A program made the translations under genes and the position numbers. A DNA stretch of 64,000 nt from Alkalidesulfovibrio alkalitolerans DSM 16529. Lineage in GTDB: Bacteria; Desulfobacterota; Desulfovibrionia; Desulfovibrionales; Desulfovibrionaceae. Within the stretch, counting starts at the first letter, position 1. Every line of letters starts with the position of its first letter. The notes beneath the pieces are model-generated. The model was not told where the DNA came from. It was given only the letters and a program-made list of their open reading frames with translations, and did not search any database. Shown piece after piece: positions 1 through 64,000 of this stretch. Location of the stretch: the NCBI RefSeq assembly GCF_000422245.1, contig NZ_ATHI01000001.1, positions 1 to 64,000 on the forward strand. Direction: 5' to 3'.

Positions 1-30
1 GCAACGCGGCAGATGGCGTCTTTTCAGCCC
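1..30 (-). repeat. Palindromic element family 1, partial copy at window edge
   Basis: The first 30 bases match the outer end of the family-1 palindromic element seen complete elsewhere in the window, with the boxes GCAACGC, CAGATGGCG and TTTTCAGC. The rest of the copy lies outside the window. The stop codon of the neighbouring minus-strand gene (24-26) falls inside the element edge. Confidence 0.7.
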
Positions 31-791
31 TTGATGGCGTTAATCTTCTCCAAGAGGAATTTTTCCAGGTCGCGGCGGTCCTTGCGCAGGCGGACCAGTT
101 CGGATTCCAGGACCGAGAGCTTTTCGCGCAGCCCCTCGTTCTCCTGGCGCAGGCTCTGGATCTCGGCCGCATCGGCCAAGTTCTCGGGCGGCGGCAGGGC
201 GGGCGTCTCGCGCAGCGTCGCGATGGTCTCGCGCAATTCCCTGATGATGGCGTCCTGGTCGGCCAGCCGCGCCTCGCAAAAACCGCTGGCCTGTCTCAGC
301 CCATCCATCTCCCTTGTCTGGCGTTCCACGGCCCGGTCGGCCGCGTCGAGGCGGTCGATGAGGTCGCCGATGCCATCGCCGCTGGCCATGCGCATGGCCT
401 CGCCCAGCTTCTCGCCGATGACCTTGGCGATCTCCAGGCCCACGGCGGCCGCGATCTGGGCCGTGCCCTCCAGCACCGGCTGCATCTGCTGCAAGGGGGC
501 GGAAGGGTGCTGCGGACCATGGACGGGTACGGCCTCGCGCGCCGGATCGATGTTCAGCGGATAGTGGGTCGCAAGCTCGGCCTTGACGTCGCGGGTGGTG
601 TGGCCGAGCTTGAGCATTTCAGAGATGGTGCGAAAAATATCCAAAGATTCCGGCCTGAAGCGGCGCTGTCGCCCCCGCCCGACAATTGGCAGGAATTCAG
701 AGAAGCGGTTCTTCCAATAGTGCAGGGTTGACTCGGGGATGTTCAATTCCCGTGAGATCACGGCGATGGAAAGCAGCTTCTTCGCGGTCAC
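24..791 (-). CDS. MerR-like HTH protein with long C-terminal coiled coil
   Basis: The predicted protein has 255 residues. Residues 5-60 form a MerR-type helix-turn-helix (AVISRELNIPESTLHYWKNR, then GRGRQRRF as wing), which suggests a DNA-binding regulator. From about residue 140 to the end the protein is a charged, Leu-rich heptad coiled coil, probably for oligomerisation. No effector-binding cysteines or sensing domain are visible. I chose the GTG at 791 because a GAGG motif lies about 6 bases upstream; an upstream ATG at 881 would add 30 low-complexity residues. The TGA stop lies inside a palindromic element, so the last codon or two may have been replaced by it. The gene stands alone and its targets are unknown. 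Confidence 0.75.
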   Translation of the reverse strand: MTAKKLLSIAVISRELNIPESTLHYWKNRFSEFLPIVGRGRQRRFRPESLDIFRTISEMLKLGHTTRDVKAELATHYPLNIDPAREAVPVHGPQHPSAPLQQMQPVLEGTAQIAAAVGLEIAKVIGEKLGEAMRMASGDGIGDLIDRLDAADRAVERQTREMDGLRQASGFCEARLADQDAIIRELRETIATLRETPALPPPENLADAAEIQSLRQENEGLREKLSVLESELVRLRKDRRDLEKFLLEKINAIKG

Positions 792-945
792 GACGCCTCG
801 CTTGGGCCTGTGATGCTCAGGGCGGCCGGGCAACCTGTTGCGTGTCGCCCGCCTGCAAACGGCCGCCCAAGATGGATGCACTCCCGACGTTTCTAGGGCG
901 GGGGGCCGCGAACGTCAAGACTGACGGGAAGATGGAGCGCAATCG

Positions 946-2946
946 TCACGGATCGCCCAGCCGCTTTTCCATGGCCGCGGCCGGACCGTAATACTGTTCG
1001 TAATAGGCGTCGTCCGGGCGAATCACGCCGAGCCTGCGCTCGGCCAGATAGCGTGCCAGAAGCCCGACCACGTGTCCCACGTTGGCGAAAAAGCCCTCGC
1101 GCCTCCAGCGCCTGCCGGAGGCCGTCACCCCGCGCGGCAGAAACAGGCACGGCCCCATCTCCTTCAGGCGCAGCGAAAGCTCCACGTCCTCCATGAGCGG
1201 CAGTTCGGGAAAGCCTCCAGCGTGGTTGAGGGCCTCGCGCCGCGCGAACTGCATCTGGTCGCCGAAGGCGATGCCCGCCGCAATCACCCGCAGGTTGTTC
1301 AGGCCCGCGATCAGGCGCGTGGGCGGCGAGGAATTGCCGTAGCGCATGCCAACGGCCCCGCCGGGCGCGGCCGGGTTCTCGACCAGCGCCTTTTTGATGC
1401 GCGCGAACACGCCCGGCTCGGGCAGGCAGTCGGCATGTAGCACGACCAGCACGTCGCCCTTGGCGGCGCGTATCCCGGCCGCGATCTGCGTTCCCCGGCC
1501 CCTTGGCCCGGACACGACCACGGCTCCGAAACTTGCGGCCACTTCAGGGGTTTTGTCCGTTGAGCCGCCGTCCGCGACCACGATCTCGTCCACGCAGCCA
1601 GCCGCACGTACGGCGCGCAGGCACTCGGGCAGGCGCTCGGCCTCGTTCAGGGTGGGGATGATGACGGAAAGGGTGCCTGGAGGAGAGAAGCGGCGCGAGC
1701 GCTCGATCCTGCCGTCGCGAAAGACGCCGTGAAGGATGAGGAGCACGAAGGGCGCGTACGCGGCCACGGTCAGCCAGTGCCAGTTGGTGAGCAGCCCGCC
1801 CGTGGCCGTGATCCAGTTCACCGGCAAGGTCACGGCCATGCCCGCGCACAGCCACAGCCAGGCGCGCGAGGGGAACAGCGGCAGGAGCACGGCCACGGGC
1901 GCGAGATACCAGGGGTGGACCGTGGGCAGGCATAGCACGACACAGCCCAGGGAGAGCCACGCCGAGCGCATCCGGTCGTGCACCGAAAGAAAGATCGCGG
2001 CCAGCATGAGCGCGAGGATCGCGACCAGGGCGAGCGGCGTGCCGCGGCCCAGGAGCGGCCACAGCGCTTCGGCCAGCAGGCCGTTGTAATGATGGCCGCC
2101 GCCGAAGGCGACGAGCCCGGCGAAGATGCCGCCCCCGGCGTCCAGGAAGGGCAGGAAGGCCGCCAGGGGCAGAGCCGCCCACCATGCGTGGCGCAGGTTT
2201 TTGCGTGTCAGGCACATGAGGAGGACGGGCAGGGCCAGGTACTTGCTCATGACTGCCGCGCCAAGCGCCAGGAAGCCCGAGCGCTCGCGGCCGCGCTCGA
2301 AGCAGAGGAGCCCGAGCAGCAGGAAGAAGACCTGCACGGACTCGGCATGGGCGTCGCCCGCGAGAAAGAGCAGGGCCAGGGGGTTGAGCGCCCAGTAGAG
2401 GAGGCGTCCGGGCCGAAGGCCCCGGCCGTGGACGAGCAGCGCCAGGAGGGCGAGGCAGGCCGCGTCGAAGACGACAAGGACCGCCTTCATGGCCCACGGC
2501 TCGGGCGAAAGCGCGGCCGCGCCGCGAAAGACGAGTTCGAGCAGCGGCGGATAGATGGCCGGTATTTCGCGCCAGAACACGCCGCCCCAGACCTCGGGAT
2601 GGGCCAAGGCCAGGGGCGTCAGCTCGGCCGCGTCCGGGGCCAGGAGGTAGGGGTTTTCCCCGGCGAGCTGGACCAGCCCTTCCCAGACGTAGCGAAAGAC
2701 GTCGGCGTCCACGGGCGCGGGCAGCCACAGCGCGCGAAAGGCCAGCCCCAGGCCCACGGCCAGGATGAGCCCTGCCCGGCCCTTGACGCGAAAGGACCGG
2801 GCCAGCGGCCAGACCAGGAGCACGCAAAGGGCGTAGAGCAGCGCGAAGAGCGGCGCGGCGCGGCCGCCCGGCATCAGGGAAAGGGCCACGAGCCAGGCCT
2901 GGCCGAGCGAGAAGAGCGTGAGCCAGAGCCAGAAGGTCAGGCGCAC
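946..2946 (-). CDS. Fusion: multispan mannosyltransferase-like domain plus GT2 (TIGR04283-like)
   Basis: The 666-residue protein joins two enzymes. Residues 1 to about 420 carry about ten hydrophobic spans typical of lipid-sugar-dependent integral membrane glycosyltransferases, with acidic loops such as PVDADVFRYVWEG after the early spans. Residues 425-666 are a soluble family-2 glycosyltransferase: SVIIPTLNEAERLPECL, VADGGSTDKT and the DXD-like HADC. This half resembles the TIGR04283 group found in arsenosugar and related clusters. The product may be anchored at the inner membrane and act in glycolipid or surface-glycan assembly, but the substrate cannot be read from the sequence. The start is a GTG with only a weak ribosome site. 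The gene lies alone between a regulator and htpG, which is divergent. Confidence 0.8.
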   Translation of the reverse strand: MRLTFWLWLTLFSLGQAWLVALSLMPGGRAAPLFALLYALCVLLVWPLARSFRVKGRAGLILAVGLGLAFRALWLPAPVDADVFRYVWEGLVQLAGENPYLLAPDAAELTPLALAHPEVWGGVFWREIPAIYPPLLELVFRGAAALSPEPWAMKAVLVVFDAACLALLALLVHGRGLRPGRLLYWALNPLALLFLAGDAHAESVQVFFLLLGLLCFERGRERSGFLALGAAVMSKYLALPVLLMCLTRKNLRHAWWAALPLAAFLPFLDAGGGIFAGLVAFGGGHHYNGLLAEALWPLLGRGTPLALVAILALMLAAIFLSVHDRMRSAWLSLGCVVLCLPTVHPWYLAPVAVLLPLFPSRAWLWLCAGMAVTLPVNWITATGGLLTNWHWLTVAAYAPFVLLILHGVFRDGRIERSRRFSPPGTLSVIIPTLNEAERLPECLRAVRAAGCVDEIVVADGGSTDKTPEVAASFGAVVVSGPRGRGTQIAAGIRAAKGDVLVVLHADCLPEPGVFARIKKALVENPAAPGGAVGMRYGNSSPPTRLIAGLNNLRVIAAGIAFGDQMQFARREALNHAGGFPELPLMEDVELSLRLKEMGPCLFLPRGVTASGRRWRREGFFANVGHVVGLLARYLAERRLGVIRPDDAYYEQYYGPAAAMEKRLGDP

Positions 2947-3135
2947 GGCCGATTCCGGATGCGTTCCATGCTTGAACGATAGCCCGCATGCGGCCGGGCT
3001 TCAAGGACTGGCCGGGGCGATGAGGCCGGATTCGCCGCCCATACCCCTTGCCAGGAACACGAAACATCTTATGTATCGTTGTTGTTTGACCGACCATTGA
3101 GATTTTTCATCACGCGCAAGGAGGACGACATCCGC

Positions 3136-5031
3136 ATGAGCACCGAAACCGGTTCCTTCGCCTTCAAGGCGGAGGTGCGCCAGCTTCTCGACATCCTGGT
3201 CCACTCGCTTTACGCCAGCAAGGAGATATTCCTGCGCGAGCTGGTCTCCAACGCCTCGGACGCCCTGGACAAGCTGCGCATCGAGCAGTTGCGCGGGGCA
3301 AGTCTCGACGACCTGCCACTTGAAATCCGCATCCGGGCGGACAAGGACGCCAAGACCCTGACCGTCACGGACACGGGCATCGGCATGACCCGCGACGAGC
3401 TGATCGCGAACATCGGCACCATCGCCCATTCCGGCACCCGCGAGTTCGTCTCGCGCCTGGCCGAGACCGCGGACGCCGAGAAGGCCAAGTCCATCATCGG
3501 CCAGTTCGGCGTGGGCTTTTATTCCGTGTTCATGGTCGCGCGCGAGGTGAAGCTCACCACCCGGTCGTTCGCCGAGGGCGAGCCCGCCTGGATCTGGACC
3601 TCGGACGGCAAGGGCGAATACGCCATCGCTCAGGCTGAAGGCGCGCCGCGCGGCACGAGCATCGAGATCGCGCTGCGCGACGAGGACCTGGAATACGCCG
3701 ATCCCGCGCGGCTTAAGGAGATAATCACCCGCCACTCCGGGTTCCTGGGCCACCCCATCTTCGTCAACGACGAGCGCGTGAACACCGTGCCCGCCATCTG
3801 GCGCGAGCCCAAGTTCCAGATCAAGCCCGAGCAGTACGCCGAATTCTACAGGCACCTGACCTACGACACCGAAGACCCGCTTGAGACCATCCACGTCACG
3901 GCCGACGCGCCCATCCAGTGGACCGCGCTGCTTTTCGCGCCCAAGGCCAACCGCGACCTGCTGCTCGGCTCGTACCAGGGCCAGCAGGGCGTGGACCTCT
4001 ACGTCAGGCGCGTGCTGATCCAGCACGGCAACAAGGACGTGCTGCCCGAGTACCTGGGCTTTTTGCGCGGCGTGGTGGACTCCGAGGACCTGCCCCTGAA
4101 CGTGGCCCGCGAGACCTTGCAGGAGAACCGGGTTTTGCGTGCCATCAGCAACGCCGTGACCAAGCACGCGCTCTCGCACCTGAAGAAGGCGGCCGTGGAC
4201 AGGCCCGAGGCCTACGCGGACCTGTGGCGCGAGCACGGCAAGATCCTCAAGCTCGGCTACAGCGACTACGTGAACCGCGAGGCCTTCTCCGAGCTTTTGC
4301 GCTTCAACTCCTCGGCCTGCGAGGACGAGAAGGGCCTCGTCTCCCTCGACGAGTACGTCTCGCGCATGAAGGAAGGACAAGTAGACATCCACTACATCTC
4401 CGGCCCCTCGCGCGAGGCCGTGACCGCCAATCCCCAGATCGAGTTCCTGCGCCGCAAGGGCGTGGAGGTGCTCTACCTCTACGAGCCCATCGACGAGTTC
4501 GTCATGGAGAGCGTGGGCGAGTTCAAGGGCAAGGCGCTCACGCCTGCCGAGCGCGCTGACGTGGCCGTTCTGGAGAAGCTGCCCGACGAGGCCGGGGATG
4601 AGTCGGACAAGCCCGCCGAGCTTTCCGAGGACCAGGCCCTGGCCCTGCCCGCGCTGCTTTCGCGCATGAAGGAGGTGCTGGGCGAGCGCGTCACCGAGGT
4701 GCGCGAGTCGCGCCGCCTCAAGGATTCGCCCGTGGTCCTGGTGGCTCCGGACGGCCAGCCCACCACCGGCATGCACAAGATCATGCGCCTCATCACCAAG
4801 GACGAGTCGCTGCCGCAAAAGGCCATGGAGATCAACACCGGCCATCCGGTGATCCGCGACCTGCTCGCCGTGGCCGCGAAAAAGGCCGACGACCCGTTCA
4901 TCGAGCTGGCCGCCTGGCAACTCTACGAGTCGGCCATGCTCCAGGAGGGGTATCTGCAGGACCCCCACGCCCTGGCCGAGCGCATGCGCAAGACCCTGGC
5001 TGCGGCCAGCGACCTTTACGCCCGGAAATAG
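3136..5031 (+). CDS. htpG: Molecular chaperone HtpG (Hsp90 family)
   Basis: This is a 631-residue Hsp90 of normal bacterial length. The N-terminal GHKL ATPase domain shows [16 protein letters not shown], the ATP-lid motifs DTGIGMT and GQFGVGFYS, and the [11 protein letters not shown] segment. A middle domain (about 230-500, with the arginine in [13 protein letters not shown]) and a C-terminal dimerisation domain follow. The chaperone acts in the cytosol on late folding intermediates. The ATG at 3136 was chosen because AAGGAGG lies 10 bases upstream and the protein then begins in the usual place. A family-1 palindromic element starts about 10 bases after the stop codon and may serve as its transcription end. 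Confidence 0.97.
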
Positions 5032-5040
5032 TCTGCTGAC

Positions 5041-5162
5041 GGACCGTTGAAATGACGTCATCTGCGGCGTTGCCGCGAAAGCGCCGGCCCCTCGTGTATG
5101 TTCAATACACGTCGGGACCGGCGCTTTCTTGCGCCTTGCATCTGACGCCATTTGAACGGTCC
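5041..5162. repeat. Palindromic element family 1, complete copy
   Basis: This is a 122-bp palindrome with outer arms GGACCGTT and AACGGTCC. Inside are the conserved boxes CATCTG, GCGTTGCCGCGAAA and GCGCCTTGCATCTG, then an inner stem GCGCCGG/CCGGCGC and a distal stem GTGTAT/ATACAC. It lies directly after htpG. Confidence 0.85.
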
Positions 5163-5168
5163 GTGGGT

Positions 5169-5275
5169 GCGGGGCGTATCACCGCCGCACGGGGATGGCT
5201 TTGCCAACGATGGTTCCATTGCGAATCGCGGGGTCCAAGGGGCTCAGCCCCCTCCAGGCGACCCTGTTTTTAGAT
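5169..5275. repeat. Hairpin repeat family 2 (copy 1)
   Basis: The segment shares the boxes CGCCGCAC, GGCTTTGCCA and GCGAATCGCGGGGTCC, followed by a G-run/CTCAG/C-run hairpin, with copies at 31344-31475 and 63119-63240. It fills the space between two family-1 palindromes. No gene is visible in the 424-base gap 5032-5455; all of it is repeat sequence. Confidence 0.75.
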
Positions 5276-5293
5276 TGCCCTTCCCGGTTTCAT

Positions 5294-5415
5294 AGACCGC
5301 TCAAAAAGTGCCAGATGCAAGGCGCAAGAAGAATCCAGGCCCGACGCGTATTGCCAATACGCGAGGGTCTGGATTTTTTGCAGCAACGCAGCAGATGGCG
5401 TTTTTTCAGCGGTCT
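5294..5415. repeat. Palindromic element family 1, complete copy, opposite orientation
   Basis: The 122-bp palindrome has ends AGACCGCTCAAAAAG and TTTTTTCAGCGGTCT, boxes CCAGATGCAAGGCGC and GCAACGCAGCAGATGG, an inner stem AATCCAG/CTGGATT and a distal stem GCGTATTG/CAATACGC. It is inverted relative to the copy at 5041-5162. It ends about 40 bases before the cobD-cobQ start. Confidence 0.85.
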
Positions 5416-5455
5416 GGGCTTGCTGTCCAAGCACCCTTCGCGCTACCACCCCCGC

Positions 5456-8065
5456 ATGCCCGAGCACTCCTTCTCCCACGGCGGCCACATCCGGGCCCTG
5501 GCCCAGCGCGCTGGTCGCAATCCATCGGAAATCCTCGACTTCTCGGCCAGCATCAACCCGCTCGGGCCGCCTGCGTGGCTTCGTTCCGTGGTCGCGGGCA
5601 GCCTCTCGCAGGCCGTGCACTATCCCGACCCCGAGGCCCTGACCCTGCGCGAGGCCGCGGCCGCGCTCCACGGCGGCGGGGCGGAGGAATACCTAGCCGG
5701 AAACGGCGTGAGCGACATCCTGTACGTCTTGCCGCGCCTGGGCGGCCACGCGCGGGCCGTGATCCCCGTGCCCGCCTACGGCGACTACGAGCGCGCCGCG
5801 CGGCTGGCCGGGCTCGACGTGACGCACGTGCCCCTTTCGGCCGGGAACGGCTTTCGCCTCGACCCGGGCCTGATCGAGAAGGCGCTCGCAAACGGCCCGG
5901 CCATGGTCTTCCTGGGCCAGCCCAACAACCCCACGGGCACAAGCGTCCCGCCGGGCGAACTGGCCCGCCTCGCCCAGGCCCACCCCGATTCGCTCTTCGT
6001 CATCGACGAGGCCTTTGCCGATTTCACGGCCGATCTGCCGCGCCTGGCCGGGCAGCGGCCGGAAAACATGGTCGTGCTCCTCTCGTTGACCAAGATATTC
6101 GCCGTGCCGGGCCTGCGCCTGGGCCTTGCGGCCGCGGCGCCCGGCCTGATCCGGAAGCTGGCGGATATCTCGCCGCCCTGGCAGTGCTCGACCATCGCCC
6201 AGGCAGTGGGGGCGCGCGCTCTGGCGGACCTGGAGTTTCAGCAGCGGTCGCGCACGGTGGCGCAGGAGTTCAAGGCGCATCTTCTGGGGCTGCTCGCGGC
6301 CTTCCCGGAGATCGAGGTTTTTGCGGGCGAGGCGAATTTCGTCCTTTGCCGCCTGAACGCGCCGGGCCTTGACGGGCGCGACCTGGCCGAGCGGCTTTTG
6401 CAACACGGCATCGCCATCCGCGCCTGCGATACCTTCGCGGGGCTTGACGCCTCGTGGTTCCGGCTGGCCGTGCGGCAAAAGGCCGAGAACGAGCGGCTGG
6501 CCGAGGCCCTGGGCAAGGTGTTCCGTCCGGCCGCGCGCGCCCGCGCCGCAAGGGCGCGCCGTACGCCCGCGATCATGGTCCAGGGCACCTGCTCCAACGC
6601 GGGCAAGAGCGTACTCGCGGCGGGCCTTTGCCGGATATTCGCCCGCAAGGGGCTTTCGCCGTGCCCCTTCAAGGCCCAGAACATGTCGCTCAACTCCTTC
6701 GTGACCATGGACGGCGGCGAGATGGGCCGCGCCCAGGTGACGCAGGCCCTGGCCGCCGGGCGCGAGCCCGAGGCGCGCATGAATCCGGTGCTGCTCAAGC
6801 CCAGCTCCGACACCGGCTCGCAGGTCATCGTGCTGGGCAGGCCCGTGGGCGTGATGCGCGTGGCCCAGTACGTCGCCTACAAGCCCACGGCCTTCGCGGC
6901 CGCGCGCGCGGCCTACGACGAGCTGGCCGCCACGGCCGGGGTCATGGTCGTCGAGGGCGCGGGCTCGCCCGCCGAGGTCAACCTCAAGGCCCACGACATC
7001 GTGAACATGGCCATGGCCCGCCACGCCGGGGCGCGAGTGCTGCTCGTCGCGGACATCGACCGGGGCGGCTCCTTCGCCTCGCTGGCCGGGACCATGGATT
7101 GCCTGGAGGAATGGGAGCGCGCGCTTGTGGCCGGGTTCGTGCTCAACAAGTTCAGGGGCGATGCCTCGCTGCTCGCCGGGGGCTTCGACTTTTTGCGCCT
7201 GCACACCGGCCGCGAGGTGCTCGGCGTTGTGCCCTGGCTGCCCGGCCTGGGCCTGCCCGAGGAGGATTCTGTGTCCTTCAAGCAAGGGCTGACGCTTGCC
7301 GGGAAGGAGGGGGCCGCCCTGGACGTCGCCGTGGCCGACCTGGCGCACATCTCGAACTTCACCGATCTCGACGCCCTGGCCGCCGAGCCGGACGTGCGCC
7401 TTCGCCGCGTGGCGCGCGGCCGCGACCTGGGGCGGCCCGACTGCGTGATCCTGCCCGGCTCCAAGAACACCCTGGCCGACCTCGACCGGCTGCGCGAATC
7501 GGGTCTGGCCGGGGCAGTGGCCGCGCTTCGCGGCCAGACCGTGATCGTGGGCATCTGCGGCGGTTTCCAGATGCTCGGGCAGAGCGTGGCCGACCCCTTG
7601 GGCCTTGAATCCGCGCGCGGCGTCTCGCCGGGCCTTGGGCTTTTGGACGTGCGCACGGTGCTCGCGGCCGAGAAGACCCTGGCGCGGCGCTTGGTCACGG
7701 ACCTGACCACGGGCTGCGCGGTCACGGGGTACGAGATTCATCACGGTGAGACCGTTTTGGGAGAGACCGCTTCGGGGGGAACGGCTCCAGACGGGGGGGC
7801 CTCGCGGCCGTTGTACGCCGAGGACGCGGGCCTTGGCCGCGTCTCGGCCGACGGCCTGACGCTGGGCACCTATCTGCACGGCGTGTTCGACGCCGACGGC
7901 CACCGCCACGCCTTTCTCGACTTCCTGCGCCGCCGCAAGGGGCTTGCGCCGCTGCCTGCCGGGGCCCGCGCGGCCTTCGGCCTGGACGCGGCCCTGGACC
8001 GCCTCGCGGACGCGCTCGAATCGTCGCTCGACATGCAGCGCATCGAGGGTATGCTAGGAATATGA
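5456..8065 (+). CDS. cobQ: CobD-CobQ fusion: threonine-phosphate decarboxylase and cobyric acid synthase
   Basis: The 869-residue protein fuses two cobalamin enzymes. Residues 1 to about 355 are a PLP aminotransferase-fold CobD, with GQPNNPTGT and the PLP lysine in [15 protein letters not shown]; it would make aminopropanol phosphate for the nucleotide loop. Residues 375-869 are CobQ/CbiP, which amidates the corrin ring. They contain [12 protein letters not shown] (dethiobiotin-synthetase-like ATP site), the glutaminase cysteine in [10 protein letters not shown] and the histidine in YLHGVF. The ATG at 5456 starts just before the conserved CobD sequence; the frame stays open upstream only through repeat DNA. 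No cobalamin riboswitch was recognised. The stop overlaps the start of fetA by four bases. Confidence 0.93.
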
Positions 8066-8781
8066 GCACGCCGCTTCTTGAATGCCGCAGGGTGCGCTTC
8101 GCGCATCCAGGCGGGCCGGACCTCTTCACGGACTTCGACTTGGCCGTCGAGGCCGGGGGCTATTACGCGGTGCGCGGGCCTTCGGGCGCGGGCAAATCCA
8201 CGCTGCTGCGCCTGCTGTGCCGTCTGGAAGAGCCCGTGTCCGGCGAGATCCTGTTCCAGGGTCGGCCGCTGGCCGAATACGCCCCGCCCGAGCTTCGCCG
8301 CGCGGTCTGCCTGATCCAGCAGACGCCGCAGGTGTTTCCGGTCTCGGTGCGCGAGAACTTGCTTGTGCCCTTCACCTTGGCGGCCAACGCCTCGCTGCCA
8401 CGGCCAAGCGACCAGGACCTGCTCGCCAGGCTGCACGGCTTTCGCCTCGCAGACGTGGCGCTCACGTCCCAGGCGGCTTCGCTCTCCGTGGGCCAGCGGC
8501 AGCGTTTGTGCCTGATCCGCGCGCTGTTGCTCGGGCCAAAGGCCCTGTTGCTCGACGAGCCCACCTCGGCCCTGGACCCCGAGAGCGCGGCCGTGGTCAT
8601 GGCCGAGATCGCCCGCGTCAACGCCGAGGAGGGCGTGGCCGTGATCATGGTGACGCACGCCGAAGGGTTGAAAATGCCCGCGCGGGCGCGCGAGGTCCGC
8701 GTCGGCGGGGACGGCCGCAAGGGTGATCGTGAAGAATCCGTTTCACAGGCCGTTCAAAAAGCGCCAGATGCAAGGCGCTAG
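8062..8781 (+). CDS. fetA: ABC transporter ATP-binding protein, FetA (YbbL)-like
   Basis: The ATPase carries Walker [10 protein letters not shown], the signature LSVGQRQR and Walker [12 protein letters not shown], and lies next to a FetB-like permease. FetAB homologues are linked to iron export and peroxide tolerance in E. coli; transfer of that role here is inference. The start overlaps the cobQ stop (ATGA). The C-terminus is abnormal: after residue 220 (VGGDGRK) the frame runs into a palindromic element, and the TAG stop lies inside it. Removing the insertion between two 15-bp direct repeats would give a TGA stop overlapping the fetB ATG, so the last 20 or so residues are element-derived. 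Confidence 0.88.
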
Positions 8782-8873
8782 AAAAGTTCAAGGCCGACGC
8801 GTAGTCCAGCTACGCGAGGATTTGAACTTTTCGCGGCAACGCAGCAGATGGTGCTTTAGGGACGGCCGCAAGG
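8708..8873. mobile_element. Palindromic element family 1 inserted at the fetA-fetB junction, flanked by 15-bp direct repeats
   Basis: The bases 8708-8722 (GGGACGGCCGCAAGG) recur exactly at 8859-8873. Between them lies a family-1 palindrome (about 8747-8867 with its arms) preceded by a short leader. Its inner stem is AAAAGTTCAA/TTGAACTTTT and its distal stem GCGTAG/CTACGC. The outer right arm is partly eroded. The direct repeats read as a target-site duplication or equivalent scar. Confidence 0.8.
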
Positions 8874-8880
8874 AGAGCGC

Positions 8881-9675
8881 ATGAACGCCATGCCCGCAGA
8901 AATAGGCCCGTTGCAGCTTTCGCTGGGGCTCGTCTTCGTCCTGCTCGGACTATGGGGCTCCAGGCGCTACGATCTTGGGATCGGCCGCGACCTCGTGGTG
9001 GGCACGGTGCGCACCTTTGCCCAGCTTCTGCTCATGGGCTGGCTTTTGGTGTACATCTTCCAGGCTCAGATGCTTGTGGTGGTGCTCGGCGTGTTCGTGG
9101 TCATGGTGGCCACGGCCGCGCACATCGTGCGCGGCCGGGTCAAGGACCGGCAGGTCGCGGTCGGCCTGCCGGTCTTCGCGTCCATGTTCCTGTCCTATCT
9201 CGTGGTCTCGGTCATGGTCACGGGCGTGATCGTGCAGGCTTCGCCCTGGTGGCGGGCGGAATACTTCATCCCCCTGGCGGGCATGGTCATCGGCAACTCC
9301 ATGAGCGCCCTGGCCCTGGCCCTGGAGCGCCTGCTCTCGGAATTGCGCGACAAGCGCGAGCGGGTGGAGATGCTGCTCTCGCTCGGGGCCTCGCCCGCCG
9401 AGGCCAGCCGCGACGCGGTGCGTGCGGCGCTTCGCGCGGGCATCATGCCCTCCATCAACTCCATGATGGGCGTGGGCATCGTCTTCATCCCCGGCATGAT
9501 GACCGGTCAGATCCTGGCCGGGGCCGACCCCAGGGACGCCATCAGCTACCAGATCGTGGTCATGCTCATGCTGGTGGGCTCTACGGTGCTCGGCAGCCTG
9601 TTCACGGTGCTGTGGGTCCGACGCTCGTGCTTCGGGCCGGGCGGCGCGCTTGTGCTTCGCCCGCCTACGGCTTGA
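8881..9675 (+). CDS. fetB: ABC transporter permease, FetB (YbbM)/UPF0014-like
   Basis: The 264-residue integral membrane protein has six or seven predicted spans and matches the UPF0014/FetB family. It shows the EYFIPLAGMVIGNSM segment, ERVEMLLSLGASP and the conserved SINSMMGVGIVFIPGMMTGQ region. It should pair with the FetA-like ATPase upstream. GGAGAGCGC precedes the ATG and provides the ribosome site. In the presumed ancestral order this ATG overlapped the fetA stop. The 3' end overlaps the stop of the convergent antiporter gene by 11 bases. The substrate (iron in E. coli) is inferred from family only. Confidence 0.88.
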   Translation: MNAMPAEIGPLQLSLGLVFVLLGLWGSRRYDLGIGRDLVVGTVRTFAQLLLMGWLLVYIFQAQMLVVVLGVFVVMVATAAHIVRGRVKDRQVAVGLPVFASMFLSYLVVSVMVTGVIVQASPWWRAEYFIPLAGMVIGNSMSALALALERLLSELRDKRERVEMLLSLGASPAEASRDAVRAALRAGIMPSINSMMGVGIVFIPGMMTGQILAGADPRDAISYQIVVMLMLVGSTVLGSLFTVLWVRRSCFGPGGALVLRPPTA

Positions 9676-11242
9676 AGCTGCAGCTTTCCAAAGCCTTCTT
9701 GGCCAGCCCGCCGCCCGCCTGCTCGTACATGTTGTAAGCCGCGCAGATGTTCAACTCGGCCAGTTCCTCAACCTCTTCGGGGTAACGGGCGATGGCCGCC
9801 ACATGGCACTCGAAGCCCAGGTTGCGCAGTTGCTTGGCCGCGAACACGTTGCCATGGTGGTTGGGCATGGCCAGGATGACCAGTTCGAGCGCCGCGTCGG
9901 CCTTGATCTTCAGCCAGAATTCCGTGTCGCAGGCATCGCCCAGGATCACGCGGCGGCCGTCGGCGCGGTTGAAGTCCACCCGCTCGGGCGCGTGCTCCAC
10001 GCCGACCACGGCCCGGCCGTAGGTCTTGACCAGTTCGTCGTAGGCCCCGCTGCCGATGCGGCCCATGCCGAAGATCAGGGCCTTGGCCCCGGCCACGTCG
10101 ATGGGCGCGTCGTGCGGATGGCAGTAGGCGCACTCGAAGCGCTTGAGCCAGGAACTCATCCAGCGGTAGACCCGCTCCGACGAGGTGCTGAAGGGCGAGG
10201 CCACGGCGAAGGACAGGCTCACGGTCATGGCCATGACGAGCAGCCACTCGGTCGGCAGCAGGTTCTGGCCCACGGCGATGGCCGTGACGATGAGCCCGAA
10301 CTCCGAGTAGTTGGCCAGCGAGAGCGTGGCGAACAGGCTGGTGCGCGAGCGCAGTCCGAAGCGGCTGATGATGAGATGGTACAGGCCGCACTTGAAGGGC
10401 AAGAGCAGGCACAGGAGCGCGGCCGCGAGGAGCATATCCCAGGTGGGCAGGCCAGCCATGCCGATGGACAGGAAGAAGCCCACGAGCATCAGTTCCTTGA
10501 AGCCGAACAGGGCCTTGGAAAGCTCGGAGGCGCGCTTGTGCCCGGCCACGAGCACGCCCACGACCAGCGCTCCCAGGTCCGGCTTGAGCCCGACCAGGGA
10601 GAAGCCCTCCGCGCCCACGCCCAGGGCGATGAACAATCCGCAGAGGATGAACAGTTCGCCGCGTCCCGCCATGTCCAGAAAACGGAAGAGCACGGGTCGA
10701 AGCAGCGGCAGGGCGAGGACCGAGAGGGCCCACAGGCTCGGCAGCTTGCCTTCCGAGGCGCTGAGGAAGAGCACGGCGAAGAGATCCTGCATGATCAGGA
10801 TGCCGATGGCGATGCGGCCGTAGAAGGCCGTCAGGTCGCCCTTGTCTTCCAGCACCTTGACCGCGAAGACCGTGCTCGAAAAGGACAGGGCGAAGCCCAG
10901 GATGAGCATGGTCTGCCAGGACATGTCGAGCAGCGGCGTGGTCAGCCAGTGCTGGCCGAGCAGGAGCGCGCCCGTGATGAAGGCCGTGGAGAGCACGATG
11001 TGCGACGTGGCGCTGGCCCATATCTCGGGCTTGAGCAGCCCCTTCACGTCGAGCTTCAGGCCGATGGAGAAGAGCAGCAGGGTGATGCCCAGGTCCGCCA
11101 CCGTGTCCAGGCCAGCGGGAGTGGCGAGTCCGGCCATGTGGTAGACGAACCCGGCCAGCAAAAAGCCGACCATGGGCGGCAGGCCCACGCGGGTCAGGAT
11201 CAGGCCGAAGGCGAAGGCGAAACTGATGAGGATGACGAGCAT
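9665..11242 (-). CDS. CPA2-type cation:proton antiporter with RCK/TrkA-N domain
   Basis: The 525-residue protein has 11-12 hydrophobic spans in residues 1-360 with the CPA2 signatures RVGLPPMVGFLLAGF and LLFSIGLKLD. Residues from about 385 form a Rossmann nucleotide-binding RCK_N domain (ALIFGMGRIGSGAYDEL, then VILGDACD). The architecture is that of KefB/YbaL-like monovalent cation/proton antiporters, which act in the inner membrane in pH or potassium control. A long hydrophilic tail beyond RCK_N is absent, so no RCK_C is present. The gene is downstream of the aminotransferase on the same strand (12-base gap) and convergent with fetB. The transported ion cannot be set from sequence. Confidence 0.9.
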   Translation of the reverse strand: MLVILISFAFAFGLILTRVGLPPMVGFLLAGFVYHMAGLATPAGLDTVADLGITLLLFSIGLKLDVKGLLKPEIWASATSHIVLSTAFITGALLLGQHWLTTPLLDMSWQTMLILGFALSFSSTVFAVKVLEDKGDLTAFYGRIAIGILIMQDLFAVLFLSASEGKLPSLWALSVLALPLLRPVLFRFLDMAGRGELFILCGLFIALGVGAEGFSLVGLKPDLGALVVGVLVAGHKRASELSKALFGFKELMLVGFFLSIGMAGLPTWDMLLAAALLCLLLPFKCGLYHLIISRFGLRSRTSLFATLSLANYSEFGLIVTAIAVGQNLLPTEWLLVMAMTVSLSFAVASPFSTSSERVYRWMSSWLKRFECAYCHPHDAPIDVAGAKALIFGMGRIGSGAYDELVKTYGRAVVGVEHAPERVDFNRADGRRVILGDACDTEFWLKIKADAALELVILAMPNHHGNVFAAKQLRNLGFECHVAAIARYPEEVEELAELNICAAYNMYEQAGGGLAKKALESCSFKP

Positions 11243-11254
11243 GCGCCGCGCGGC

Positions 11255-12427
11255 CTATTTCGTGAGCGCCGCGCCGATGCGCTGCATGGCCGCGTCGAGC
11301 GTTGCGTCGTCCAGGGCGTAGGAGATGCGGATGCAGCGGTCGTCGCCGAACGCGCTGCCCGGCACCAGGGCCACCGAGGCCTCCTCCAGGAGCTTTTCGC
11401 ACAGCGCGGCCGAGTTCGGCGTCTCCTCGGTGTAGAGCGCGCTCACGTCGGGAAAGGCGTAGAACGCGCCGTCGGGCGTGGGGCAGACCGCGCCGGGCCA
11501 CGACGCGATGTGCTTCATGACCAGATCGCGGCGGCGGGCGAAGGCCGTCTTCATCTCCTCCACGATGTCCCACGGCCCGGTCAGGGCGGCCAGGGCCGCC
11601 TTCTGGGTGATGGAGCAGACGTTGGAGGTGGATTGGCCCTGGATGGTGTTCATGGCCTTGATGAGGAGGGGGTGCGCCAGGCACCAGCCCACGCGCCAGC
11701 CGGTCATGCAGAAGGTCTTGGAGAGCGCGCCGATGATGGCGAAGTTCTCGGGATGCTTGGCCCACCAGCCTGAGAGCGTCACGGGCTTGGCCGGGGCGAA
11801 GACGAGGCGGTCGTAGACCTCGTCGCTGACGACGAAGACTCCGCGCCTGACGGCCCAGGCCGCGATGGCGTCGAGCTGCTCCTGGGTGTGGCAGCAACCC
11901 GTGGGGTTGGAGGGCGAGTTGAGGATCACGGCGCGGGTGCGCGGCGTCCAGGCCGCCTCCAGGTCGCTCGCGTCCACCAGATAGTTTTTCTCCGGTCCGG
12001 CGGGCACGGTGACGCACGAGGCGTCGGCCAGGGCCACCATGTCCGGGTAGCTGACCCAGTAGGGCGCGGGCAAAAGCACCTCGTCGCCCGGATCGAGCAG
12101 GGCCAGGAAGAGGTTGTAGAGCGCCTGCTTGCCGCCGTTGCAGATGATGACCGATTCCCTGGGCGCGCCAACGCCGTAGAATCGCTCGTAGTAGCCCGCG
12201 GCCTTCTCGCGCAGTTCGGGAATGCCCGGCACGGGCGTGTAGCGGGTGAAATTCTGGTCGATGGCCGCCTTGGCGGCCTCGCGGATGTGATCGGGCGTGG
12301 GGAAGTCCGGCTCGCCCACGGCCAGGCTGACCACGGTGCGGCCCTGGGCCTTCAGCTCCTGGGTTTTGGCGTTGATGGCCAGGGTGACCGAGGGGGTGAT
12401 GCGGGCGAGGCGCTGCGCGCGGCGCAT
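11255..12427 (-). CDS. Pyridoxal-phosphate aminotransferase, aspartate-aminotransferase family
   Basis: The 390-residue class I aminotransferase shows SLAVGEPDFPTP, the NSPSNPTGC loop, DEVYD, the PLP lysine in GALSKTFCMTGWRVGW and a C-terminal RISYA arginine. These are the hallmarks of fold-type I aspartate/prephenate-type aminotransferases. The ATG at 12427 was chosen because AAGGAG lies 6 bases upstream; the open frame continues upstream without conserved sequence. The exact amino donor is not determined. It is followed by the antiporter gene with a 12-base gap, so the two may be cotranscribed. Confidence 0.92.
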   Translation of the reverse strand: MRRAQRLARITPSVTLAINAKTQELKAQGRTVVSLAVGEPDFPTPDHIREAAKAAIDQNFTRYTPVPGIPELREKAAGYYERFYGVGAPRESVIICNGGKQALYNLFLALLDPGDEVLLPAPYWVSYPDMVALADASCVTVPAGPEKNYLVDASDLEAAWTPRTRAVILNSPSNPTGCCHTQEQLDAIAAWAVRRGVFVVSDEVYDRLVFAPAKPVTLSGWWAKHPENFAIIGALSKTFCMTGWRVGWCLAHPLLIKAMNTIQGQSTSNVCSITQKAALAALTGPWDIVEEMKTAFARRRDLVMKHIASWPGAVCPTPDGAFYAFPDVSALYTEETPNSAALCEKLLEEASVALVPGSAFGDDRCIRISYALDDATLDAAMQRIGAALTK

Positions 12428-12629
12428 GACGGGCTCCTTGGGCTTTGTTCGCGGCTGCGGGCGGGGCCGGAGTCCGGCCGGGCGCGCGGGCGCGCAAGGG
12501 TTCGGGTGCGGAAAACAGCGCCCTGGTGATAAGCCGAAAAACTCCCGGCCGTAAAGGGGCTGAACAGCGGATTTGTGGCCCGGCCGGGCAATGATTGCCA
12601 AGCGCGGGCCAGGGCCGTATGTTCGGGCC

Positions 12630-14330
12630 ATGTCGTCCGCCAAGGCTTTTCTTGCGCCTGCCGAGCGCGCCGAGTTCCTGGCCTTCCTGCGCCGCCACGC
12701 GCCCACTTGGGCCTACGGCCAGGAGGAGCCGCGCACCCAGGCCGGGTTCGCCGGGCTCTTCGCGCGTCTGGCGTCGTCCGCGCCGCTGTTCGGGGCCATG
12801 CGCCGGGCCGTGGCCCTGTGGGCCTTCCTGTCGCGGCCGCTCGATACGCAGGCCGCGGCCCTCGCGCGTGAGGCCGAGACGGCCGCGCCGTTTCTCTCGC
12901 CCGCGCAGCTCGGCCTGCTTTCGGCCTGCGAGCGCGCCTTCTCGGGCCATGTCCCGGACGAGTTGCGCGTGGTGCTGCACGATCCCGAGCCCGATCTGCT
13001 CGTGCGGCTGCTCGTGCCGCTTGTGGCCGCGAAGCGCGGCCACGCTCCGGCCTGTCTGGCCGCATCGTGGCCAACGCTCCTGCGCCTGGGCTCGCCCGAA
13101 CTCGCGCGCGACCTGGTGCGGGCCTGCGACTTCGGCCCCGGCGCTGACGCGCTTCGCCCGCGTCTCATGGCCGAGATATCCTTTCATTACGATCCGCCTG
13201 AAACCGCCCTGGCCGCGCTTTCGGACCTGGGCGGAGAATGGGGGCCGTGGGCCGCGCAGCGCCGGGCCGAGTGCCTGGCCGCGCTGGGCGAGACGGCCAA
13301 GGCCGCGCGCCTCTACGCGGAATTGTGGCGCGACAACCCCTGGCACGTGAACCTTGCGCTTCGCCTGCACACCCTGCGCGCGCCAAAGCCCGCGCTGCCC
13401 GACCCGGCCAGGGACGAAGCGGCGGTGTGCCTGTATTCGTGGAACAAGTGCGATCTCTTGCGCGCCACGCTCAAAAGCTTGGCCGCCTCGCGGCTTGGGG
13501 CCGCGCGCGTGCTCGTGCTCGACAACGGCTCCACGGACGGCACGGCCGAGATGCTGCGCGAGATGGCCCCGCGTTTCGCCGAAGGCTGTTTCGGCCACGT
13601 TTCGCTTCTGGTCAACGTGGGCGCTCCGGCGGCGCGCAACTGGCTGCTCACGCTGCCCGAGGCGGCGAATGCCCGCTGGGCGGCCTTCGTGGACGACGAC
13701 GTGATCCTGCCCCCGGATTGGCTGGCCCGGCTGCTGGCCACGGCCAGAAACGCGCAGGCGCGGGGGTTTCGGCCCGGAGCCGTGGGCTGCCGCATCACCG
13801 AGGCCACGGCCCCGTTCGGGCTGCAATCGGCCGACTATCACCTCTTTTTGCCGCCGCCCCGGGAAAAGGGCCAGGAGCCGCTTGCCGAGCGCATCGGCGT
13901 CTTCGACAACTGCGCCGGGCAGCTCGACGCCGGGCTTTTCTCCTACGTGCGGCCGTGCCTGTCGGTCTCGGGCTGCTGCCACCTGATCTCGCGCGAGGCG
14001 CGCGAGGCCTCGGGCGGCTTCGACGTACGCTTCACGCCGACCCAGTTCGACGACCTGGAGCGCGACATGCGCTCGACCCTGGCGGGCTTCCCGAGTCTTT
14101 ACGACGGCGGCCTGGCCGTGCGCCACGTGCAGCACGCGAGCCTGGCCCGCGCCAAGACCCCGGCGCAGGTGGCGCACATCGCGGGCAACAAGGTCAAGCT
14201 CGAAGGCAAGTACGCGGACGACGAGGTCGCGCGGCTGGCCAAGCTGGACCTGGAAGCGTGCTGGACGCACCTGGAGGCCGTGCTCGCGGACTTGGACGAG
14301 GGGCAAACATCCGGCGGAGGCGCGGCGTGA
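12630..14330 (+). CDS. Glycosyltransferase family 2 with alpha-helical N-terminal region
   Basis: The 566-residue protein has an Ala/Leu-rich helical N-terminal half (1-260) that looks like TPR-type or other helical repeats. A GT2 catalytic domain follows from about 265: VCLYSWNKCDLL, VLVLDNGSTDGTAEML, VGAPAARNW and the DXD motif in FVDDDVILPP. It probably transfers a sugar to a surface polymer or protein; neither donor nor acceptor is evident. The ATG at 12630 has no strong ribosome site (GGGCC upstream). The TGA overlaps the GTG start of the next gene, so translation is likely coupled. Confidence 0.82.
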   Translation: MSSAKAFLAPAERAEFLAFLRRHAPTWAYGQEEPRTQAGFAGLFARLASSAPLFGAMRRAVALWAFLSRPLDTQAAALAREAETAAPFLSPAQLGLLSACERAFSGHVPDELRVVLHDPEPDLLVRLLVPLVAAKRGHAPACLAASWPTLLRLGSPELARDLVRACDFGPGADALRPRLMAEISFHYDPPETALAALSDLGGEWGPWAAQRRAECLAALGETAKAARLYAELWRDNPWHVNLALRLHTLRAPKPALPDPARDEAAVCLYSWNKCDLLRATLKSLAASRLGAARVLVLDNGSTDGTAEMLREMAPRFAEGCFGHVSLLVNVGAPAARNWLLTLPEAANARWAAFVDDDVILPPDWLARLLATARNAQARGFRPGAVGCRITEATAPFGLQSADYHLFLPPPREKGQEPLAERIGVFDNCAGQLDAGLFSYVRPCLSVSGCCHLISREAREASGGFDVRFTPTQFDDLERDMRSTLAGFPSLYDGGLAVRHVQHASLARAKTPAQVAHIAGNKVKLEGKYADDEVARLAKLDLEACWTHLEAVLADLDEGQTSGGGAA

Positions 14331-14698
14331 ACGGGCAGTTGGTCTTCGTTTACGGGACGCTCAGGCGCGGCTTCTCCAACCACCATCTGCTCGCGGCCGC
14401 GCGGCCGCTCGGCGGGGCGCTGACCCGCGAGCGCTACGCCCTGTACCTGGGCGAGTATCCCTTCCTTTCGCGCGATCAGGCCTTGTGCCGCGTCGCGGGC
14501 GAGGTCTACGAGATATCGCAGGGCATGCTCATGACCCTGGACGCCCTGGAGGAACACCCGCGCGTCTATGAGCGCTTCGTGATCCCGGTGGTCCTGGATT
14601 CGGGCCGCGAGATCGAGGCCTGGTGCTATTTCCATCCCGCGCCGCGCGGCCGTCTCATCAGCCACGGCGATTTTTCGCGCGCGGCCCGCGAGGACTGA
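14327..14698 (+). CDS. Gamma-glutamylcyclotransferase-like (AIG2/GGCT fold) protein
   Basis: The 123-residue protein begins with the family hallmark VFVYGTLRRGFSNHHLL and includes VAGEVYEI and the catalytic-type glutamate in LDALEEHP. The family cleaves gamma-glutamyl amides or amines to release 5-oxoproline. A cytosolic glutathione- or gamma-glutamylamine-related role is possible but the substrate is unknown. The GTG start overlaps the upstream glycosyltransferase stop, and the nfo start follows four bases after the stop, so the three genes form an operon. Confidence 0.85.
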   Translation: MNGQLVFVYGTLRRGFSNHHLLAAARPLGGALTRERYALYLGEYPFLSRDQALCRVAGEVYEISQGMLMTLDALEEHPRVYERFVIPVVLDSGREIEAWCYFHPAPRGRLISHGDFSRAARED

Positions 14699-14702
14699 AG
14701 CC

Positions 14703-15575
14703 GTGCCGTTTCTGGGCGCGCACATGCCCACGGCTGGCGGGCTGCATCTGGCGTTTCGGCACATCATGAGCGTGGGCGGCCAGGCCGTGCAGATATTCAC
14801 CCGCAACCAGCGGCAGTGGAGCGCCAAGCCCGTGAGCGACGAGGAGGCCGGGGCCTTTGCCAAGGCCTGGAAGGAATTCGGCTTGCCGCACGTCTTTTCG
14901 CACGCCTCCTACCTCATCAACCTGGCCTCGCCCGAGGACGATCTGCGCGAGAAGTCCGTGGCCGCGCTGGCGGATGAGCTGGTCCGCTGCGCGCGGCTGG
15001 GCATCCGGCGGGCGGTGCTGCATCCGGGCGCGCACAAGGGCGCAGGAATCGAGGCCGGGATTTCGCGCGTCGCTAAGGGGCTGGATGCGGCTTTCGAGCG
15101 CGCGGGCGAGGCCGCGGCCGAGGTGGGCGTGCTGCTGGAGAACACGGCCGGGGCGGGCAGCACCATCGGCGCGGACCCCGAGGAACTCGGCGCGATCGTC
15201 GCGGCCGCGCGGCATCCGGAGCGGCTCGGCGCGTGCTGGGATACCTGCCACGGCTTCGCGGCCGGACACGACCCGCGCACGCGTGCGACGTGGGACGCGG
15301 TCATGGACAGGATTTCCGCGTCCGTGGGGCTCTCGCGGCTGGAGCTTTTGCATCTGAACGATTCCAAGACGCCGCTTGGCGGCCGGGTGGACCGGCACGA
15401 GCACATCGGCGAGGGCGAAATCGGCCGCGCGGGCTTTGCCGTGATCCTGAACGACCCGCGCCTGGCGCACCTGCCCATGACCCTGGAGACGCCCAAGGGC
15501 AAGGACCTGGCCGAGGACCGCCGCAACCTGATGACGCTGCGGGGGCTTATGAAAGGGGGCCGGAAGGCGCGTTAG
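14703..15575 (+). CDS. nfo: Endonuclease IV (AP endonuclease)
   Basis: The 290-residue TIM-barrel AP endonuclease removes abasic-site damage by cutting 5' of the lesion in base-excision repair. Metal-ligand motifs of the family are all visible: GAHMPTAGGL, HPGAHKG, LLENTAGAGSTIG, CWDTCHGFAAGHD, HLNDSK and RHEHIGEG. The length is slightly above the E. coli enzyme. The GTG start lies four bases after the upstream stop and is the first position that gives the conserved N-terminal PFLGAH. The 3' end overlaps the convergent YibE/F gene by four bases. Confidence 0.95.
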   Translation: MPFLGAHMPTAGGLHLAFRHIMSVGGQAVQIFTRNQRQWSAKPVSDEEAGAFAKAWKEFGLPHVFSHASYLINLASPEDDLREKSVAALADELVRCARLGIRRAVLHPGAHKGAGIEAGISRVAKGLDAAFERAGEAAAEVGVLLENTAGAGSTIGADPEELGAIVAAARHPERLGACWDTCHGFAAGHDPRTRATWDAVMDRISASVGLSRLELLHLNDSKTPLGGRVDRHEHIGEGEIGRAGFAVILNDPRLAHLPMTLETPKGKDLAEDRRNLMTLRGLMKGGRKAR

Positions 15576-16723
15576 GCCCCCTGCCTCCCCCGCGTGAAGA
15601 GGAACGCCCCGGCCAGGGCCGTGAAGGGCGCGACCGTGATCAGCCCGAAGCTGCCCACCAGGGTGTTGAAGACCTCGGCCGCCACGTAGCTCATGTTGAA
15701 GAGGTTGGCCATGGGCACGCCCTGGGCCATGAAGACCATCAAAAGCGTCATGTAGCTGGCCGAATAGGCCAGGAGCAGCGTGGTGGTCATGGTGCCCGTG
15801 ACCGCGCGGCCCACGGCGAAGCCAGCGCGAAGCGCCCCGGCGAAGCCGATGTCGGGCTTGGCGCGGACCACCTCGTCCTGGGCCGCGGCCACGTCCATGG
15901 AGAGGTCCATGACCGCGCCCGCCGAGGCCAGGAAGATGCCCGCGAGGAAGATGCGCGAGAGGTCGAGGTGGGCGAAGCCGGTGTACAGGAGCGACTCGGA
16001 GAAGGGCCGGATGGCCCCGTGCAGCTTGAACTCCGGCGCGAAGACCAGAGCCAGGGCGCAGGTCGCGGCCACGCCGAGCATGGCCCCCAGGAAGGCCACC
16101 ATGCCCTTGCGGTTCATGCCGCCCACCAGGAAGATGATCGCGGCCGTGATGGCAGTGACCAGGCCGAGCGTGGCGTAGATGGGGTCGTGCCCCCTGAGCA
16201 TGGCCGGGATGAGCAGCTTCCAGATGGCCAGGGCCGTGAAGAGGAAGGAGAGCAGGGCCTTGGCCCCGGTGAAGCCGCCGAACGCCAGGAGCAGCGCCGC
16301 GAACAGGCAAAGGAGCCAAAGCTCGGTGTCCAGGCGGTAGTGGTCCTGCGGGTTGACCCGGCCGATTTCGCCGAGCTCGTCGCGGGTGATCACGGCCAGG
16401 GCGTCGTCGCCGGGCGCGAAGATCTTGTCCAGTTCGAGCTTGCCGGTGAGCAGGTTCTCGCCCGTCACCACCCGGCCCGTGAACGGCCCCTCGGCGATCT
16501 TCATGGTCACGGCCTGCGCGCCCAGGCGGATCATGCCGTACTGCTGCACGAGGGTGTCGTCCACCTCGATCACGTGCGCGCGGGCGCGAAGGGCCGTCTG
16601 GTCGCCGCGTTCCTCGAAGCCGGTGGGCATGCGCCAGAGCGCGGCCGTGAGCACGGCGAAGAGCAGACACAGGAGAACGTCGCGGCGGGTGCTTTTGAAA
16701 TCGAACACGGTGGGTGCTCCCAT
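15572..16723 (-). CDS. YibE/F-like multispan membrane protein
   Basis: The 383-residue protein matches the YibE/F layout. It has one N-terminal span, an extracytoplasmic beta-rich domain of about 100 residues (AHVIEVDD to FAPGDDAL), then seven or eight spans including FGGFTGAKALLSF and GAVMDLSMDVAAAQDEV. The biochemical role of the family is unknown; it is often annotated as a putative transporter. The ATG at 16723 is chosen because upstream sequence is palindromic-element DNA. A family-1 element (16759-16881) separates it from the alkaline phosphatase gene upstream on the same strand. Confidence 0.8.
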   Translation of the reverse strand: MGAPTVFDFKSTRRDVLLCLLFAVLTAALWRMPTGFEERGDQTALRARAHVIEVDDTLVQQYGMIRLGAQAVTMKIAEGPFTGRVVTGENLLTGKLELDKIFAPGDDALAVITRDELGEIGRVNPQDHYRLDTELWLLCLFAALLLAFGGFTGAKALLSFLFTALAIWKLLIPAMLRGHDPIYATLGLVTAITAAIIFLVGGMNRKGMVAFLGAMLGVAATCALALVFAPEFKLHGAIRPFSESLLYTGFAHLDLSRIFLAGIFLASAGAVMDLSMDVAAAQDEVVRAKPDIGFAGALRAGFAVGRAVTGTMTTTLLLAYSASYMTLLMVFMAQGVPMANLFNMSYVAAEVFNTLVGSFGLITVAPFTALAGAFLFTRGRQGA

Positions 16724-16758
16724 GAAGATGCGGGACGGCGGCCTACAGCCGCCGCCCC

Positions 16759-16906
16759 AGGCTGCTGAAAAAGTTCCATCCGCTGCGTTGCCGCGAAAGC
16801 GCCGGACCCTCGCGTATGTCATTATACGCATCGGCCCCGGCGCTTTCTTGCGCCTTGCATCTGGGCCTTTTTGAGCAGCCTGCGCAAAGTGGTTTGTTAA
16901 GCAGCG
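16759..16906. repeat. Palindromic element family 1 with leader, complete copy
   Basis: The palindrome 16759-16881 has arms AGGCTGCTGAAAAAG and CTTTTTGAGCAGCCT, inner stem GCGCCGG/CCGGCGC and distal stem GCGTAT/ATACGC. On the minus strand it is preceded by a leader (about 16882-16906, AACAAACC) resembling the leaders at 23961 and 41230. It lies between alkaline phosphatase and the YibE/F gene. Confidence 0.82.
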
Positions 16907-16936
16907 GGGGCGGCGGCATGCGGCCGCCGCCCCCGC
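16904..16936 (-). terminator. Strong GC hairpin after alkaline phosphatase
   Basis: A 14-bp perfect stem (GCGGGGGCGGCGGC with GCCGCCGCCCCCGC) with a 5-base loop lies 20 bases after the phoA stop. There is no clear U-tract on the minus strand, so it may be a weak terminator or an mRNA 3'-end stabiliser. Confidence 0.55.
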
Positions 16937-16955
16937 CGGACGGATGTGATGCGTT

Positions 16956-18473
16956 TTAGTTGGCGGCCAGGGTCACGGGCTCGGTGGCGATGCCCAGGAC
17001 CGAGCAGAACTTCTTGAAGAGGTCGGTGTTGTCGTAGTAGCCGCCGAAGGTTTCCGCGGCCAGACCCACGGCCGCCGTGGCCACGGGCACGCCGGTGTGG
17101 GAGTAGGTGGTCCAGCCAAGACCCGCCTTCTGGTTCAGGATCTGGGTCAGGCTCACGGCCAGGGGGTCGTAGCCGCCGTAGAGACGGTAGGTCATCTCGT
17201 CCTTGGATTTTTCGGTCTCGCCGCCCATGGAGCGGTTGAAGGCCTCCTTCAGCATGGCGATCTCGAAGTCCTTGAGCACGGTGCGGTCGGCCGCGGCGTC
17301 GCCCTCGAACTTGAGGCCGAAGTTGGCGGTGATGATGGGCTTCATGTCCTCGAAGTTGAAGTTCCCGCCACACTTGGCGCGGTAGTCCTTGAGGACGACG
17401 TCGGTGAAGTGTTGGAAGGAGACCTTCTGGCCCTGGAGCACGGTGAAGAAGTTGTCGTACTTGGTGCCCGCGAAGCCCACGGTCAGGCCGCCGGTCTCAT
17501 GGTCGCCGGTGACCACGATGAGGGTTTCCTTGGGGTGCTTTTTCATGAACTTCACGGCTTCGGCCACGGCCTCGTTGAAGGCCACCAGGTCGCCGATGGC
17601 GGCCATGGCGTCGTTGGCATGGCAGGCCCAGTCGATCTTGCCGCCCTCGACCATCATGAAGAAGCCCTTTGGGTTGTCGAGAAGCTCGATGCCCTTGGCC
17701 GTGAACTCGGCCAGGCTGATGTCGTTCGGGGTGTAGTCGATGGCGTAGGGCAGCGCGTTGCCGTCGGGCAGGCGGTCGTTCATGGCCATGACCTTGCCGG
17801 ACTTGGGGGTGAGCTTCTGGAGTTCGGCCCGGCCGCTGACCACCGAGTAGCCCGCGCCCTTGATGGCCTCGAAGGCGTTGCCCTTGGGGGCCTTGGACTT
17901 TTTGCCATCGGGGTCGATCAGTCCGCCGCCCGCGAAGTAGTCGAAGCCGCTCGTGGCGATCTGGTGCGAAATCTCGTGATATGCGTTGCGCGATTCGGAG
18001 ACGGCGTAGAAAGCGGCCGGGGTGGCGTGGTCCAGCGAGACGCTGGAGACGATGCCCACCTTCATGCCCTTGTCCTTGGCCATGGAGGCGAAGTTCCGGT
18101 AGGGCTTCTTGTTCGCGTCCACGCCGATGCCCGCGTTGTAGGTCTTCACGCCCGAGGCGATGGCCGTGCCCGCGGCCGCGGAGTCCGTGATGGCGGTCTC
18201 GGCGGAGTAGGTGGTGGTGATGCCCTGCACCGGGAAGGTGGACATGAGGAGCTTGTCCTCGCCCATCTTGCCCTGGCTGGCCGCGAACAGGAACTGGGCC
18301 GCCGAGAGTTGGGGCAGACCCAGGCCGTCGCCGATGAAGAGGAAGACGTACTTGGGCTTCTCCTTGCCCGAGTACAGGGTGGTTCCGGCGAAGGCGCCGG
18401 AACAAAGAGCAAGGGTCAGGGCCAGAAGGGCGGCTAGGGTCACGGCCGTCCTGCGCAAGAATGCGTTCGTCAT
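16956..18473 (-). CDS. phoA: Secreted alkaline phosphatase
   Basis: The 505-residue phosphomonoesterase of the PhoA family begins with a clear signal peptide (about residues 1-29, ending SGAFA). Catalytic and metal motifs are present: FLFIGDGLGLPQ, the nucleophile serine in AITDSAAAGTA, MVEGGKIDWACHAND and VTGDHETGG, then a C-terminal SHTGVPV. It should act in the periplasm on phosphate esters, with two Zn and one Mg. Upstream TGTCAC-like direct repeats could bind PhoB (separate entry). A family-1 palindrome and a GC hairpin follow the gene. Confidence 0.93.
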   Translation of the reverse strand: MTNAFLRRTAVTLAALLALTLALCSGAFAGTTLYSGKEKPKYVFLFIGDGLGLPQLSAAQFLFAASQGKMGEDKLLMSTFPVQGITTTYSAETAITDSAAAGTAIASGVKTYNAGIGVDANKKPYRNFASMAKDKGMKVGIVSSVSLDHATPAAFYAVSESRNAYHEISHQIATSGFDYFAGGGLIDPDGKKSKAPKGNAFEAIKGAGYSVVSGRAELQKLTPKSGKVMAMNDRLPDGNALPYAIDYTPNDISLAEFTAKGIELLDNPKGFFMMVEGGKIDWACHANDAMAAIGDLVAFNEAVAEAVKFMKKHPKETLIVVTGDHETGGLTVGFAGTKYDNFFTVLQGQKVSFQHFTDVVLKDYRAKCGGNFNFEDMKPIITANFGLKFEGDAAADRTVLKDFEIAMLKEAFNRSMGGETEKSKDEMTYRLYGGYDPLAVSLTQILNQKAGLGWTTYSHTGVPVATAAVGLAAETFGGYYDNTDLFKKFCSVLGIATEPVTLAAN

Positions 18474-18518
18474 GATGTTGGTCCTCCGGTCAGGGGGTTT
18501 TGGGGGGAAACCGCAGGA

Positions 18519-18553
18519 GTGACATCGCCGGGCGCGGTGACGCGGCCGTGACG
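18519..18553 (-). promoter_or_regulatory. Candidate Pho-box-like direct repeats upstream of alkaline phosphatase
   Basis: On the minus strand CGTCAC occurs twice with an 11-bp period (18548-18553 and 18537-18542), and TGTCAC recurs at 18519-18524. PhoB sites are direct TGTCA-type repeats with this period, and the gene downstream is an alkaline phosphatase. The match is partial and no -10 was identified with confidence. Confidence 0.35.
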
Positions 18554-18574
18554 GATGAATGAATGATTGGTGGC

Positions 18575-18604
18575 GGCGAGGGCCTGCTGTTGCAAGCCCT
18601 CGCC
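18575..18604. terminator. Hairpin between the 83-residue gene and phoA
   Basis: GGCGAGGGC and GCCCTCGCC form a 9-bp stem with a 12-base loop. A run of T follows on the plus strand, at 18615-18620. It lies just after the stop of the minus-strand small gene at 18634 and could separate its transcript from phoA. Confidence 0.4.
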
Positions 18605-18633
18605 ACGATTGCCGTTTTTTGTGAAGCGCGGGC

Positions 18634-18885
18634 CTATTTTTTCCGTGGGCTGCCCACGGTCTTCACCGAAGCGAGTTTTTCCCAGTCGTAATAGGTGTTT
18701 GCAGGCTCACCATGCTCTTCCGAGATGACACGCAGATAGGTGTCGTAGATTTCGAAGACCACATCGCCGGACAGAGGCCTGCCGTCACCGTTGAATTCGA
18801 TGGCGTAGCCGGGGCGAATTTTCCGCGAGAGGCCCAGGTGCGGCATGGAGGCGTACTCCACGACCTTGATCCAAATGTCTTTCAT
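18634..18885 (-). CDS. Small hypothetical protein (83 aa)
   Basis: The 83-residue soluble protein was not recognised. It contains Trp/Tyr-rich beta-prone segments (MKDIWIKVVEYASMP, VVFEIYDTYLRVI, NTYYDWEKL) and a basic C-terminus (SPRKK). Codon use is less GC-biased than in neighbours. AAGGAG precedes the ATG by 6 bases. The upstream intergenic region (18886-19111) is strongly AT-rich. Its minus strand contains TTGATT and TACTAA 18 bases apart, a possible promoter. The gene is probably its own transcription unit. No function is proposed. Confidence 0.65.
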   Translation of the reverse strand: MKDIWIKVVEYASMPHLGLSRKIRPGYAIEFNGDGRPLSGDVVFEIYDTYLRVISEEHGEPANTYYDWEKLASVKTVGSPRKK

Positions 18886-19111
18886 CGAGATGCTCCTTGT
18901 AAGGCAGGATATTGTTTTTCCATCTTTGTCATTAGTAGCTCTATTTTTTGGATTAAATCAAGATTAAATTAGTATTTTTGTCAAAAATTTTGGCTTCTGT
19001 GCGGTTGTGGAGCTTCGCCTCCAGTGAACTTGACAGCGGCGACGCAAAGCGCGAGACATTAAAGTAGGTAGGTGAATTTCACGTATCGAAAAAAGAAAAA
19101 GGGAGAGCGTT

Positions 19112-19819
19112 ATGAATACGTCCGGCATCAATCGCCGACAGTTCCTGTCCCTGGCGGGCGCGACCACGGCCGTGGCGGTGGGGCTTTCGATCCTGGGGCC
19201 GGCCGTGGCCGTCGCGGCCGAGCCGCAGGCCTTTCCGCCTCCGGCCCTGCCGTATGCCGATAACGCCCTGGAGCCGGTCATCTCGGCCCGCACCGTGTCC
19301 TTCCACTACGGCAAGCACACGGCCGCCTACTACGCCAACTTGAACAAGGCCGTGGTCGGCACCAGGCACGAGAAGGCCTCGCTCGCCGACGCGGTGCGGG
19401 AGATCCACGTGGAGCAGGGCGAAAGCCCGCTCTTCAACAATGCGGCCCAATCCTGGAACCACACCTTCTATTGGGAAGGCCTGACCCCCGGCGGCAAGGC
19501 CATGCCCGGAAAGCTGCGCGATGCGCTGACCGGGGCCTTCGGGTCGCTGGACACTTTCCAGCAGGCCCTGACCGAGGCCGCCGTGACCCAGTTCGCCAGC
19601 GGCTGGGCCTGGCTCGTACAGCGTGGTGACGGAAGGCTTGAAATCGCCAAGACTTCCAACGCCATGACGCCGATCGTGCACGGCCACAGACCGCTTTTGA
19701 CCATCGACGTCTGGGAGCACGCCTATTACCTGGACTACCAGAACAGGCGCGCCGAGCACGTCAAGCTGGTCATCGAGAACTGCCTGAACTGGGAAGTGGT
19801 GGCCTCGCGCTTGGCGTAG
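19112..19819 (+). CDS. sodB: Tat-exported iron/manganese superoxide dismutase
   Basis: The 235-residue protein begins with a twin-arginine signal (NRRQFLSLAGATTAVAVG, cleavage near AVAAEP). The Fe/Mn SOD fold follows with its ligand motifs: histidine in SFHYGKHTAAYY, WNHTFYWEGL, and DVWEHAYYLDYQNRR. It would dismutate superoxide in the periplasm, which fits an anaerobe that protects exported metalloenzymes from oxygen. The metal cannot be assigned firmly; by family context iron is likelier. The ATG has GGGAGAGCGTT upstream. The gene stands ahead of cfa with a 100-base gap. Confidence 0.93.
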   Translation: MNTSGINRRQFLSLAGATTAVAVGLSILGPAVAVAAEPQAFPPPALPYADNALEPVISARTVSFHYGKHTAAYYANLNKAVVGTRHEKASLADAVREIHVEQGESPLFNNAAQSWNHTFYWEGLTPGGKAMPGKLRDALTGAFGSLDTFQQALTEAAVTQFASGWAWLVQRGDGRLEIAKTSNAMTPIVHGHRPLLTIDVWEHAYYLDYQNRRAEHVKLVIENCLNWEVVASRLA

Positions 19820-19919
19820 CCCGTGGTTTTGCGCGGCCGGATCCTGGGGGATGCCGGGGTCTGGCCGCGATTTCCGTGCATCTTTCCGCGACGGGGGAGA
19901 CTCCCCGAAAGGGGGAAGC

Positions 19920-21068
19920 ATGGTGGATCGGACGTTGGTGAGCCTGCTGAACGAGGCGGGCGTTGAGATCAATGGCGATAATCCCTGGGACATCCGGGTC
20001 CATGACGAACGCTTCGGCTCCCGCGTGATGCGCGAACTGAACCTGGGCCTGGGCGAGTCCTACATGGACGGCTGGTGGGACTGCGAGCGGCTCGACGAGT
20101 TGTTCCACCGCCTGCTGACGAGCGGCATCGAGAAAAAGATCAGGGGCAGCCCGCGCTATCTGCTGCGGCTCCTTCCGGCCGTGCTCTTCAACCTTCAGTC
20201 GCGGGCGCGGTCCCGACTTATCGCCAAGCGGCACTACGACCTGGGCAACGATCTCTTCCTGTCCTTCCTCGGCGCCACCGTGCAGTACAGTTGCGCCTAT
20301 TTCGAGGGCACGGACGACCTCGACGAGGCACAGCGCAACAAACTGCGCATGATCTGTGAGAAGCTCGGCCTGTGCGCGGGCGAGCATCTTCTGGACATCG
20401 GCTGCGGCTTCGGCGGGCTGGCCCGGTTCGCGGCCGCCGAATACGGCTGCGAGGTCACTGCCGTGAACATCTCGCGCGAGCAGATGCGCCACGCCAGGGA
20501 CATCTGCGCCGGGTTGCCCGTGCGTGTTCTCGACCAGGACTACCGGGCCATCGAGGGGCGCTTCGACAAGATTGCCTCCGTGGGCATGTTCGAGCACGTG
20601 GGCCGCCGCAACTACCGGACCTTCATGCGTGTGGCGCATCGCTGCCTGTCGCCGGGAGGCGTGTTCCTGCTGCACACCATCGGCGGCAACGTCACCTGCT
20701 TCAACTGCGACCCCTGGATCGCCAAGCACATCTTCCCCGTGGGCATGCTTCCCAGCGCCGCGCTCGTCGGCAAGGCGGCCGAAGGGCTCTTCGTCATCGA
20801 GGACTGGCACAACATAGGCCCCCACTACGACAAGACGCTCATGGCCTGGAACAGGAATTTCCAGGCCGCCTGGCCGGGCTTCGCCGAGCGCTACGGCGAG
20901 CGCTTCAGGCGCATGTGGGAATACTACCTGCTGTCCTGCGCCGGAGCGTTTCGGGCGCGGCGCATCCAGGCTTGGCAGGTCGTCATGACCAAGGACGGCG
21001 TGGGCAGGCCCCAGCCAGCCTGCCGCCCGGCCTTCGCCGGGCGGGATGAGCCCGTGCGTTGGAATTGA
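19920..21068 (+). CDS. cfa: Cyclopropane-fatty-acyl-phospholipid synthase
   Basis: The 382-residue SAM-dependent enzyme converts cis-unsaturated acyl chains of membrane phospholipids to cyclopropane chains. Family motifs are KRHYDLGNDLFLSFL, SAM motif I DIGCGFGGLARFAA, EVTAVNISREQM, MFEHVGRRNY and the C-terminal WEYYLLSCAGAFRAR. The length is typical. The ATG at 19920 follows a GGGGGAAG ribosome site; the frame is open upstream without conserved residues. Position after the superoxide dismutase suggests a shared stress theme, but cotranscription is uncertain. Confidence 0.94.
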   Translation: MVDRTLVSLLNEAGVEINGDNPWDIRVHDERFGSRVMRELNLGLGESYMDGWWDCERLDELFHRLLTSGIEKKIRGSPRYLLRLLPAVLFNLQSRARSRLIAKRHYDLGNDLFLSFLGATVQYSCAYFEGTDDLDEAQRNKLRMICEKLGLCAGEHLLDIGCGFGGLARFAAAEYGCEVTAVNISREQMRHARDICAGLPVRVLDQDYRAIEGRFDKIASVGMFEHVGRRNYRTFMRVAHRCLSPGGVFLLHTIGGNVTCFNCDPWIAKHIFPVGMLPSAALVGKAAEGLFVIEDWHNIGPHYDKTLMAWNRNFQAAWPGFAERYGERFRRMWEYYLLSCAGAFRARRIQAWQVVMTKDGVGRPQPACRPAFAGRDEPVRWN

Positions 21069-21073
21069 AAGAA

Positions 21074-21104
21074 CCCGGCGCGGCGGCACTCAGGGCGCGC
21101 CGGG
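21074..21104 (+). terminator. GC hairpin after cfa
   Basis: CCCGGCGCG and CGCGCCGGG form a perfect 9-bp stem five bases after the cfa stop, without a T-tract. The rest of the 321-base gap 21069-21389 shows no gene, no clear promoter and no repeat that I recognise. Confidence 0.45.
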
Positions 21105-21389
21105 CGGAAAGCTGCGTCCCCAGATCTCGCAACGCGCCGTGAGCCCATCGCTTTTGCGCTGATGAGCGGGTTGTCCCGGCAGAGTTTCAACCCGTCCAGG
21201 TGGGAAACCACCGTCGCGACTTCGTGAAATTCATCCCATACCAAGGGGCTCGCCGCCCTGCTCGGTGTCTTTTTTTTCACGTCTTGGGAAATTCCTTCCC
21301 TCCTGTCGCGGCGCTTTGCTAGGCCGAGAATGTCCGCGACCCGTCACGATTCGCGCGCGGTTCGCCGCGCCCCGAGAAAGGGAGGAGCC

Positions 21390-21893
21390 ATGAGCAAGTA
21401 TATGATCAAGACCAACAAGGACCGCTGCATCAGCTGCAAGGCTTGTGAAGTTCATTGCAAGCTCAAGAACCGAGTCCCGGTCGGAGCCAAGCTCGGCCTC
21501 TTGGTGAGCATGGGTCCGGTCTCCAGGGCTGGATCGCCCGCCTACCTGAACCAGTTCCTGCCATGCTTCCAGTGTGAAAAGCCCTGGTGCGTGGCCGCCT
21601 GCCCCACCGGGGCCATGAGCCGCCGCGAGGAAGACGGCATCGTCTTCGTGGAGCAGGACCTGTGTGTGGGGTGCAAGGCCTGCATCATGGCCTGTCCCTG
21701 GGAGATTCCCCAGTTCAACGAGCAAAGCGGCACGGTCATCAAGTGCGACTTCTGCCGCGACCGCCTGGACGAGGGGAAAAAGCCCGCCTGCGTCACGGCC
21801 TGCACGAGCCACGCCCTGGATTTCCTGCAGCCCAACGTGGACAGCGCCGGAGTGCGCCGCGCCTACGCCCTGGAGAAGTTCCTGAATCTGTAG
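21390..21893 (+). CDS. Ferredoxin-type iron-sulfur subunit (NrfC/DmsB-like)
   Basis: The 167-residue protein contains several CxxCxxCxxxC-type clusters: RCISCKACEVHCK near residue 10, CFQCEKPWCVAACP near 60, LCVGCKACIMACP near 95 and CDFCRDRLDEGKKPACVTAC near 115. This is the four-cluster fold of NrfC/DmsB/PsrB electron-transfer subunits. No Tat signal is present, so it likely works on the cytosolic side. No molybdopterin catalytic subunit is adjacent; the neighbours are two membrane proteins. The ATG is preceded by GGGAGGAG. Confidence 0.9.
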   Translation: MSKYMIKTNKDRCISCKACEVHCKLKNRVPVGAKLGLLVSMGPVSRAGSPAYLNQFLPCFQCEKPWCVAACPTGAMSRREEDGIVFVEQDLCVGCKACIMACPWEIPQFNEQSGTVIKCDFCRDRLDEGKKPACVTACTSHALDFLQPNVDSAGVRRAYALEKFLNL

Positions 21894-21947
21894 TCAGTGC
21901 GCGCGGGCGGCTTTCACGCCCTTGCCCGCGCGAAGAGGTGACGCGTC

Positions 21948-22577
21948 ATGACCATGCTCGACCCGGTGCTCATCGTGCCATTTGAACTCGCGCTTTCCGC
22001 CGGGCTGCCGTCGTTTCTCGCCTTTTTCACGGGCACCGTGGCGGTCTGCCTGCTGTGCGTCCTGGTCGGGGAGCTGACCATGTCCCTGGCCTACTTCATC
22101 AACCGCGACCACTACGCCAAGATGCGCAAGGAGATGGTGCGCCACCAGAACTTGAGCATCAAGGCCATCATGCTCAAGGACAAGGAGAGCTACAAGGCCT
22201 GCAACACGGTGGCCAACGAGGCCTTCGGTAAGAGTTTCTTCGCCAACATCGCCCTGTTCTCGGCCGCGCTGTGGCCCGCCTGCTTCGCCTTGGCCTGGAT
22301 GGGCCTGCGGTTTTCTGGCCTTGACTTCACGATCCCCCTGCTCGGTGTTCAGGTCGGCTACATGCTGATTTTCGTTTTGACCTACGTCGCCGTGCGCGTC
22401 TCCTTCGCGCGTTGGGCGCGGCCAAGGCTGTGGCCCTTCAATCGTATCGTCGAGGCCATGCGCAGGAACGAGGATTGCGGCGAGGAGATGATGAGTTGGG
22501 GTGACCTGATGCCCCGCGCCCCGGCCAAAAAGGAAGTCCAGGACAAGGACGGCAAGACCGCCGGGCATCCCGCCTGA
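21948..22577 (+). CDS. Three-span membrane protein, possibly DUF106-like
   Basis: The 209-residue protein has one N-terminal span (about 20-45), a charged, coiled-coil-like cytosolic segment (FINRDHYAKMRKEMVRH to CNTVANEAF), two further spans (about 95-150) and a hydrophilic, Lys/Asp-rich tail. The layout recalls Oxa1-superfamily DUF106 proteins, but the resemblance is weak and I do not assign a function. The gene lies between the ferredoxin (55-base gap) and the TauE-like permease. Conservation of this trio would suggest that it assists or couples with the permease. Confidence 0.72.
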   Translation: MTMLDPVLIVPFELALSAGLPSFLAFFTGTVAVCLLCVLVGELTMSLAYFINRDHYAKMRKEMVRHQNLSIKAIMLKDKESYKACNTVANEAFGKSFFANIALFSAALWPACFALAWMGLRFSGLDFTIPLLGVQVGYMLIFVLTYVAVRVSFARWARPRLWPFNRIVEAMRRNEDCGEEMMSWGDLMPRAPAKKEVQDKDGKTAGHPA

Positions 22578-22712
22578 AGAATCCATGACGGCAACCGGCC
22601 TCGTCGTTTGGCCCGTGGGGAGGCGGCCGCGCCTTTGACCAGGCGCGGAAATGTCCTTCGGGCGCATGGCGCGAGGCAGGAGATAAACCTCAAACGAGAT
22701 GGAGTAGAGTCT

Positions 22713-23861
22713 ATGAAACGGAACACATTGTTCGTGGTGGCCCTGGCCGCCGTGGCGATTCTGTTCGTGACCCTGGGCGACGCGCACGCCCAGAAGCTGG
22801 CGGAATTCATCGCCAAGGCCCCGGTCGGCGACGGTCCGGGCATGATCGACCCCTCCAAGCCAGCGGGCTTTCTGGGCATTCCCGGCGGCGTCGTGGTCAA
22901 CCCCATCGTGGCCTTCCTGTGGGCCCTTTGGGTCGGCTGGATCTTCTCCACCGTGGGCGCCTTCGGCGGCGTCATGGCGGGCGTGGGCCATATGAGCGTC
23001 TTCGGCCTGGGCGACTACGCCAAGTCCTTCCGTCAGACCGCGCCTGAGCTGAACAAGCTCATGACCGACTCCATCCGCGCCTCCAACCAGTGGCTGGTGG
23101 GCCTTTCCGCCCTCATCAGCTCCTTCAACTACTACAAGATGGGCCGCCTGGTGCTGCCCCTGGGCCTGACGCTCGGCGGCGGCTCGCTGCTCGGCGCGTG
23201 GGGCTCCAACATGCTCACCGCGGGCAAGCTGTCCTTCTCGGCCTACCAGGGCTACTTCGGCCTCTTCGTGCTCGTGTTGGGCTGCTACCTGATCTACGAG
23301 ACCTCCCCGGCTGGCGAACGTTCCAAGAAAAAGGCCAAGGAGGCCGCGCGCGCCTTCGAGGAGACCGTGAAGAAGCAGAAGGCGGGCGAGAACATCGACA
23401 CCTCCTCCCTGGGCGTGAAGGTCAAGTCCTTCGGCATCAGCTCCTGCACCTTCACCTTCTACGGCGTGGAATTCACCTTCAACCCGCTGCTGCCGGTGCT
23501 CGGCGGCGTGCTCATCTCCGCCATCTCGGCCTTCCTGGGCGTGGGCGGCGGCTTCATGCTCGTGCCCTTCCTGACCTCCGTGTCGCAGGTGCCCATGTAC
23601 TTGGCCGCGGGCACCTCGGCCCTGGCCGTGCTCATCTCCATGATCACCTCCATCGCCACCCTGGTCTCCAAGGGAACCCCGCTGGACATGAGCATGATCG
23701 GCATCGAACTCGTGGGTATCTTCATCGGCTCGATCATCGGCCCGCGCACCTCCAAGTACTTCTCGGACAAGCTGCTCAAGCGCATCTTCATCGTGCTCGC
23801 CATGTACGTGGGCATCGACTTCGTGCTGCGCGGCTTCTTCGGATTCCGCATCTTCGGCTGA
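22713..23861 (+). CDS. Sulfite exporter TauE/SafE family permease with N-terminal extension
   Basis: The 382-residue protein starts with a signal-like span (ending DAHAQ), then an N-terminal half with several spans and a hydrophilic Lys/Glu-rich linker (GERSKKKAKEAARAFEETV). The C-terminal half carries the TauE hallmark SAFLGVGGGFMLVPFL and the paired VGIFIGSIIGPRTSK. The family moves sulfur-containing organic anions or sulfite across the inner membrane. In a presumed sulfate reducer this is plausible but unproven. GGAG lies 8 bases before the ATG. A strong terminator follows, so the ferredoxin-membrane protein-TauE unit ends here. Confidence 0.88.
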   Translation: MKRNTLFVVALAAVAILFVTLGDAHAQKLAEFIAKAPVGDGPGMIDPSKPAGFLGIPGGVVVNPIVAFLWALWVGWIFSTVGAFGGVMAGVGHMSVFGLGDYAKSFRQTAPELNKLMTDSIRASNQWLVGLSALISSFNYYKMGRLVLPLGLTLGGGSLLGAWGSNMLTAGKLSFSAYQGYFGLFVLVLGCYLIYETSPAGERSKKKAKEAARAFEETVKKQKAGENIDTSSLGVKVKSFGISSCTFTFYGVEFTFNPLLPVLGGVLISAISAFLGVGGGFMLVPFLTSVSQVPMYLAAGTSALAVLISMITSIATLVSKGTPLDMSMIGIELVGIFIGSIIGPRTSKYFSDKLLKRIFIVLAMYVGIDFVLRGFFGFRIFG

Positions 23862-23883
23862 TCGCGGCCGCCGCACACACTGC

Positions 23884-23917
23884 AAAAGAGCCCCGGGCGA
23901 ATGCCCGGGGCTCTTTT
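23884..23917 (+). terminator. Rho-independent terminator after the TauE-like gene
   Basis: AAAAGAGCCCCGGGC and GCCCGGGGCTCTTTT form a 15-bp perfect stem with a GAAT loop ending in TTTT, 22 bases after the stop. Confidence 0.9.
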
Positions 23918-23960
23918 CGTTTCGCCCACATCGCGCTATTATAAATTTCGAGTAGGAGGA

Positions 23961-24107
23961 GCTTGTTGACAAATCCATTTTTTCAGGCTGCTCAAAAAGG
24001 GCCAGATGCAAGGCGCAAGAGAAATCCAGACCCGACGCGTATCAAGACATACGCGAGGGGCTGGATTTTTCGCGGCAACGCAGCAGATGGGACTTTTTCA
24101 GCAGCCT
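23961..24107. repeat. Palindromic element family 1 with leader, complete copy
   Basis: A leader (23961-23984, GCTTGTTGACAAATCC then T-run) precedes the palindrome 23985-24107 with arms AGGCTGCTCAAAAAG and CTTTTTCAGCAGCCT. The inner stem is AATCCAG/CTGGATT and the distal stem GCGTAT/ATACGC. It ends directly before the AGGAG ribosome site of the next gene. Confidence 0.85.
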
Positions 24108-24119
24108 GAGGAGAGCACC

Positions 24120-24689
24120 ATGCACGAGATATCCTTGGGAGGAACCATCCGCGATTACCTGAGCGGCGAGGAGGTGCCGAGCACCACCTACGAGGAGGTG
24201 CGCCAGGCCCTGGCCCGGCTCATGGTCGAGGAACTGGGGTATCCGGCCGATCGGCTCAAAGCCAAGGTCGGGGTGCGCTTTCCCGTGACCTGGGAGGAGG
24301 GCGCTCCCGAGTACTGCCGCGTGGCCGATCTGGTCGCCTATGGCGACGACGGCCGCCCGCTTCTGGTGGTCATCTTCTGTTCCGGGCTTCCCGGCACCTA
24401 CGACCGCGAGACCGTGGCCGCGGCCCGGTTGATCCCCGGCGGGCCCGCGCCCCTGGCCGTGTCCACGGACACGCGCGATGCCGTGCTGCTCTCCGTGCCC
24501 GACGGCCAGACCCTGGCCCAGGGGCCGCGCGCCCTGCCGCGCTACGACGATCTGCCCGGCTTGTGCCGCGATCGCTTCATGGAGCCGCTTTCGGGCGAAC
24601 GGCTGTTGCGCGAGCGGCGCATCCTCTACGCCTACAGCGAGATGCTCACGAGCTGCTGCGAGGGAACGTGCTCTCCGATACCTTCCTGA
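24120..24689 (+). CDS. HsdR N-terminal-like (HSDR_N_2) nuclease-fold protein
   Basis: The 189-residue protein resembles the type I restriction enzyme R-subunit N-terminal domain family found as a stand-alone protein. It shows TTYEEVRQALARLMVEELGYP, then RVADLVAYGDDGRPLLVVIFC, where the D and the following strand correspond to a PD-(D/E)XK-like core. The usual catalytic lysine position is not evident (LVVIFC), so nuclease activity is doubtful. No hsdM or hsdS is nearby, so this is not a restriction system. The ATG follows AGGAG, which abuts the palindromic element. Confidence 0.7.
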   Translation: MHEISLGGTIRDYLSGEEVPSTTYEEVRQALARLMVEELGYPADRLKAKVGVRFPVTWEEGAPEYCRVADLVAYGDDGRPLLVVIFCSGLPGTYDRETVAAARLIPGGPAPLAVSTDTRDAVLLSVPDGQTLAQGPRALPRYDDLPGLCRDRFMEPLSGERLLRERRILYAYSEMLTSCCEGTCSPIPS

Positions 24690-24723
24690 GGGCCGTCTCC
24701 GGCCGCGCGTGGATGGCAAAGCG

Positions 24724-25038
24724 ATGATCGTCTGCACCCGCTGCGGGAGCGAGAACCCCGACGACGCGCGATTTTGCGCCGCATGCCGCCATAAGCTGCA
24801 AAGCGTCAGGCGCGAGCCCTCGGAGGACGACGCCGAGGGTGCCGAGTTCTTGAGCGATCACGTCGAATACCATGACCTGCTCGGCCGCCACGGTCCGTTC
24901 CGCAAACATCTGGAGGCCTGGGGCTGTCTTGCGGCCCTGGCGCTCGTCGTGGCCGCGGTTGCCTGGCTGGACGACGTGCGCGCGGCCTGGGCCGCGCTGC
25001 CCGTGATCGGCCTGTATGCCTGGCTCAGGAGATTGTGA
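24724..25038 (+). CDS. Zinc-ribbon membrane protein
   Basis: The 104-residue protein begins with a zinc ribbon (CTRCGSENPDDARFCAAC, two CxxC pairs) and ends with one or two hydrophobic helices (LAALALVVAAVAWL and AALPVIGLYAWL). This layout is common in small bacterial proteins of unknown role. It follows the HSDR_N-like gene after 34 bases and could be cotranscribed with it. It is convergent with the next gene with only six bases between stops. Confidence 0.65.
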   Translation: MIVCTRCGSENPDDARFCAACRHKLQSVRREPSEDDAEGAEFLSDHVEYHDLLGRHGPFRKHLEAWGCLAALALVVAAVAWLDDVRAAWAALPVIGLYAWLRRL

Positions 25039-25044
25039 GGCGAA

Positions 25045-25602
25045 TCAGCGGGGCGCGGGCGCGCAGCAGCGCACCGATTGCGGCTTGTCGCACAGCGAGC
25101 GGCCCACCGAGGCCGAGGCGCAGCGTGTTTTGGCGTCCACGGTGTAGGGCACGGTGACGCGCATGGAGCCCCAGGCTTCGCTGGAGAGGACCAGCCGACC
25201 TTCGAGGGCGTGGCAGTAGAAATCCGTGGGGTTGGCCGCGTAGTAGGAGTTGAAGAGGTAGACCGAGTTGACCTCGCGCACGAAATTGTAGGAGTCGGGA
25301 TCCTTGCAGGTCACGGCGGCCAGCGCTTTTTGGCACAGGCAGTCCATGATCGAGGAGAGGTCGAAGCGTTCCTCGTCGGGCGCTGGGGCGGGCAGGCGGA
25401 TGGGAAGGTCCTTCACAGCCTCGGGACCGCCGAAAGGCGGCTGTGGCGGCGGGGTGGCCTGGTCCTGGGCCAGGGCGGAAGACGGAGCGAGCGACGCGGT
25501 CGCGAGCAGCGCGGCTGCGAGCAAAATGCCTAGGAAAAGTCCAGGAAGACCTGAAAACCTGCCGGAGAATCCGTCTCGCATTGATTTTTGCAGCCTGCGC
25601 AC
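25045..25602 (-). CDS. Secreted cysteine-containing hypothetical protein
   Basis: The 185-residue protein has an N-terminal signal peptide (hydrophobic LFLGILLAAALLATASL, cleavage after SSALA-Q). A Pro-rich linker (QATPPPQPPFGGP) leads to a domain with several cysteines (MDCLCQKAL, CKDPDSYN, FYCHAL, RCASA, SLCDK, RCCAP), suggesting disulfides in the periplasm. I do not recognise the family. The GTG at 25602 is preferred because GGGAG sits 6 bases upstream; an ATG at 25581 is the alternative. It lies downstream of the CheX-like gene on the same strand. Confidence 0.68.
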   Translation of the reverse strand: MRRLQKSMRDGFSGRFSGLPGLFLGILLAAALLATASLAPSSALAQDQATPPPQPPFGGPEAVKDLPIRLPAPAPDEERFDLSSIMDCLCQKALAAVTCKDPDSYNFVREVNSVYLFNSYYAANPTDFYCHALEGRLVLSSEAWGSMRVTVPYTVDAKTRCASASVGRSLCDKPQSVRCCAPAPR

Positions 25603-25736
25603 TGAAAACTCCCTGGTTTGTGGAACCAGACCGCGCGCCGAGGGTTCGGGCACGCGAAAAAAATGTAGACCGAGGCATCCACTGTGCCGTGGAACAGGCG
25701 GTAGCCCGATTGTTTCAGGTAGTCCTTGAAGCGCAC
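25530..25736 (-). CDS. Possible small hypothetical protein (68 aa)
   Basis: This open frame lies 24 bases after the CheX-like gene and overlaps the start of the next gene by 73 bases. The translation is aromatic-rich with ordinary-looking composition (VRFKDYLKQSGYRLFHGTVD) and a CxGCxxxC-like segment (FQCAGCKNQC). The start is a GTG without a convincing ribosome site. It may be a genuine small gene or chance. Confidence 0.28.
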   Translation of the reverse strand: MRFKDYLKQSGYRLFHGTVDASVYIFFACPNPRRAVWFHKPGSFQCAGCKNQCETDSPAGFQVFLDFS

Positions 25737-25760
25737 GTTCTCGTCCGGCCCGCTCCCCGC

Positions 25761-26219
25761 CTACTCGAAACTGACTTCCACCGTGAATTCCCCGAATTCC
25801 GTCTCGAAGGGCACGGCCATGATGGGCGAGGAGACGACGTGGGAGATGGTATGGTTGTTGCCCATGATGACCGTGGGCGTGGCCGCCTGGAAGACGTAGC
25901 CCATCTCCGAGAGGCCACGGCGCGCCTGGCCCGAGATCATGTTCGTGACCTCGCCCACGGCGTCCTTCACGTCCTGGATGATGTCCTCGATCTCGCCGCC
26001 GAGCATGTTCTTGACGATGGCGATGGCGCAGTCCTTGGTAAAGGTCACGGAGATGGTGCCGTTCTTCTCGCCGGTGATGCCGATCACGCCGGTGACGTCG
26101 CCCCGGGCCACGGTGTCCTTCTTGGCGTAAGGCTTGCCAGGCTTGGGCGTGATCATGGCCATGGTCGAGAGCACGTCCACCGTGGCCTTGATGAAGGGTT
26201 TGGCGATATTGATATCCAA
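25761..26219 (-). CDS. CheX-like chemotaxis phosphatase
   Basis: The 152-residue protein matches the CheC/CheX fold. It contains the catalytic-type helix EIEDIIQDVKDAVGEVTNMISGQAR, with the conserved E-x-x-N pattern (EVTN), and GVIGITGEKNGTISVTF. Such proteins dephosphorylate CheY or act on other response regulators in the cytosol. The TTG at 26219 is the best start: AAGGAG lies 6 bases upstream and the protein then begins LDINIAKPF. The gene is divergent from a REC-PAS-GGDEF protein, whose receiver is a possible partner (inference). Confidence 0.85.
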   Translation of the reverse strand: MDINIAKPFIKATVDVLSTMAMITPKPGKPYAKKDTVARGDVTGVIGITGEKNGTISVTFTKDCAIAIVKNMLGGEIEDIIQDVKDAVGEVTNMISGQARRGLSEMGYVFQAATPTVIMGNNHTISHVVSSPIMAVPFETEFGEFTVEVSFE

Positions 26220-26424
26220 TGGAAGCTCCTTGCGGGTTCTCCGTGGGGCCGCCCGGCGGGCGTTTGCCGGGATGGCGGGCCGTTTGAGAATGTACAACCG
26301 AAGACGGTCGCAAGGCAAGCCCGGCCCGAGCCGTCTGGCCGCACAGGCACCTAGCCGGGGCGGACGCGGATGGCCGCGACCGGGAGAGCGGAAAAAATAA
26401 TTCATGACAATCAAGGAGGATGCG

Positions 26425-26511
26425 ATGTCCCCCTATCCGGTCCGGCACAGTAGGAAACCCGAATCGCTTGGCCTGGAGGCGTTTTGGGAGTATGCCTTTC
26501 GCATTCACTGA
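26425..26511 (+). CDS. Candidate 28-residue leader peptide upstream of the REC-PAS-GGDEF gene
   Basis: A perfect AAGGAGG ribosome site lies 5 bases before an ATG that opens a 28-codon frame (begins MSPYPVRHSRKP, ends WEYAFRIH). Its TGA ends five bases before an in-frame ATG (26517) of the regulator gene and overlaps the TTG start at 26484. It may couple or attenuate translation of the regulator. It is too short for homology-based support. Confidence 0.45.
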   Translation: MSPYPVRHSRKPESLGLEAFWEYAFRIH

Positions 26512-27833
26512 CCCCGATGGCCGCCATGACGAATAAGACCGCGAATTCCTTGAAGCCCGACCCGGACGAGCCCCAGACGCTTCGCTCCGTCAGTGTGCTG
26601 CACGTCGAGGACGACACCATTATCCAGTTCCACATGCGCACGATCTTGGAAAAGCGGGTCCGCGAGCTTTTTTCCGCCGCGGATGGCGTGGAGGGGCTGG
26701 CGATGTTTCGCGCACACGCGCCTGACGTCATCATCACCGACATCCGCGTGCCGCGCATGAACGGGCTGGAGATGATCGAGATCATCCGCGAGACCGATCC
26801 CGACATCCCGGTCATCGTGACCTCGGCCTACAGCGACGCCGACTACCTGCTCAAGGCCATCGAGCTTGGCGTGGACAAGTACCTCATCAAGCCCTTCGAC
26901 CACCGCCAGGTCGTCAAGGCTGTGAGTCGCGCGGCGGAGGGCATGGCCCGGCAGCGCGAGATCAACGAGGCCAACCGCTTCAACCGCTTCCTTCTGGACA
27001 TCAATCCGAGTTTCATCGTGGTCCTGGACGACGGCGAAGTGGAATACGTGAACTCCACCTTTCTCTCTTTCATGGGCTTCCGATCCCTTGAGGCCTTTAT
27101 CCTCTCGGGCCGTGACATCGCGGATTTCGTGGAGGACGTTGGCGGGCACCAGGACGCCACGCGCATCGGCCGCTGGTTCGAGGAGATCACGGGCAGCGGC
27201 GAGGACGGCGTGGTCGTGCGCCTAAAGGGCTGCGACGAGCGCTTCGGCGGCGTCTTCTGGGCCACGTTCAACCGCTTTCCCGAAACGCGTAAATATGTGG
27301 TCGTGTTCACGGACATCACCCGGCTCGACGACGAGCGCAAGCTTTTGAGCCTTCAGGCAAGGACCGATCACCTCACCGGCGTCGCCAACCGTCTCGGATT
27401 CAGTGAGCGCCTCCAGGCCGAAATAGCCCGGGCCGAGCGCTACGGACAGCCGCTCTCGCTCATCATGTTCGATATCGACGACTTCAAGCGGGTCAACGAC
27501 GAGCATGGGCACGAGGAGGGCGACCGGGTGCTCAAGGCCCTGGCGAAACTGGTCTGGACCAACATCCGGACCACCGATCTCTTCGGTCGCTGGGGCGGCG
27601 AGGAATTTCTCGTGGCCACGCCGAACTGCGATCTGGACCAGGCCTTGCGCACGGCCGAAAAATTGCGCGACCTGCTGTGCGAGGCGGCTATCGGCCCGGG
27701 ACGGGGCATCTCCTGCAGTTTCGGAGTCACCTCCCATCGCAAGGGCGAATCCATGGACGCGTTCTTGCGGCGGCTGGACGAGGCGCTGTACGTCGCCAAG
27801 AAGAGCGGCAAGGACACGATCTCCTCGGCCTGA
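26484..27833 (+). CDS. Response regulator REC-PAS-GGDEF diguanylate cyclase
   Basis: The protein (449 residues from this start) has a receiver (about 35-150) with phospho-acceptor Asp in VIITDIRVPRMNG and lysine in LIKPFD. A PAS domain (about 165-285) is followed by a GGDEF domain (about 295-449) with MFDIDDFKRVND and an intact RWGGEEF. It should make cyclic di-GMP when phosphorylated or otherwise signalled. No inhibitory RxxD site was noticed before GGEEF. The start is uncertain: TTG at 26484 has GGAGG 5 bases upstream, while ATG codons at 26517 and 26526 lack a ribosome site but could be coupled to the leader ORF. Confidence 0.9.
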   Translation: MGVCLSHSLTPMAAMTNKTANSLKPDPDEPQTLRSVSVLHVEDDTIIQFHMRTILEKRVRELFSAADGVEGLAMFRAHAPDVIITDIRVPRMNGLEMIEIIRETDPDIPVIVTSAYSDADYLLKAIELGVDKYLIKPFDHRQVVKAVSRAAEGMARQREINEANRFNRFLLDINPSFIVVLDDGEVEYVNSTFLSFMGFRSLEAFILSGRDIADFVEDVGGHQDATRIGRWFEEITGSGEDGVVVRLKGCDERFGGVFWATFNRFPETRKYVVVFTDITRLDDERKLLSLQARTDHLTGVANRLGFSERLQAEIARAERYGQPLSLIMFDIDDFKRVNDEHGHEEGDRVLKALAKLVWTNIRTTDLFGRWGGEEFLVATPNCDLDQALRTAEKLRDLLCEAAIGPGRGISCSFGVTSHRKGESMDAFLRRLDEALYVAKKSGKDTISSA

Positions 27834-27850
27834 ATCTGTTTTTCCCCCAC

Positions 27851-29845
27851 CTATCTGCGCTTGCTCAGGCGCGCCGCGTGGACCTTGTTTCCGCCTTGCG
27901 CCTTGGCCGCATAGAGCGCCCGCGTTGCCTCCTCGATGAGGTGCGTTGGCTCGGTCTCGGGCGTGGGAACGAGAGAGGCCACGCCCACGCAGACCGTGAG
28001 CACGCCCGCGCCCGAGCCGTCCCGGTGTGGGATGGCCAAGGCCGCCACGTTCTCCCGGATGTCCTCTGCCACGATCATGCCGCCGAGTTCGTCCGTGTCG
28101 GGCAAAACGGCCGTGAACTGCTGCCCGCCTCCCGTGTCCACGAAATCCCCGGGCCGTTTGAGCATGTCCTCCAGCACCCGGGCCACGCGCGAAAGAGCTT
28201 CCTGGGCGACGTCGGCGCCATGCCGCGCCACGAAGTCGGTGTAGTCGTCCACGTCGATCATCAGCATGCACAGCGGCGTGTGATGCCTGCCGCCGCGTTT
28301 CCACTCCCGCGCCAGGGCGGCCTCGAACTCCGAATCGTGCGGAACGCCCGCCGGATGCTCGTCCGGCCAGCGGCGCGAATCGGCCAGGTCGTAGACCACG
28401 CCGCTCGCGGCTCCAGCCTCCACGGGCAGGGATATGGCGTAGCGCGCTACGTCTGCCTCTCGGGTGTAGGAGAGCAGGCCGCCCATACCCTTGATCAGGC
28501 GGTAGCAAAGCGGCAGCCCCAGGTGCTCGGTCTCGGTGTCGAAGGGCAGGAGCGAGCGTTCCGGCGAGTCCAGGACCGTGGACGAGGTGGGGGACTGAAG
28601 CGTCATGCGCACGTTCGCGCCGTCGCGCTCGCTGGCCAGATTCAGCGCTCCGCCGCGCGGCAGATGACGCAAGGCGTGCAGCAAAAGAGTGACCACCACC
28701 TGCCCGAGCACGTCGGGGTCGGCCGTGACCATGGGTAGGTCCGGCGTGGGAATGAAGCGGGTCTGCGCGCCCACGGCCGAGAACTCCGAGGCCAGGAGCA
28801 CGAGGCATTCCTCGATGATCTCGTCGAGCGAACAGGGGCGCGGTGTCATGCGTAGTGGCTTGAGATAGTCGCGGATGCGGGCCAGGAGGTTTTCCAGCCG
28901 GGCTGTCTCGCGCAGGATGATGTCCACGTCGTCGAGGTCGGGGTGCGCCGTCTTCAGCCGCCTGGCGAAACCGCCGATGGCCACCAGGGGGTTTCTGATT
29001 TCATGGGCAACCTCGGCCGAGATGGAGCCGAGCATCTTCAGCTTCTCGTCCTGGATCAGAGCGCGCTCCAGCACCACGCGTTCGCTGATGTCCATGATCA
29101 CGCCCGAAAGCTCGGGTTCCGGCCCCTGCGCGGTGAAGGTGAAGCGCGGCATGCTCTTGATGATGACGTGCACGGTGTGCCCGTGGCGATGCACGAGCCG
29201 CGCCTGTTCGGTGAATGGCGTGGAGTGGGCCAGAGCCGCCCGCAGATGGGACAGGACGGATTCCCGGTCCTGCGGATGCAGTCGCTCGGCGAGAAAACCG
29301 TTCTCAGTCGCGGCTTCCTCGGGGCTATAGCCCAAAATGTCGATGCAGGCGCGATTGATGAAGGAAAGGCGCAGGTCGCTCGCCAGCGAGAAGATGATCA
29401 GAGGGATGTTCTGCACCAAGTGGTCGTAGCGAAGCCTCGCCTGGAAGGCGAAATCCTCAAGCTCGGCGCGCTCGGCCAGCCGGGCCAGGGCGAGGCTCAC
29501 TTCGGCCTCGCGCAGCGGCAGGCGCACGAACTCACAGGCGCCGAAACGCATGGCTTGCACCACGTCGTCGGCGTATTCCTCGCCGGAGACGAAGGCCAGG
29601 CCAATGGCGGGAGCGATGGCGCGAAGCCGCTCGGCGACCTCGAAGCCGCTGCCGCCCAGGTGGCGTACGGCCACGAAGGCCGCGGCGAAGGCTTTCTTCG
29701 CGGCGGCGGCTACGGCCTCGTCGGCCGAAGACAATCCCACCACCTCGCGTCCGGCCCTGGTCAGGGCGTCGGCCAGTTCGCGCCGGGTATCCTCCCCCGC
29801 GACCACGAGCAATGGTGCATGCGCGGTCGTTTCACTTTCGGCCAT
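27851..29845 (-). CDS. Hybrid sensor: pseudo-receiver, PAS, HisKA, degenerate ATPase and degenerate GGDEF
   Basis: The 664-residue cytosolic protein has five regions. Residues 10-125 look like a receiver but the phospho-acceptor position is not Asp (AAFVAVRHLGGSG). A PAS domain follows (135-255). The HisKA region keeps its histidine (EVAHEIRNPLVAIGG). The HATPase N-box has His where Asn is usual (VTLLLHALRHL) and no DxGxG box is visible. The C-terminal GGDEF domain keeps MIDVDDYTDF but reads GGGQQF at the signature. Several activities may therefore be lost, leaving a ligand- or partner-binding regulator. The gene is convergent with the REC-PAS-GGDEF gene (17-base gap). Confidence 0.85.
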   Translation of the reverse strand: MAESETTAHAPLLVVAGEDTRRELADALTRAGREVVGLSSADEAVAAAAKKAFAAAFVAVRHLGGSGFEVAERLRAIAPAIGLAFVSGEEYADDVVQAMRFGACEFVRLPLREAEVSLALARLAERAELEDFAFQARLRYDHLVQNIPLIIFSLASDLRLSFINRACIDILGYSPEEAATENGFLAERLHPQDRESVLSHLRAALAHSTPFTEQARLVHRHGHTVHVIIKSMPRFTFTAQGPEPELSGVIMDISERVVLERALIQDEKLKMLGSISAEVAHEIRNPLVAIGGFARRLKTAHPDLDDVDIILRETARLENLLARIRDYLKPLRMTPRPCSLDEIIEECLVLLASEFSAVGAQTRFIPTPDLPMVTADPDVLGQVVVTLLLHALRHLPRGGALNLASERDGANVRMTLQSPTSSTVLDSPERSLLPFDTETEHLGLPLCYRLIKGMGGLLSYTREADVARYAISLPVEAGAASGVVYDLADSRRWPDEHPAGVPHDSEFEAALAREWKRGGRHHTPLCMLMIDVDDYTDFVARHGADVAQEALSRVARVLEDMLKRPGDFVDTGGGQQFTAVLPDTDELGGMIVAEDIRENVAALAIPHRDGSGAGVLTVCVGVASLVPTPETEPTHLIEEATRALYAAKAQGGNKVHAARLSKRR

Positions 29846-29956
29846 GCCGCGATCCCCCAGAAGTCCCAGCAGGGACTTCTTTGGTTCATACTCCCATTGC
29901 GGGGGAAAGGCCAGATCGTGGCGAAAAAAGCCGATTGCTTCTGTGGCGCGGGCGCT

Positions 29957-31123
29957 TCAGGGCCGGGAGCCGCGTTCCTTGAGATAGCGTTCGAGCCTGT
30001 TCATGCCCTCGGCGATGTTTTCGATGGAGTTGGCGTAGGAAAAGCGGATGAAACCCTCACCGCCGGGGCCGAAGTCCACGCCCGGCGTCACGCCCACGCG
30101 CGCCTCGGCCAGGAGCTCAAAGGCGAAGGCCAAAGAGTCATTCGTGAAGGCGCGTGCGTCGGCCAGCACGTAGAACGCGCCCGTGGGTTCGAAGGCCACG
30201 GTGAAGCCGATCTCGCGCAGCCGCTTGAGCATGAAGCGGCGGCGCTCGTCATAGACGGCGCGCATGCGCTCGACGTGGTCCGCGCACTGGGTGAGCGCGG
30301 CGATGCCCGCCCACTGGGCCACGGAGCCCGCGCTGATGAACAGGTTCTGGGCCGCCTTGCGCAGACAGTCCATGTAGGCCTCGGGCGCCACCAGCCAGCC
30401 CAGCCGCCAGCCGGTCATGGCGTAGAGCTTGGAGAAGCCGCCGAGTGCGAAGGCGCGGTCCGTGAACTCCAGGATGCAGCGCTCGCGGCCCTCGTAGACC
30501 AGGCCGTGGTAGATCTCGTCCGAGACGATGAGCGGCCCGCTCTCGCCGCACAGATCGGCCAGGCCCTGCATATTCTCGGCCGAGAGCAGGGTGCCCGTGG
30601 GGTTGGCGGGCGAGTTGACGAGGATGGCGCGGGTGCGCGGCGTGAGGCGTTTGGCCACGGCCTCGGCCGTGAGCTGGAAGCCGTTCTCAGGCCCCACGGG
30701 CACGTCCACGGACACGCCGTCCACGAAGCGGATGAAGTTGCGGTAGCAGGCGTAGCAGGGGTCGGAGACGACGACCTCGTCGCCGCGTTCGAGGATGGCC
30801 GCGAAGAGGAGCAGCATGGCGGGCGAGGTGCCGGCCGTGACCAGGATGCGGTCGGGCGAGACGTCCACCCCGTAGCGGCTTTTGTAGTCGGCCGCGATGG
30901 CCTCGCGCAGCTCGCGCAGGCCGAGTGAATGGGTATAATGCGTGCGGCCTTCCTCGATGGCCCTGATGGCCGCTCGGCTTACGGGCTCGGGCGTGTCGAA
31001 GTCGGGCTCGCCGATTTCCAGATGGATGACGTGCTCGCCCCTGGCCTCCATGGCCTGGGCGGCTTCGAGCACGTCCATGACCATGAACGACGTCAGCTCG
31101 CTGGTGCGGCAGGATGGCTTCAT
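29957..31123 (-). CDS. Pyridoxal-phosphate aminotransferase class I/II
   Basis: The 388-residue fold-type I aminotransferase has LEIGEPDFDTP, NSPANPTGT, SDEIYHGLVYEG, the PLP lysine in GGFSKLYAMTGWRLGW and the C-terminal IRFSYANS arginine. It is distinct from the aminotransferase at 11255 but of the same superfamily. The substrate is not evident. The ATG is followed by the usual short N-terminus. It has no close partners: a 110-base gap separates it from the sensor gene and repeat DNA lies upstream. Confidence 0.9.
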   Translation of the reverse strand: MKPSCRTSELTSFMVMDVLEAAQAMEARGEHVIHLEIGEPDFDTPEPVSRAAIRAIEEGRTHYTHSLGLRELREAIAADYKSRYGVDVSPDRILVTAGTSPAMLLLFAAILERGDEVVVSDPCYACYRNFIRFVDGVSVDVPVGPENGFQLTAEAVAKRLTPRTRAILVNSPANPTGTLLSAENMQGLADLCGESGPLIVSDEIYHGLVYEGRERCILEFTDRAFALGGFSKLYAMTGWRLGWLVAPEAYMDCLRKAAQNLFISAGSVAQWAGIAALTQCADHVERMRAVYDERRRFMLKRLREIGFTVAFEPTGAFYVLADARAFTNDSLAFAFELLAEARVGVTPGVDFGPGGEGFIRFSYANSIENIAEGMNRLERYLKERGSRP

Positions 31124-31160
31124 TGCGTGTGCTCTCGCTCTTTATTTTTGTGTGCGCGGG

Positions 31161-31206
31161 CCGTGAAAAACCCGCGCTGGCTGCGTTGCAGCGAAAGCGC
31201 AGGTTC
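31161..31206. repeat. Palindromic element family 1, degenerate partial copy
   Basis: The boxes GTGAAAAACCC, GCTGCGTTGCAGCGAAAGCGC match the outer arm and first inner box of family 1, but the second half of the palindrome is missing. It lies just upstream of the aminotransferase start and next to other hairpins. Confidence 0.55.
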
Positions 31207-31246
31207 CATTATTGAGAGGTTGGAATCAAGCTCTTTTGTCGGCCTT

Positions 31247-31333
31247 GCGGGGCAGCGCCCCGCACCCGTCGGGGGAGATGATCTCCCCCGAACCCCCTGC
31301 GATTCCCGAAACCGTCTGCGACGGTTTCGGGAA
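31247..31333. repeat. Three tandem perfect hairpins
   Basis: Three perfect inverted repeats follow each other. The first is GCGGGGC/GCCCCGC (31247-31263) and the second CGGGGGAGAT/ATCTCCCCCG (31270-31290). The third has 14-bp arms, TTCCCGAAACCGTC with GACGGTTTCGGGAA (31303-31333). They occupy the 361-base gap between ahcY and the aminotransferase, which shows no gene. Confidence 0.75.
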
Positions 31334-31343
31334 AGCATGGTTC

Positions 31344-31475
31344 CGGAGCGGGCATCGCCGCCGCACCGGCGTCGGCTTTGTCAGTGATGGCTTCGAAGCG
31401 AATCGCGGGGTCCAGGGGCATCATGCCCCTGGCGGAGGAGGTTCGGAGGAGGCAGCGCCTCCTCCGGGGCACTTC
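31344..31475. repeat. Hairpin repeat family 2 (copy 2)
   Basis: The copy contains ATCGCCGCCGCACCGG, TCGGCTTTG, AGCGAATCGCGGGGTCC, the hairpin CAGGGGCATCATGCCCCTG and a second hairpin GGAGGAGGCAGCGCCTCCTCC. It ends 10 bases before the ahcY stop and may act as its 3'-end structure. Confidence 0.75.
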
Positions 31476-31484
31476 ACCGGTCTG

Positions 31485-32912
31485 CTAGTAGCGGTAGTGC
31501 TCGGACTTGTAGGGTCCTTTGACGTCCACGCCGATGTAGCAGGCTTGGTCGGGCGAGAGCACGGTCAGCTTCGCGCCCAGGCGGTCCAGGTGCAGCCGCG
31601 CCACTTCCTCGTCGAGGTGCTTGGGCAGGACCATGACCTTGGGCTCGAAGCTCTTGGTGGCCAGTTCGATCTGGGCCAGTACCTGGTTGGTGAACGAGGC
31701 GGACATGACGAAGCTCGGGTGGCCCGTGGCGCAGCCCAGGTTCACGAGGCGGCCCTCGGCGAGCACGACCACGGACCTGCCGGTCTTCGCGTTGGTCCAC
31801 TTGTCCACCTGGGGCTTGACCTCGGTGCGCGTCCAATCGGGCGACTTCTCAAGGTATTCCATCTCGATCTCGTTGTCGAAATGGCCGATGTTGCAGATGA
31901 TGGCCTCGTTCTTCATGCCTTCGATGTGCGAGCCGCGCAGCACCTTGCAGTTGCCCGTGGCCGTGACGAAGATGTCGCACTCGGGCAGGCAGTCCTCAAC
32001 GGTCGTCACCTGATAGCCTTCCATGCAGGCCTGCAGCGCGCAGATGGGGTCGATCTCGGCGATCAGCACGCGCGCTCCGAAGCCGCGCAGGGACTGGGCG
32101 CAGCCCTTGCCCACGTCGCCGTAGCCGCAGACCATGGCCACCTTGCCCGCGATCATCACGTCCGTGGCGCGCTTGATGCCGTCCAGGAGCGACTCGCGGC
32201 AGCCGTAGAGGTTGTCGAACTTGGACTTGGTCACGGCGTCGTTGACGTTGATGGCCGGGAAGAGCAGTTCGCCCTGCTCCTGCATGTGGTACAGGCGGTG
32301 CACGCCGGTGGTCGTTTCCTCGGACACGCCACGGATATTGGCGGCGAAGCGGGTCCACTTGCCGTGGTCGGTTTCCAGGATGTGCTTGAGGCGCTTGACC
32401 AGCGTGACGAAGTCCTGCGAATCGCCGCTCTCGTTCAGCACGGCCGGGTTCTTCTCAGCCTTCACGCCCAGGTGGATCATGAGCGTGGCGTCGCCGCCGT
32501 CGTCCACGATCAGGTCAGGGCCGGAACCATCGGGCCAGGTCAGGGCCATCTCGGTGCACCACCAGTACTCGTCCAGGTTCATGCCCTTCCAGGCGAAGAC
32601 GGCGGCCGATCCGGCCTTGGCGATGGCTGCGGCGGCGTGGTCCTGGGTCGAGAAGATGTTGCAGGAGCACCAGCGCACGTCGGCCCCGAGCGCGGTCAGG
32701 GTCTCGATGAGCATGGCGGTCTGGATGGTCATGTGCAGCGAGCCCATGATCTTCAGGCCCTTGAGGGGCTGTTGCGGACCGTACTTGGCGCGCAGGGCCA
32801 TCAGGCCCGGCATCTCGTTCTCGGCCAGGTCGAGTTCCTTGCGGCCCCAGTCGGCCAGGCTCAGGTCCTTGACCTTGTGGGGCAGGGAAAGGTCGATGGC
32901 TTGCAGTGTCAT
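31485..32912 (-). CDS. ahcY: Adenosylhomocysteinase
   Basis: The 475-residue enzyme hydrolyses S-adenosylhomocysteine to homocysteine and adenosine, keeping methylation going and recycling homocysteine. Family motifs are [29 protein letters not shown], the NAD-binding [17 protein letters not shown], the IGHFDNEI segment and the C-terminal KSEHYRY. The length fits the bacterial form. AAGGAGG precedes the ATG. It follows an ArsR-methyltransferase fusion gene (26-base gap, same strand), which suggests coregulation. No SAH riboswitch was recognised upstream. Confidence 0.97.
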
Positions 32913-32938
32913 GGGCTTCCTCCTTGGGAATGGTGATT

Positions 32939-33877
32939 TCAGGGTTTTCGCGCGGTCATGAAGCGAAGCGTGAGGCCGCCGGGCAGCGCGAGGGTGTCCT
33001 CGGCGGCGATGAAAAGTCCTGACGCCTCGCAGAAGGCGGCCAGCTCGGCGCGCGAGAAGCCGAGCCAGTGGTCGCCGTGCCGTTCGCGCAGCGTCTCGTC
33101 TCCGTGCTTGTCGAAGTCTGCGATGAGCAGATGCCCGCCGGGCGCGAGCACGCGCGCGGCCTCGGCCACGCCCAGGGGCGGTTCGGGCAGGTGGTGCAGG
33201 GCCATGCAGACGAGCGCCAGGTCGGCCTCGGCGTCGCGCAGCGGCAGGTGTTCGAGCTCGCCCACGCGCAGCGAAGCCCACGGCGCGTCGCCAAGCGTCT
33301 CGCGGGCGCGCGCGAGCATGGCCCGGGAGTGGTCCACGCCGATGACATTCTCGGCGCGCTCGTGCAGCACCGGCAGAAGCTGCCCCGCGCCGCAGCCGAG
33401 GTCCGCGGCCGTGGCGCAGGGCCGTGGTTGCCCCGCGCCGTCCGTGCAGGCGGGCAGGCGCTCGCGCACGGCGCGGGCAAGGTCGGTGTCGCCGAGCACG
33501 GAGCGCAGCATGGCGGGCCAATCCGGGGCGTGGGCGTCGAAGAAGCGGCGCGCGGCCTCGCGCCGGGCGGCCAGTACGCGGGCCGCGGCGCCGAGGTCCG
33601 TGGCGAAATCCGGGGCGTCGAGAAAGGGCGCGAGGCAGCGCAGGTACTCGGCGGCCGGACCACTTGCCGTAGCGCGGTAGAAGGCCCACAGGCCGTCGCG
33701 CCTGGCCTCGGCCAGCCCAGCCTCGGCGAGGATGCGCAGGTGGTGCGAGACGCTGGACTGCGGCAGCCTGAGCGCCTCGGTCAACTCGCGCACGTTCAGT
33801 TCGTGCCGCGCTAAAACGGCCATGAGCCGGGCCCGTGTTCCGTCGGCGAGCGCCTTGCTGAATTGAACTATCGACAT
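32939..33877 (-). CDS. ArsR-family regulator fused to SAM-dependent methyltransferase
   Basis: The 312-residue protein has an N-terminal winged helix (about 1-75: [41 protein letters not shown]). A class I methyltransferase (about 145-312) follows, with SAM motif [13 protein letters not shown] and [10 protein letters not shown]. Such fusions are common next to ahcY and may sense or respond to SAM/SAH, regulating methionine-cycle genes (family knowledge; function here inferred). The ATG at 33877 begins [13 protein letters not shown]; a TTG at 33889 is possible but overlaps the operator-like ATCAA(N6)TTGAT. Confidence 0.87.
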
Positions 33878-33884
33878 ATTCCGT

Positions 33885-33900
33885 ATCAATGGTTGTTGAT
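33885..33900. promoter_or_regulatory. ATCAA(N6)TTGAT operator-like site upstream of the ArsR-methyltransferase gene
   Basis: A perfect inverted repeat ATCAA-N6-TTGAT lies 8 bases upstream of the ATG of a gene with an ArsR winged helix. ArsR proteins often bind such AT-rich dyads, and autoregulation of this gene and ahcY is plausible. Confidence 0.45.
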
Positions 33901-34028
33901 GTATCGACTGGGTAGTCCGGAATCGGGGCGTGTGTCAAGGGAGGAGGAGTGTGAGGAAATCGGGGCGATTTGTCCGGGGATAACATGAAATAATGAATAA
34001 TTAAAGGTTTTTGGAATCATGGAGGAGG

Positions 34029-34103
34029 TGAAAATCATCCACCGGATGGCTGAAATTCAGCCATTTTGTGGACGATTTTCAGCCATTCAACGGATGATTT
34101 TCA
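34029..34103. repeat. Nested inverted repeats in the 514-base gap before the sensor kinase
   Basis: Outer arms TGAAAATCATCC (34029-34040) and GGATGATTTTCA (34092-34103) are perfectly complementary. Between them lies the palindrome ATGGCTGAAATTCAGCCAT (34046-34064) and a related GATTTTCAGCCATT. A GGAGGAGG motif followed by GTG opens a weak frame across it, with no recognisable product. No other gene was seen in 33878-34391. Confidence 0.7.
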
Positions 34104-34164
34104 AGCTTCTGGCATTGCGGCCGCTGCCGGGCGAAGTGCTGCGTGCGGGCATGCGGTCCAGCTT

Positions 34165-34179
34165 GTTGTTGTCAACAAC
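34165..34179. promoter_or_regulatory. 15-bp perfect palindrome, operator candidate
   Basis: GTTGTTGTCAACAAC is a perfect palindrome about 210 bases upstream of the GAF-PAS kinase start. It could bind a dimeric regulator; none is identified. Confidence 0.3.
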
Positions 34180-34391
34180 TTGCTTGGATGAGGTGGGCGG
34201 TCGCGCGGGGCATGCGGCCTGGGCAGTACAAGTGGGTGGGAGCGACAGGTGCAAAGTCCGTTCCCTGCATCGCCGTCCGCCCGTCCCGGAACCGCCCAGT
34301 CCGTGGTCAGCGAAAAAACTACACTTGCGCATAATTCTTTGCTAATTCACTATCTGGTAACATGGGCGCGATTCATTCGGGGGGATTGGTC

Positions 34392-36005
34392 ATGCGTTCG
34401 GATCTGCAACGGGTCGTGTATGATTTCGCCTTGAGCAAGCATCTGGCCGAGGGCGACGTGGAGCGGCTCGCCGCCGACATGATGCGGGAGGCGGCCCGTG
34501 CCCTTGGCGTGGAGCGCGCGAGCGTCTGGCTGCTCGAAAACGACGAGCAGACGCTTTCCTGCATCAATTTGTTCATGCTCTCCACGGGAAACGACCACTG
34601 CGGCCTGCGGCTTGGCCGCGACCAGTTCCTCGGCGAGTTCGAGGCCCTGGCGACCAGTCGCTACATGATGACCTCGGAGCCGCTGAGCGACCCGCGCACT
34701 TCCGGATACGCCGAAAACTACATCAAGCCCAACGGCATTACCGCCATGCTCGACGCGGCGATCCGCACCTCGGGCCGGGTCATGGGCGTGATTTGTCTGG
34801 AGCACGTGAACAGGCCGCACGTCTGGGAAGTGGACGAAATCGCCTTCGCCTGCCAGCTTGCGGACCAGCTCGCCCTGGCCCTGCTCAACAGGGAGCGCGC
34901 CCAGGCCCTGATCTCGCTGCGGCAAAGCGAGGAGCGGCTGCGCCTGGCGCTGGAGGCCACGCGCGACGGCCTGTGGGACTGGGACATCTCCACCGGCCGT
35001 GTCTACTGGAACGACCGCTGCTACACCATGCTTGGCTACGAGCCGGGCGAGTTTCCCATGAGCCGCGAGATGTGGGAGCAGATGCTGCATCCCGAGGATC
35101 GCGTTCAGGCCGTGGCGCGGGTGAGCGAGGAGATGAACCGGGGCGAGGGCCGCTTTCGCGTGGAATTCAGATTGCGCACCAAGGAGGGCGGCTGGCGCTG
35201 GGTCGTGGGCCGGGGCAAGACCGTGGAGCGCGACGCCGCGGGGCGGCCCAGCCGCATGGTCGGCACGCACATCGACATCGACGACCTGAAGCGCGCGGAA
35301 CTCATGCGCCAGGAGATCGAGCGCATCGTGCAGCACGACTTGCGAAAGCCCGCCATCAACGCGATTTCCGCCGTCCGGCTCATCCGCGAAGGCGACCTGA
35401 GCGAGGGCGACCTCGCCAAGGCGCTGGGCGCGGTCGAGTCTTCGGGGCGGCAGATGATCGAATTGATCGACACCTCCCTGAACCTGTTCCGCATCGAGAC
35501 CGGCCGCTTCGAGTTCACGCCCGAGCCGCTGGACTGCGCGCGGACCGTGGCCGAGGTCCTGGAGGAGATGTCTTTCGCCTTTCCCCGGTTCGATTCGCGG
35601 GTGGAGGTGCGCGTGCACTGCCCAAGTCACCGGGACGGAGGGGGATGCACGACCCTCGGTTCGCGTCACCTGCTCAGGTCCGCGCTCATGAACCTGATCA
35701 CCAATGCCATCGAGGCGTCATCCAGGGACCGACCGGTGGAGGTGAGCATCACGAGCGGCCACGGCTGCGACATCGCGATACGCAATGCGGGCGTCATCCC
35801 CAGGCAGATCAGGGACAGGTTCTTCGGCAAGTACGTGACCTTCGGCAAGAATGGCGGTACGGGCCTTGGGGCCTATTCGGCGCGCCGGATGATCGAGGTG
35901 CAGGGCGGGAGCGTGGAAGCCGACGTTTCCGACGAGCACGACACGACCACGATCCGCATCCACCTGCCCGAAGCATCGGCGCCCCGCCCGGCGCGGCCCG
36001 AGTAG
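34392..36005 (+). CDS. GAF-PAS sensor histidine kinase
   Basis: The 537-residue protein has no transmembrane span. An N-terminal GAF domain (about 15-175), a PAS/PAC domain (about 185-305, WDWDISTGRVYWNDR, GYEPGEFPM), a HisKA region with histidine in IVQHDLRKPAIN and a HATPase domain (NLITNAIEASS, IAIRNAGVIP, GGTGLGAYSARR) follow. The ATPase G1 box has Asn instead of Asp, as in some related kinases, with the GxGxG lid intact. The kinase probably senses a cytosolic signal; no response regulator is adjacent. The ATG at 34392 has a GGGGGG ribosome site; ATG at 34362 is an alternative. Confidence 0.88.
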   Translation: MRSDLQRVVYDFALSKHLAEGDVERLAADMMREAARALGVERASVWLLENDEQTLSCINLFMLSTGNDHCGLRLGRDQFLGEFEALATSRYMMTSEPLSDPRTSGYAENYIKPNGITAMLDAAIRTSGRVMGVICLEHVNRPHVWEVDEIAFACQLADQLALALLNRERAQALISLRQSEERLRLALEATRDGLWDWDISTGRVYWNDRCYTMLGYEPGEFPMSREMWEQMLHPEDRVQAVARVSEEMNRGEGRFRVEFRLRTKEGGWRWVVGRGKTVERDAAGRPSRMVGTHIDIDDLKRAELMRQEIERIVQHDLRKPAINAISAVRLIREGDLSEGDLAKALGAVESSGRQMIELIDTSLNLFRIETGRFEFTPEPLDCARTVAEVLEEMSFAFPRFDSRVEVRVHCPSHRDGGGCTTLGSRHLLRSALMNLITNAIEASSRDRPVEVSITSGHGCDIAIRNAGVIPRQIRDRFFGKYVTFGKNGGTGLGAYSARRMIEVQGGSVEADVSDEHDTTTIRIHLPEASAPRPARPE

Positions 36006-36031
36006 GGCGGGCTGGCCCCTCCCCGATTTTC

Positions 36032-36592
36032 CTACGCCTTCTTGACCTTCACCGTGACCGGCGTGGCGTTCATGATCGTTCCCGCCACGGGCGAGTGGTT
36101 CTTGGCGAACTCGGCCAACTCCTCGATCTGGTCCCTGGTGGCGTCGGCGTCGATGGCGAAGGTGATGCGGATTTCCTTGTAGCCCACGGGTACGTTGGGG
36201 TCGATGTCCATGAAGCCGCGCAGGTCGATGTCGCCTTCGAGTTCTGAGGCGACGGAGTTGAGCTTTATGCCCCGCGCCGCGGCATGCGCCACCAGCGAGG
36301 TCGTGACGCAGCCGGAAAGCCCGACGAGCAGGTACTCCACCGGGTTTGGGCCCCGGTCATTGCCCATCAGCACGGGCGGCTCGTCGATGTCGTACTCCAG
36401 CCGTCCGGCACGGTCGGGGTGTTCCTCCTTTGCTCCGTAGAATCCCTTGACCGTGGCGCGGTTCAGCGTGCCGTCCTGCCATGTGTTCCTGACGCGGAAT
36501 TTGAACTCGCCGATCTGCGGGTCTTTCTTCACGGCCTCAATTGTTTGCACCAGGGCGTCCACGTTGACGCCGTTGAAAATGTTCTCTGCCAT
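36032..36592 (-). CDS. OsmC family protein
   Basis: The 186-residue protein has the OsmC/Ohr fold: GPNPVEYLLVGLSGCVTTSLVAHAAARG on one helix and the C-terminal TIMNATPVTVKV strand. OsmC proteins reduce organic peroxides using two cysteines. Here only the helix cysteine (LSGC) is present, and the second position reads HSPVAG with serine. Classical thiol peroxidase activity is therefore doubtful and the protein may belong to a single-cysteine subgroup. AAAGGAG precedes the ATG. It is convergent with the sensor kinase (26-base gap). Confidence 0.87.
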   Translation of the reverse strand: MAENIFNGVNVDALVQTIEAVKKDPQIGEFKFRVRNTWQDGTLNRATVKGFYGAKEEHPDRAGRLEYDIDEPPVLMGNDRGPNPVEYLLVGLSGCVTTSLVAHAAARGIKLNSVASELEGDIDLRGFMDIDPNVPVGYKEIRITFAIDADATRDQIEELAEFAKNHSPVAGTIMNATPVTVKVKKA

Positions 36593-36765
36593 GACCGACT
36601 CCTTTGCTGAAAATGGGGGACTATCACCAACTATACCCCAGATGGAGAATTCATGGCAATGCGTTTGGGAAGAAATGCGATGCTGGCGCGGGCAGGCCGG
36701 GAACAGCCAGGACGACTGGAAACGGGTCTCCCGGATCGACACCGGGGCCTCCCTTACGGCGTAGG

Positions 36766-37069
36766 ATGAGCGAGGGCAAGATGGAAGAGGCCCGCGCGGC
36801 CATGCTGGCGCTCGGATTCACCGAAGGGGAAAAGCCCATGCCCTGGCGCGAGACCCTGGGCTGTTCCGACGAGGAATTGCCCGGCGTCTTTCTTGCCGGT
36901 GCGCGGTATAGGGAGGGCATGACGCAGGCGGAGCTTGCCGGGAAGACCGGCATCCCCCCGGCGGCATATTTCCGAGATGGAGCACGGCAAGCGGAGCCTC
37001 GGCGAGCAGAAGGCCCGCAAGCTGGCCGCCGCCCTGGGCGTCCACGCCCGGCGCTTCCTGGCCGTTTAG
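36766..37069 (+). pseudogene. XRE-type helix-turn-helix gene with frameshift in a C6 tract
   Basis: The frame from ATG 36766 gives an antitoxin-like N-terminus and the start of an XRE helix-turn-helix (GMTQAELAGKTGIP). The reading then shifts. In the other frame the domain continues properly (HISEMEHGKRSLGEQKARKL to FLAV) and stops at 37069. Removing one C from the run of six C after GGCAT restores a single 100-residue HTH protein. It could be a frameshifted pseudogene, a slippage-dependent gene, or a sequencing error. Intact, it would resemble a HigA-type or SinR-type regulator. No toxin lies next to it. Confidence 0.65.
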
Positions 37070-37122
37070 CAGACCGCCCGAGAGCACCTTCTTTCCAAAA
37101 ACACCGCCTGCGGCACTGCTGC

Positions 37123-37160
37123 AAAAGAAAAAGGGCTTGCAGGATTTCTCCTGCAAGCCC
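37123..37160 (-). terminator. Rho-independent terminator of tRNA-fMet
   Basis: On the minus strand a 12-bp perfect stem (GGGCTTGCAGGA/TCCTGCAAGCCC, four-base loop) is followed by TTTTTCTTTT. It begins 11 bases after the tRNA CCA end. Confidence 0.93.
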
Positions 37161-37170
37161 TCGATTTCTT

Positions 37171-37247
<77 letters not shown>

Positions 37248-37262
37248 TCACGAAGGAAGGTG

Positions 37263-37291
37263 TATGTACCCACCTGGGCGGTGGGTGTCAA
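37263..37291 (-). promoter_or_regulatory. Sigma-70 promoter of tRNA-fMet with palindromic spacer
   Basis: On the minus strand TTGACA (37286-37291) and TACATA (37263-37268) are separated by exactly 17 bases. The start would lie about 10 bases before the tRNA. The spacer contains ACCCACC and GGTGGGT as a perfect inverted repeat. Confidence 0.8.
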
Positions 37292-37337
37292 CCCCCGGCT
37301 TTACATTTTCTCGCACGGGGTTTAGACAATCCCGGTC

Positions 37338-38063
37338 ATGCAGCACAGCCACTCGCTTTCCGTCGTCGTCCCGGTCTACAATGAAGAGGCCAATCTGCGC
37401 CCCCTGATGGAGCAGATCCGCGCCGCGCTCACCCCGCTCGGCCGCGAATGGGAGGCCGTGTTCGTGGACGACGGCTCCACGGACCAAAGCCTTGCCGTGC
37501 TCCGCGAACTGGCCGACGCCGACCCCCGCGTGCGCTACCTCGCCTTCGTGGCCAACCGGGGCCAGTCCGCCGCCTTCGTGGCCGGGTTCGCGGCCGCGCG
37601 TAACGATCTGGTGGTGACCATGGACGCGGACCTGCAAAACGACCCCGCCGACATCCCGGCCCTGCTCGGCCTGTTCGAGCGCGAGGGGCTGGACATGGCC
37701 TGCGGCCTGCGCGCCAAGCGCCGCGACACGTTCGTCAAGCGCATCTCCTCCAAGTTCGGCAACGCCGTGCGCACGCGCCTGACCGGCAAGACCGTGACCG
37801 ACACGGGCTGCTCGCTGAAGATCATGCGCGCCGACATGGCCCGCCGCATGCCCCCCTTCAAGGGCATGCACCGCTTTTTCCCCAACCTGATGCTCTGGCA
37901 GGGCGCGCGCGTGGCCGAAATGCCCGTGAACCACCGCCCGAGAAACGCGGGCGTCTCCAAGTACGGCACCCTGGACAGGGCCGTGCAGGGCGGCATGGAC
38001 CTTCTGGGCGTGCGCTGGCTGCGCTCGCGCTTCATCGCCTACCAGATCAAGGAACAGGGCTGA
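37338..38063 (+). CDS. Glycosyltransferase family 2, polyprenyl-phosphate sugar synthase-like
   Basis: The 241-residue GT2 matches the DPM1/ArnC/GtrB group: SVVVPVYNEEANL, VFVDDGSTDQSL, NRGQSAAFVAGFAAA, the DXD in MDADLQNDP and RRDTFVKRISSKFGN. It likely moves a sugar from a nucleotide donor to a polyprenyl phosphate at the cytosolic membrane face. No C-terminal transmembrane segment is present, unlike GtrB, so it may need a membrane partner. A TVP38-like membrane protein starts seven bases downstream. The start lies close to the divergent fMet promoter. Confidence 0.88.
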   Translation: MQHSHSLSVVVPVYNEEANLRPLMEQIRAALTPLGREWEAVFVDDGSTDQSLAVLRELADADPRVRYLAFVANRGQSAAFVAGFAAARNDLVVTMDADLQNDPADIPALLGLFEREGLDMACGLRAKRRDTFVKRISSKFGNAVRTRLTGKTVTDTGCSLKIMRADMARRMPPFKGMHRFFPNLMLWQGARVAEMPVNHRPRNAGVSKYGTLDRAVQGGMDLLGVRWLRSRFIAYQIKEQG

Positions 38064-38069
38064 TTTCCC

Positions 38070-38894
38070 ATGGCCGCTGATTCGCGTTCCGGGCACGAGC
38101 AAGGGCCGGACGCGGCCGCACCGACGCGCGACCCCTCGCGCACGCCCGCCGCGCCCTGCGAGACCCCGGATATCCCGCCCAAGCGCCGTTTGCGCGCCGT
38201 GCTCAAGGGACTTCTGCTCATCGCCACCATGTCCGCCGCGGGCGTGGCCCTGCACGCGGCCAAGCTCGACCAGACCCTCGACCGCCACGTGATCGCGGCC
38301 CACCTCGACAGCCTGGGTGCGCTTGGCTGGCTCGCCTTCGTGGTCGGCACCGGGCTGCTCACGGCCGTGGCCCTGCCGCGTCAGATTCCGGCCTTCATCG
38401 GCGGCTACGTCTTCGGCGTGGTCTGGGGCACGGCCCTGGCCGCGCTCGGCACGGTGCTCGGCTGCGCCATCTCCTTTCTCTACGCGCGCTTTTTGGGCCG
38501 CGAGCTGGTGCGCAAGCGCTTCGGCCGGCGCATCAAGGCCTTCGAGGAGTTCGTGAACACGAACCCCGTGACCATGACCATGCTCATCCGGCTCATGCCC
38601 GTGGGCAACAACACCATCACCAACCTGCTGGCCGGGCTGACTTCCATCCGCCTCGCGCCCTACCTGCTCGGCTCGGCCATCGGCTACCTGCCCCAGACCC
38701 TCATCTTCGCCCTCATCGGCAAGGGCGTGCGCGTGGACCCGGGGCTGCGCATCGGCATCGCCAGCGTGCTCTTCGTGGCCACCACCCTGTGGGGCTTCGT
38801 TCTCTACCGCAAATACCGCTGCGCGCGGCTCTTGAACGAGGCCAACGGCTCGCCCGAGGCCGAGGACGCCGCTTCGGATTCCTGCGGCAAATAA
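38070..38894 (+). CDS. TVP38/TMEM64 (DedA-like, SNARE_assoc) membrane protein
   Basis: The 274-residue protein has a hydrophilic Pro/Arg-rich N-terminus (1-40) and five or six spans. It carries the family core GYVFGVVWGTALAALGTVLGCAISFLYAR and FVNTNPVTMTMLIRLMPVGNNTITN. DedA/TVP38 proteins include phospholipid or undecaprenyl-phosphate scramblases; the lipid role here is inference. Tight spacing after the GT2 gene suggests cooperation with a polyprenyl-linked sugar. The C-terminal tail is short and acidic. Confidence 0.87.
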   Translation: MAADSRSGHEQGPDAAAPTRDPSRTPAAPCETPDIPPKRRLRAVLKGLLLIATMSAAGVALHAAKLDQTLDRHVIAAHLDSLGALGWLAFVVGTGLLTAVALPRQIPAFIGGYVFGVVWGTALAALGTVLGCAISFLYARFLGRELVRKRFGRRIKAFEEFVNTNPVTMTMLIRLMPVGNNTITNLLAGLTSIRLAPYLLGSAIGYLPQTLIFALIGKGVRVDPGLRIGIASVLFVATTLWGFVLYRKYRCARLLNEANGSPEAEDAASDSCGK

Positions 38895-38898
38895 AATC

Positions 38899-39993
38899 TC
38901 AGGGAATGGGCGCGGAGACCGCCGCGTCCGGCAGCCGCGACGCTCCCGCCTCGGCCGCGCCGCGCGCGGCGCGCGCCTGCCGCCAGCGGTCGATGGGCCG
39001 CTCCAGCGCCAGGTGCAGCAACACGGCGGCGGCCAGCGAAAGCGCCAGGGCCGTGCCGCCCCAAGGCTCGTCCGCCAGCCGCGAGACGAGCGAAATCACC
39101 AGAAAGTGCACGATGTAGAAGGGATAGGAGAGGTCGCCCAGGAAGCGGTCCAGGCGGTTTGCGGCGCTCAGGCGAAAGGCGTGCGGCACGGCCAGGGCGA
39201 AGCAGGCGGCCCACAGCGGCGTCTTGAGAACCGGCGGCAGGCCCGAGAAGAGCGCCGCCAGGGCCATGGCCCCGAAGAACAGCGCGAGCCCGAGGCTTTT
39301 CGCGGCGGCCCGCGCCCTGTTCGCGACGTGGACTTCATAGGCGAGCATGCCCAGAAGGAAGAGCCACATCTCCGAGAAGAATATCTTGCGCGCCAGAAGC
39401 TCCGCGCCGGGCGTGGCGAAAAGCAGCCCCGCGCGCAGCGCGAGGCTTGCCAGGACAATCGCCACGAGCGTGCGCGCCCGCATCCGGACGAGGAACGGCG
39501 CGAGCAGGTAGAAGCTCATCTCCATGGACAGCGACCATGCCTGGGGCACGAGCAGGAAGACGTAGGCCCCGGTCACGTCGCCGCCCGGCGCGAAACGAAA
39601 CGTCCCGCTCGCGGGGTCCAGGGCGAAGAGGAAGAGCAACTCGTCGCCCCACAGCAGCAGATTGCTCCAGGCGATCATTGGCCAGGCCGGGCCGGACATG
39701 GCCGCGCCGAAATCCCTCGGCCCCGCCAGGGGCGCGGCGGAAAGAAAATGCAGGGCCGCCGCGGAGCAGGCCAGGACCAGGAAGTAGGTGGGGGCAAGGC
39801 GCAGGGCGCGGTTGCCGTAGAACAGGGAGAGCGGCGCGCCTGCGTACTTCTCGCGCAGGATGAGCGCCATGTAGAAGCCCGAAATGACGAAGAAAGCCTG
39901 AACCGCCACGCCGCCCGGAAGAAGCCGCACCCCGCAGAACGGGTCGTGCGAGAAATATACGGCGAGGGCGAGGAAGAGGCGGACAAGGCCCAT
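38899..39993 (-). CDS. Acyltransferase 3 (OafA-like) membrane protein
   Basis: The 364-residue protein has about ten spans and the acyltransferase-3 features. These are an early RLFLALAVYFSHDPF with catalytic-type His, FFVISGFYMALIL, RALRLAPTYF, WSLSMEMSFYLLAP and a C-terminal YPFYIVHFLVISL segment. This family acylates sugars of lipopolysaccharide or other glycans using cytosolic acyl-CoA. The substrate is unknown. A GNAT gene lies 25 bases upstream on the same strand, so it could join the preceding operon. It is convergent with the TVP38-like gene (5-base gap). Confidence 0.87.
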   Translation of the reverse strand: MGLVRLFLALAVYFSHDPFCGVRLLPGGVAVQAFFVISGFYMALILREKYAGAPLSLFYGNRALRLAPTYFLVLACSAAALHFLSAAPLAGPRDFGAAMSGPAWPMIAWSNLLLWGDELLFLFALDPASGTFRFAPGGDVTGAYVFLLVPQAWSLSMEMSFYLLAPFLVRMRARTLVAIVLASLALRAGLLFATPGAELLARKIFFSEMWLFLLGMLAYEVHVANRARAAAKSLGLALFFGAMALAALFSGLPPVLKTPLWAACFALAVPHAFRLSAANRLDRFLGDLSYPFYIVHFLVISLVSRLADEPWGGTALALSLAAAVLLHLALERPIDRWRQARAARGAAEAGASRLPDAAVSAPIP

Positions 39994-40017
39994 GGCTCCT
40001 CCGGTATCGCCCCTTGA

Positions 40018-40509
40018 CTAGCGCATCAGGGACCGCACGTAAATGAGCTTGTCGTCGCCGGGACGGTAGAACTCGGCGAGCCTAGCCTCGCACGTGAAGC
40101 CGCTGTGCTCGTAGAAGCCGCGCGCGGCCGCGTAAGGCTCGGTGGACGAGGTCTCGGCGTAGAGCTTTCTGCCGCCCGCCAGGCGGATGGCCTCGCAGGC
40201 CGCGTCGAGCAGGCGGCGGGCCAGCCCCTGGCCGCGCGCGGCCGCGTCCACGGCTATCCAGTAGAGGTGACAGGCCCCGTCGCTGCATGCGTCCGGGCCG
40301 TAACAGACATAGCCGCGCACCTCCCCCTCCGCCTCGGCGAAGAGCAGGTGGTAACCCGAGGCGGCCGCGCCCTTGGCCAAGTTCTCCTGCACGAGTTCGC
40401 GGGCCACGTCGATCTCGGCCGGGGTGAAGGCGTTGGCGGTCGCGAGGATGCGGGCCACAGCCTCGACGTCGTCGGGCCTGGCCTTATCGCGGAGCGTGAG
40501 ACTAGGCAT
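40018..40509 (-). CDS. GNAT N-acetyltransferase
   Basis: The 163-residue GNAT has the acetyl-CoA-binding motif A (VDAAARGQGLARRLLDAA) and the usual LYAETSS/PYAAARGFYEHSGF C-terminal motif. Its start overlaps the stop of the second ATP-grasp gene by 8 bases, placing it as the last gene of a kamA-ATP-grasp-ATP-grasp operon. It may acetylate the product of that pathway; in known Nε-acetyl-β-lysine synthesis an acetyltransferase (AblB) works with the aminomutase. AblB is longer and this protein is not clearly AblB, so the substrate remains open. Confidence 0.87.
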   Translation of the reverse strand: MPSLTLRDKARPDDVEAVARILATANAFTPAEIDVARELVQENLAKGAAASGYHLLFAEAEGEVRGYVCYGPDACSDGACHLYWIAVDAAARGQGLARRLLDAACEAIRLAGGRKLYAETSSTEPYAAARGFYEHSGFTCEARLAEFYRPGDDKLIYVRSLMR

Positions 40510-41668
40510 GTGTGTTCCGTGTACGCACGGCGGCCGAAAGGATGCGTTCCACGGCCCGTCCGTACGGTATCCCGGCCTGTTCGCAGGCCGCCGCGAATCC
40601 GGCGTCCGGCGCGAGGCAGGGGTTGGCGTTGATGTCGATGACCCACGGCGCGCCGTTCTTGTCCACGCGAAAATCCACCCGCGCGTAGCCCGAAAGGCCG
40701 AAGGCCCGCCAGCAGGCCAGGGCGAGGGCCGAGAGCGTCGAGGTCAGCCCGGCGTCCTCGGGCGAAAGGTCGAAGGCGCGCGTGGAGAGCCCGTACTCCG
40801 GGCACTCGGGATTCCATTTGGCGTCGTAGGTCAGGATAGTCCGCCGCCACTGGCCCGAAAAGCGCATTTCGGCCGGGGGCAAGGCGCGCGGCAGGCCGTC
40901 CTCGTCCGCGAGCAGCGAGACGGCGAACTCACGGCCCTCCACGTAGGCCTCGGCGAACAGGTCCAGCCCTTGGCGCGCGTGCGCTTTGGCGAGCGCTTCA
41001 GCCAGATCGGCGGGGCTTGCCGCCTCGACCACGGAATCCTGGCCGATGCCCTTGGAGGCGTGCTCGCGGCAGGGTTTGATGATGTAGGGTCCGGGAGCGA
41101 ACCGGGCAGGCTGCTGAAAAAGTCCCATCTGCTGCGTTGCCGTGAAAAGTTCAAGCCCTCGCGTAGCTGGACTACGCGTCGGCCTTGAACTTTTTGTGCG
41201 CCTTGCATCTGGGCCTTTTTGAGCAGCCTGGGAAAAGGGGGTTGTCAGCAAGTCCGTGGCGTTCGTCCGGGACGCGGCCCCGGTTTCGGACCAGACCTCG
41301 GCCCAGGCCGGGGTGGGGATGCCCCGCGCGGCCAGGAGCCGCTTGGCCAAGGGCTTGTCGTTGCTCAGGACGAGCGCGGTCCCGCCCGAGCCGGTGCAGG
41401 CGACGCCCGCGCGCGCGAGCACGTCGGGCACGACATGGGCCAGCGCGTCCGTGCCCATGAGCGTCTCGGCCAGGTTGAAGACCGCGTCCACGCGCGCGGC
41501 CTTGATCTCGGCCAGAAGGCGCGAAAGATCAAGGTCCGCCGAGACGTTCACGGTCGCATGGCCCAGGGAGCGCAGCGCCTCGCCCACGGCCTCGGCCTGG
41601 ACCAGGGAATCCAGGTCGTCGGCCGGGCTGTCCGGGGCGAGGCGGCTTGTCAGCAGGGCGACGCGCAT
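40502..41668 (-). CDS. ATP-grasp ligase (D-Ala-D-Ala ligase-like) with in-frame palindromic element
   Basis: The 388-residue protein is a D-Ala-D-Ala ligase-type ATP-grasp enzyme: N-terminal domain to about residue 110 (SNDKPLAKRLL), the central GPYIIKPCREHASKGI phosphate-binding segment, VEGREFAVSL and the Mg-binding DINANP. About 51 residues (TDLLTTPFSQ to GLFQQPA) near position 135-185 are translated from an inserted family-1 palindromic element. That is between the PTPAWAEVW strand and the RFAPGPYI strand. The frame stays open across it. The insertion may be tolerated as a surface loop or may impair the enzyme. It is the third gene of the four-gene operon. Confidence 0.85.
   Translation of the reverse strand: MRVALLTSRLAPDSPADDLDSLVQAEAVGEALRSLGHATVNVSADLDLSRLLAEIKAARVDAVFNLAETLMGTDALAHVVPDVLARAGVACTGSGGTALVLSNDKPLAKRLLAARGIPTPAWAEVWSETGAASRTNATDLLTTPFSQAAQKGPDARRTKSSRPTRSPATRGLELFTATQQMGLFQQPARFAPGPYIIKPCREHASKGIGQDSVVEAASPADLAEALAKAHARQGLDLFAEAYVEGREFAVSLLADEDGLPRALPPAEMRFSGQWRRTILTYDAKWNPECPEYGLSTRAFDLSPEDAGLTSTLSALALACWRAFGLSGYARVDFRVDKNGAPWVIDINANPCLAPDAGFAAACEQAGIPYGRAVERILSAAVRTRNTHA
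41108..41254. mobile_element. Palindromic element family 1 with leader, inserted inside a coding gene
   Basis: The palindrome 41108-41229 has arms AGGCTGCTGAAAAAG and TTTTTGAGCAGCCT, inner stem AAAAGTTCAA/TTGAACTTTT and distal stem GCGTAG/CTACGC. On the minus strand a leader (41230-41254, GACTTGCTGACAACC then T/C-rich) resembles that at 23961. It adds about 51 codons to the ATP-grasp gene. Confidence 0.88.
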
Positions 41669-41679
41669 GGCCCGGGCGC

Positions 41680-42705
41680 TCAGATGGCGGCCCGGCGCAC
41701 GGGCCGTCGCGCCTTGGGCGCGTCCAGCGAGAGCCCCGCGCGCGCGCAGGCCGAGCGCACGATGCCCGCGATGAGTTCCTGGTAGGGCATGCCCGCCAGG
41801 CGGCAGAGGATGGGCAGATCCGAGTAGTCGGGGTTGAGCCCCGGCAGGGGATTGATCTCGATGACCTCGGCCTGGCCGTGCTCGTTCAGACGCACGTCCA
41901 CGCGGCCGCCGTCGCGGCAGGAGAGCGCGCGCCAGGCGTCCAAAGAGACGCGGGCCGCGTCGCGGGCCGCCTGGTCGTCCACGAGGCGGTATTTCACGCG
42001 ATCCTCGTAGAGCCACTTGTTTTCGAGGGAGTAGGCCCCGGCCTCGGCGTTTTCGGTCAGCAAAACCTCCATCACGCCAAGGCTTTTCGCCTCCTCGCCG
42101 CTGCCCATGATGCCCACGGTGAACTCGCGGCCCGGCAGGTAGCGCTCCACGAGCACGGGCTGCCTGTGCGCGGCCAAAAGCTCGTCGCACACGGCCAAAA
42201 GCTCCTCGGGCGTGCGACACAACGAGCGGGCCGAGACGCCCTTGCTCGTGCCCTCGGCAACGGGCTTGGCGAACAGCGGCCAAGCCAGCGACACCGCGGC
42301 CGCCTGGCCGGGCCGCTCGATCACGGCGAAGTCCGGGGTGGGCACGCCCGCGCTTTTCAGCACGCGCTTGGTCATGGCCTTGTGCAGGCACAGGGAGAGG
42401 ACAAGCGGATCGGAGAAGACGCAGGGAATGGCGTAGGCCTCCAGAAGGGCCGGAATCTGGGACTCGCGCGCGAAGCCCGAAAGCCCCTCCGCGATGTTGA
42501 AGACCAGATCCCAGCGCTCGCCAAGGGCCAGACGCCGCACCAGATCGCGCACCGTGCCGATGGGATCGGTCTCGCAGCCCATGGCCCATAGGGCCTCTTC
42601 GATGGCCTGGATGGTCTCGGGGCAGTCGAATTCGGCCACCTCCTCCGGGGTGTACCCCTGGGCGAGATAGGCTTCCTTCAGGTCGTAGGTGATGCCGACG
42701 CGCAT
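41680..42705 (-). CDS. ATP-grasp ligase (D-Ala-D-Ala ligase-like)
   Basis: The 341-residue enzyme is a second, intact D-Ala-D-Ala ligase-type ATP-grasp protein. It has LVFNIAEGLSGFARESQIPALLEA (substrate-binding loop), LPLFAKPVAEGTSKGVS-like FAKPVAEGTSKGV, VERYLPGREFTVGI and the Mg-binding VIEINPLPGLNP. It diverges from housekeeping Ddl in its N-terminus (MRVGITYDLKEAYL). ATP-dependent amide-bond formation between amino acids is the family reaction. The start lies three bases after the kamA stop, and the next ATP-grasp gene starts 12 bases after its own stop. Confidence 0.88.
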   Translation of the reverse strand: MRVGITYDLKEAYLAQGYTPEEVAEFDCPETIQAIEEALWAMGCETDPIGTVRDLVRRLALGERWDLVFNIAEGLSGFARESQIPALLEAYAIPCVFSDPLVLSLCLHKAMTKRVLKSAGVPTPDFAVIERPGQAAAVSLAWPLFAKPVAEGTSKGVSARSLCRTPEELLAVCDELLAAHRQPVLVERYLPGREFTVGIMGSGEEAKSLGVMEVLLTENAEAGAYSLENKWLYEDRVKYRLVDDQAARDAARVSLDAWRALSCRDGGRVDVRLNEHGQAEVIEINPLPGLNPDYSDLPILCRLAGMPYQELIAGIVRSACARAGLSLDAPKARRPVRRAAI

Positions 42706-42708
42706 GGC

Positions 42709-44004
42709 TCAGGCCTCTGCGTGACCGCGCATGAGCGCGGCCGTGGCCGGGTCGCGGGAAAGGAAGGTCCGGCCCTCGTAGTTCACGAAGACCAAGTCGT
42801 CGCCCGAGACGCCGGCGAGGTATTCGGGCAGCACCGGGGCCTTGCCGCCGCCGCCGGGCAGGTCCACCACGAGCTGCGGCACGGCGTAGCCCGAGGTGTG
42901 GCCGCGCAGGGAGCGGATGATCTCCACGCCCGTGGCCAGGGGCGCGCGGAAATGGCCCGCGCCGCGCACCTGGTCGCACTGGTACAGGTAGTAGGGCCGC
43001 ACGCGGTTCTTCATCAGGCCGCGCATGAGCGGCACCATGGCCGCCGGAGAGTCGTTGACGCCCGACAGGAGCACGGTCTGGCTGCCCAGCGGGATGCCCG
43101 CGTCGGCCAGCCTGGCGAAGGCCTGGGCCGACTCCGGGGTCAACTCGTCGGGGTGGGTGCAGTGCACGCTCATCCACAGCGGGTGGTAGCGTTTGAGGAT
43201 CTTCACCAGCGCGGGGGTTATGCGCTGCGGCAGGACCATCGGGGTCTTGGTGCCCAGGCGGATGACCTCAACGTGCGGGATGGCACGCAGCCGCGAGAGG
43301 ATGTGCTCGATGGCGCGGTCGGAGAGCGTGAGCGGATCGCCGCCCGAGACGATGACGTCGCGGATGGCCGGGGTGCGGGCGATGTAGGCCAGGGCCTGCT
43401 CCCAGACATGGGCCGCGGGCATGCGCGAGGGGCCCTTGCCCACACGCCGCGAGCGGGTGCAGTAGCGGCAGTAGGCCGAGCAGAAGTCCGTGGCCAGGAA
43501 CAGGGCGCGGTCCGGATAGCGGTGCACGAGCCCAGGCACGGGGGAGTCGTCCTCCTCGCCCAGGGGGTCGGCGGCCTCGCATTCGGAAGGCGTGAATTCG
43601 GCCATGGAGGGAATCATGGTGCGGCGCAGGGGGCTTTGAGGCCCTTGCGCGGCGAATAGGGAAAGATAGTACGGCGTCACGGCCACGGGCAGGCGTCCGC
43701 CCTTGGCGCTTAGGGCCATCAGTTCGTCGGGACTGAGCGCGATGACGCGGGATATCTGGGCCACGCTCGTCAGGCGGTTCCTGATCTGCCAGCGCCAGTC
43801 GGTCCATTGCTCTGCGGTGGAGTTGGGGAAATGGGTGGAATAAAACGCCTCCCTGGCCGCGTCCACGACCATGACCGGAGGCTTGCGCGTCTGCGCGCCA
43901 AACGGAGTTGGACGGCCCCGCCGCGAGAACGCGAGGGAGAGGGGTGACGACGGAGGTTCGATGGGCGCGGCCGACTGCTCGGCGGCTTCGCTGGCCTGGG
44001 TCAC
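42709..44004 (-). CDS. KamA-family radical SAM aminomutase
   Basis: The 431-residue protein has the radical SAM cluster CSAYCRYC, DVIVSGGDPLTLSD, QTVLLSGVNDSP, YYLYQCDQVRGAGHFR and the PLP lysine segment QLVVDLPGGGGK. These define the lysine 2,3-aminomutase family, which shifts an amino group from C2 to C3. The C-terminal CxCxxC zinc site of the classic clostridial enzyme is absent. Lysine versus glutamate as substrate cannot be settled by eye. A GTG start at 44004 has AAGGAG upstream and yields a 60-residue low-complexity N-terminal extension. It leads an operon with two ATP-grasp ligases and a GNAT. Confidence 0.88.
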   Translation of the reverse strand: MTQASEAAEQSAAPIEPPSSPLSLAFSRRGRPTPFGAQTRKPPVMVVDAAREAFYSTHFPNSTAEQWTDWRWQIRNRLTSVAQISRVIALSPDELMALSAKGGRLPVAVTPYYLSLFAAQGPQSPLRRTMIPSMAEFTPSECEAADPLGEEDDSPVPGLVHRYPDRALFLATDFCSAYCRYCTRSRRVGKGPSRMPAAHVWEQALAYIARTPAIRDVIVSGGDPLTLSDRAIEHILSRLRAIPHVEVIRLGTKTPMVLPQRITPALVKILKRYHPLWMSVHCTHPDELTPESAQAFARLADAGIPLGSQTVLLSGVNDSPAAMVPLMRGLMKNRVRPYYLYQCDQVRGAGHFRAPLATGVEIIRSLRGHTSGYAVPQLVVDLPGGGGKAPVLPEYLAGVSGDDLVFVNYEGRTFLSRDPATAALMRGHAEA

Positions 44005-44062
44005 GTTCGCTCCTTGTCGCGCGCGGACGGTTGTGCCGCGCGCCGTTGCGGTTGCCAAAGCG

Positions 44063-44434
44063 TTATTGGACGCCATGGGCCACGGTCTGGGGCTGTTCCT
44101 CGACAAAGAGGTCGCTCGGCGGGGTGGCGTTGTCGATGGAGGAGACGGTCAACTCGTACTCGCCCTGGCTGGTGACGCGCAGGGTTCCGGCGACGCTCAC
44201 GTAGGCGTCGTGGAAGGCCTTCAGGTTCTTGCCCTTCAGGACGTACAGCGCGCCGTCGTCGCCTTCCAGGAACACGGTCCGGTCGGCTTCGAACACATAG
44301 CCCGTGACGCGGCCGTCCTCGGCCCGCGCCACGTCGGGGGCCGTGAGCATGGTCAGGGCCAGCGCCGCGATGGCGCACAGGATCGCGCCTTTGGCCTGTC
44401 TGGCAAGAGCCCGCGAGAGGAAGGGGGAGGGCAT
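44063..44434 (-). CDS. Secreted small OB-fold-like protein
   Basis: The 123-residue protein starts with a signal peptide (hydrophobic ILCAIAALALTMLTA, cleavage near VARA-E). A small beta-rich domain follows (GRVTGYVFEADRTVFLEGDDGALYVLKGKNLK, AYVSVAGTLRVTSQGEYELTV), consistent with an OB-fold or DUF5818-like module. It should be periplasmic. AAGGAG lies upstream of the ATG. It ends 58 bases before the kamA start on the same strand, so readthrough into the operon is possible. Confidence 0.7.
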   Translation of the reverse strand: MPSPFLSRALARQAKGAILCAIAALALTMLTAPDVARAEDGRVTGYVFEADRTVFLEGDDGALYVLKGKNLKAFHDAYVSVAGTLRVTSQGEYELTVSSIDNATPPSDLFVEEQPQTVAHGVQ

Positions 44435-44700
44435 GGTTCGTTCTTCTCCTTGGTCCGTGCAGACCGCACATGCGGCTCGAAAACGCAGAGCAACCGCTGT
44501 GCCATGATCCATGGCATCGATTTTATTCATGTTTTCCAAGAAGAAAGAGAGGTGCCCGGAAACGAAAGTTCCGATCAGGCGATAATGAGGATCGCGGAAA
44601 GCACGCCGAGCCGACCTTGAAATGACAATCCAGGGTGTTCAGCCGCGCCCATCTTGCGCCATATTGCATTGGGATTGCAGATTATTTACATAAGACAACA

Positions 44701-44727
44701 GTCACCGGAATCAAAATTTCCGGTGAC
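44701..44727 (-). terminator. Hairpin after the sigma-54 activator
   Basis: GTCACCGGAA and TTCCGGTGAC form a perfect 10-bp stem just after the stop at 44731; the following minus-strand sequence is only moderately T-rich. The 296-base gap 44435-44730 holds no gene. Confidence 0.55.
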
Positions 44728-44730
44728 ATG

Positions 44731-46161
44731 TCATGCGGAATCTTCACTTCCGCTTTCGGCGCGAAAATCTTCCTTGCGCAGACCGTGGCGGGTCATGAGA
44801 TTTCTCAATTGCCGTTCGGTCACGCCCGCATCCTTGGCCGTGCGGCCCACCGCGCCCCGGTTGGCGCGCAAGAGTTCGCTCAGGTAGGCGTGCTCCAGGT
44901 TGTCCACGGCCATGCGCCGCGCCTTGGCCAGGGGCAGGCTGGTGTCCAGGGGGATGGCCGCGGCCGGGTGCGGCCGGTCGAAAAGTTCGGCCGGAAAGCT
45001 GGCCGGGGTCAGGACGTGCGAGGTCTCCAGGATGAAGGCGCGCTCCACCAGGTTCTCCAGTTCGCGCACGTTGCCAGGCCAATCGTAGCGGGTCAGGGCG
45101 TCGAGCACCACGGGGTCGTAGCCCTGCACGTCCTTGAGATAGGTGCGGGCCAGCCGCTCCAGGAAATGCTCGGCCAGGGTGGCGATATCCTCGGGCCGCT
45201 CGCGCAGGGGCGGTATCTCGATGGGGAAGACGTTCAGCCGGTAATAGAGATCCTTGCGGAAGTCGCCGCGCTCCACGAGCCCGCGCAGGTCGATGTTGGT
45301 GGCCGCGATGAGCCGCGCGTCGGCCTTGAGTTCGGCCTCGCCGCCAAGGCGCGAGAAGGTCTTCTCCTGCACCACCTGCAGGAGCTTGATCTGCACGGCC
45401 GGGCCGATGGTGCCGATCTCGTCGAGAAAGATCGTGCCTCCGGCGGCCAACTCGAACTTGCCCAGGCGGCGCTTGGCCGCGCCAGTGAAGGCGCCCTTCT
45501 CGTGGCCGAACAGTTCGGACTCGATCAGCGTGTCCGGGATCGCGCCGCAGTGCACGCCGATAAACGGCCCCTCGCGCCGCTCGGAGAGCGAGTGGATGAG
45601 CCGCGCCACCACGCCCTTGCCCGTGCCCGTCTCGCCCATGAGCAGCACCGTGGCCCCGGAGGCCGCCACGAGCTTGACCTTCTCGTAGACGCTCTGCATG
45701 GCCGGGCTGTCCATGCGCGCCACGCGCCGCGTTTCGCCGGTCACGAACTCGTCGCGGAAATAGGAGAGTTCGTTCTCCACCTTGCGCGAGAGCGACAGAC
45801 TCTCCAGGACGTAGAGCAGTTCGTCCTTGACGAGGGGGTAGGTCAGGTAGTTTCCGGCCCCGGCCTTGACCAGGCCCACGGCCTCGCGCACCTGCGCGGG
45901 CGGCGCAAGGACGATGATTTCGGCCTGAGGATTCTTGGCCCACAGGGCGCGCAGGGCCTCGCGGTACTCGCCGGGCAGCTTGCCCGGCGCCGCGCCCAGG
46001 CACGAGACGTCGGCCAGGATGACATCGTAGGCCCCCTGCGCGGCCTTGTCGCGCAAGGATGGCCAGTCCAAAACCTGGGTCACCTGGGCCTCGCCGCCAA
46101 AGGCTTCCCGCACCACGCGCGCGGCGTCGGGCGGCGCGGCCGCGAGGAGGATGCGTTTCAT
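44731..46161 (-). CDS. Sigma-54-dependent transcriptional activator with receiver-like domain
   Basis: The 476-residue protein has an N-terminal receiver-like domain (1-125), an AAA+ domain (about 145-380) and a Fis-type HTH (about 430-465). The AAA+ domain shows GETGTGKGVVARLIH, the sigma-54 contact loop GAFTGA and GTIFLDEIGT. The receiver keeps an Asp in VILADVSCLG but lacks the usual acidic pair (LLAAAPPDA) and the signalling Lys (NYLTYPL). Phosphorylation control is therefore uncertain. No histidine kinase is adjacent. It follows the PH-like membrane gene with a 3-base gap. The targets are unknown. Confidence 0.88.
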   Translation of the reverse strand: MKRILLAAAPPDAARVVREAFGGEAQVTQVLDWPSLRDKAAQGAYDVILADVSCLGAAPGKLPGEYREALRALWAKNPQAEIIVLAPPAQVREAVGLVKAGAGNYLTYPLVKDELLYVLESLSLSRKVENELSYFRDEFVTGETRRVARMDSPAMQSVYEKVKLVAASGATVLLMGETGTGKGVVARLIHSLSERREGPFIGVHCGAIPDTLIESELFGHEKGAFTGAAKRRLGKFELAAGGTIFLDEIGTIGPAVQIKLLQVVQEKTFSRLGGEAELKADARLIAATNIDLRGLVERGDFRKDLYYRLNVFPIEIPPLRERPEDIATLAEHFLERLARTYLKDVQGYDPVVLDALTRYDWPGNVRELENLVERAFILETSHVLTPASFPAELFDRPHPAAAIPLDTSLPLAKARRMAVDNLEHAYLSELLRANRGAVGRTAKDAGVTERQLRNLMTRHGLRKEDFRAESGSEDSA

Positions 46162-46164
46162 GCC

Positions 46165-46719
46165 CTATTCCACTTTGACGCCCAGGCGGCGCTCGATGGC
46201 GGCGGCCAGGGCTTCGGGGTCGCGCGGGCCGAGCGCCACGAGGCGTTCGTCCGTGACCAGGCAAACGAGATCCTTTCGGCGGCAGACGATGACCGTCTCG
46301 CGGCCCTTGCCTTTGAATATCCCTGCCCGGTAGGGGCCGGAGGAAACGCCGGAATCCTTGGTCAGCCCGGCGAGGTGCTCCTCCTGGTCCAGGCGGCAGC
46401 GGTAGGCCTTGCGGATGGACCCGGCCTGGAAGGTGGCCGTGAAGTAGGGCGGGGCCTCCACCACGAGCGTGCCGTCCCCCACCAGGATGCGCGTGTCCTT
46501 GGGCTTCATGTACAGCGCGTACCAGGCGATGGACAGGATGGGCGTGAAGATGACGATCATCACCGATCCGGCCATGAACATGTGGCCCTTGAAGAACCAG
46601 GCCGTGAGCCCGGCCGCGAGCAGGGCCAGGAGCAGCACGCCCAGGATCACGGACAGGGGCATGGGCACGGGGAAGACGTCCGGGTCGGGCAGGGTGGGGG
46701 TGGCGGCGTCGTCTGTCAT
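46165..46719 (-). CDS. Two-span membrane protein with PH-like cytoplasmic domain
   Basis: The 184-residue protein has two adjacent spans (about 20-70: LSVILGVLLLALLAAGL and GSVMIVIFTPILSIAWY). A beta-rich domain (RILVGDGTLVVEAPPYFTA, TVIVCRRKDLVCLVTDERLVALGPRD) follows and ends in an amphipathic helix typical of bacterial PH domains. The function is unknown. Its stop is three bases from the start of the sigma-54 activator, so it may sense or transmit a membrane signal to that regulator (inference). Confidence 0.7.
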   Translation of the reverse strand: MTDDAATPTLPDPDVFPVPMPLSVILGVLLLALLAAGLTAWFFKGHMFMAGSVMIVIFTPILSIAWYALYMKPKDTRILVGDGTLVVEAPPYFTATFQAGSIRKAYRCRLDQEEHLAGLTKDSGVSSGPYRAGIFKGKGRETVIVCRRKDLVCLVTDERLVALGPRDPEALAAAIERRLGVKVE

Positions 46720-46849
46720 GGCGATGGACTTTCCGCCATTCCCCCGTCGCCGTCAACTCCTCGGGGGCATCCGGGCCGAACTCCCCGCCGGACAAGGCGC
46801 GATGCGACGCCGCAGGCACGGCTTTTCCCGTGGCCGTGGCCCGGTCCGC

Positions 46850-46878
46850 TTGATAAAATTGTCTGCTACTGCCATATT
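46850..46878 (+). promoter_or_regulatory. Candidate promoter of the Usp gene
   Basis: TTGATA (46850-46855) and CATATT (46873-46878) are separated by 17 bases, followed by GGGAG and the ATG at 46902. The -10 match is partial. Confidence 0.4.
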
Positions 46879-46901
46879 CGCTTCTATTGCCGGGAGCCAT
46901 A

Positions 46902-47780
46902 ATGGAAAAGCATCTTCTCCTCGCGGTCTCGGGAGACCGCGCAGCCTCATATAACCTGCGCTTCGTGAAGAACTTCTTCACGCAGTTCTGCGATCTGCGC
47001 ATCACACTCCTCTACGTGGCCCCCCGCCCGGCCTCGTGGACCTTCGACGAGACGCGAGAGCCCGAGCAGGCGGCTCTGGCCGAGATGGAGGAGGCCAAGA
47101 AGGCCCACAGCCACGAGGCGCTGGAAAAGGCCTGGGAATGGCTGACGTACCGGGCCTGCGACCCGGACAAGGTCAGCAAGAAGGTGGTCCACTCCAAGCT
47201 CGGCACGGTGCACGAGATCATCCACGAGGCCCACAGGGGTCTTTACGACGCCGTGGTGCTCGGTCGCCGGGGGCTCTCCTGGTTCGAGGAACTGGTGCAG
47301 GACAGCGTGAGCCACAAGATTTTGTGGAACGACCTGACTTTTCCCATCTGGATCTGCCGCAGGCCCGACGAGCAGGAGCGCAGGAACGTGCTCTTGTGCG
47401 TGGATTCGTCCATGCCCGCCATGCGCGTGGCCGACCACGTGGGCTTCATTCTGGGCGAAAAGGAGCCGCACACGGTCACGCTGTTCCACGTCCGGCCCAT
47501 GGGAGTGCAGCTTTCGCCACAGGTGGAGGAGATGATCATCGGCGCGGAGAAGGCGCTCTTGGACAATGGCTTTCCCGAGAAGCGGATCGAGATCAGGATC
47601 GTGGAGGGCCGCGACGTGGCCGAGACCATCGTGCAGGAGGCGCACTCGAAGAACTACGCGGTGGTGGCCACGGGCCGGACCATCGACCACCCGTCCGCGA
47701 TCGGCACGCTCGTGCCCACCTCGGTGACGACCAAGCTCCTGCGCAGCCTGACCCGCTGCTCGCTGTGGATCAGCAAGTAG
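46902..47780 (+). CDS. Tandem universal stress protein (two Usp domains)
   Basis: The 292-residue protein has two Usp folds. The first (1-150) contains LLLAVSGDRAAS and VVLGRRGLSWFEELVQDSVSHKIL. The second (155-292) contains VLLCVDSSMPAMR and VATGRTIDHPSAIGTLV. The Gly-rich nucleotide-loop spacing is recognisable in both, though substituted, so ATP binding is uncertain. Such proteins respond to stress and starvation in the cytosol. The ATG follows GGGAG, and a candidate promoter lies just upstream. The gene is divergent from the PH-like membrane gene. Confidence 0.87.
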   Translation: MEKHLLLAVSGDRAASYNLRFVKNFFTQFCDLRITLLYVAPRPASWTFDETREPEQAALAEMEEAKKAHSHEALEKAWEWLTYRACDPDKVSKKVVHSKLGTVHEIIHEAHRGLYDAVVLGRRGLSWFEELVQDSVSHKILWNDLTFPIWICRRPDEQERRNVLLCVDSSMPAMRVADHVGFILGEKEPHTVTLFHVRPMGVQLSPQVEEMIIGAEKALLDNGFPEKRIEIRIVEGRDVAETIVQEAHSKNYAVVATGRTIDHPSAIGTLVPTSVTTKLLRSLTRCSLWISK

Positions 47781-47914
47781 AAGACGCCCGCGCCGCAGGC
47801 AAAACGCTGGCGACCAACAAGCCTCACTTTGAACGAAAACCCGAGCGGCAGAGCTGCGTGATTTTTGTCGTGGTGTCTTTGAGTCTTCTACAACTCTAAG
47901 ACGGGAGAAGCCTT

Positions 47915-49588
47915 GTGTCGTTAGAACAAATCAAGAAAAGGCTAAATAGCTTCCTGGCAAGCGATACGCCGGAAGTCATAGCAATCAAGGGGCCATGGGG
48001 AATAGGCAAAACATTCGCCTGGAATCGCATTCTGAAGGACGCGAAGAAGCGAGGAGGAATTAAGCTCGGCAAGTATGCATATGTTTCACTGTTCGGAATT
48101 GACTCTATAAAGGACATAAAGCTGTCCATATTTGAAAATTCGGTAGGAGGGGGACTCATAGGAGAGAGCCCAACGATAACAACATTGGAGAGCAACGCTA
48201 TTTCAACAATTGGATCATATGGGCGAAAATGCTTAAGTCATGTTTTCGGAACTGGATTTTTCAAGCAATACGTTTACGACTATCCTTCAGCAGCTTTTTT
48301 ATCAGTGAACAAGTGTATCGTGTGCATTGACGATCTAGAGAGAAGGGGAAGCCCCTTAAGGGATCGAGACGTGTATGGTTTGGTATCGTTACTGAAAGAG
48401 CAGAGGGAGTGCAAGGTCGTACTCATTTTTAATGAGACTGAGCTTAAAGAATGTGAATATGAAAAATTCAGAGAAAAAATTTTAGATAGTGAAATTCTTT
48501 TTGATCCTACAACGGCCGAGTTGGCCGAAATCGCCTATCCTTCTTCTGGGGATATATATGATTATCTCAAAGAAGCTGCGATTGACTTAGGTGTCAAGAA
48601 TATACGGATACTGAAAATTGCCGAAAAGTTTGTGCGCGATATCGAAAGCCTCCTCTCGCATTGCAAAAAGAGTGTCCTGAGGAATATTGTTCGGAAAATT
48701 CTTCTTTATGTTCAGTGTAACTATAAATCTGATGACTCGTATCCTGATTTAGAGTTCGCTCTGAACATGAATCACAGGGCGGCTCGTTTTTTGGACAAAG
48801 ATGGTGTTGATGATAAGTACAATGAATGGAACCGCCTGTTGAGTAGATATGAATTTGGGGGGCTTGGCGATCTCGATTTGGCTCTTGCGAGTTTCGTTTC
48901 GAAGGGGTGGGTTGATGAGTTCGAAATGAAGCGCCATGCATCAAGTATTGATAGATACGAAGAGATAAATTCTAGAATGGAGTCTTATCAAAACGCCTGG
49001 AATGCATATCACAACAGCTTTGATAATAATACAAGAGAAATAGTCAATGCCATGTTCCATGGATGCGCCGACAATATTGATATTATCAGTGTTGACCAGT
49101 TGGGGCAGGGTATCAGCTTGTTGCGGCAGCTTGGAGAAGAAGAGAAGGCAGACTTTTTGATCGATACATATATCAAGAGTCAACGAAGCAAGATAGAAGG
49201 ATTTAATCCTGGTGACAGTTTCTTCCGAAGAGAGCTTGACGGAAAGTTTCTGGCGGCAATTCAAGACGTCAGATCAAGCCGTCTAGATGAGCGGTCTTTG
49301 GAAGATGTTTTGGAGAAAATAGTGAATGACAAGGGTTTTGGTGAAAGCGAAAAAGAATACCTGCTGCGGCTTTCGGAGGATGAGTATTATAGTTTTTTCA
49401 AAAGTTACTCTGGTGAAAAACTTTATTTTTATGTCAAGGCCTGCCTGATGTATAAAGGTTTTGTTGATGCACCAGATGAAGGTGGGCCGACTGGTTCGAA
49501 AATAGAAAATGCGCTCAAGCGAATTGCAAAAGAAAGCAAGATCAACCGCCTGCGGGTTCAAGGACTTGGAGTAAAGCTCGACGAGTAA
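47915..49588 (+). CDS. KAP-like P-loop NTPase, AT-rich and probably acquired
   Basis: The 557-residue protein has Walker A GPWGIGKTFAWN near residue 26 and Walker B IVCIDDLERRG near 130, then a sensor-like VVLIFNETEL. This layout is typical of KAP-type P-loop NTPases. The C-terminal 350 residues are helical and unrecognised. G+C is markedly lower than in all neighbours, with A/T-rich third codon positions. Starts at GTG with GGGAG upstream. It stands alone between the Usp and glycosyltransferase genes with no transposase. Stand-alone NTPases of this kind occur in anti-phage defence loci; a defence role here is only inference. Confidence 0.8.
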   Translation: MSLEQIKKRLNSFLASDTPEVIAIKGPWGIGKTFAWNRILKDAKKRGGIKLGKYAYVSLFGIDSIKDIKLSIFENSVGGGLIGESPTITTLESNAISTIGSYGRKCLSHVFGTGFFKQYVYDYPSAAFLSVNKCIVCIDDLERRGSPLRDRDVYGLVSLLKEQRECKVVLIFNETELKECEYEKFREKILDSEILFDPTTAELAEIAYPSSGDIYDYLKEAAIDLGVKNIRILKIAEKFVRDIESLLSHCKKSVLRNIVRKILLYVQCNYKSDDSYPDLEFALNMNHRAARFLDKDGVDDKYNEWNRLLSRYEFGGLGDLDLALASFVSKGWVDEFEMKRHASSIDRYEEINSRMESYQNAWNAYHNSFDNNTREIVNAMFHGCADNIDIISVDQLGQGISLLRQLGEEEKADFLIDTYIKSQRSKIEGFNPGDSFFRRELDGKFLAAIQDVRSSRLDERSLEDVLEKIVNDKGFGESEKEYLLRLSEDEYYSFFKSYSGEKLYFYVKACLMYKGFVDAPDEGGPTGSKIENALKRIAKESKINRLRVQGLGVKLDE

Positions 49589-49602
49589 GCGTTGCAAGTC
49601 AA

Positions 49603-50577
49603 TCACGATTCGTAGAAGTCGAGCAGGCGTTGGGCGATGGTCTTGCCGCGCCAGGAGCGTTCCATGAAGGCCCGCGAGGCGAGGCCGATGGCCTCGCGCC
49701 GGTCCGGGTCGCGCAAAAGTCCCTCAAGCGTGGCCGCGATCTCGCCGGGCGTGCAGATCACCCAGGGCAGGTCGTCCGTGCCCGCGAACTCGGCGATGCG
49801 CCGCCTGTTCCACTCGTCGAGCCCTGCGATGGCCGGCACGCCCTGGGCCATGGCCTCCAGCGACGAGACCCCGTAATATCCCTGCAAGTGATCGAAAACC
49901 ACGTGGCAGCGCCGCTTGCGGCGCAGGCACTCCACGTTGGGCGCGTCGTCGATGAGGTCGAGCCGCACCGGCTCGCCGCGCGCCGAAAGCTCGGCCATGG
50001 CCGCGAGAAATTCGTCGGTGTTCTTCAGATCCTTGCGCGTTGGCGAATGGCCCACGAGCATGGGCGCCTCGTCCGGGGCCCTGGGCTTTCCGCCCATGGG
50101 CCTGAGCAGCGGGTCTTCCAGGGGCACGGTGTTCGGCATCCACAGGGCCTCGGGGAAGTGGCGCAGAAGGTCGGGGGTGGAGACCAGGATGTGCCTGCGG
50201 CCGCGCTCGCGGTACTTGCAGCGGTATTTCTCCGGGTCGGAGCGGTAGTCCGGGTGACCGTGGTGGTGATGGACCACGAGCTTTCCGGCCATGAAGTCGC
50301 GCGGCGTGAACGGCCCGATTCGCAGGTCTTCGTCCGCGGTCATGTGGAAGTGGAAGATGTCGCTCGTTTTGAGCAGCCACTCGACCTCGGCCATCTCCTC
50401 GGGGCCGAGATCGGGCAGGTGCAGATCCTTTTGCCAGCCGTGGTTGTAGCGCGTCTCGAGGGTTATCACGCGGCACTGGGCCGACGTGAAGCGGTTCACG
50501 GCGTTGGCCAGGGCGATGGCCGTCCCGGCCGGGTCGTTCACGGCCATCATCAGGATGCGCGGGCCGACCGCGCTCAC
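49603..50577 (-). CDS. Glycosyltransferase (GT-B type)
   Basis: The 324-residue protein has an N-terminal Rossmann half (ILMMAVNDPAGTAIALANAV, VVHHHHGHPDYRSDPEKYR) and a C-terminal half with the GT4-like phosphate-binding region. There FDHLQGYYGVSSLEAMAQGVPAIAG resembles the EAMxxGxP motif. The donor sugar is not evident. The GTG start has GGGAGG 6 bases upstream. It follows a NeuB-like synthase (about 110-base gap, same strand), so the pair may add a nonulosonic or other acidic sugar to a surface structure. Confidence 0.82.
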   Translation of the reverse strand: MSAVGPRILMMAVNDPAGTAIALANAVNRFTSAQCRVITLETRYNHGWQKDLHLPDLGPEEMAEVEWLLKTSDIFHFHMTADEDLRIGPFTPRDFMAGKLVVHHHHGHPDYRSDPEKYRCKYRERGRRHILVSTPDLLRHFPEALWMPNTVPLEDPLLRPMGGKPRAPDEAPMLVGHSPTRKDLKNTDEFLAAMAELSARGEPVRLDLIDDAPNVECLRRKRRCHVVFDHLQGYYGVSSLEAMAQGVPAIAGLDEWNRRRIAEFAGTDDLPWVICTPGEIAATLEGLLRDPDRREAIGLASRAFMERSWRGKTIAQRLLDFYES

Positions 50578-50686
50578 GCCGCGCCTCCCGCTGCCGGACG
50601 CGAGAAAGCCGGGCCCATCACGCGCAGGCCGCGCGCGCAGGTCCGGCTTTCCCGAAACATGGCAGTCATGGTCCGCACGTCTCGCC

Positions 50687-51784
50687 TCAGGCGATCTGGC
50701 GCACCGGCGTCACGCAGTGCAGATGCCCCACCATCTCCCAGGACAACAGCGTGTCCTCGCCGATCTCGCGCACGGCCTTCTGGCCGATGACGTTGTCCCA
50801 GTCCAGGGGCGAGATGCCCGTGCCGGGGCTCTTCACGGTCAGGTCGTCGGCCGTGATGATCCTGCCCGCCGGGATGCGGCGCGCGGCCACGATGCTCTTG
50901 CGCAGCTTCTTGGCCGTGGATTCTTCCTTGGGGAAGACCTTCTTTTCGGTCTCGCGCATGGCGCGCTCCACGTCGCGGATCATGCCCACCAGGGTCTTGA
51001 GCTGCGAGGGTTCGAGCGAGGCCTTGTGGTCCGTGCCGGGCAGCATCTTGTTCAGGGTGAAGTGGCGCTCCACCAGGCACGCGCCCTGTGCGGCCGCCGC
51101 GATGGAGGGGGCGAGCCCTTCCTCGTGGCCGGAGTAGCCCACGGGCAGGCCGAAGCGGCGGCCGAGCCGGTGCATCACGGGCAGGGCGATCTCGTCCTCG
51201 GGGCAGGGGTAGGAGCTGTTGCAGTGCAAGAGCACGATGTTGTCGTGGAAGCTGCGCAGTTCGGCCACGGCGACCTCGATGTCCTCCCAGGTGCTCATGC
51301 CCGTGGAGGCGACGACCGGCACGCCTTCCTGGCCGATGGCGCGCAGGAGCGGGATGCAGGTCAGGTCGGCCGAGGCGATCTTGATGAGCTCCACGCCCAG
51401 GCCGAAGATCTGGCGCAGGCTGATCATGTCCCAGGCCGAGGCGAAGAAGACCAGCCCCAGGCGCTCCGAGAGATCCTTGATCTGGGCCATCTCCTCGATA
51501 TCCAGCTCCAGGGCGTCGCGGTGCGCGCCGTAGGTCGGGCCGAAGCTGTTGGGGCCGGTATAGGGCGCGGCCAGACCCTCGCGGGTGAGCAGCGAGGGGG
51601 TGTGGCGCTTCTGGAACTTGACCGCGTCCGCGCCGCATTCGGCCGCGGCGTAGACCATCTCCTTGGCTATTTCGAGCTTGCCCTGGTGGTTGTTGCCGAT
51701 TTCGGCGACCACGAAGCAGGGCTGGCCGTGACCGATGACGACGCCGGAGGGGAGGACGACTTGGGAAACGATGTGTTTTGGCAT
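50687..51784 (-). CDS. neuB: NeuB-like N-acetylneuraminate/nonulosonate synthase
   Basis: The 365-residue enzyme condenses phosphoenolpyruvate with an N-acetylated hexose in nonulosonic acid synthesis. Features are FVVAEIGNNHQGKLEIAKEM, DAVKFQKR, KIASADLTCIPLL, ASTGMSTWEDIE, LLHCNSSYPCP and GYSGHEEG. The C-terminal SAF (antifreeze-like) domain shows SIVAARRIPAGRIITADDL. The exact sugar (sialic, legionaminic or pseudaminic) is undetermined. It starts two bases after the winged-helix gene, suggesting an operon with it, the flavoprotein and the glycosyltransferase. No neuA or neuC is in the window. Confidence 0.9.
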   Translation of the reverse strand: MPKHIVSQVVLPSGVVIGHGQPCFVVAEIGNNHQGKLEIAKEMVYAAAECGADAVKFQKRHTPSLLTREGLAAPYTGPNSFGPTYGAHRDALELDIEEMAQIKDLSERLGLVFFASAWDMISLRQIFGLGVELIKIASADLTCIPLLRAIGQEGVPVVASTGMSTWEDIEVAVAELRSFHDNIVLLHCNSSYPCPEDEIALPVMHRLGRRFGLPVGYSGHEEGLAPSIAAAAQGACLVERHFTLNKMLPGTDHKASLEPSQLKTLVGMIRDVERAMRETEKKVFPKEESTAKKLRKSIVAARRIPAGRIITADDLTVKSPGTGISPLDWDNVIGQKAVREIGEDTLLSWEMVGHLHCVTPVRQIA

Positions 51785-51786
51785 GG

Positions 51787-52428
51787 CTACAACCTGACTA
51801 TTTGAAGGTTCCTTGCTGCGGCCGGAGCCGTGAGCTGCCCGTATATCTCGTCCTGCCGTCCAAACGAGGAGATGATGACTGCCTGGCAGGGGATCGTCGG
51901 AAGAAGGCTCGGCGAGACCACGCGGTGACCGTGGAAGGCCTGGCCGTGTTTGGAGGGGTCGTTGTCGATGATGGCCACGACGCGAAACGGCGTGTCCTCC
52001 AGGGCGGCCAGCACCACCTCGCAGGTCTCGGCCGCGCCGAAGAGCGCCACCTGGGTCAAGCCCTGGTCGAGGAGCCCCGTGAGCTTTTCGCGGATGCTCT
52101 CCTTGAGCGCGGAATAGACCTGCACGATTTCAGCGCAGAACTGGCCGAGCATGGCCCGCCGCTGGCTCTCGCCCTCCTGGGTCAGACCGTAGGAGAACGA
52201 CTTGCCGTTCACCGGGGTCAGGGTGATGAGCCCGCCCTGGTGCAGCGTCTTGACGTATTTATTGACCATGGCTCCGGAGAGCGCGGCCTTGTTCCCCAGT
52301 TCCTGCTGGCTGATCCGGGCGCGGGCGTGGATGCCGTCCAGGATGGAGAGCATGCGGGATTCCTTGCCCGGTTTGAAGAATCGCTTCTGGATGGGGATCA
52401 CTGCCTCGGCCCTCTTTCGTTCATTCAC
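51787..52428 (-). CDS. Winged-helix protein with C-terminal Rossmann-like domain
   Basis: The 213-residue protein has an N-terminal winged helix (about 25-75: SILDGIHARARISQQELGNKAALSGAMVNKYVKTL). A C-terminal nucleotide-binding-like domain follows (VALFGAAETCEVVLAAL, VVAIIDNDPSKHG, QAVIISSFG), recalling the domain of PglD-type sugar enzymes. It may link sugar or nucleotide status to expression of this glycan operon. The GTG start abuts the stop of the flavoprotein gene with no gap. The combination is unusual and no ligand is evident. Confidence 0.72.
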   Translation of the reverse strand: MNERKRAEAVIPIQKRFFKPGKESRMLSILDGIHARARISQQELGNKAALSGAMVNKYVKTLHQGGLITLTPVNGKSFSYGLTQEGESQRRAMLGQFCAEIVQVYSALKESIREKLTGLLDQGLTQVALFGAAETCEVVLAALEDTPFRVVAIIDNDPSKHGQAFHGHRVVSPSLLPTIPCQAVIISSFGRQDEIYGQLTAPAAARNLQIVRL

Positions 52429-53874
52429 TTAGTTATGTGACGCGATGTGCGTAAGTAGCTCCATCCCCGTTTCCAGGGCAAGTCTGGCGCGCCATCCCGC
52501 CGTTTGTTCCCGCCGCCTGGAGAGTTCCGCCCGCGCAGCCTCCAGGGTGGGAGATTTCTGCATCGCCATGTTCATTTGCAGGCTCCATGCCAACGCGTGC
52601 AGATGCTCCCTGTCGCGGTCCGGTTCAGTGCCACGGCCGCCCTGGCTTCTGGGCGCCAGGGAATCATTCATTAACTCACTGAACGATATATCGGACGATT
52701 CCGGATTTTTCTTAAGTGTGCCCGCGGCGTGGCGTCCGGCGCGGGTTCCGAAGACTTGTGTGGCCAGGACCATGGCCCCACCGATGCGGTTGGCCCCGTG
52801 CATGCCCGAGGCACATTCGCCGCAGGCGTAAAGCCCGGCGACCGACGTCTGCCCGTGCTCGTCGATGAGCGCCCCGCCGTTGCCCGCGTGGGCCATGGGC
52901 GCGACGCGCGTGAAATCCTCGGCTGCGGCGCGCACCATGACCGCGCCCTCCGCGTCCAGGTGGCGCAGGAGGAAGCGGTCCAGTTCGGCGTCGGGCAGGC
53001 CGTGGCCGAAGGGGCAGTGCGTTTTGCGCTCGGCCGCGAGTTCGGCGAGGTCGTCGGGCAGGGGCACGAGTCCGCCGTCTGGCGAGCGAACGACAAGTCC
53101 TTGACGCGCCTTGGCCGCGAGGTTCCAGAAGGCACGGTCCGGCAGGCTGGCCCACATGTATTGCAGGTAGCCCTGGTTTACGAGCCTGGCCCCGGCCCGG
53201 CCCAGGAGCCCGAGCGAGAACCCGGGGTTGCCCGGCCCGGCCTGGTTGTGCGCGAAAAGCGGCGCGGGCCCGCCCAGGGCCATGATCACGGCCTTGGCCA
53301 TGAAAAGCGATGCGCGTCCCCGCGCGTCCTCGGCCAGCGCCCCCAGGGCGCGGCCGTCGCGCACGACCAAGCCGCGCACCGTGAGGCCGGAAAGAAAGTG
53401 CCCGCCCAGTTCCTCGCCCCTGGTTTTGAAAGCCGTAAAGACGCGGCCCAGATCCTCGAAGACCACGGCCCGGCGCGAGGCCGGGCTGAAACAGGCGGAA
53501 AAAAGCTCCGGACTACCGTTCTGACGGGCAATGAAGGGAAGCCCAAGGTCCTTCATGTCCTCGAAGCGCTCGCGCGCGTCGGTCGCCAGGGCCTGCGCCA
53601 GGACGGGCTCGACGTGGCCGGGCCTTCCCACGGCCAGGGCCTCGGCCACGAGATCGGCGGCGTCCTCGTCTGTGGGGCAGGTCTGCATGCCCAGCCTGTC
53701 GTGGAGATTGGCGAAGGATGAGCCGGACGGACCACTACCCGCGCTGATCACGGTCACGCGCGCGCCGGGATTCTCGGCCAGCGCGGCCCAGGCCGCACGC
53801 AGCCCGGCCAGGCCTGCGCCGAGCACCAGGACGTCGGTCTCGTGGCGAGTGATGTGCGTTCGCGTGTGGTCCAT
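52429..53874 (-). CDS. FAD-dependent oxidoreductase, aspartate oxidase/fumarate reductase family
   Basis: The 481-residue flavoprotein begins with the FAD dinucleotide site DVLVLGAGLAGLRAAWAA. It carries HANRIGG-type HGANRIGGAMVLATQVFG and the MYACGECAS-like LYACGECASGMHG, hallmarks of the NadB/SdhA superfamily. It is somewhat shorter than NadB and the usual active-site residues are not fully assignable, so the substrate is open. No nadA or nadC is nearby. GGGAG precedes the ATG at 53874. It is the first gene of the run with the winged-helix protein and NeuB-like enzyme. Confidence 0.8.
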   Translation of the reverse strand: MDHTRTHITRHETDVLVLGAGLAGLRAAWAALAENPGARVTVISAGSGPSGSSFANLHDRLGMQTCPTDEDAADLVAEALAVGRPGHVEPVLAQALATDARERFEDMKDLGLPFIARQNGSPELFSACFSPASRRAVVFEDLGRVFTAFKTRGEELGGHFLSGLTVRGLVVRDGRALGALAEDARGRASLFMAKAVIMALGGPAPLFAHNQAGPGNPGFSLGLLGRAGARLVNQGYLQYMWASLPDRAFWNLAAKARQGLVVRSPDGGLVPLPDDLAELAAERKTHCPFGHGLPDAELDRFLLRHLDAEGAVMVRAAAEDFTRVAPMAHAGNGGALIDEHGQTSVAGLYACGECASGMHGANRIGGAMVLATQVFGTRAGRHAAGTLKKNPESSDISFSELMNDSLAPRSQGGRGTEPDRDREHLHALAWSLQMNMAMQKSPTLEAARAELSRRREQTAGWRARLALETGMELLTHIASHN

Positions 53875-54066
53875 GCCGCTCCCTCGGCTTGTGCGGCGCG
53901 TGGGCCGCATGGCGGCCTCCTGGCCGCCGTGGCCGGGCCGAAGCAATGTCTGGACCAGTGAAATTGAAATCCTTTTATGTCGGCATGTTCGGGATTGACT
54001 GTGGATAGGGGGCGGAAAAACTGCGCGTCGGCGTGGGAGGAAGAGACATCCAGCCCTGCGCAACGG

Positions 54067-54825
54067 TCACGCGCTGCCGCCGCTCGGGCTGGCCTCGGTG
54101 GTGAAGGCCGCCAGGGGCGTCAAGGGTTTGTCACCCACGAGATCGAAGCGTACGGCGCAAAATCCCCCGAGCCAGCCGGGATACAGCGGATGATTCAGGA
54201 GCCTAAACGGCAGCCCCTCCCGCCAGGTGGCCGGGGGGCCGGGCAGCACGGAGCGCGCCCGACGCGGCTTTTTTCCCGCCGCGTTCGCGAACAGTCTGAC
54301 CACGTCGCGCAGGCTGAACCAGCGCGCCGCGCGCATGGACGAGACGTGCCCCTTGTCGCCGCACAGGCAGGAGCAACGTGTGGACAAGGCATAGAACGAG
54401 CGGCGGTTCAAAAAGCCCACGAGCACGCCCTTGCGGGCCACGCGCACGGCCTCGCGCATGGCGGCCTCGGGGTCCTCGCAGAACTCCAGGGCCGTGATCA
54501 GGGTCACGTAGTCGTATTCCTTGTCGTCCATGGGCAGGTGCTCGGCGTGGCCCAGGCGCAGGTCGGCGCGCTTGCCCATGCGCGCGCGGGCACCCTTGAG
54601 CATGGCCGCAGAGGGGTCCACTCCGTCCACATCGAAGCCCCATTCGTAGAAGCATTCGAGAAACATCCCCGTGCCGCAGCCTATCTCCAGGAGCCGCTGG
54701 CCGCGCCGGGGCCAGGCCGAGACGAGGTCGGCCAAAAGCGCCTTTTCACGCTCGAAGGCGACCTTTCCCTCTGGGGTGGCGAACCAGGCGTCGTAGCGTG
54801 CCGCGAAGGCGTCGTCGTGCTGCAT
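54067..54825 (-). CDS. Class I SAM-dependent methyltransferase
   Basis: The 252-residue methyltransferase has motif I LLEIGCGTGMFLECFYEWG, VDGVDPSAAML, the LRLGHAEHLPMDDKEYDYV region and TALEFCEDPEAAMREAVRVA. The fold is that of Ubie/Methyltransf_11 enzymes acting on small molecules. Cysteines in the C-terminal half (CSCLCGDKG) could bind metal. The substrate is unknown. The ATG at 54825 (MQHDDAFAARYDAWF) is chosen for the family-like start. It is divergent from the ADP-ribosylglycohydrolase-like gene. Confidence 0.85.
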   Translation of the reverse strand: MQHDDAFAARYDAWFATPEGKVAFEREKALLADLVSAWPRRGQRLLEIGCGTGMFLECFYEWGFDVDGVDPSAAMLKGARARMGKRADLRLGHAEHLPMDDKEYDYVTLITALEFCEDPEAAMREAVRVARKGVLVGFLNRRSFYALSTRCSCLCGDKGHVSSMRAARWFSLRDVVRLFANAAGKKPRRARSVLPGPPATWREGLPFRLLNHPLYPGWLGGFCAVRFDLVGDKPLTPLAAFTTEASPSGGSA

Positions 54826-54971
54826 GGCGAAGTCGTGCTCCGGGTCCCGTGCGTTTTCCGGGGAAGTGTACCTTTGCCGGGCGCTTTTGACCACCCCCCG
54901 GCCTCGCCTTGTCATCGCCCCGGCTTCGTGCGAGATTGCCGCGAGGCCCGTTGCACGGGCAGGGAGGAGTC

Positions 54972-55862
54972 ATGCGCAACACCAGACGCGACGCCGTGGT
55001 CGCGGCCTTCATGGCCGACTGCCTGGCGCTCGGTCCGCACTGGATATACGACCAGGAGCGCATCGCACGCGAATTTCCGGATTTCGCCGCCCCGGCCGCG
55101 CCGCTGCCGGATTCCTATCACAAAACCAAGGGCCTGGGCGATTTCACCCACTACGGCGACCAGATGCTCGTGCTCCTGGAGTCGCTGGCCGAGCGGGGAG
55201 GCTTCGACCGCGCGGACTTCGCCGCCCGCTGGAAGACGCTTTTCGAGACCTACGGCGGCTACGTGGACGCGGCCAGCCGCCGCACCCTGGAGAATCTGAA
55301 GGCCGGTTGGCCCTTCGAGGACGCGGGCAGCACCTCCGAGGATCTGGCCGGGGCCGCGCGCTTCGCGCCGCTCCTGGCCTTCATCGCGGACGAGGACGCC
55401 CTGGCCGAGGCCGCGCGGCAGCAGACCGGCCTGACCCACACCGCGCCGCTGGTGCTCGACGCGGCCGAGTTCTTCGCGCGCGCCGCCGCGCGCATCCTTG
55501 GCGGTGAGGAGCCGGTTCCGGCCATGCGCGCGGCCGCCCAGGCGCTCGCTGGCGGGTCCGTGGCCGAGTTGGTGGAAAAGGGTCTGGCCTCCGCGGGCGG
55601 CGAAACCCTGTCCCTGATCGCCGCCTTCGGCCAGAACTGCCATAGCCCCGGCGCCCTGCCCGCGGTGGTGCACCTCGTGGCCGCGTACGCCGACGACCCC
55701 GCGCGCGGGCTTTTGCAAAACGTCCTCGCGGGCGGCGACTCGGCTGGCAGGGGCATCGCCGTGGGCGCGCTGCTTGGCGCGGCCAGGGGGCTCGACGCCT
55801 TCCCGGCCGTCTGGCGCACGGCCATGAACGCGCATGGGCGCATCGAGGCCCTTTTACCGTGA
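54972..55862 (+). CDS. ADP-ribosylglycohydrolase family protein, J1-crystallin-like
   Basis: The 296-residue helical protein resembles the ADP-ribosylglycohydrolase superfamily. The N-terminal ADCLALGPHWIYDQ and C-terminal GGDSAGRGIAVGALLGA correspond to the family metal-site segments. However, the usual GGDTDTN motif is replaced, as in J1-crystallin/selenoprotein J types. Hydrolase activity is therefore doubtful. AGGGAGGAG precedes the ATG. Its stop overlaps the next start by four bases, which begins a five-gene operon with pabABC. Confidence 0.82.
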   Translation: MRNTRRDAVVAAFMADCLALGPHWIYDQERIAREFPDFAAPAAPLPDSYHKTKGLGDFTHYGDQMLVLLESLAERGGFDRADFAARWKTLFETYGGYVDAASRRTLENLKAGWPFEDAGSTSEDLAGAARFAPLLAFIADEDALAEAARQQTGLTHTAPLVLDAAEFFARAAARILGGEEPVPAMRAAAQALAGGSVAELVEKGLASAGGETLSLIAAFGQNCHSPGALPAVVHLVAAYADDPARGLLQNVLAGGDSAGRGIAVGALLGAARGLDAFPAVWRTAMNAHGRIEALLP

Positions 55863-56878
55863 ACCGCTCCCCCTCGTCCTGGCCCGTCCAGATCTGCGGC
55901 GGCCTGGCCGCCTGGCTCGGCGCGCGGCTGCGCCAGACCTTCGCGGCCGCCTTCTCGCTCTTCAAGGTCATGATCCCGGTCATCGTCGCGGTCAAGATCC
56001 TTCAGGAGTACGACCTCGTGGAACCGCTGGCCCGGCCGCTCGAACCGGTCATGGGGCTGGTCGGCCTGCCCGGCGTCTTCGGCCTGGCCTGGGCCTCGGC
56101 CATGCTCACGAGCATGTATTCCGGGCTCGTGGTCTTCGCCCAACTCGCCCTGCACGAGCCCGTGACCATCGCCCAGGCCACGGTGCTGGCGACCATGATG
56201 CTCGTGGCCCACAACCTCCTCGTGGAGTCGGCCGTGGCCCGCGCCTCGGGCACGAGCGCGGCCATGCAGCTCGCGCTTCGGCTCGCGGGCGCGCTGATCG
56301 TCGGCGCGGTCCTGAACCAGATCTACCTCGCGGGCGGCTGGCTGCAGGAGCCCGCCAGGATCATCTTCACCCCCGAGGCCCCGCCCGCGACCATCGCCGC
56401 CTGGGCGTTGGGCGAGTTGAAGAACCTCGGCCTCATCCTCGGCATCATCTTCACGCTCATGGTGGCCATGGGGCTGCTCGAACTCATCGGCGCCACGGCC
56501 CTCTTGAACCGTCTCCTGGCCCCGGTGCTCAGGCTGTGCGGCATCGGTCCGGCGGCCGCGCCCATCACCGTGGTCGGCATGACGCTCGGGCTCGCCTACG
56601 GCGGCGGGCTGATCATCCAGCAGGCGCGCTCGGGCGCGCTCTCCAAGCGCGACGTGGTCTTCAGCCTGACGCTGATGGGCTTTTGCCACGCCGTCATCGA
56701 GGACACCATGATCATGGTCCTGGCCGGGGCGCACTTCTCGGGCATCCTCTGGGGCCGCCTGATCTTCTCGCTGCTCTTCACCGCCCTTCTGGTGCGTCTC
56801 ACGCGCGGCCTGCCCGAGCGCGTCTTCGACCGCCTGTTCTGGCCCGTGGGCGCGGCCAAGGCCCAGGCGCGGCCATGA
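55859..56878 (+). CDS. Nucleoside-recognition (Gate) domain membrane protein
   Basis: The 339-residue protein has eight or nine spans and the Gate-domain pattern found in SpmA/SpmB and nucleoside transporters. LFKVMIPVIVAVKILQE and VVGMTLGLAYGGGLIIQQARSG pair with GFCHAVIEDTMIMVLAG. Function in bacteria outside sporulation is unclear; transport of a small molecule is possible. The GTG start overlaps the upstream stop and its own stop overlaps pabA by four bases, so it is tightly cotranscribed with folate genes. Confidence 0.82.
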   Translation: MNRSPSSWPVQICGGLAAWLGARLRQTFAAAFSLFKVMIPVIVAVKILQEYDLVEPLARPLEPVMGLVGLPGVFGLAWASAMLTSMYSGLVVFAQLALHEPVTIAQATVLATMMLVAHNLLVESAVARASGTSAAMQLALRLAGALIVGAVLNQIYLAGGWLQEPARIIFTPEAPPATIAAWALGELKNLGLILGIIFTLMVAMGLLELIGATALLNRLLAPVLRLCGIGPAAAPITVVGMTLGLAYGGGLIIQQARSGALSKRDVVFSLTLMGFCHAVIEDTMIMVLAGAHFSGILWGRLIFSLLFTALLVRLTRGLPERVFDRLFWPVGAAKAQARP

Positions 56879-57423
56879 AGCTTCTGCTGGTGGACAACGA
56901 GGACAGTTTCACCCGCATCCTCGAACATCTGCTGGCCACGGTCACGGGAACGGCCCCTTTGGTGCTGCCCTACGCGGCCTTCACCATGCGGGCCGCGCGC
57001 GCGGCCGACCTCGTGGTCGTCTCGCCGGGGCCGGGGCATCCGGCCGACTATCCGGCCTACGAGCCGCTCGTTACGGCCACGGACGGCCCGCCGGTGCTCG
57101 GCGTGTGTCTGGGAATGCAGATCATCAACCACTTCCTGGGCGGCGAGGTCGCGCCCCTGCCCGGCTGCGTGCACGGCCGCGCCTCCGAGATAGCGTTCGC
57201 GGGCAGGCGGCTTCGCGTGGCCCGCTACCATTCGCTGCATCTCTCGCGGCTGGCCCAAGGCCTGGTGGTCGAGGCGGCCACGGACGAGGGCGTGATCATG
57301 GCCGTGCGCCACGAGACGCGGCCGCTTCTGGGGTATCTGTTCCACCCCGAATCCTTTCTCACCGAATCGCCGGAGATATTCATCCGCCATGCATGTGCGC
57401 GACTCCTTCCCGTATCCGCCTGA
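56875..57423 (+). CDS. pabA: Aminodeoxychorismate/anthranilate synthase glutaminase
   Basis: The 182-residue class I glutamine amidotransferase has the nucleophile cysteine in GVCLGMQ and the catalytic His-Glu in YLFHPESFLTE. It releases ammonia for PabB in p-aminobenzoate synthesis for folate. Neighbours pabB and pabC fix the role rather than tryptophan synthesis. The ATG overlaps the previous stop (ATGA), and the 3' end overlaps pabB by 35 bases. Confidence 0.93.
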   Translation: MKLLLVDNEDSFTRILEHLLATVTGTAPLVLPYAAFTMRAARAADLVVVSPGPGHPADYPAYEPLVTATDGPPVLGVCLGMQIINHFLGGEVAPLPGCVHGRASEIAFAGRRLRVARYHSLHLSRLAQGLVVEAATDEGVIMAVRHETRPLLGYLFHPESFLTESPEIFIRHACARLLPVSA

Positions 57424-58714
57424 GGCCGTGCTGGGCCTTGCGGCCGCCTTGGAGCGCGAGGCCGGGGCGGACGTGCTCTGCGCGCCGGGCGCGGACGGCC
57501 GCTCGCCCACGCTCTTCATGGGCGTCGCGCCCGAGGAGGAGTTCGTGCTCCTGCCCGGCGCGGACGCGGGCGACATGGCGGCCTTCGCCTTTGCCGACGA
57601 GCGGCCGACCATGGGCCTGCTGGCCTACGAGTTCGGCCTGGACCGTCTGGGCGTGCGCAGCAGGAAGGAACGGGTCATGCCGCGCGGGATGCTGCGCAAG
57701 TACGGCCTGCACCTGGCCTACGACCCCAAGGCCAAGCGGCTCGACCTCTTGCACCACGCGGAGCCGGACGTGCGCCTGCTCGATCTGGCGCGCAGGCTGG
57801 CCGCGAACCCGGAAGCTTTCGTCCCCGACGCATACGGCGCGCCGCGCCCGGCCCGCGTTACGGGCCACGTCCGCCGCTCCCTGTCCAGCGAGGCCTACGA
57901 GGCGGCCGTAACCGAGGTGCTGGCGCGCATCCGCCAGGGCCACACCTACCAGCTCAACCTGTCCGTGGAGTTTCGCGCCCCCGTGCGCGAATGCGACCCC
58001 TTTGCTCTGTTCCGGCTGCTCTTCGGACGTTATCCCGCGCCGCACTACGCCTTTTTCCGCTGCGGCCCGCAGGCCGTGATCTCCACCTCGCCCGAGCGGT
58101 TTGTGCGCGTGGCGGACGGCGAGGTGCTCTCGCAGCCCATCAAGGGCACGCTGCGCCTGCCGCCGGGGCAGCGCCGGAAGGGTCTGGCCGGGCCGCCGCC
58201 CGATCTGGCGCGGGCGCTTCGCGCCTCGCCCAAGGAGGACGCCGAGCTTTCCATGATCGTGGACCTGATGCGCAACGACGTGGCCGCGTCCTGCGAGTAT
58301 GGCAGCGTGGGCGTGCGGGCGCACAAGTCGGTCTTCGTGGTGGACGACCTGCTGCAGATGTACAGCGAGGTCACGGGGCGGCTTCGGCCCGATCTGAACG
58401 TCTTCGACCTCGTGCAGGAGGCCTTTCCGCCCGGCTCGGTCACGGGCTGCCCCAAGAAGCGTTCGCTGGAGATCATCGAGGAGTTGGAGCCGCACACGCG
58501 CGAGGCCTATTGCGGCAGCGTGCTGCTGGTGCACGGCCCGCGCGACATGGACGCCTCCGTGGCCATCCGCACGGCCCGCCACGACGCGGACGCGGGGGAG
58601 ATGGTCTTTCACGCGGGCAGCGGCATCGTGGTGGATTCGGACCCTGCGGCCGAGGAGCGCGAGACCGTGGCCAAGGCGGACAAGTTTTTGCGGCTCATGG
58701 AGGAGCTGTCGTGA
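57389..58714 (+). CDS. pabB: Aminodeoxychorismate synthase component I
   Basis: The 441-residue chorismate-binding enzyme has the lysine-containing PIKGT motif diagnostic of PabB (TrpE has PIAGT). It also shows RIRQGHTYQLNLSVEF, SPERFVRV, ELSMIVDLMRNDVA and GSVTGCPKKRSLEII. It converts chorismate with ammonia to 4-amino-4-deoxychorismate. The start at 57389 gives the usual N-terminus, though a GTG six bases on is possible. Overlap with pabA and pabC implies translational coupling. Confidence 0.95.
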   Translation: MHVRDSFPYPPEAVLGLAAALEREAGADVLCAPGADGRSPTLFMGVAPEEEFVLLPGADAGDMAAFAFADERPTMGLLAYEFGLDRLGVRSRKERVMPRGMLRKYGLHLAYDPKAKRLDLLHHAEPDVRLLDLARRLAANPEAFVPDAYGAPRPARVTGHVRRSLSSEAYEAAVTEVLARIRQGHTYQLNLSVEFRAPVRECDPFALFRLLFGRYPAPHYAFFRCGPQAVISTSPERFVRVADGEVLSQPIKGTLRLPPGQRRKGLAGPPPDLARALRASPKEDAELSMIVDLMRNDVAASCEYGSVGVRAHKSVFVVDDLLQMYSEVTGRLRPDLNVFDLVQEAFPPGSVTGCPKKRSLEIIEELEPHTREAYCGSVLLVHGPRDMDASVAIRTARHDADAGEMVFHAGSGIVVDSDPAAEERETVAKADKFLRLMEELS

Positions 58715-59481
58715 TCGCCTGGCGCGACGGCCGCTTCGTGGACGAGGGGGCGCTCTCGTGGCCGGGTGCGGCCGCGCGCCTGGGCGCGGGCTTCTTCGCC
58801 ACCGTGCGCTGGGACGGCCGCGAGGCGCGCCACTACGCCCGCCATGCGGCGCGGCTCCTGGCCAGCCTGGACCATTTCGAGTTGCCCCGGCTGGCGCCGC
58901 CGGATGCCGAGGTCGCGGCCGAAGTGGCGCGGCGAAACGGACTTTCGGGCCGCGTGGGCAGGATCAACCTCGTCTATCCCCTGGAAGGGCCCGAGCTTGA
59001 CGCCGCTCCCGCGCGGCCGGTCCTTCTCGCGGCGGCCTTCACGCCCCCGTCGCCAGGGCCGCTTGCGCTCGCGGTGCATCCCGAGCCGCATGCCTCGTAT
59101 CTTGGCGCGCACAAGTCCACGAGCTACCTGCCCTATCTGCTGGCCCGGCGCGGGGCTAGGCGCGCGGGTCTTTTCGATGCGGTGCTGGTGGATCAGGACG
59201 GGCTGGTGGTGGAGGCCTCGGCCTGTGCGCTGCTCCTGGCCGACGCCGAGGGGCTTGTCGCGCCCGCGCACGCCCTGGCGCTGCCGAGCATCGCGCTTTC
59301 ACTCGCCGCCGAGGCGCTGCCCGTCAGGCGGCATCCCGTGCTGGCCGAGGAACTGGGCGGCTTCGCCCATGCCTACGTGCTGAACAGCCTGATCGGCATG
59401 CGGCCGGTGGAGCGCATCGGCCCGCACGCCTACGAGATCGACACCGCCCCCTGCGCGGCGGCGGATGCGGTTATACTGTGA
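58711..59481 (+). CDS. pabC: Aminodeoxychorismate lyase (class IV aminotransferase fold)
   Basis: The 256-residue PLP enzyme of fold type IV splits aminodeoxychorismate to p-aminobenzoate and pyruvate. It shows the PLP lysine in LGAHKSTSYLPYLLARR and LVVEASACALLLADAEG, with family-typical RLGAGFFATVRWDG near the start. Start is a GTG overlapping the pabB stop. It closes the pabA-pabB-pabC set, so the window encodes the whole p-aminobenzoate branch from chorismate. Confidence 0.93.
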   Translation: MIAWRDGRFVDEGALSWPGAAARLGAGFFATVRWDGREARHYARHAARLLASLDHFELPRLAPPDAEVAAEVARRNGLSGRVGRINLVYPLEGPELDAAPARPVLLAAAFTPPSPGPLALAVHPEPHASYLGAHKSTSYLPYLLARRGARRAGLFDAVLVDQDGLVVEASACALLLADAEGLVAPAHALALPSIALSLAAEALPVRRHPVLAEELGGFAHAYVLNSLIGMRPVERIGPHAYEIDTAPCAAADAVIL

Positions 59482-59505
59482 GTGGGTGCAGGGTCCGGGC
59501 GCGGG

Positions 59506-59796
59506 CTATTCCGCAATCCTGCCGCCTGCCGATGCGTACACGCGCAGTTTGTCCCGCTTGCCCACCGCCAGGACGGTGACGAAGACGACGTCCTCATCGA
59601 CGCGGTAGACAAGCCGGTAGCCAGCCTTGCGGAGCTTGATTTTGAAGCAGTCCGGCATTCCCGAGAGGGCCGCGGACGGAATGCGCGGGTTTTGTAGGCG
59701 CTCGGCCAGCTTCTTCTTGAACTGCTCGCGCAGGGCTTCGTTCAGCTTCTTCCATTCCTTCAGGGCCAGTTCGTGGAAGCGCAGCCTATAGGTCAC
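59506..59796 (-). CDS. RelE/ParE-family toxin
   Basis: The 96-residue protein matches RelE. It shows LRFHELALKEWKKLNEALREQFKKKL at the N-terminus and CFKIKLRKAGYRLVYRVDEDVVFVTVLAVGKRDK in the RNase-like core (KLR, R, R). It likely cleaves mRNA on the ribosome. It lies downstream of the antitoxin gene with an 11-base overlap, so the pair is one operon. It is convergent with pabC. Confidence 0.93.
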   Translation of the reverse strand: MTYRLRFHELALKEWKKLNEALREQFKKKLAERLQNPRIPSAALSGMPDCFKIKLRKAGYRLVYRVDEDVVFVTVLAVGKRDKLRVYASAGGRIAE

Positions 59797-60031
59797 GGAG
59801 GTTCACTTCCACGAAGGGGCCGTCCTGCCGCTCCTGGACGAGCCGCGCGTCTTCCAGGTCCTCGATGCGTTGCAGGAGCCGCTCGTACAGCGCGGCCGAG
59901 AGCAGGTACGCCTCGGGCTTGTTGTGGTTGAGCACGGCCACGGGATCGTCTCCGGCCTGGGTGAGGATGGACGCCAGATTGCGCTTGAGCTCGGTGACGC
60001 TGACGGTCTTGCTGGCATAGATGGTCTGCAT
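59786..60031 (-). CDS. Phd/YefM-family antitoxin
   Basis: The 81-residue protein has the Phd/YefM N-terminal DNA-binding fold (SVTELKRNLASILTQAGDDPVAVLNHNKPEAYLLSA) and a C-terminal acidic helix (RIEDLEDARLVQERQDGPFVEVNL) that would neutralise the toxin. The ATG at 60031 follows GAGGTG; an ATG four codons upstream lacks a site. The operator-like dyad just upstream fits autoregulation. Confidence 0.92.
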   Translation of the reverse strand: MQTIYASKTVSVTELKRNLASILTQAGDDPVAVLNHNKPEAYLLSAALYERLLQRIEDLEDARLVQERQDGPFVEVNLRDL

Positions 60032-60042
60032 GGGACACCTCA

Positions 60043-60070
60043 TTTTCAGTACTTTATTCGGAACTGAAAA
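60043..60070. promoter_or_regulatory. Dyad operator upstream of the toxin-antitoxin operon
   Basis: TTTTCAGT (60043-60050) and ACTGAAAA (60063-60070) are perfect inverted repeats with a 12-base spacer, about 12 bases upstream of the antitoxin ATG. This is the expected place for binding by the antitoxin or its complex. Confidence 0.7.
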
Positions 60071-60111
60071 TAGCGCCTTATATCGCGCGTGTCAATGTGG
60101 AGGCTGCACGT

Positions 60112-60144
60112 CAGGGGGCGCATGGTTATTGCCATGCGCCCCTG
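60112..60144. terminator. Strong hairpin between the toxin-antitoxin and uvrA genes
   Basis: CAGGGG-CGCATGG pairs with CCATGCGCCCCTG (one-base bulge, six-base loop). It lies downstream of uvrA on the minus strand. No long T-tract follows. Confidence 0.5.
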
Positions 60145-60187
60145 CGGCTTGCGTGAGGATGCGGACCCGAGATTGTTGACGACTTCG

Positions 60188-60229
60188 GTTTCGCGGCAAC
60201 GCAACAGACGGGGCTTTTGGAGCGCCCGG

Positions 60230-60232
<3 letters not shown>
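60188..60232 (-). repeat. Palindromic element family 1, partial copy after uvrA
   Basis: The boxes TTTCGCGGCAACGCAACAGA and GGGGCTTTTGGAGCGCCC match one arm of family 1; the other half is missing. The uvrA TAG stop at 60230-60232 sits at its edge. Confidence 0.6.
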
Positions 60233-62968
<2,736 letters not shown>

Positions 62969-63118
62969 GCGCGTGGGTTCCTTTGCGGGTGTTTCGGCTG
63001 CGTGTTCGGCGGGGTGCTTCGCGGAAAACCGGGAAAGGCTGAGCCGTTGGAAGGAAGGGGCGAAGCCAGGCGCGCCGCGCGCGAAAGTGAATGATAATCG
63101 CGCCGACAGGAAAGGCAA

Positions 63119-63240
63119 GGGGGCGTATCGCCGCCGCACCCAGGTCGGCTTTGCCAGCGATGGCTTCAAAGCGAATCGCGGGGTCCAGGGGGCTCAGCCC
63201 CCTGGCGGAGGTGGCCTGGAGGAGGCGGAGCCTCCTCCAG
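63119..63240. repeat. Hairpin repeat family 2 (copy 3)
   Basis: The copy has GGCGTATCGCCGCCGCACC, GTCGGCTTTGCCAGCGATGG, GCGAATCGCGGGGTCC, a G-run/CTCAG/C-run hairpin and GGAGGAGGCGGAGCCTCCTCC. It fills most of the 315-base gap 62969-63283, which holds no gene. Confidence 0.78.
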
Positions 63241-63250
63241 ATAGATGCGC

Positions 63251-63294
63251 CGCTCTCGCGGCAACGCAGCAGACGGCGTCTTTTCAGCGGCCTG
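63251..63294 (-). repeat. Palindromic element family 1, partial copy at the end of the MauE/DoxX-like gene
   Basis: The boxes CTCGCGGCAACGCAGCAGA, CGGCGTCTTTTCAGC and GGCCTGAG match the outer end of family 1. The MauE/DoxX-like gene stops at the TGA of GGCCGCTGAAAAG inside it. Confidence 0.65.
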
Positions 63295-63700
63295 AGAAGC
63301 GGGCAGTGAGAAGGGCGGCGAGTCCGAGGACCACGAAGAGACCGTCGCGCAGCAGGTACCACTCCATGTTGCCGCCGCCCTGGGCCGTCACGGAGAAGCA
63401 GCCGCAATCCACGTCCAGGCCGCGCGCGTAGGCCGCGAAGAGCGACGCCCAGAACGCCCAGAGCATGAGGTTGGCCAGCCACAGCGCCCCGGCCGCCATG
63501 CGCCCGGCCAGAAGCAGCACGCCGACCATCAGTTCGAGCCAGGGCAGATACACGGCCGAGGCGTTCACCAGCACGGCGGGCAGCACCCGGTAATCCGCGA
63601 TGATGGCCGCGAACTCGGCCGGATGCAGGAGCTTGTCCAGACTCGCGGCCACGAACAGCGCGCCCAGGGCGAGGCGCAGGACGAGGTGCAGGCGGCTCAT
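63284..63700 (-). CDS. MauE/DoxX-like four-span membrane protein
   Basis: The 138-residue protein has four spans (about 5-30, 40-70, 75-100, 110-135). It shows LRLALGALFVAASLDKLLHPAEFA and the Cys pair DVDCGCFSV, characteristic of MauE/DoxX-type quinone- or disulfide-linked membrane proteins. It may move electrons or reduce a periplasmic thiol. The last residues (GR) and the stop come from the palindromic element. The ATG at 63700 overlaps the stop of the rhodanese gene, so the pair is coupled. Confidence 0.82.
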   Translation of the reverse strand: MSRLHLVLRLALGALFVAASLDKLLHPAEFAAIIADYRVLPAVLVNASAVYLPWLELMVGVLLLAGRMAAGALWLANLMLWAFWASLFAAYARGLDVDCGCFSVTAQGGGNMEWYLLRDGLFVVLGLAALLTARFSGR

Positions 63701-64000
63701 TGCTCGTCCCCGCAGACCGTGCACATGCCGCCCTCCTGGGTGCCCAGGAAGTCCGGCGCGCCGCCGCTCTCCGTGGGCAGCCCCTGGGCCTGCCAGCGCG
63801 ACCAGCCGTTTTTCAGTTCATAGATCTCGGCCACGCCCTCGGCGCGCAGCTTTTCGGCCAGTTCATGGCCCAGGGGGCAGCGCTCGCCGTCGCAGTAGGT
63901 GATGACGGTCAGGCCCTCCTCGAAGCGCGGCTTGTAGCGTTCGAAGGCGGGCTGGAATTCCGAGGGGGGCAGCGAGAGCGCGCCTTTGATGTGTCCCAGG
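63697..64000 (-). CDS. Rhodanese-like protein, 5' truncated by window edge
   Basis: The visible 101 codons (from LGHIKGALSLP to TVCGDEQ) encode the C-terminal half of a rhodanese domain. The active-site cysteine loop is YCDGERCPLG, followed by LAEKLRAEGVAEIYELKNGW. A C-terminal CxxC-like CTVCGDEQ is unusual. The gene continues upstream outside the window. The TGA overlaps the ATG of the MauE/DoxX-like gene (ATGA). The pair suggests periplasmic or membrane-associated sulfur/thiol handling. Confidence 0.82.
   Translation of the reverse strand, partial: LGHIKGALSLPPSEFQPAFERYKPRFEEGLTVITYCDGERCPLGHELAEKLRAEGVAEIYELKNGWSRWQAQGLPTESGGAPDFLGTQEGGMCTVCGDEQ

Follow-up and report, generated by a model that had tools for sequence, protein, structure and literature searches.

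The stretch of DNA analysed here (the window) comprises 64,000 nt at the start of contig NZ_ATHI01000001.1 of Alkalidesulfovibrio alkalitolerans DSM 16529. Between positions 40018 and 44106 its minus strand carries genes for a lysine-2,3-aminomutase-like radical SAM protein, two Ddl-like ATP-grasp ligases and a GNAT acetyltransferase, and the tandem arrangement of the ligases recurs across most homologous loci. The second ligase gene contains a palindromic element, and its reading frame, from the ATG at 41668 to the stop at 40502, is open through the whole of it, as the initial annotation had stated for the element and its leader. We set the start at this ATG, just downstream of the first ligase; the start at 43177 in the list of open reading frames is mechanical. 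The coordinates of the features are collected in Table 1.

Table 1. Features of the ligase locus and copies of the element with long duplications (positions in the window unless a locus is named)
Feature	Position	Strand	Basis
Second ATP-grasp, D-Ala-D-Ala-ligase-like gene with the insertion, 388 aa	40502..41668	-	ORF, Pfam, PDB sequence and fold matches
First ATP-grasp Ddl-like ligase, adjacent, without insert	41680..42705	-	ORF, Pfam; tandem pair
Imperfect palindrome, 124 nt, mobile-element core (CAGGCTGCTGAAAAAG ... CTTTTTGAGCAGCCTG)	41107..41230		folding, copies, compensatory arm changes (19 copies)
Asymmetric element tail (..GGTTGTCAGCAA plus about 3 nt)	41231..41254		common to full-length copies; flanking duplications start just beyond
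49 element-derived codons, residues 140-188, LLTTPFSQ...LFQQPA	41105..41251	-	codon score, GC3
Decayed target duplication, possible left copy (TCCGGGAGCGAACCGGG)	41090..41106		weak; 8-nt word shared with the right flank
Copies with 14-27 bp hairpin-like direct duplications	L002, L003, L007, L008, L014, window 16758-16900		

The second ligase matches the Pfam domain Dala_Dala_lig_C (PF07478) with an E value of 1.5e-17, and D-Ala-D-Ala ligases in the PDB match it by sequence as well as by fold, the best Foldseek match of the modelled protein being P. aeruginosa DdlA (E 1.3e-21). The NCBIfam Ddl models score it at 109 and 94 bits, under their cut-offs of 243 and 246, and it is best described as a Ddl-like ligase rather than a certified true Ddl equivalog.

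The insert differs from its host gene in codon usage. Within it the codon score is -0.49 and GC3 is 0.47, compared with +0.38 and 0.94 before the insert and +0.25 and 0.85 after it, so that codon use is foreign within the insert only and strongly host-like on both sides. As a single strand the insert folds better than 200 of 200 shuffled sequences (z -5.25 as RNA and -4.80 as DNA). The tail proper, which had earlier been called a leader, spans 21 nt (41231-41251). The element's tail end and the start of the palindrome form an imperfect inverted repeat (GTTGA[AC]AAA).

None of the 31 ligase homologues, drawn from related genera and two other lineages, contains the insert. The linker between a conserved W and a conserved K is 75 residues long here, 17-27 residues in 30 of the homologues and 43 residues in the remaining one; in congeners it reads WVEADGSAGGEFAPGEFILKP and WVEPDGEGGALTGGTFAPGEYIVKP. 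An ancestral ligase loop whose likeness to the repeat is coincidental would agree with the variable length of this site among homologues, but it is refuted by the absence of the insert from all 31 and by the fact that, across 145 nt, the window copy is 90% identical to the consensus sequence of a repeat family with many copies. Another reading, that two loci were wrongly joined at a repeat during assembly, draws on the multicopy nature of the element and on the draft state of the genome (32 contigs). Here, however, each flank is one half of the same ligase, arranged in the frame and order seen in the homologues, and the repeat is only about 150 nt long, which makes a chance misjoin very unlikely. 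The in-frame insertion of a cleanly bounded, MITE-like palindrome is thus real.

The element itself contributes 49 residues, and the total added length is 51-59 residues, given as a range because the start and end of the empty site are unseen; the figure of about 51 proposed at the outset agrees with this. The empty site was inferred from congeners, with 53-61% protein identity over matched stretches. Reconstructed before insertion as either ..WSETGAASRFAPG.. or ..WSETRFAPG.., it implies 55 or 59 added residues. A target duplication of the ligase copy's own is not convincing: it amounts at best to a shared 8-nt word, with a score of 8 that is equalled by about 4% of mismatched flank pairs.

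AlphaFold2, run on a shallow alignment of four sequences (mean pLDDT 70), gave pLDDT values below 50 for residues 135-188 and folded the remainder as a Ddl. The insert is therefore predicted to be a disordered loop on an otherwise intact Ddl fold, and the earlier suggestion of a tolerated surface loop is borne out as far as the model goes, namely for an unstructured loop. There is no stop or frameshift in the 388 ligase codons, both flanks of the insert show strong coding bias, and the D-I-N-A-N-P residues and other invariant positions are retained, in line with the earlier description of an otherwise intact, operonic gene. A lesion-free gene does not prove that the ligase is no recent pseudogene. 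The enzyme could have been damaged by an insertion that is in frame by chance: the insert directly precedes the conserved K-P strand, the gene is dispensable in that only 30 of 59 relatives have a second-ligase match at the cutoff used, and the adjacent paralogue might cover the role of the ligase. Set against the intact frame and motifs, against homologues whose length varies at the same place, reaching 43 residues, and against the modelling of the insert as a disordered loop, we regard such damage as rather unlikely.

The insert belongs to a family with many members in this genome. In a DNA search the copies matched the window copy at up to about 88% identity, a covariance model built from 19 copies found 146 places, and a profile search yielded 162 distinct copies, a census that rests on the stretches around matches. 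Standard pairs make up 96.6% of the paired cells in the arms of these 19 copies, and 10 pairs are changed on both sides, compared with 3.0 in shuffles; the arms therefore change together. Full-length copies end in ..GTTTGTCAACAA, and GTTGA[AC]AAA is common to both element ends in this genome. That the tail moves with the element follows from its presence in the full-length copies and from the flanking duplications, which begin beyond it. At window 5042-5414 two inverted copies, separated by about 130 nt, enclose a different repeat (GCGAATCGCGGGGTCCAAGGGGCTCAGCCCCCT) and form a composite repeat; GCGAATCGCGGGGTCCAAGGGGCTCAGCCCCCT is also present near 31374 and 63147. A search of the window with Rfam returned tRNA only, and plasmid, phage and viral collections contained no copy of the element.

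The element is mobile and makes target-site duplications. In the complete genome of one relative (G043), which carries many near-identical copies, 13 of the 15 copies in which neither end is damaged are flanked on either side by the same 4 bp, with the pattern NTAN. The outer ends in G043 (CAGTCCGTTGAAAAACTCC / CTGAGTGTTGAAAAAGTCC) are imperfect inverted repeats. The duplications differ in length between the two genomes: in A. alkalitolerans seven copies have abutting direct duplications of 14-27 bp that are hairpin-like (e.g. AGCGCCGGTGCGACATCGGCGCT) and mostly begin 3-4 nt after model position 145. Their scores are 25, 24, 21, 17, 16, 15 and 13, while in a larger control mismatched pairs mostly scored 5-6 and single ones reached as high as 20; the top two scores exceed every control pair, and the longest duplications are clear, the shortest less so individually. 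Several other copies adjoin terminator-like hairpins. This pattern suggests insertion at hairpins, with the hairpin being duplicated.

With a length of about 148 nt, which is too short for a transposase, many copies, imperfect terminal inverted repeats and target duplications, the element has the traits of a MITE, and the family is MITE-like and apparently unnamed. No DUF772, DDE_Tnp_1 or Y1 gene that could serve as its mobilising transposase was found in this genome. An IS1182/IS5-type partner, considered on account of the variable duplication lengths, was rejected since DUF772 is absent in seven genomes. DDE_Tnp_1 was likewise set aside: it has no member in the element's own genome, and the DDE_Tnp_1 loci retrieved from other genomes are without element ends. 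Nor is a RAYT partner indicated, as the element carriers G000, G001, G002 and G140 have no Y1_Tnp. In G043 the two copies near Y1 (RAYT-like) transposase sequences (L375:1972-2122 and 13584-13735) seem to be insertions that break these sequences at one shared point, and both lie within a segment of about 620 bp that is duplicated at 94% identity.

How often the element becomes part of a protein was assessed by scanning all 162 copies for coding signal, with codon bias learned from the window as the measure. The ligase copy alone is flanked on each side by such signal within a single open frame. For two others the signal is present to either side on a single strand; they lie between neighbouring genes, and one of them supplies the end of an ORF. 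Long open frames over further copies (L012, L187, L336 and others) were discarded as non-coding or wrong-strand by codon bias. In-frame insertion is thus rare, the ligase being the only clear case among 162. Most of a bacterial genome is coding, and intragenic copies are therefore strongly depleted. An ABC-transporter ATP-binding ORF on the plus strand (window 8062-8781) is overlapped at its end by a copy at 8738-8857, which gives its last residues and stop codon. A copy in a Rokubacteria genome (L063:2275-2404) lies in frame just upstream of a true D-Ala-D-Ala ligase gene and is probably 5' untranslated, because the start codon comes after it.

A second in-frame case was found in the NC10 bacterium RIFCSPLOWO2_12_FULL_66_18 (L066:3034-3166, METI01000056.1; also L249 and L276), where a copy lies inside a gene of the uracil-DNA-glycosylase superfamily (PF03167, 7.8e-17) related to mismatch-specific glycosylases. 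Orientation and frame are as in the ligase (LLTQAGQKGPGARK...TQQMGLFQQP in the glycosylase and LLTTPFSQAAQKGPDARR...TQQMGLFQQP in the ligase). Four close homologues of the glycosylase lack the element and are continuous over the site, e.g. FGKGAFRRFGPQ, and the insertion, in another phylum, is independent of that in the ligase. Among the copies screened in related and NC10 genomes there was no clear case beyond the glycosylase, so that two are established. Family members with closely similar outer ends occur in Candidatus Methylomirabilota (NC10), one Rokubacteria genome, Pseudodesulfovibrio and Fundidesulfovibrio; 34 of the 199 genomes sampled from the bacterial family contain the element at the peptide level, and 16 of 39 relatives at the DNA level.

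The shared frame of the two cases has a simple explanation. Of 140 copies, 65% are free of stops throughout the element in the frame used by the ligase, compared with 11% of shuffled copies and 14-45% for the other frames; because this frame is mostly open, an in-frame copy is likely to use it, and selection is not needed. The same figures, together with two independent cases in the same frame, could be taken to indicate an element adapted to coding regions, with an open frame under selection, in a system like that of the palindromic elements (RPEs) of Rickettsia. However, of the 162 copies in this genome just one lies inside a coding gene and in its frame, the copies screened in related and NC10 genomes added one further case only, composition and palindrome can themselves yield an open frame, and a shared frame is expected when just one is usable. 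We therefore give adaptation to coding regions only a slim chance, and the initial idea that this lineage does as Rickettsia does fails on the copy scan.

Several known systems resemble the element in part. In-frame palindromic repeats are established in Rickettsia, and for R. conorii 44 RPE insertions have been reported, nearly half of them in ORFs (Ogata 2000/2002, as given in PMC10969869). By that account, the element is like the RPEs in being palindromic, about 150 nt long and in frame in unrelated genes to which it adds about 50 residues, and differs from them in that in-frame insertion is frequent for RPEs and is found here in one of 162 copies. Palindromic repeats within ORFs are also known from many non-rickettsial genera in the form of the intragenic GTAG/CGTC REPs, including those of Opitutus, Thauera, Xanthomonas and others (PMC3733652). 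REPs are units of 20-40 bp with a GTAG or CGTC tag and are linked to RAYT (Y1) transposases (PMC3733652). In contrast, the element described here is a single unit of about 148 nt with target duplications and no Y1 gene in its genome; its ends (CAGGCTG.. and ..GTCAACAATCTC) have no GTAG/CGTC tag, and it forms one long palindrome.

In general features the element resembles MITEs such as ERIC, Correia/NEMIS, RUP and others (PMC10969869), which are short, multicopy, mostly intergenic, without a transposase of their own, and have imperfect terminal inverted repeats and target duplications. Compared with these, the element is nearly fully palindromic with an asymmetric tail, no autonomous partner was found for it in the searches for DUF772, DDE_Tnp_1 and Y1 genes, and its duplications are of 4 bp (NTAN) in one relative and of 14-27 bp, as hairpins, in this genome. 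In-frame MITE fusions are 'not unusual' according to the review just cited, and with the intragenic REPs already described in PMC3733652, the presumed newness of in-frame palindromes beyond Rickettsia does not hold. The open-licence literature, searched by element sequence and organism, held nothing relevant. The phenomenon itself was already known; what looks new is the family of elements, together with its occurrence in several phyla and its association with hairpins as targets.

Taken together, the gene very probably arose by insertion of a non-autonomous, MITE-like palindrome into the linker of the ligase, with the frame kept and about 50 residues gained. An element of about 148 nt, moved by an enzyme that leaves target-site duplications, would have entered the variable linker that joins the N-terminal to the central domain of the ATP-grasp ligase. 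With element and duplicated target together making up a multiple of three, and with an orientation and frame that are usually stop-free, the product would thereby have gained about 50 residues. These are predicted to be a disordered loop that stays clear of the conserved ATP-grasp motifs, and we infer that the ligase is made and still active. In-frame copies would then be the few that remain after intragenic insertions have been purged, and not the outcome of an in-frame targeting mechanism. It is tempting to go further and speculate that one palindrome family, spread over several phyla, inserts at hairpins by duplicating the whole hairpin, keeps one translatable frame and has time and again extended unrelated proteins by a similar peptide of about 50 residues, examples being the Ddl-like ligase and the NC10 mismatch-specific glycosylase; we consider this extended version quite unlikely.

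In the ligase and the glycosylase, which belong to different phyla and have known folds, mobile palindromic DNA has become protein sequence independently and with clean boundaries, outside the lineages where this had been described. The element family, with its hairpin-linked insertion sites, is an open lead. Both enzymes lend themselves to assays in which the form with the added loop is compared with one lacking it, a direct test of whether such insertions are tolerated, harmful or useful.
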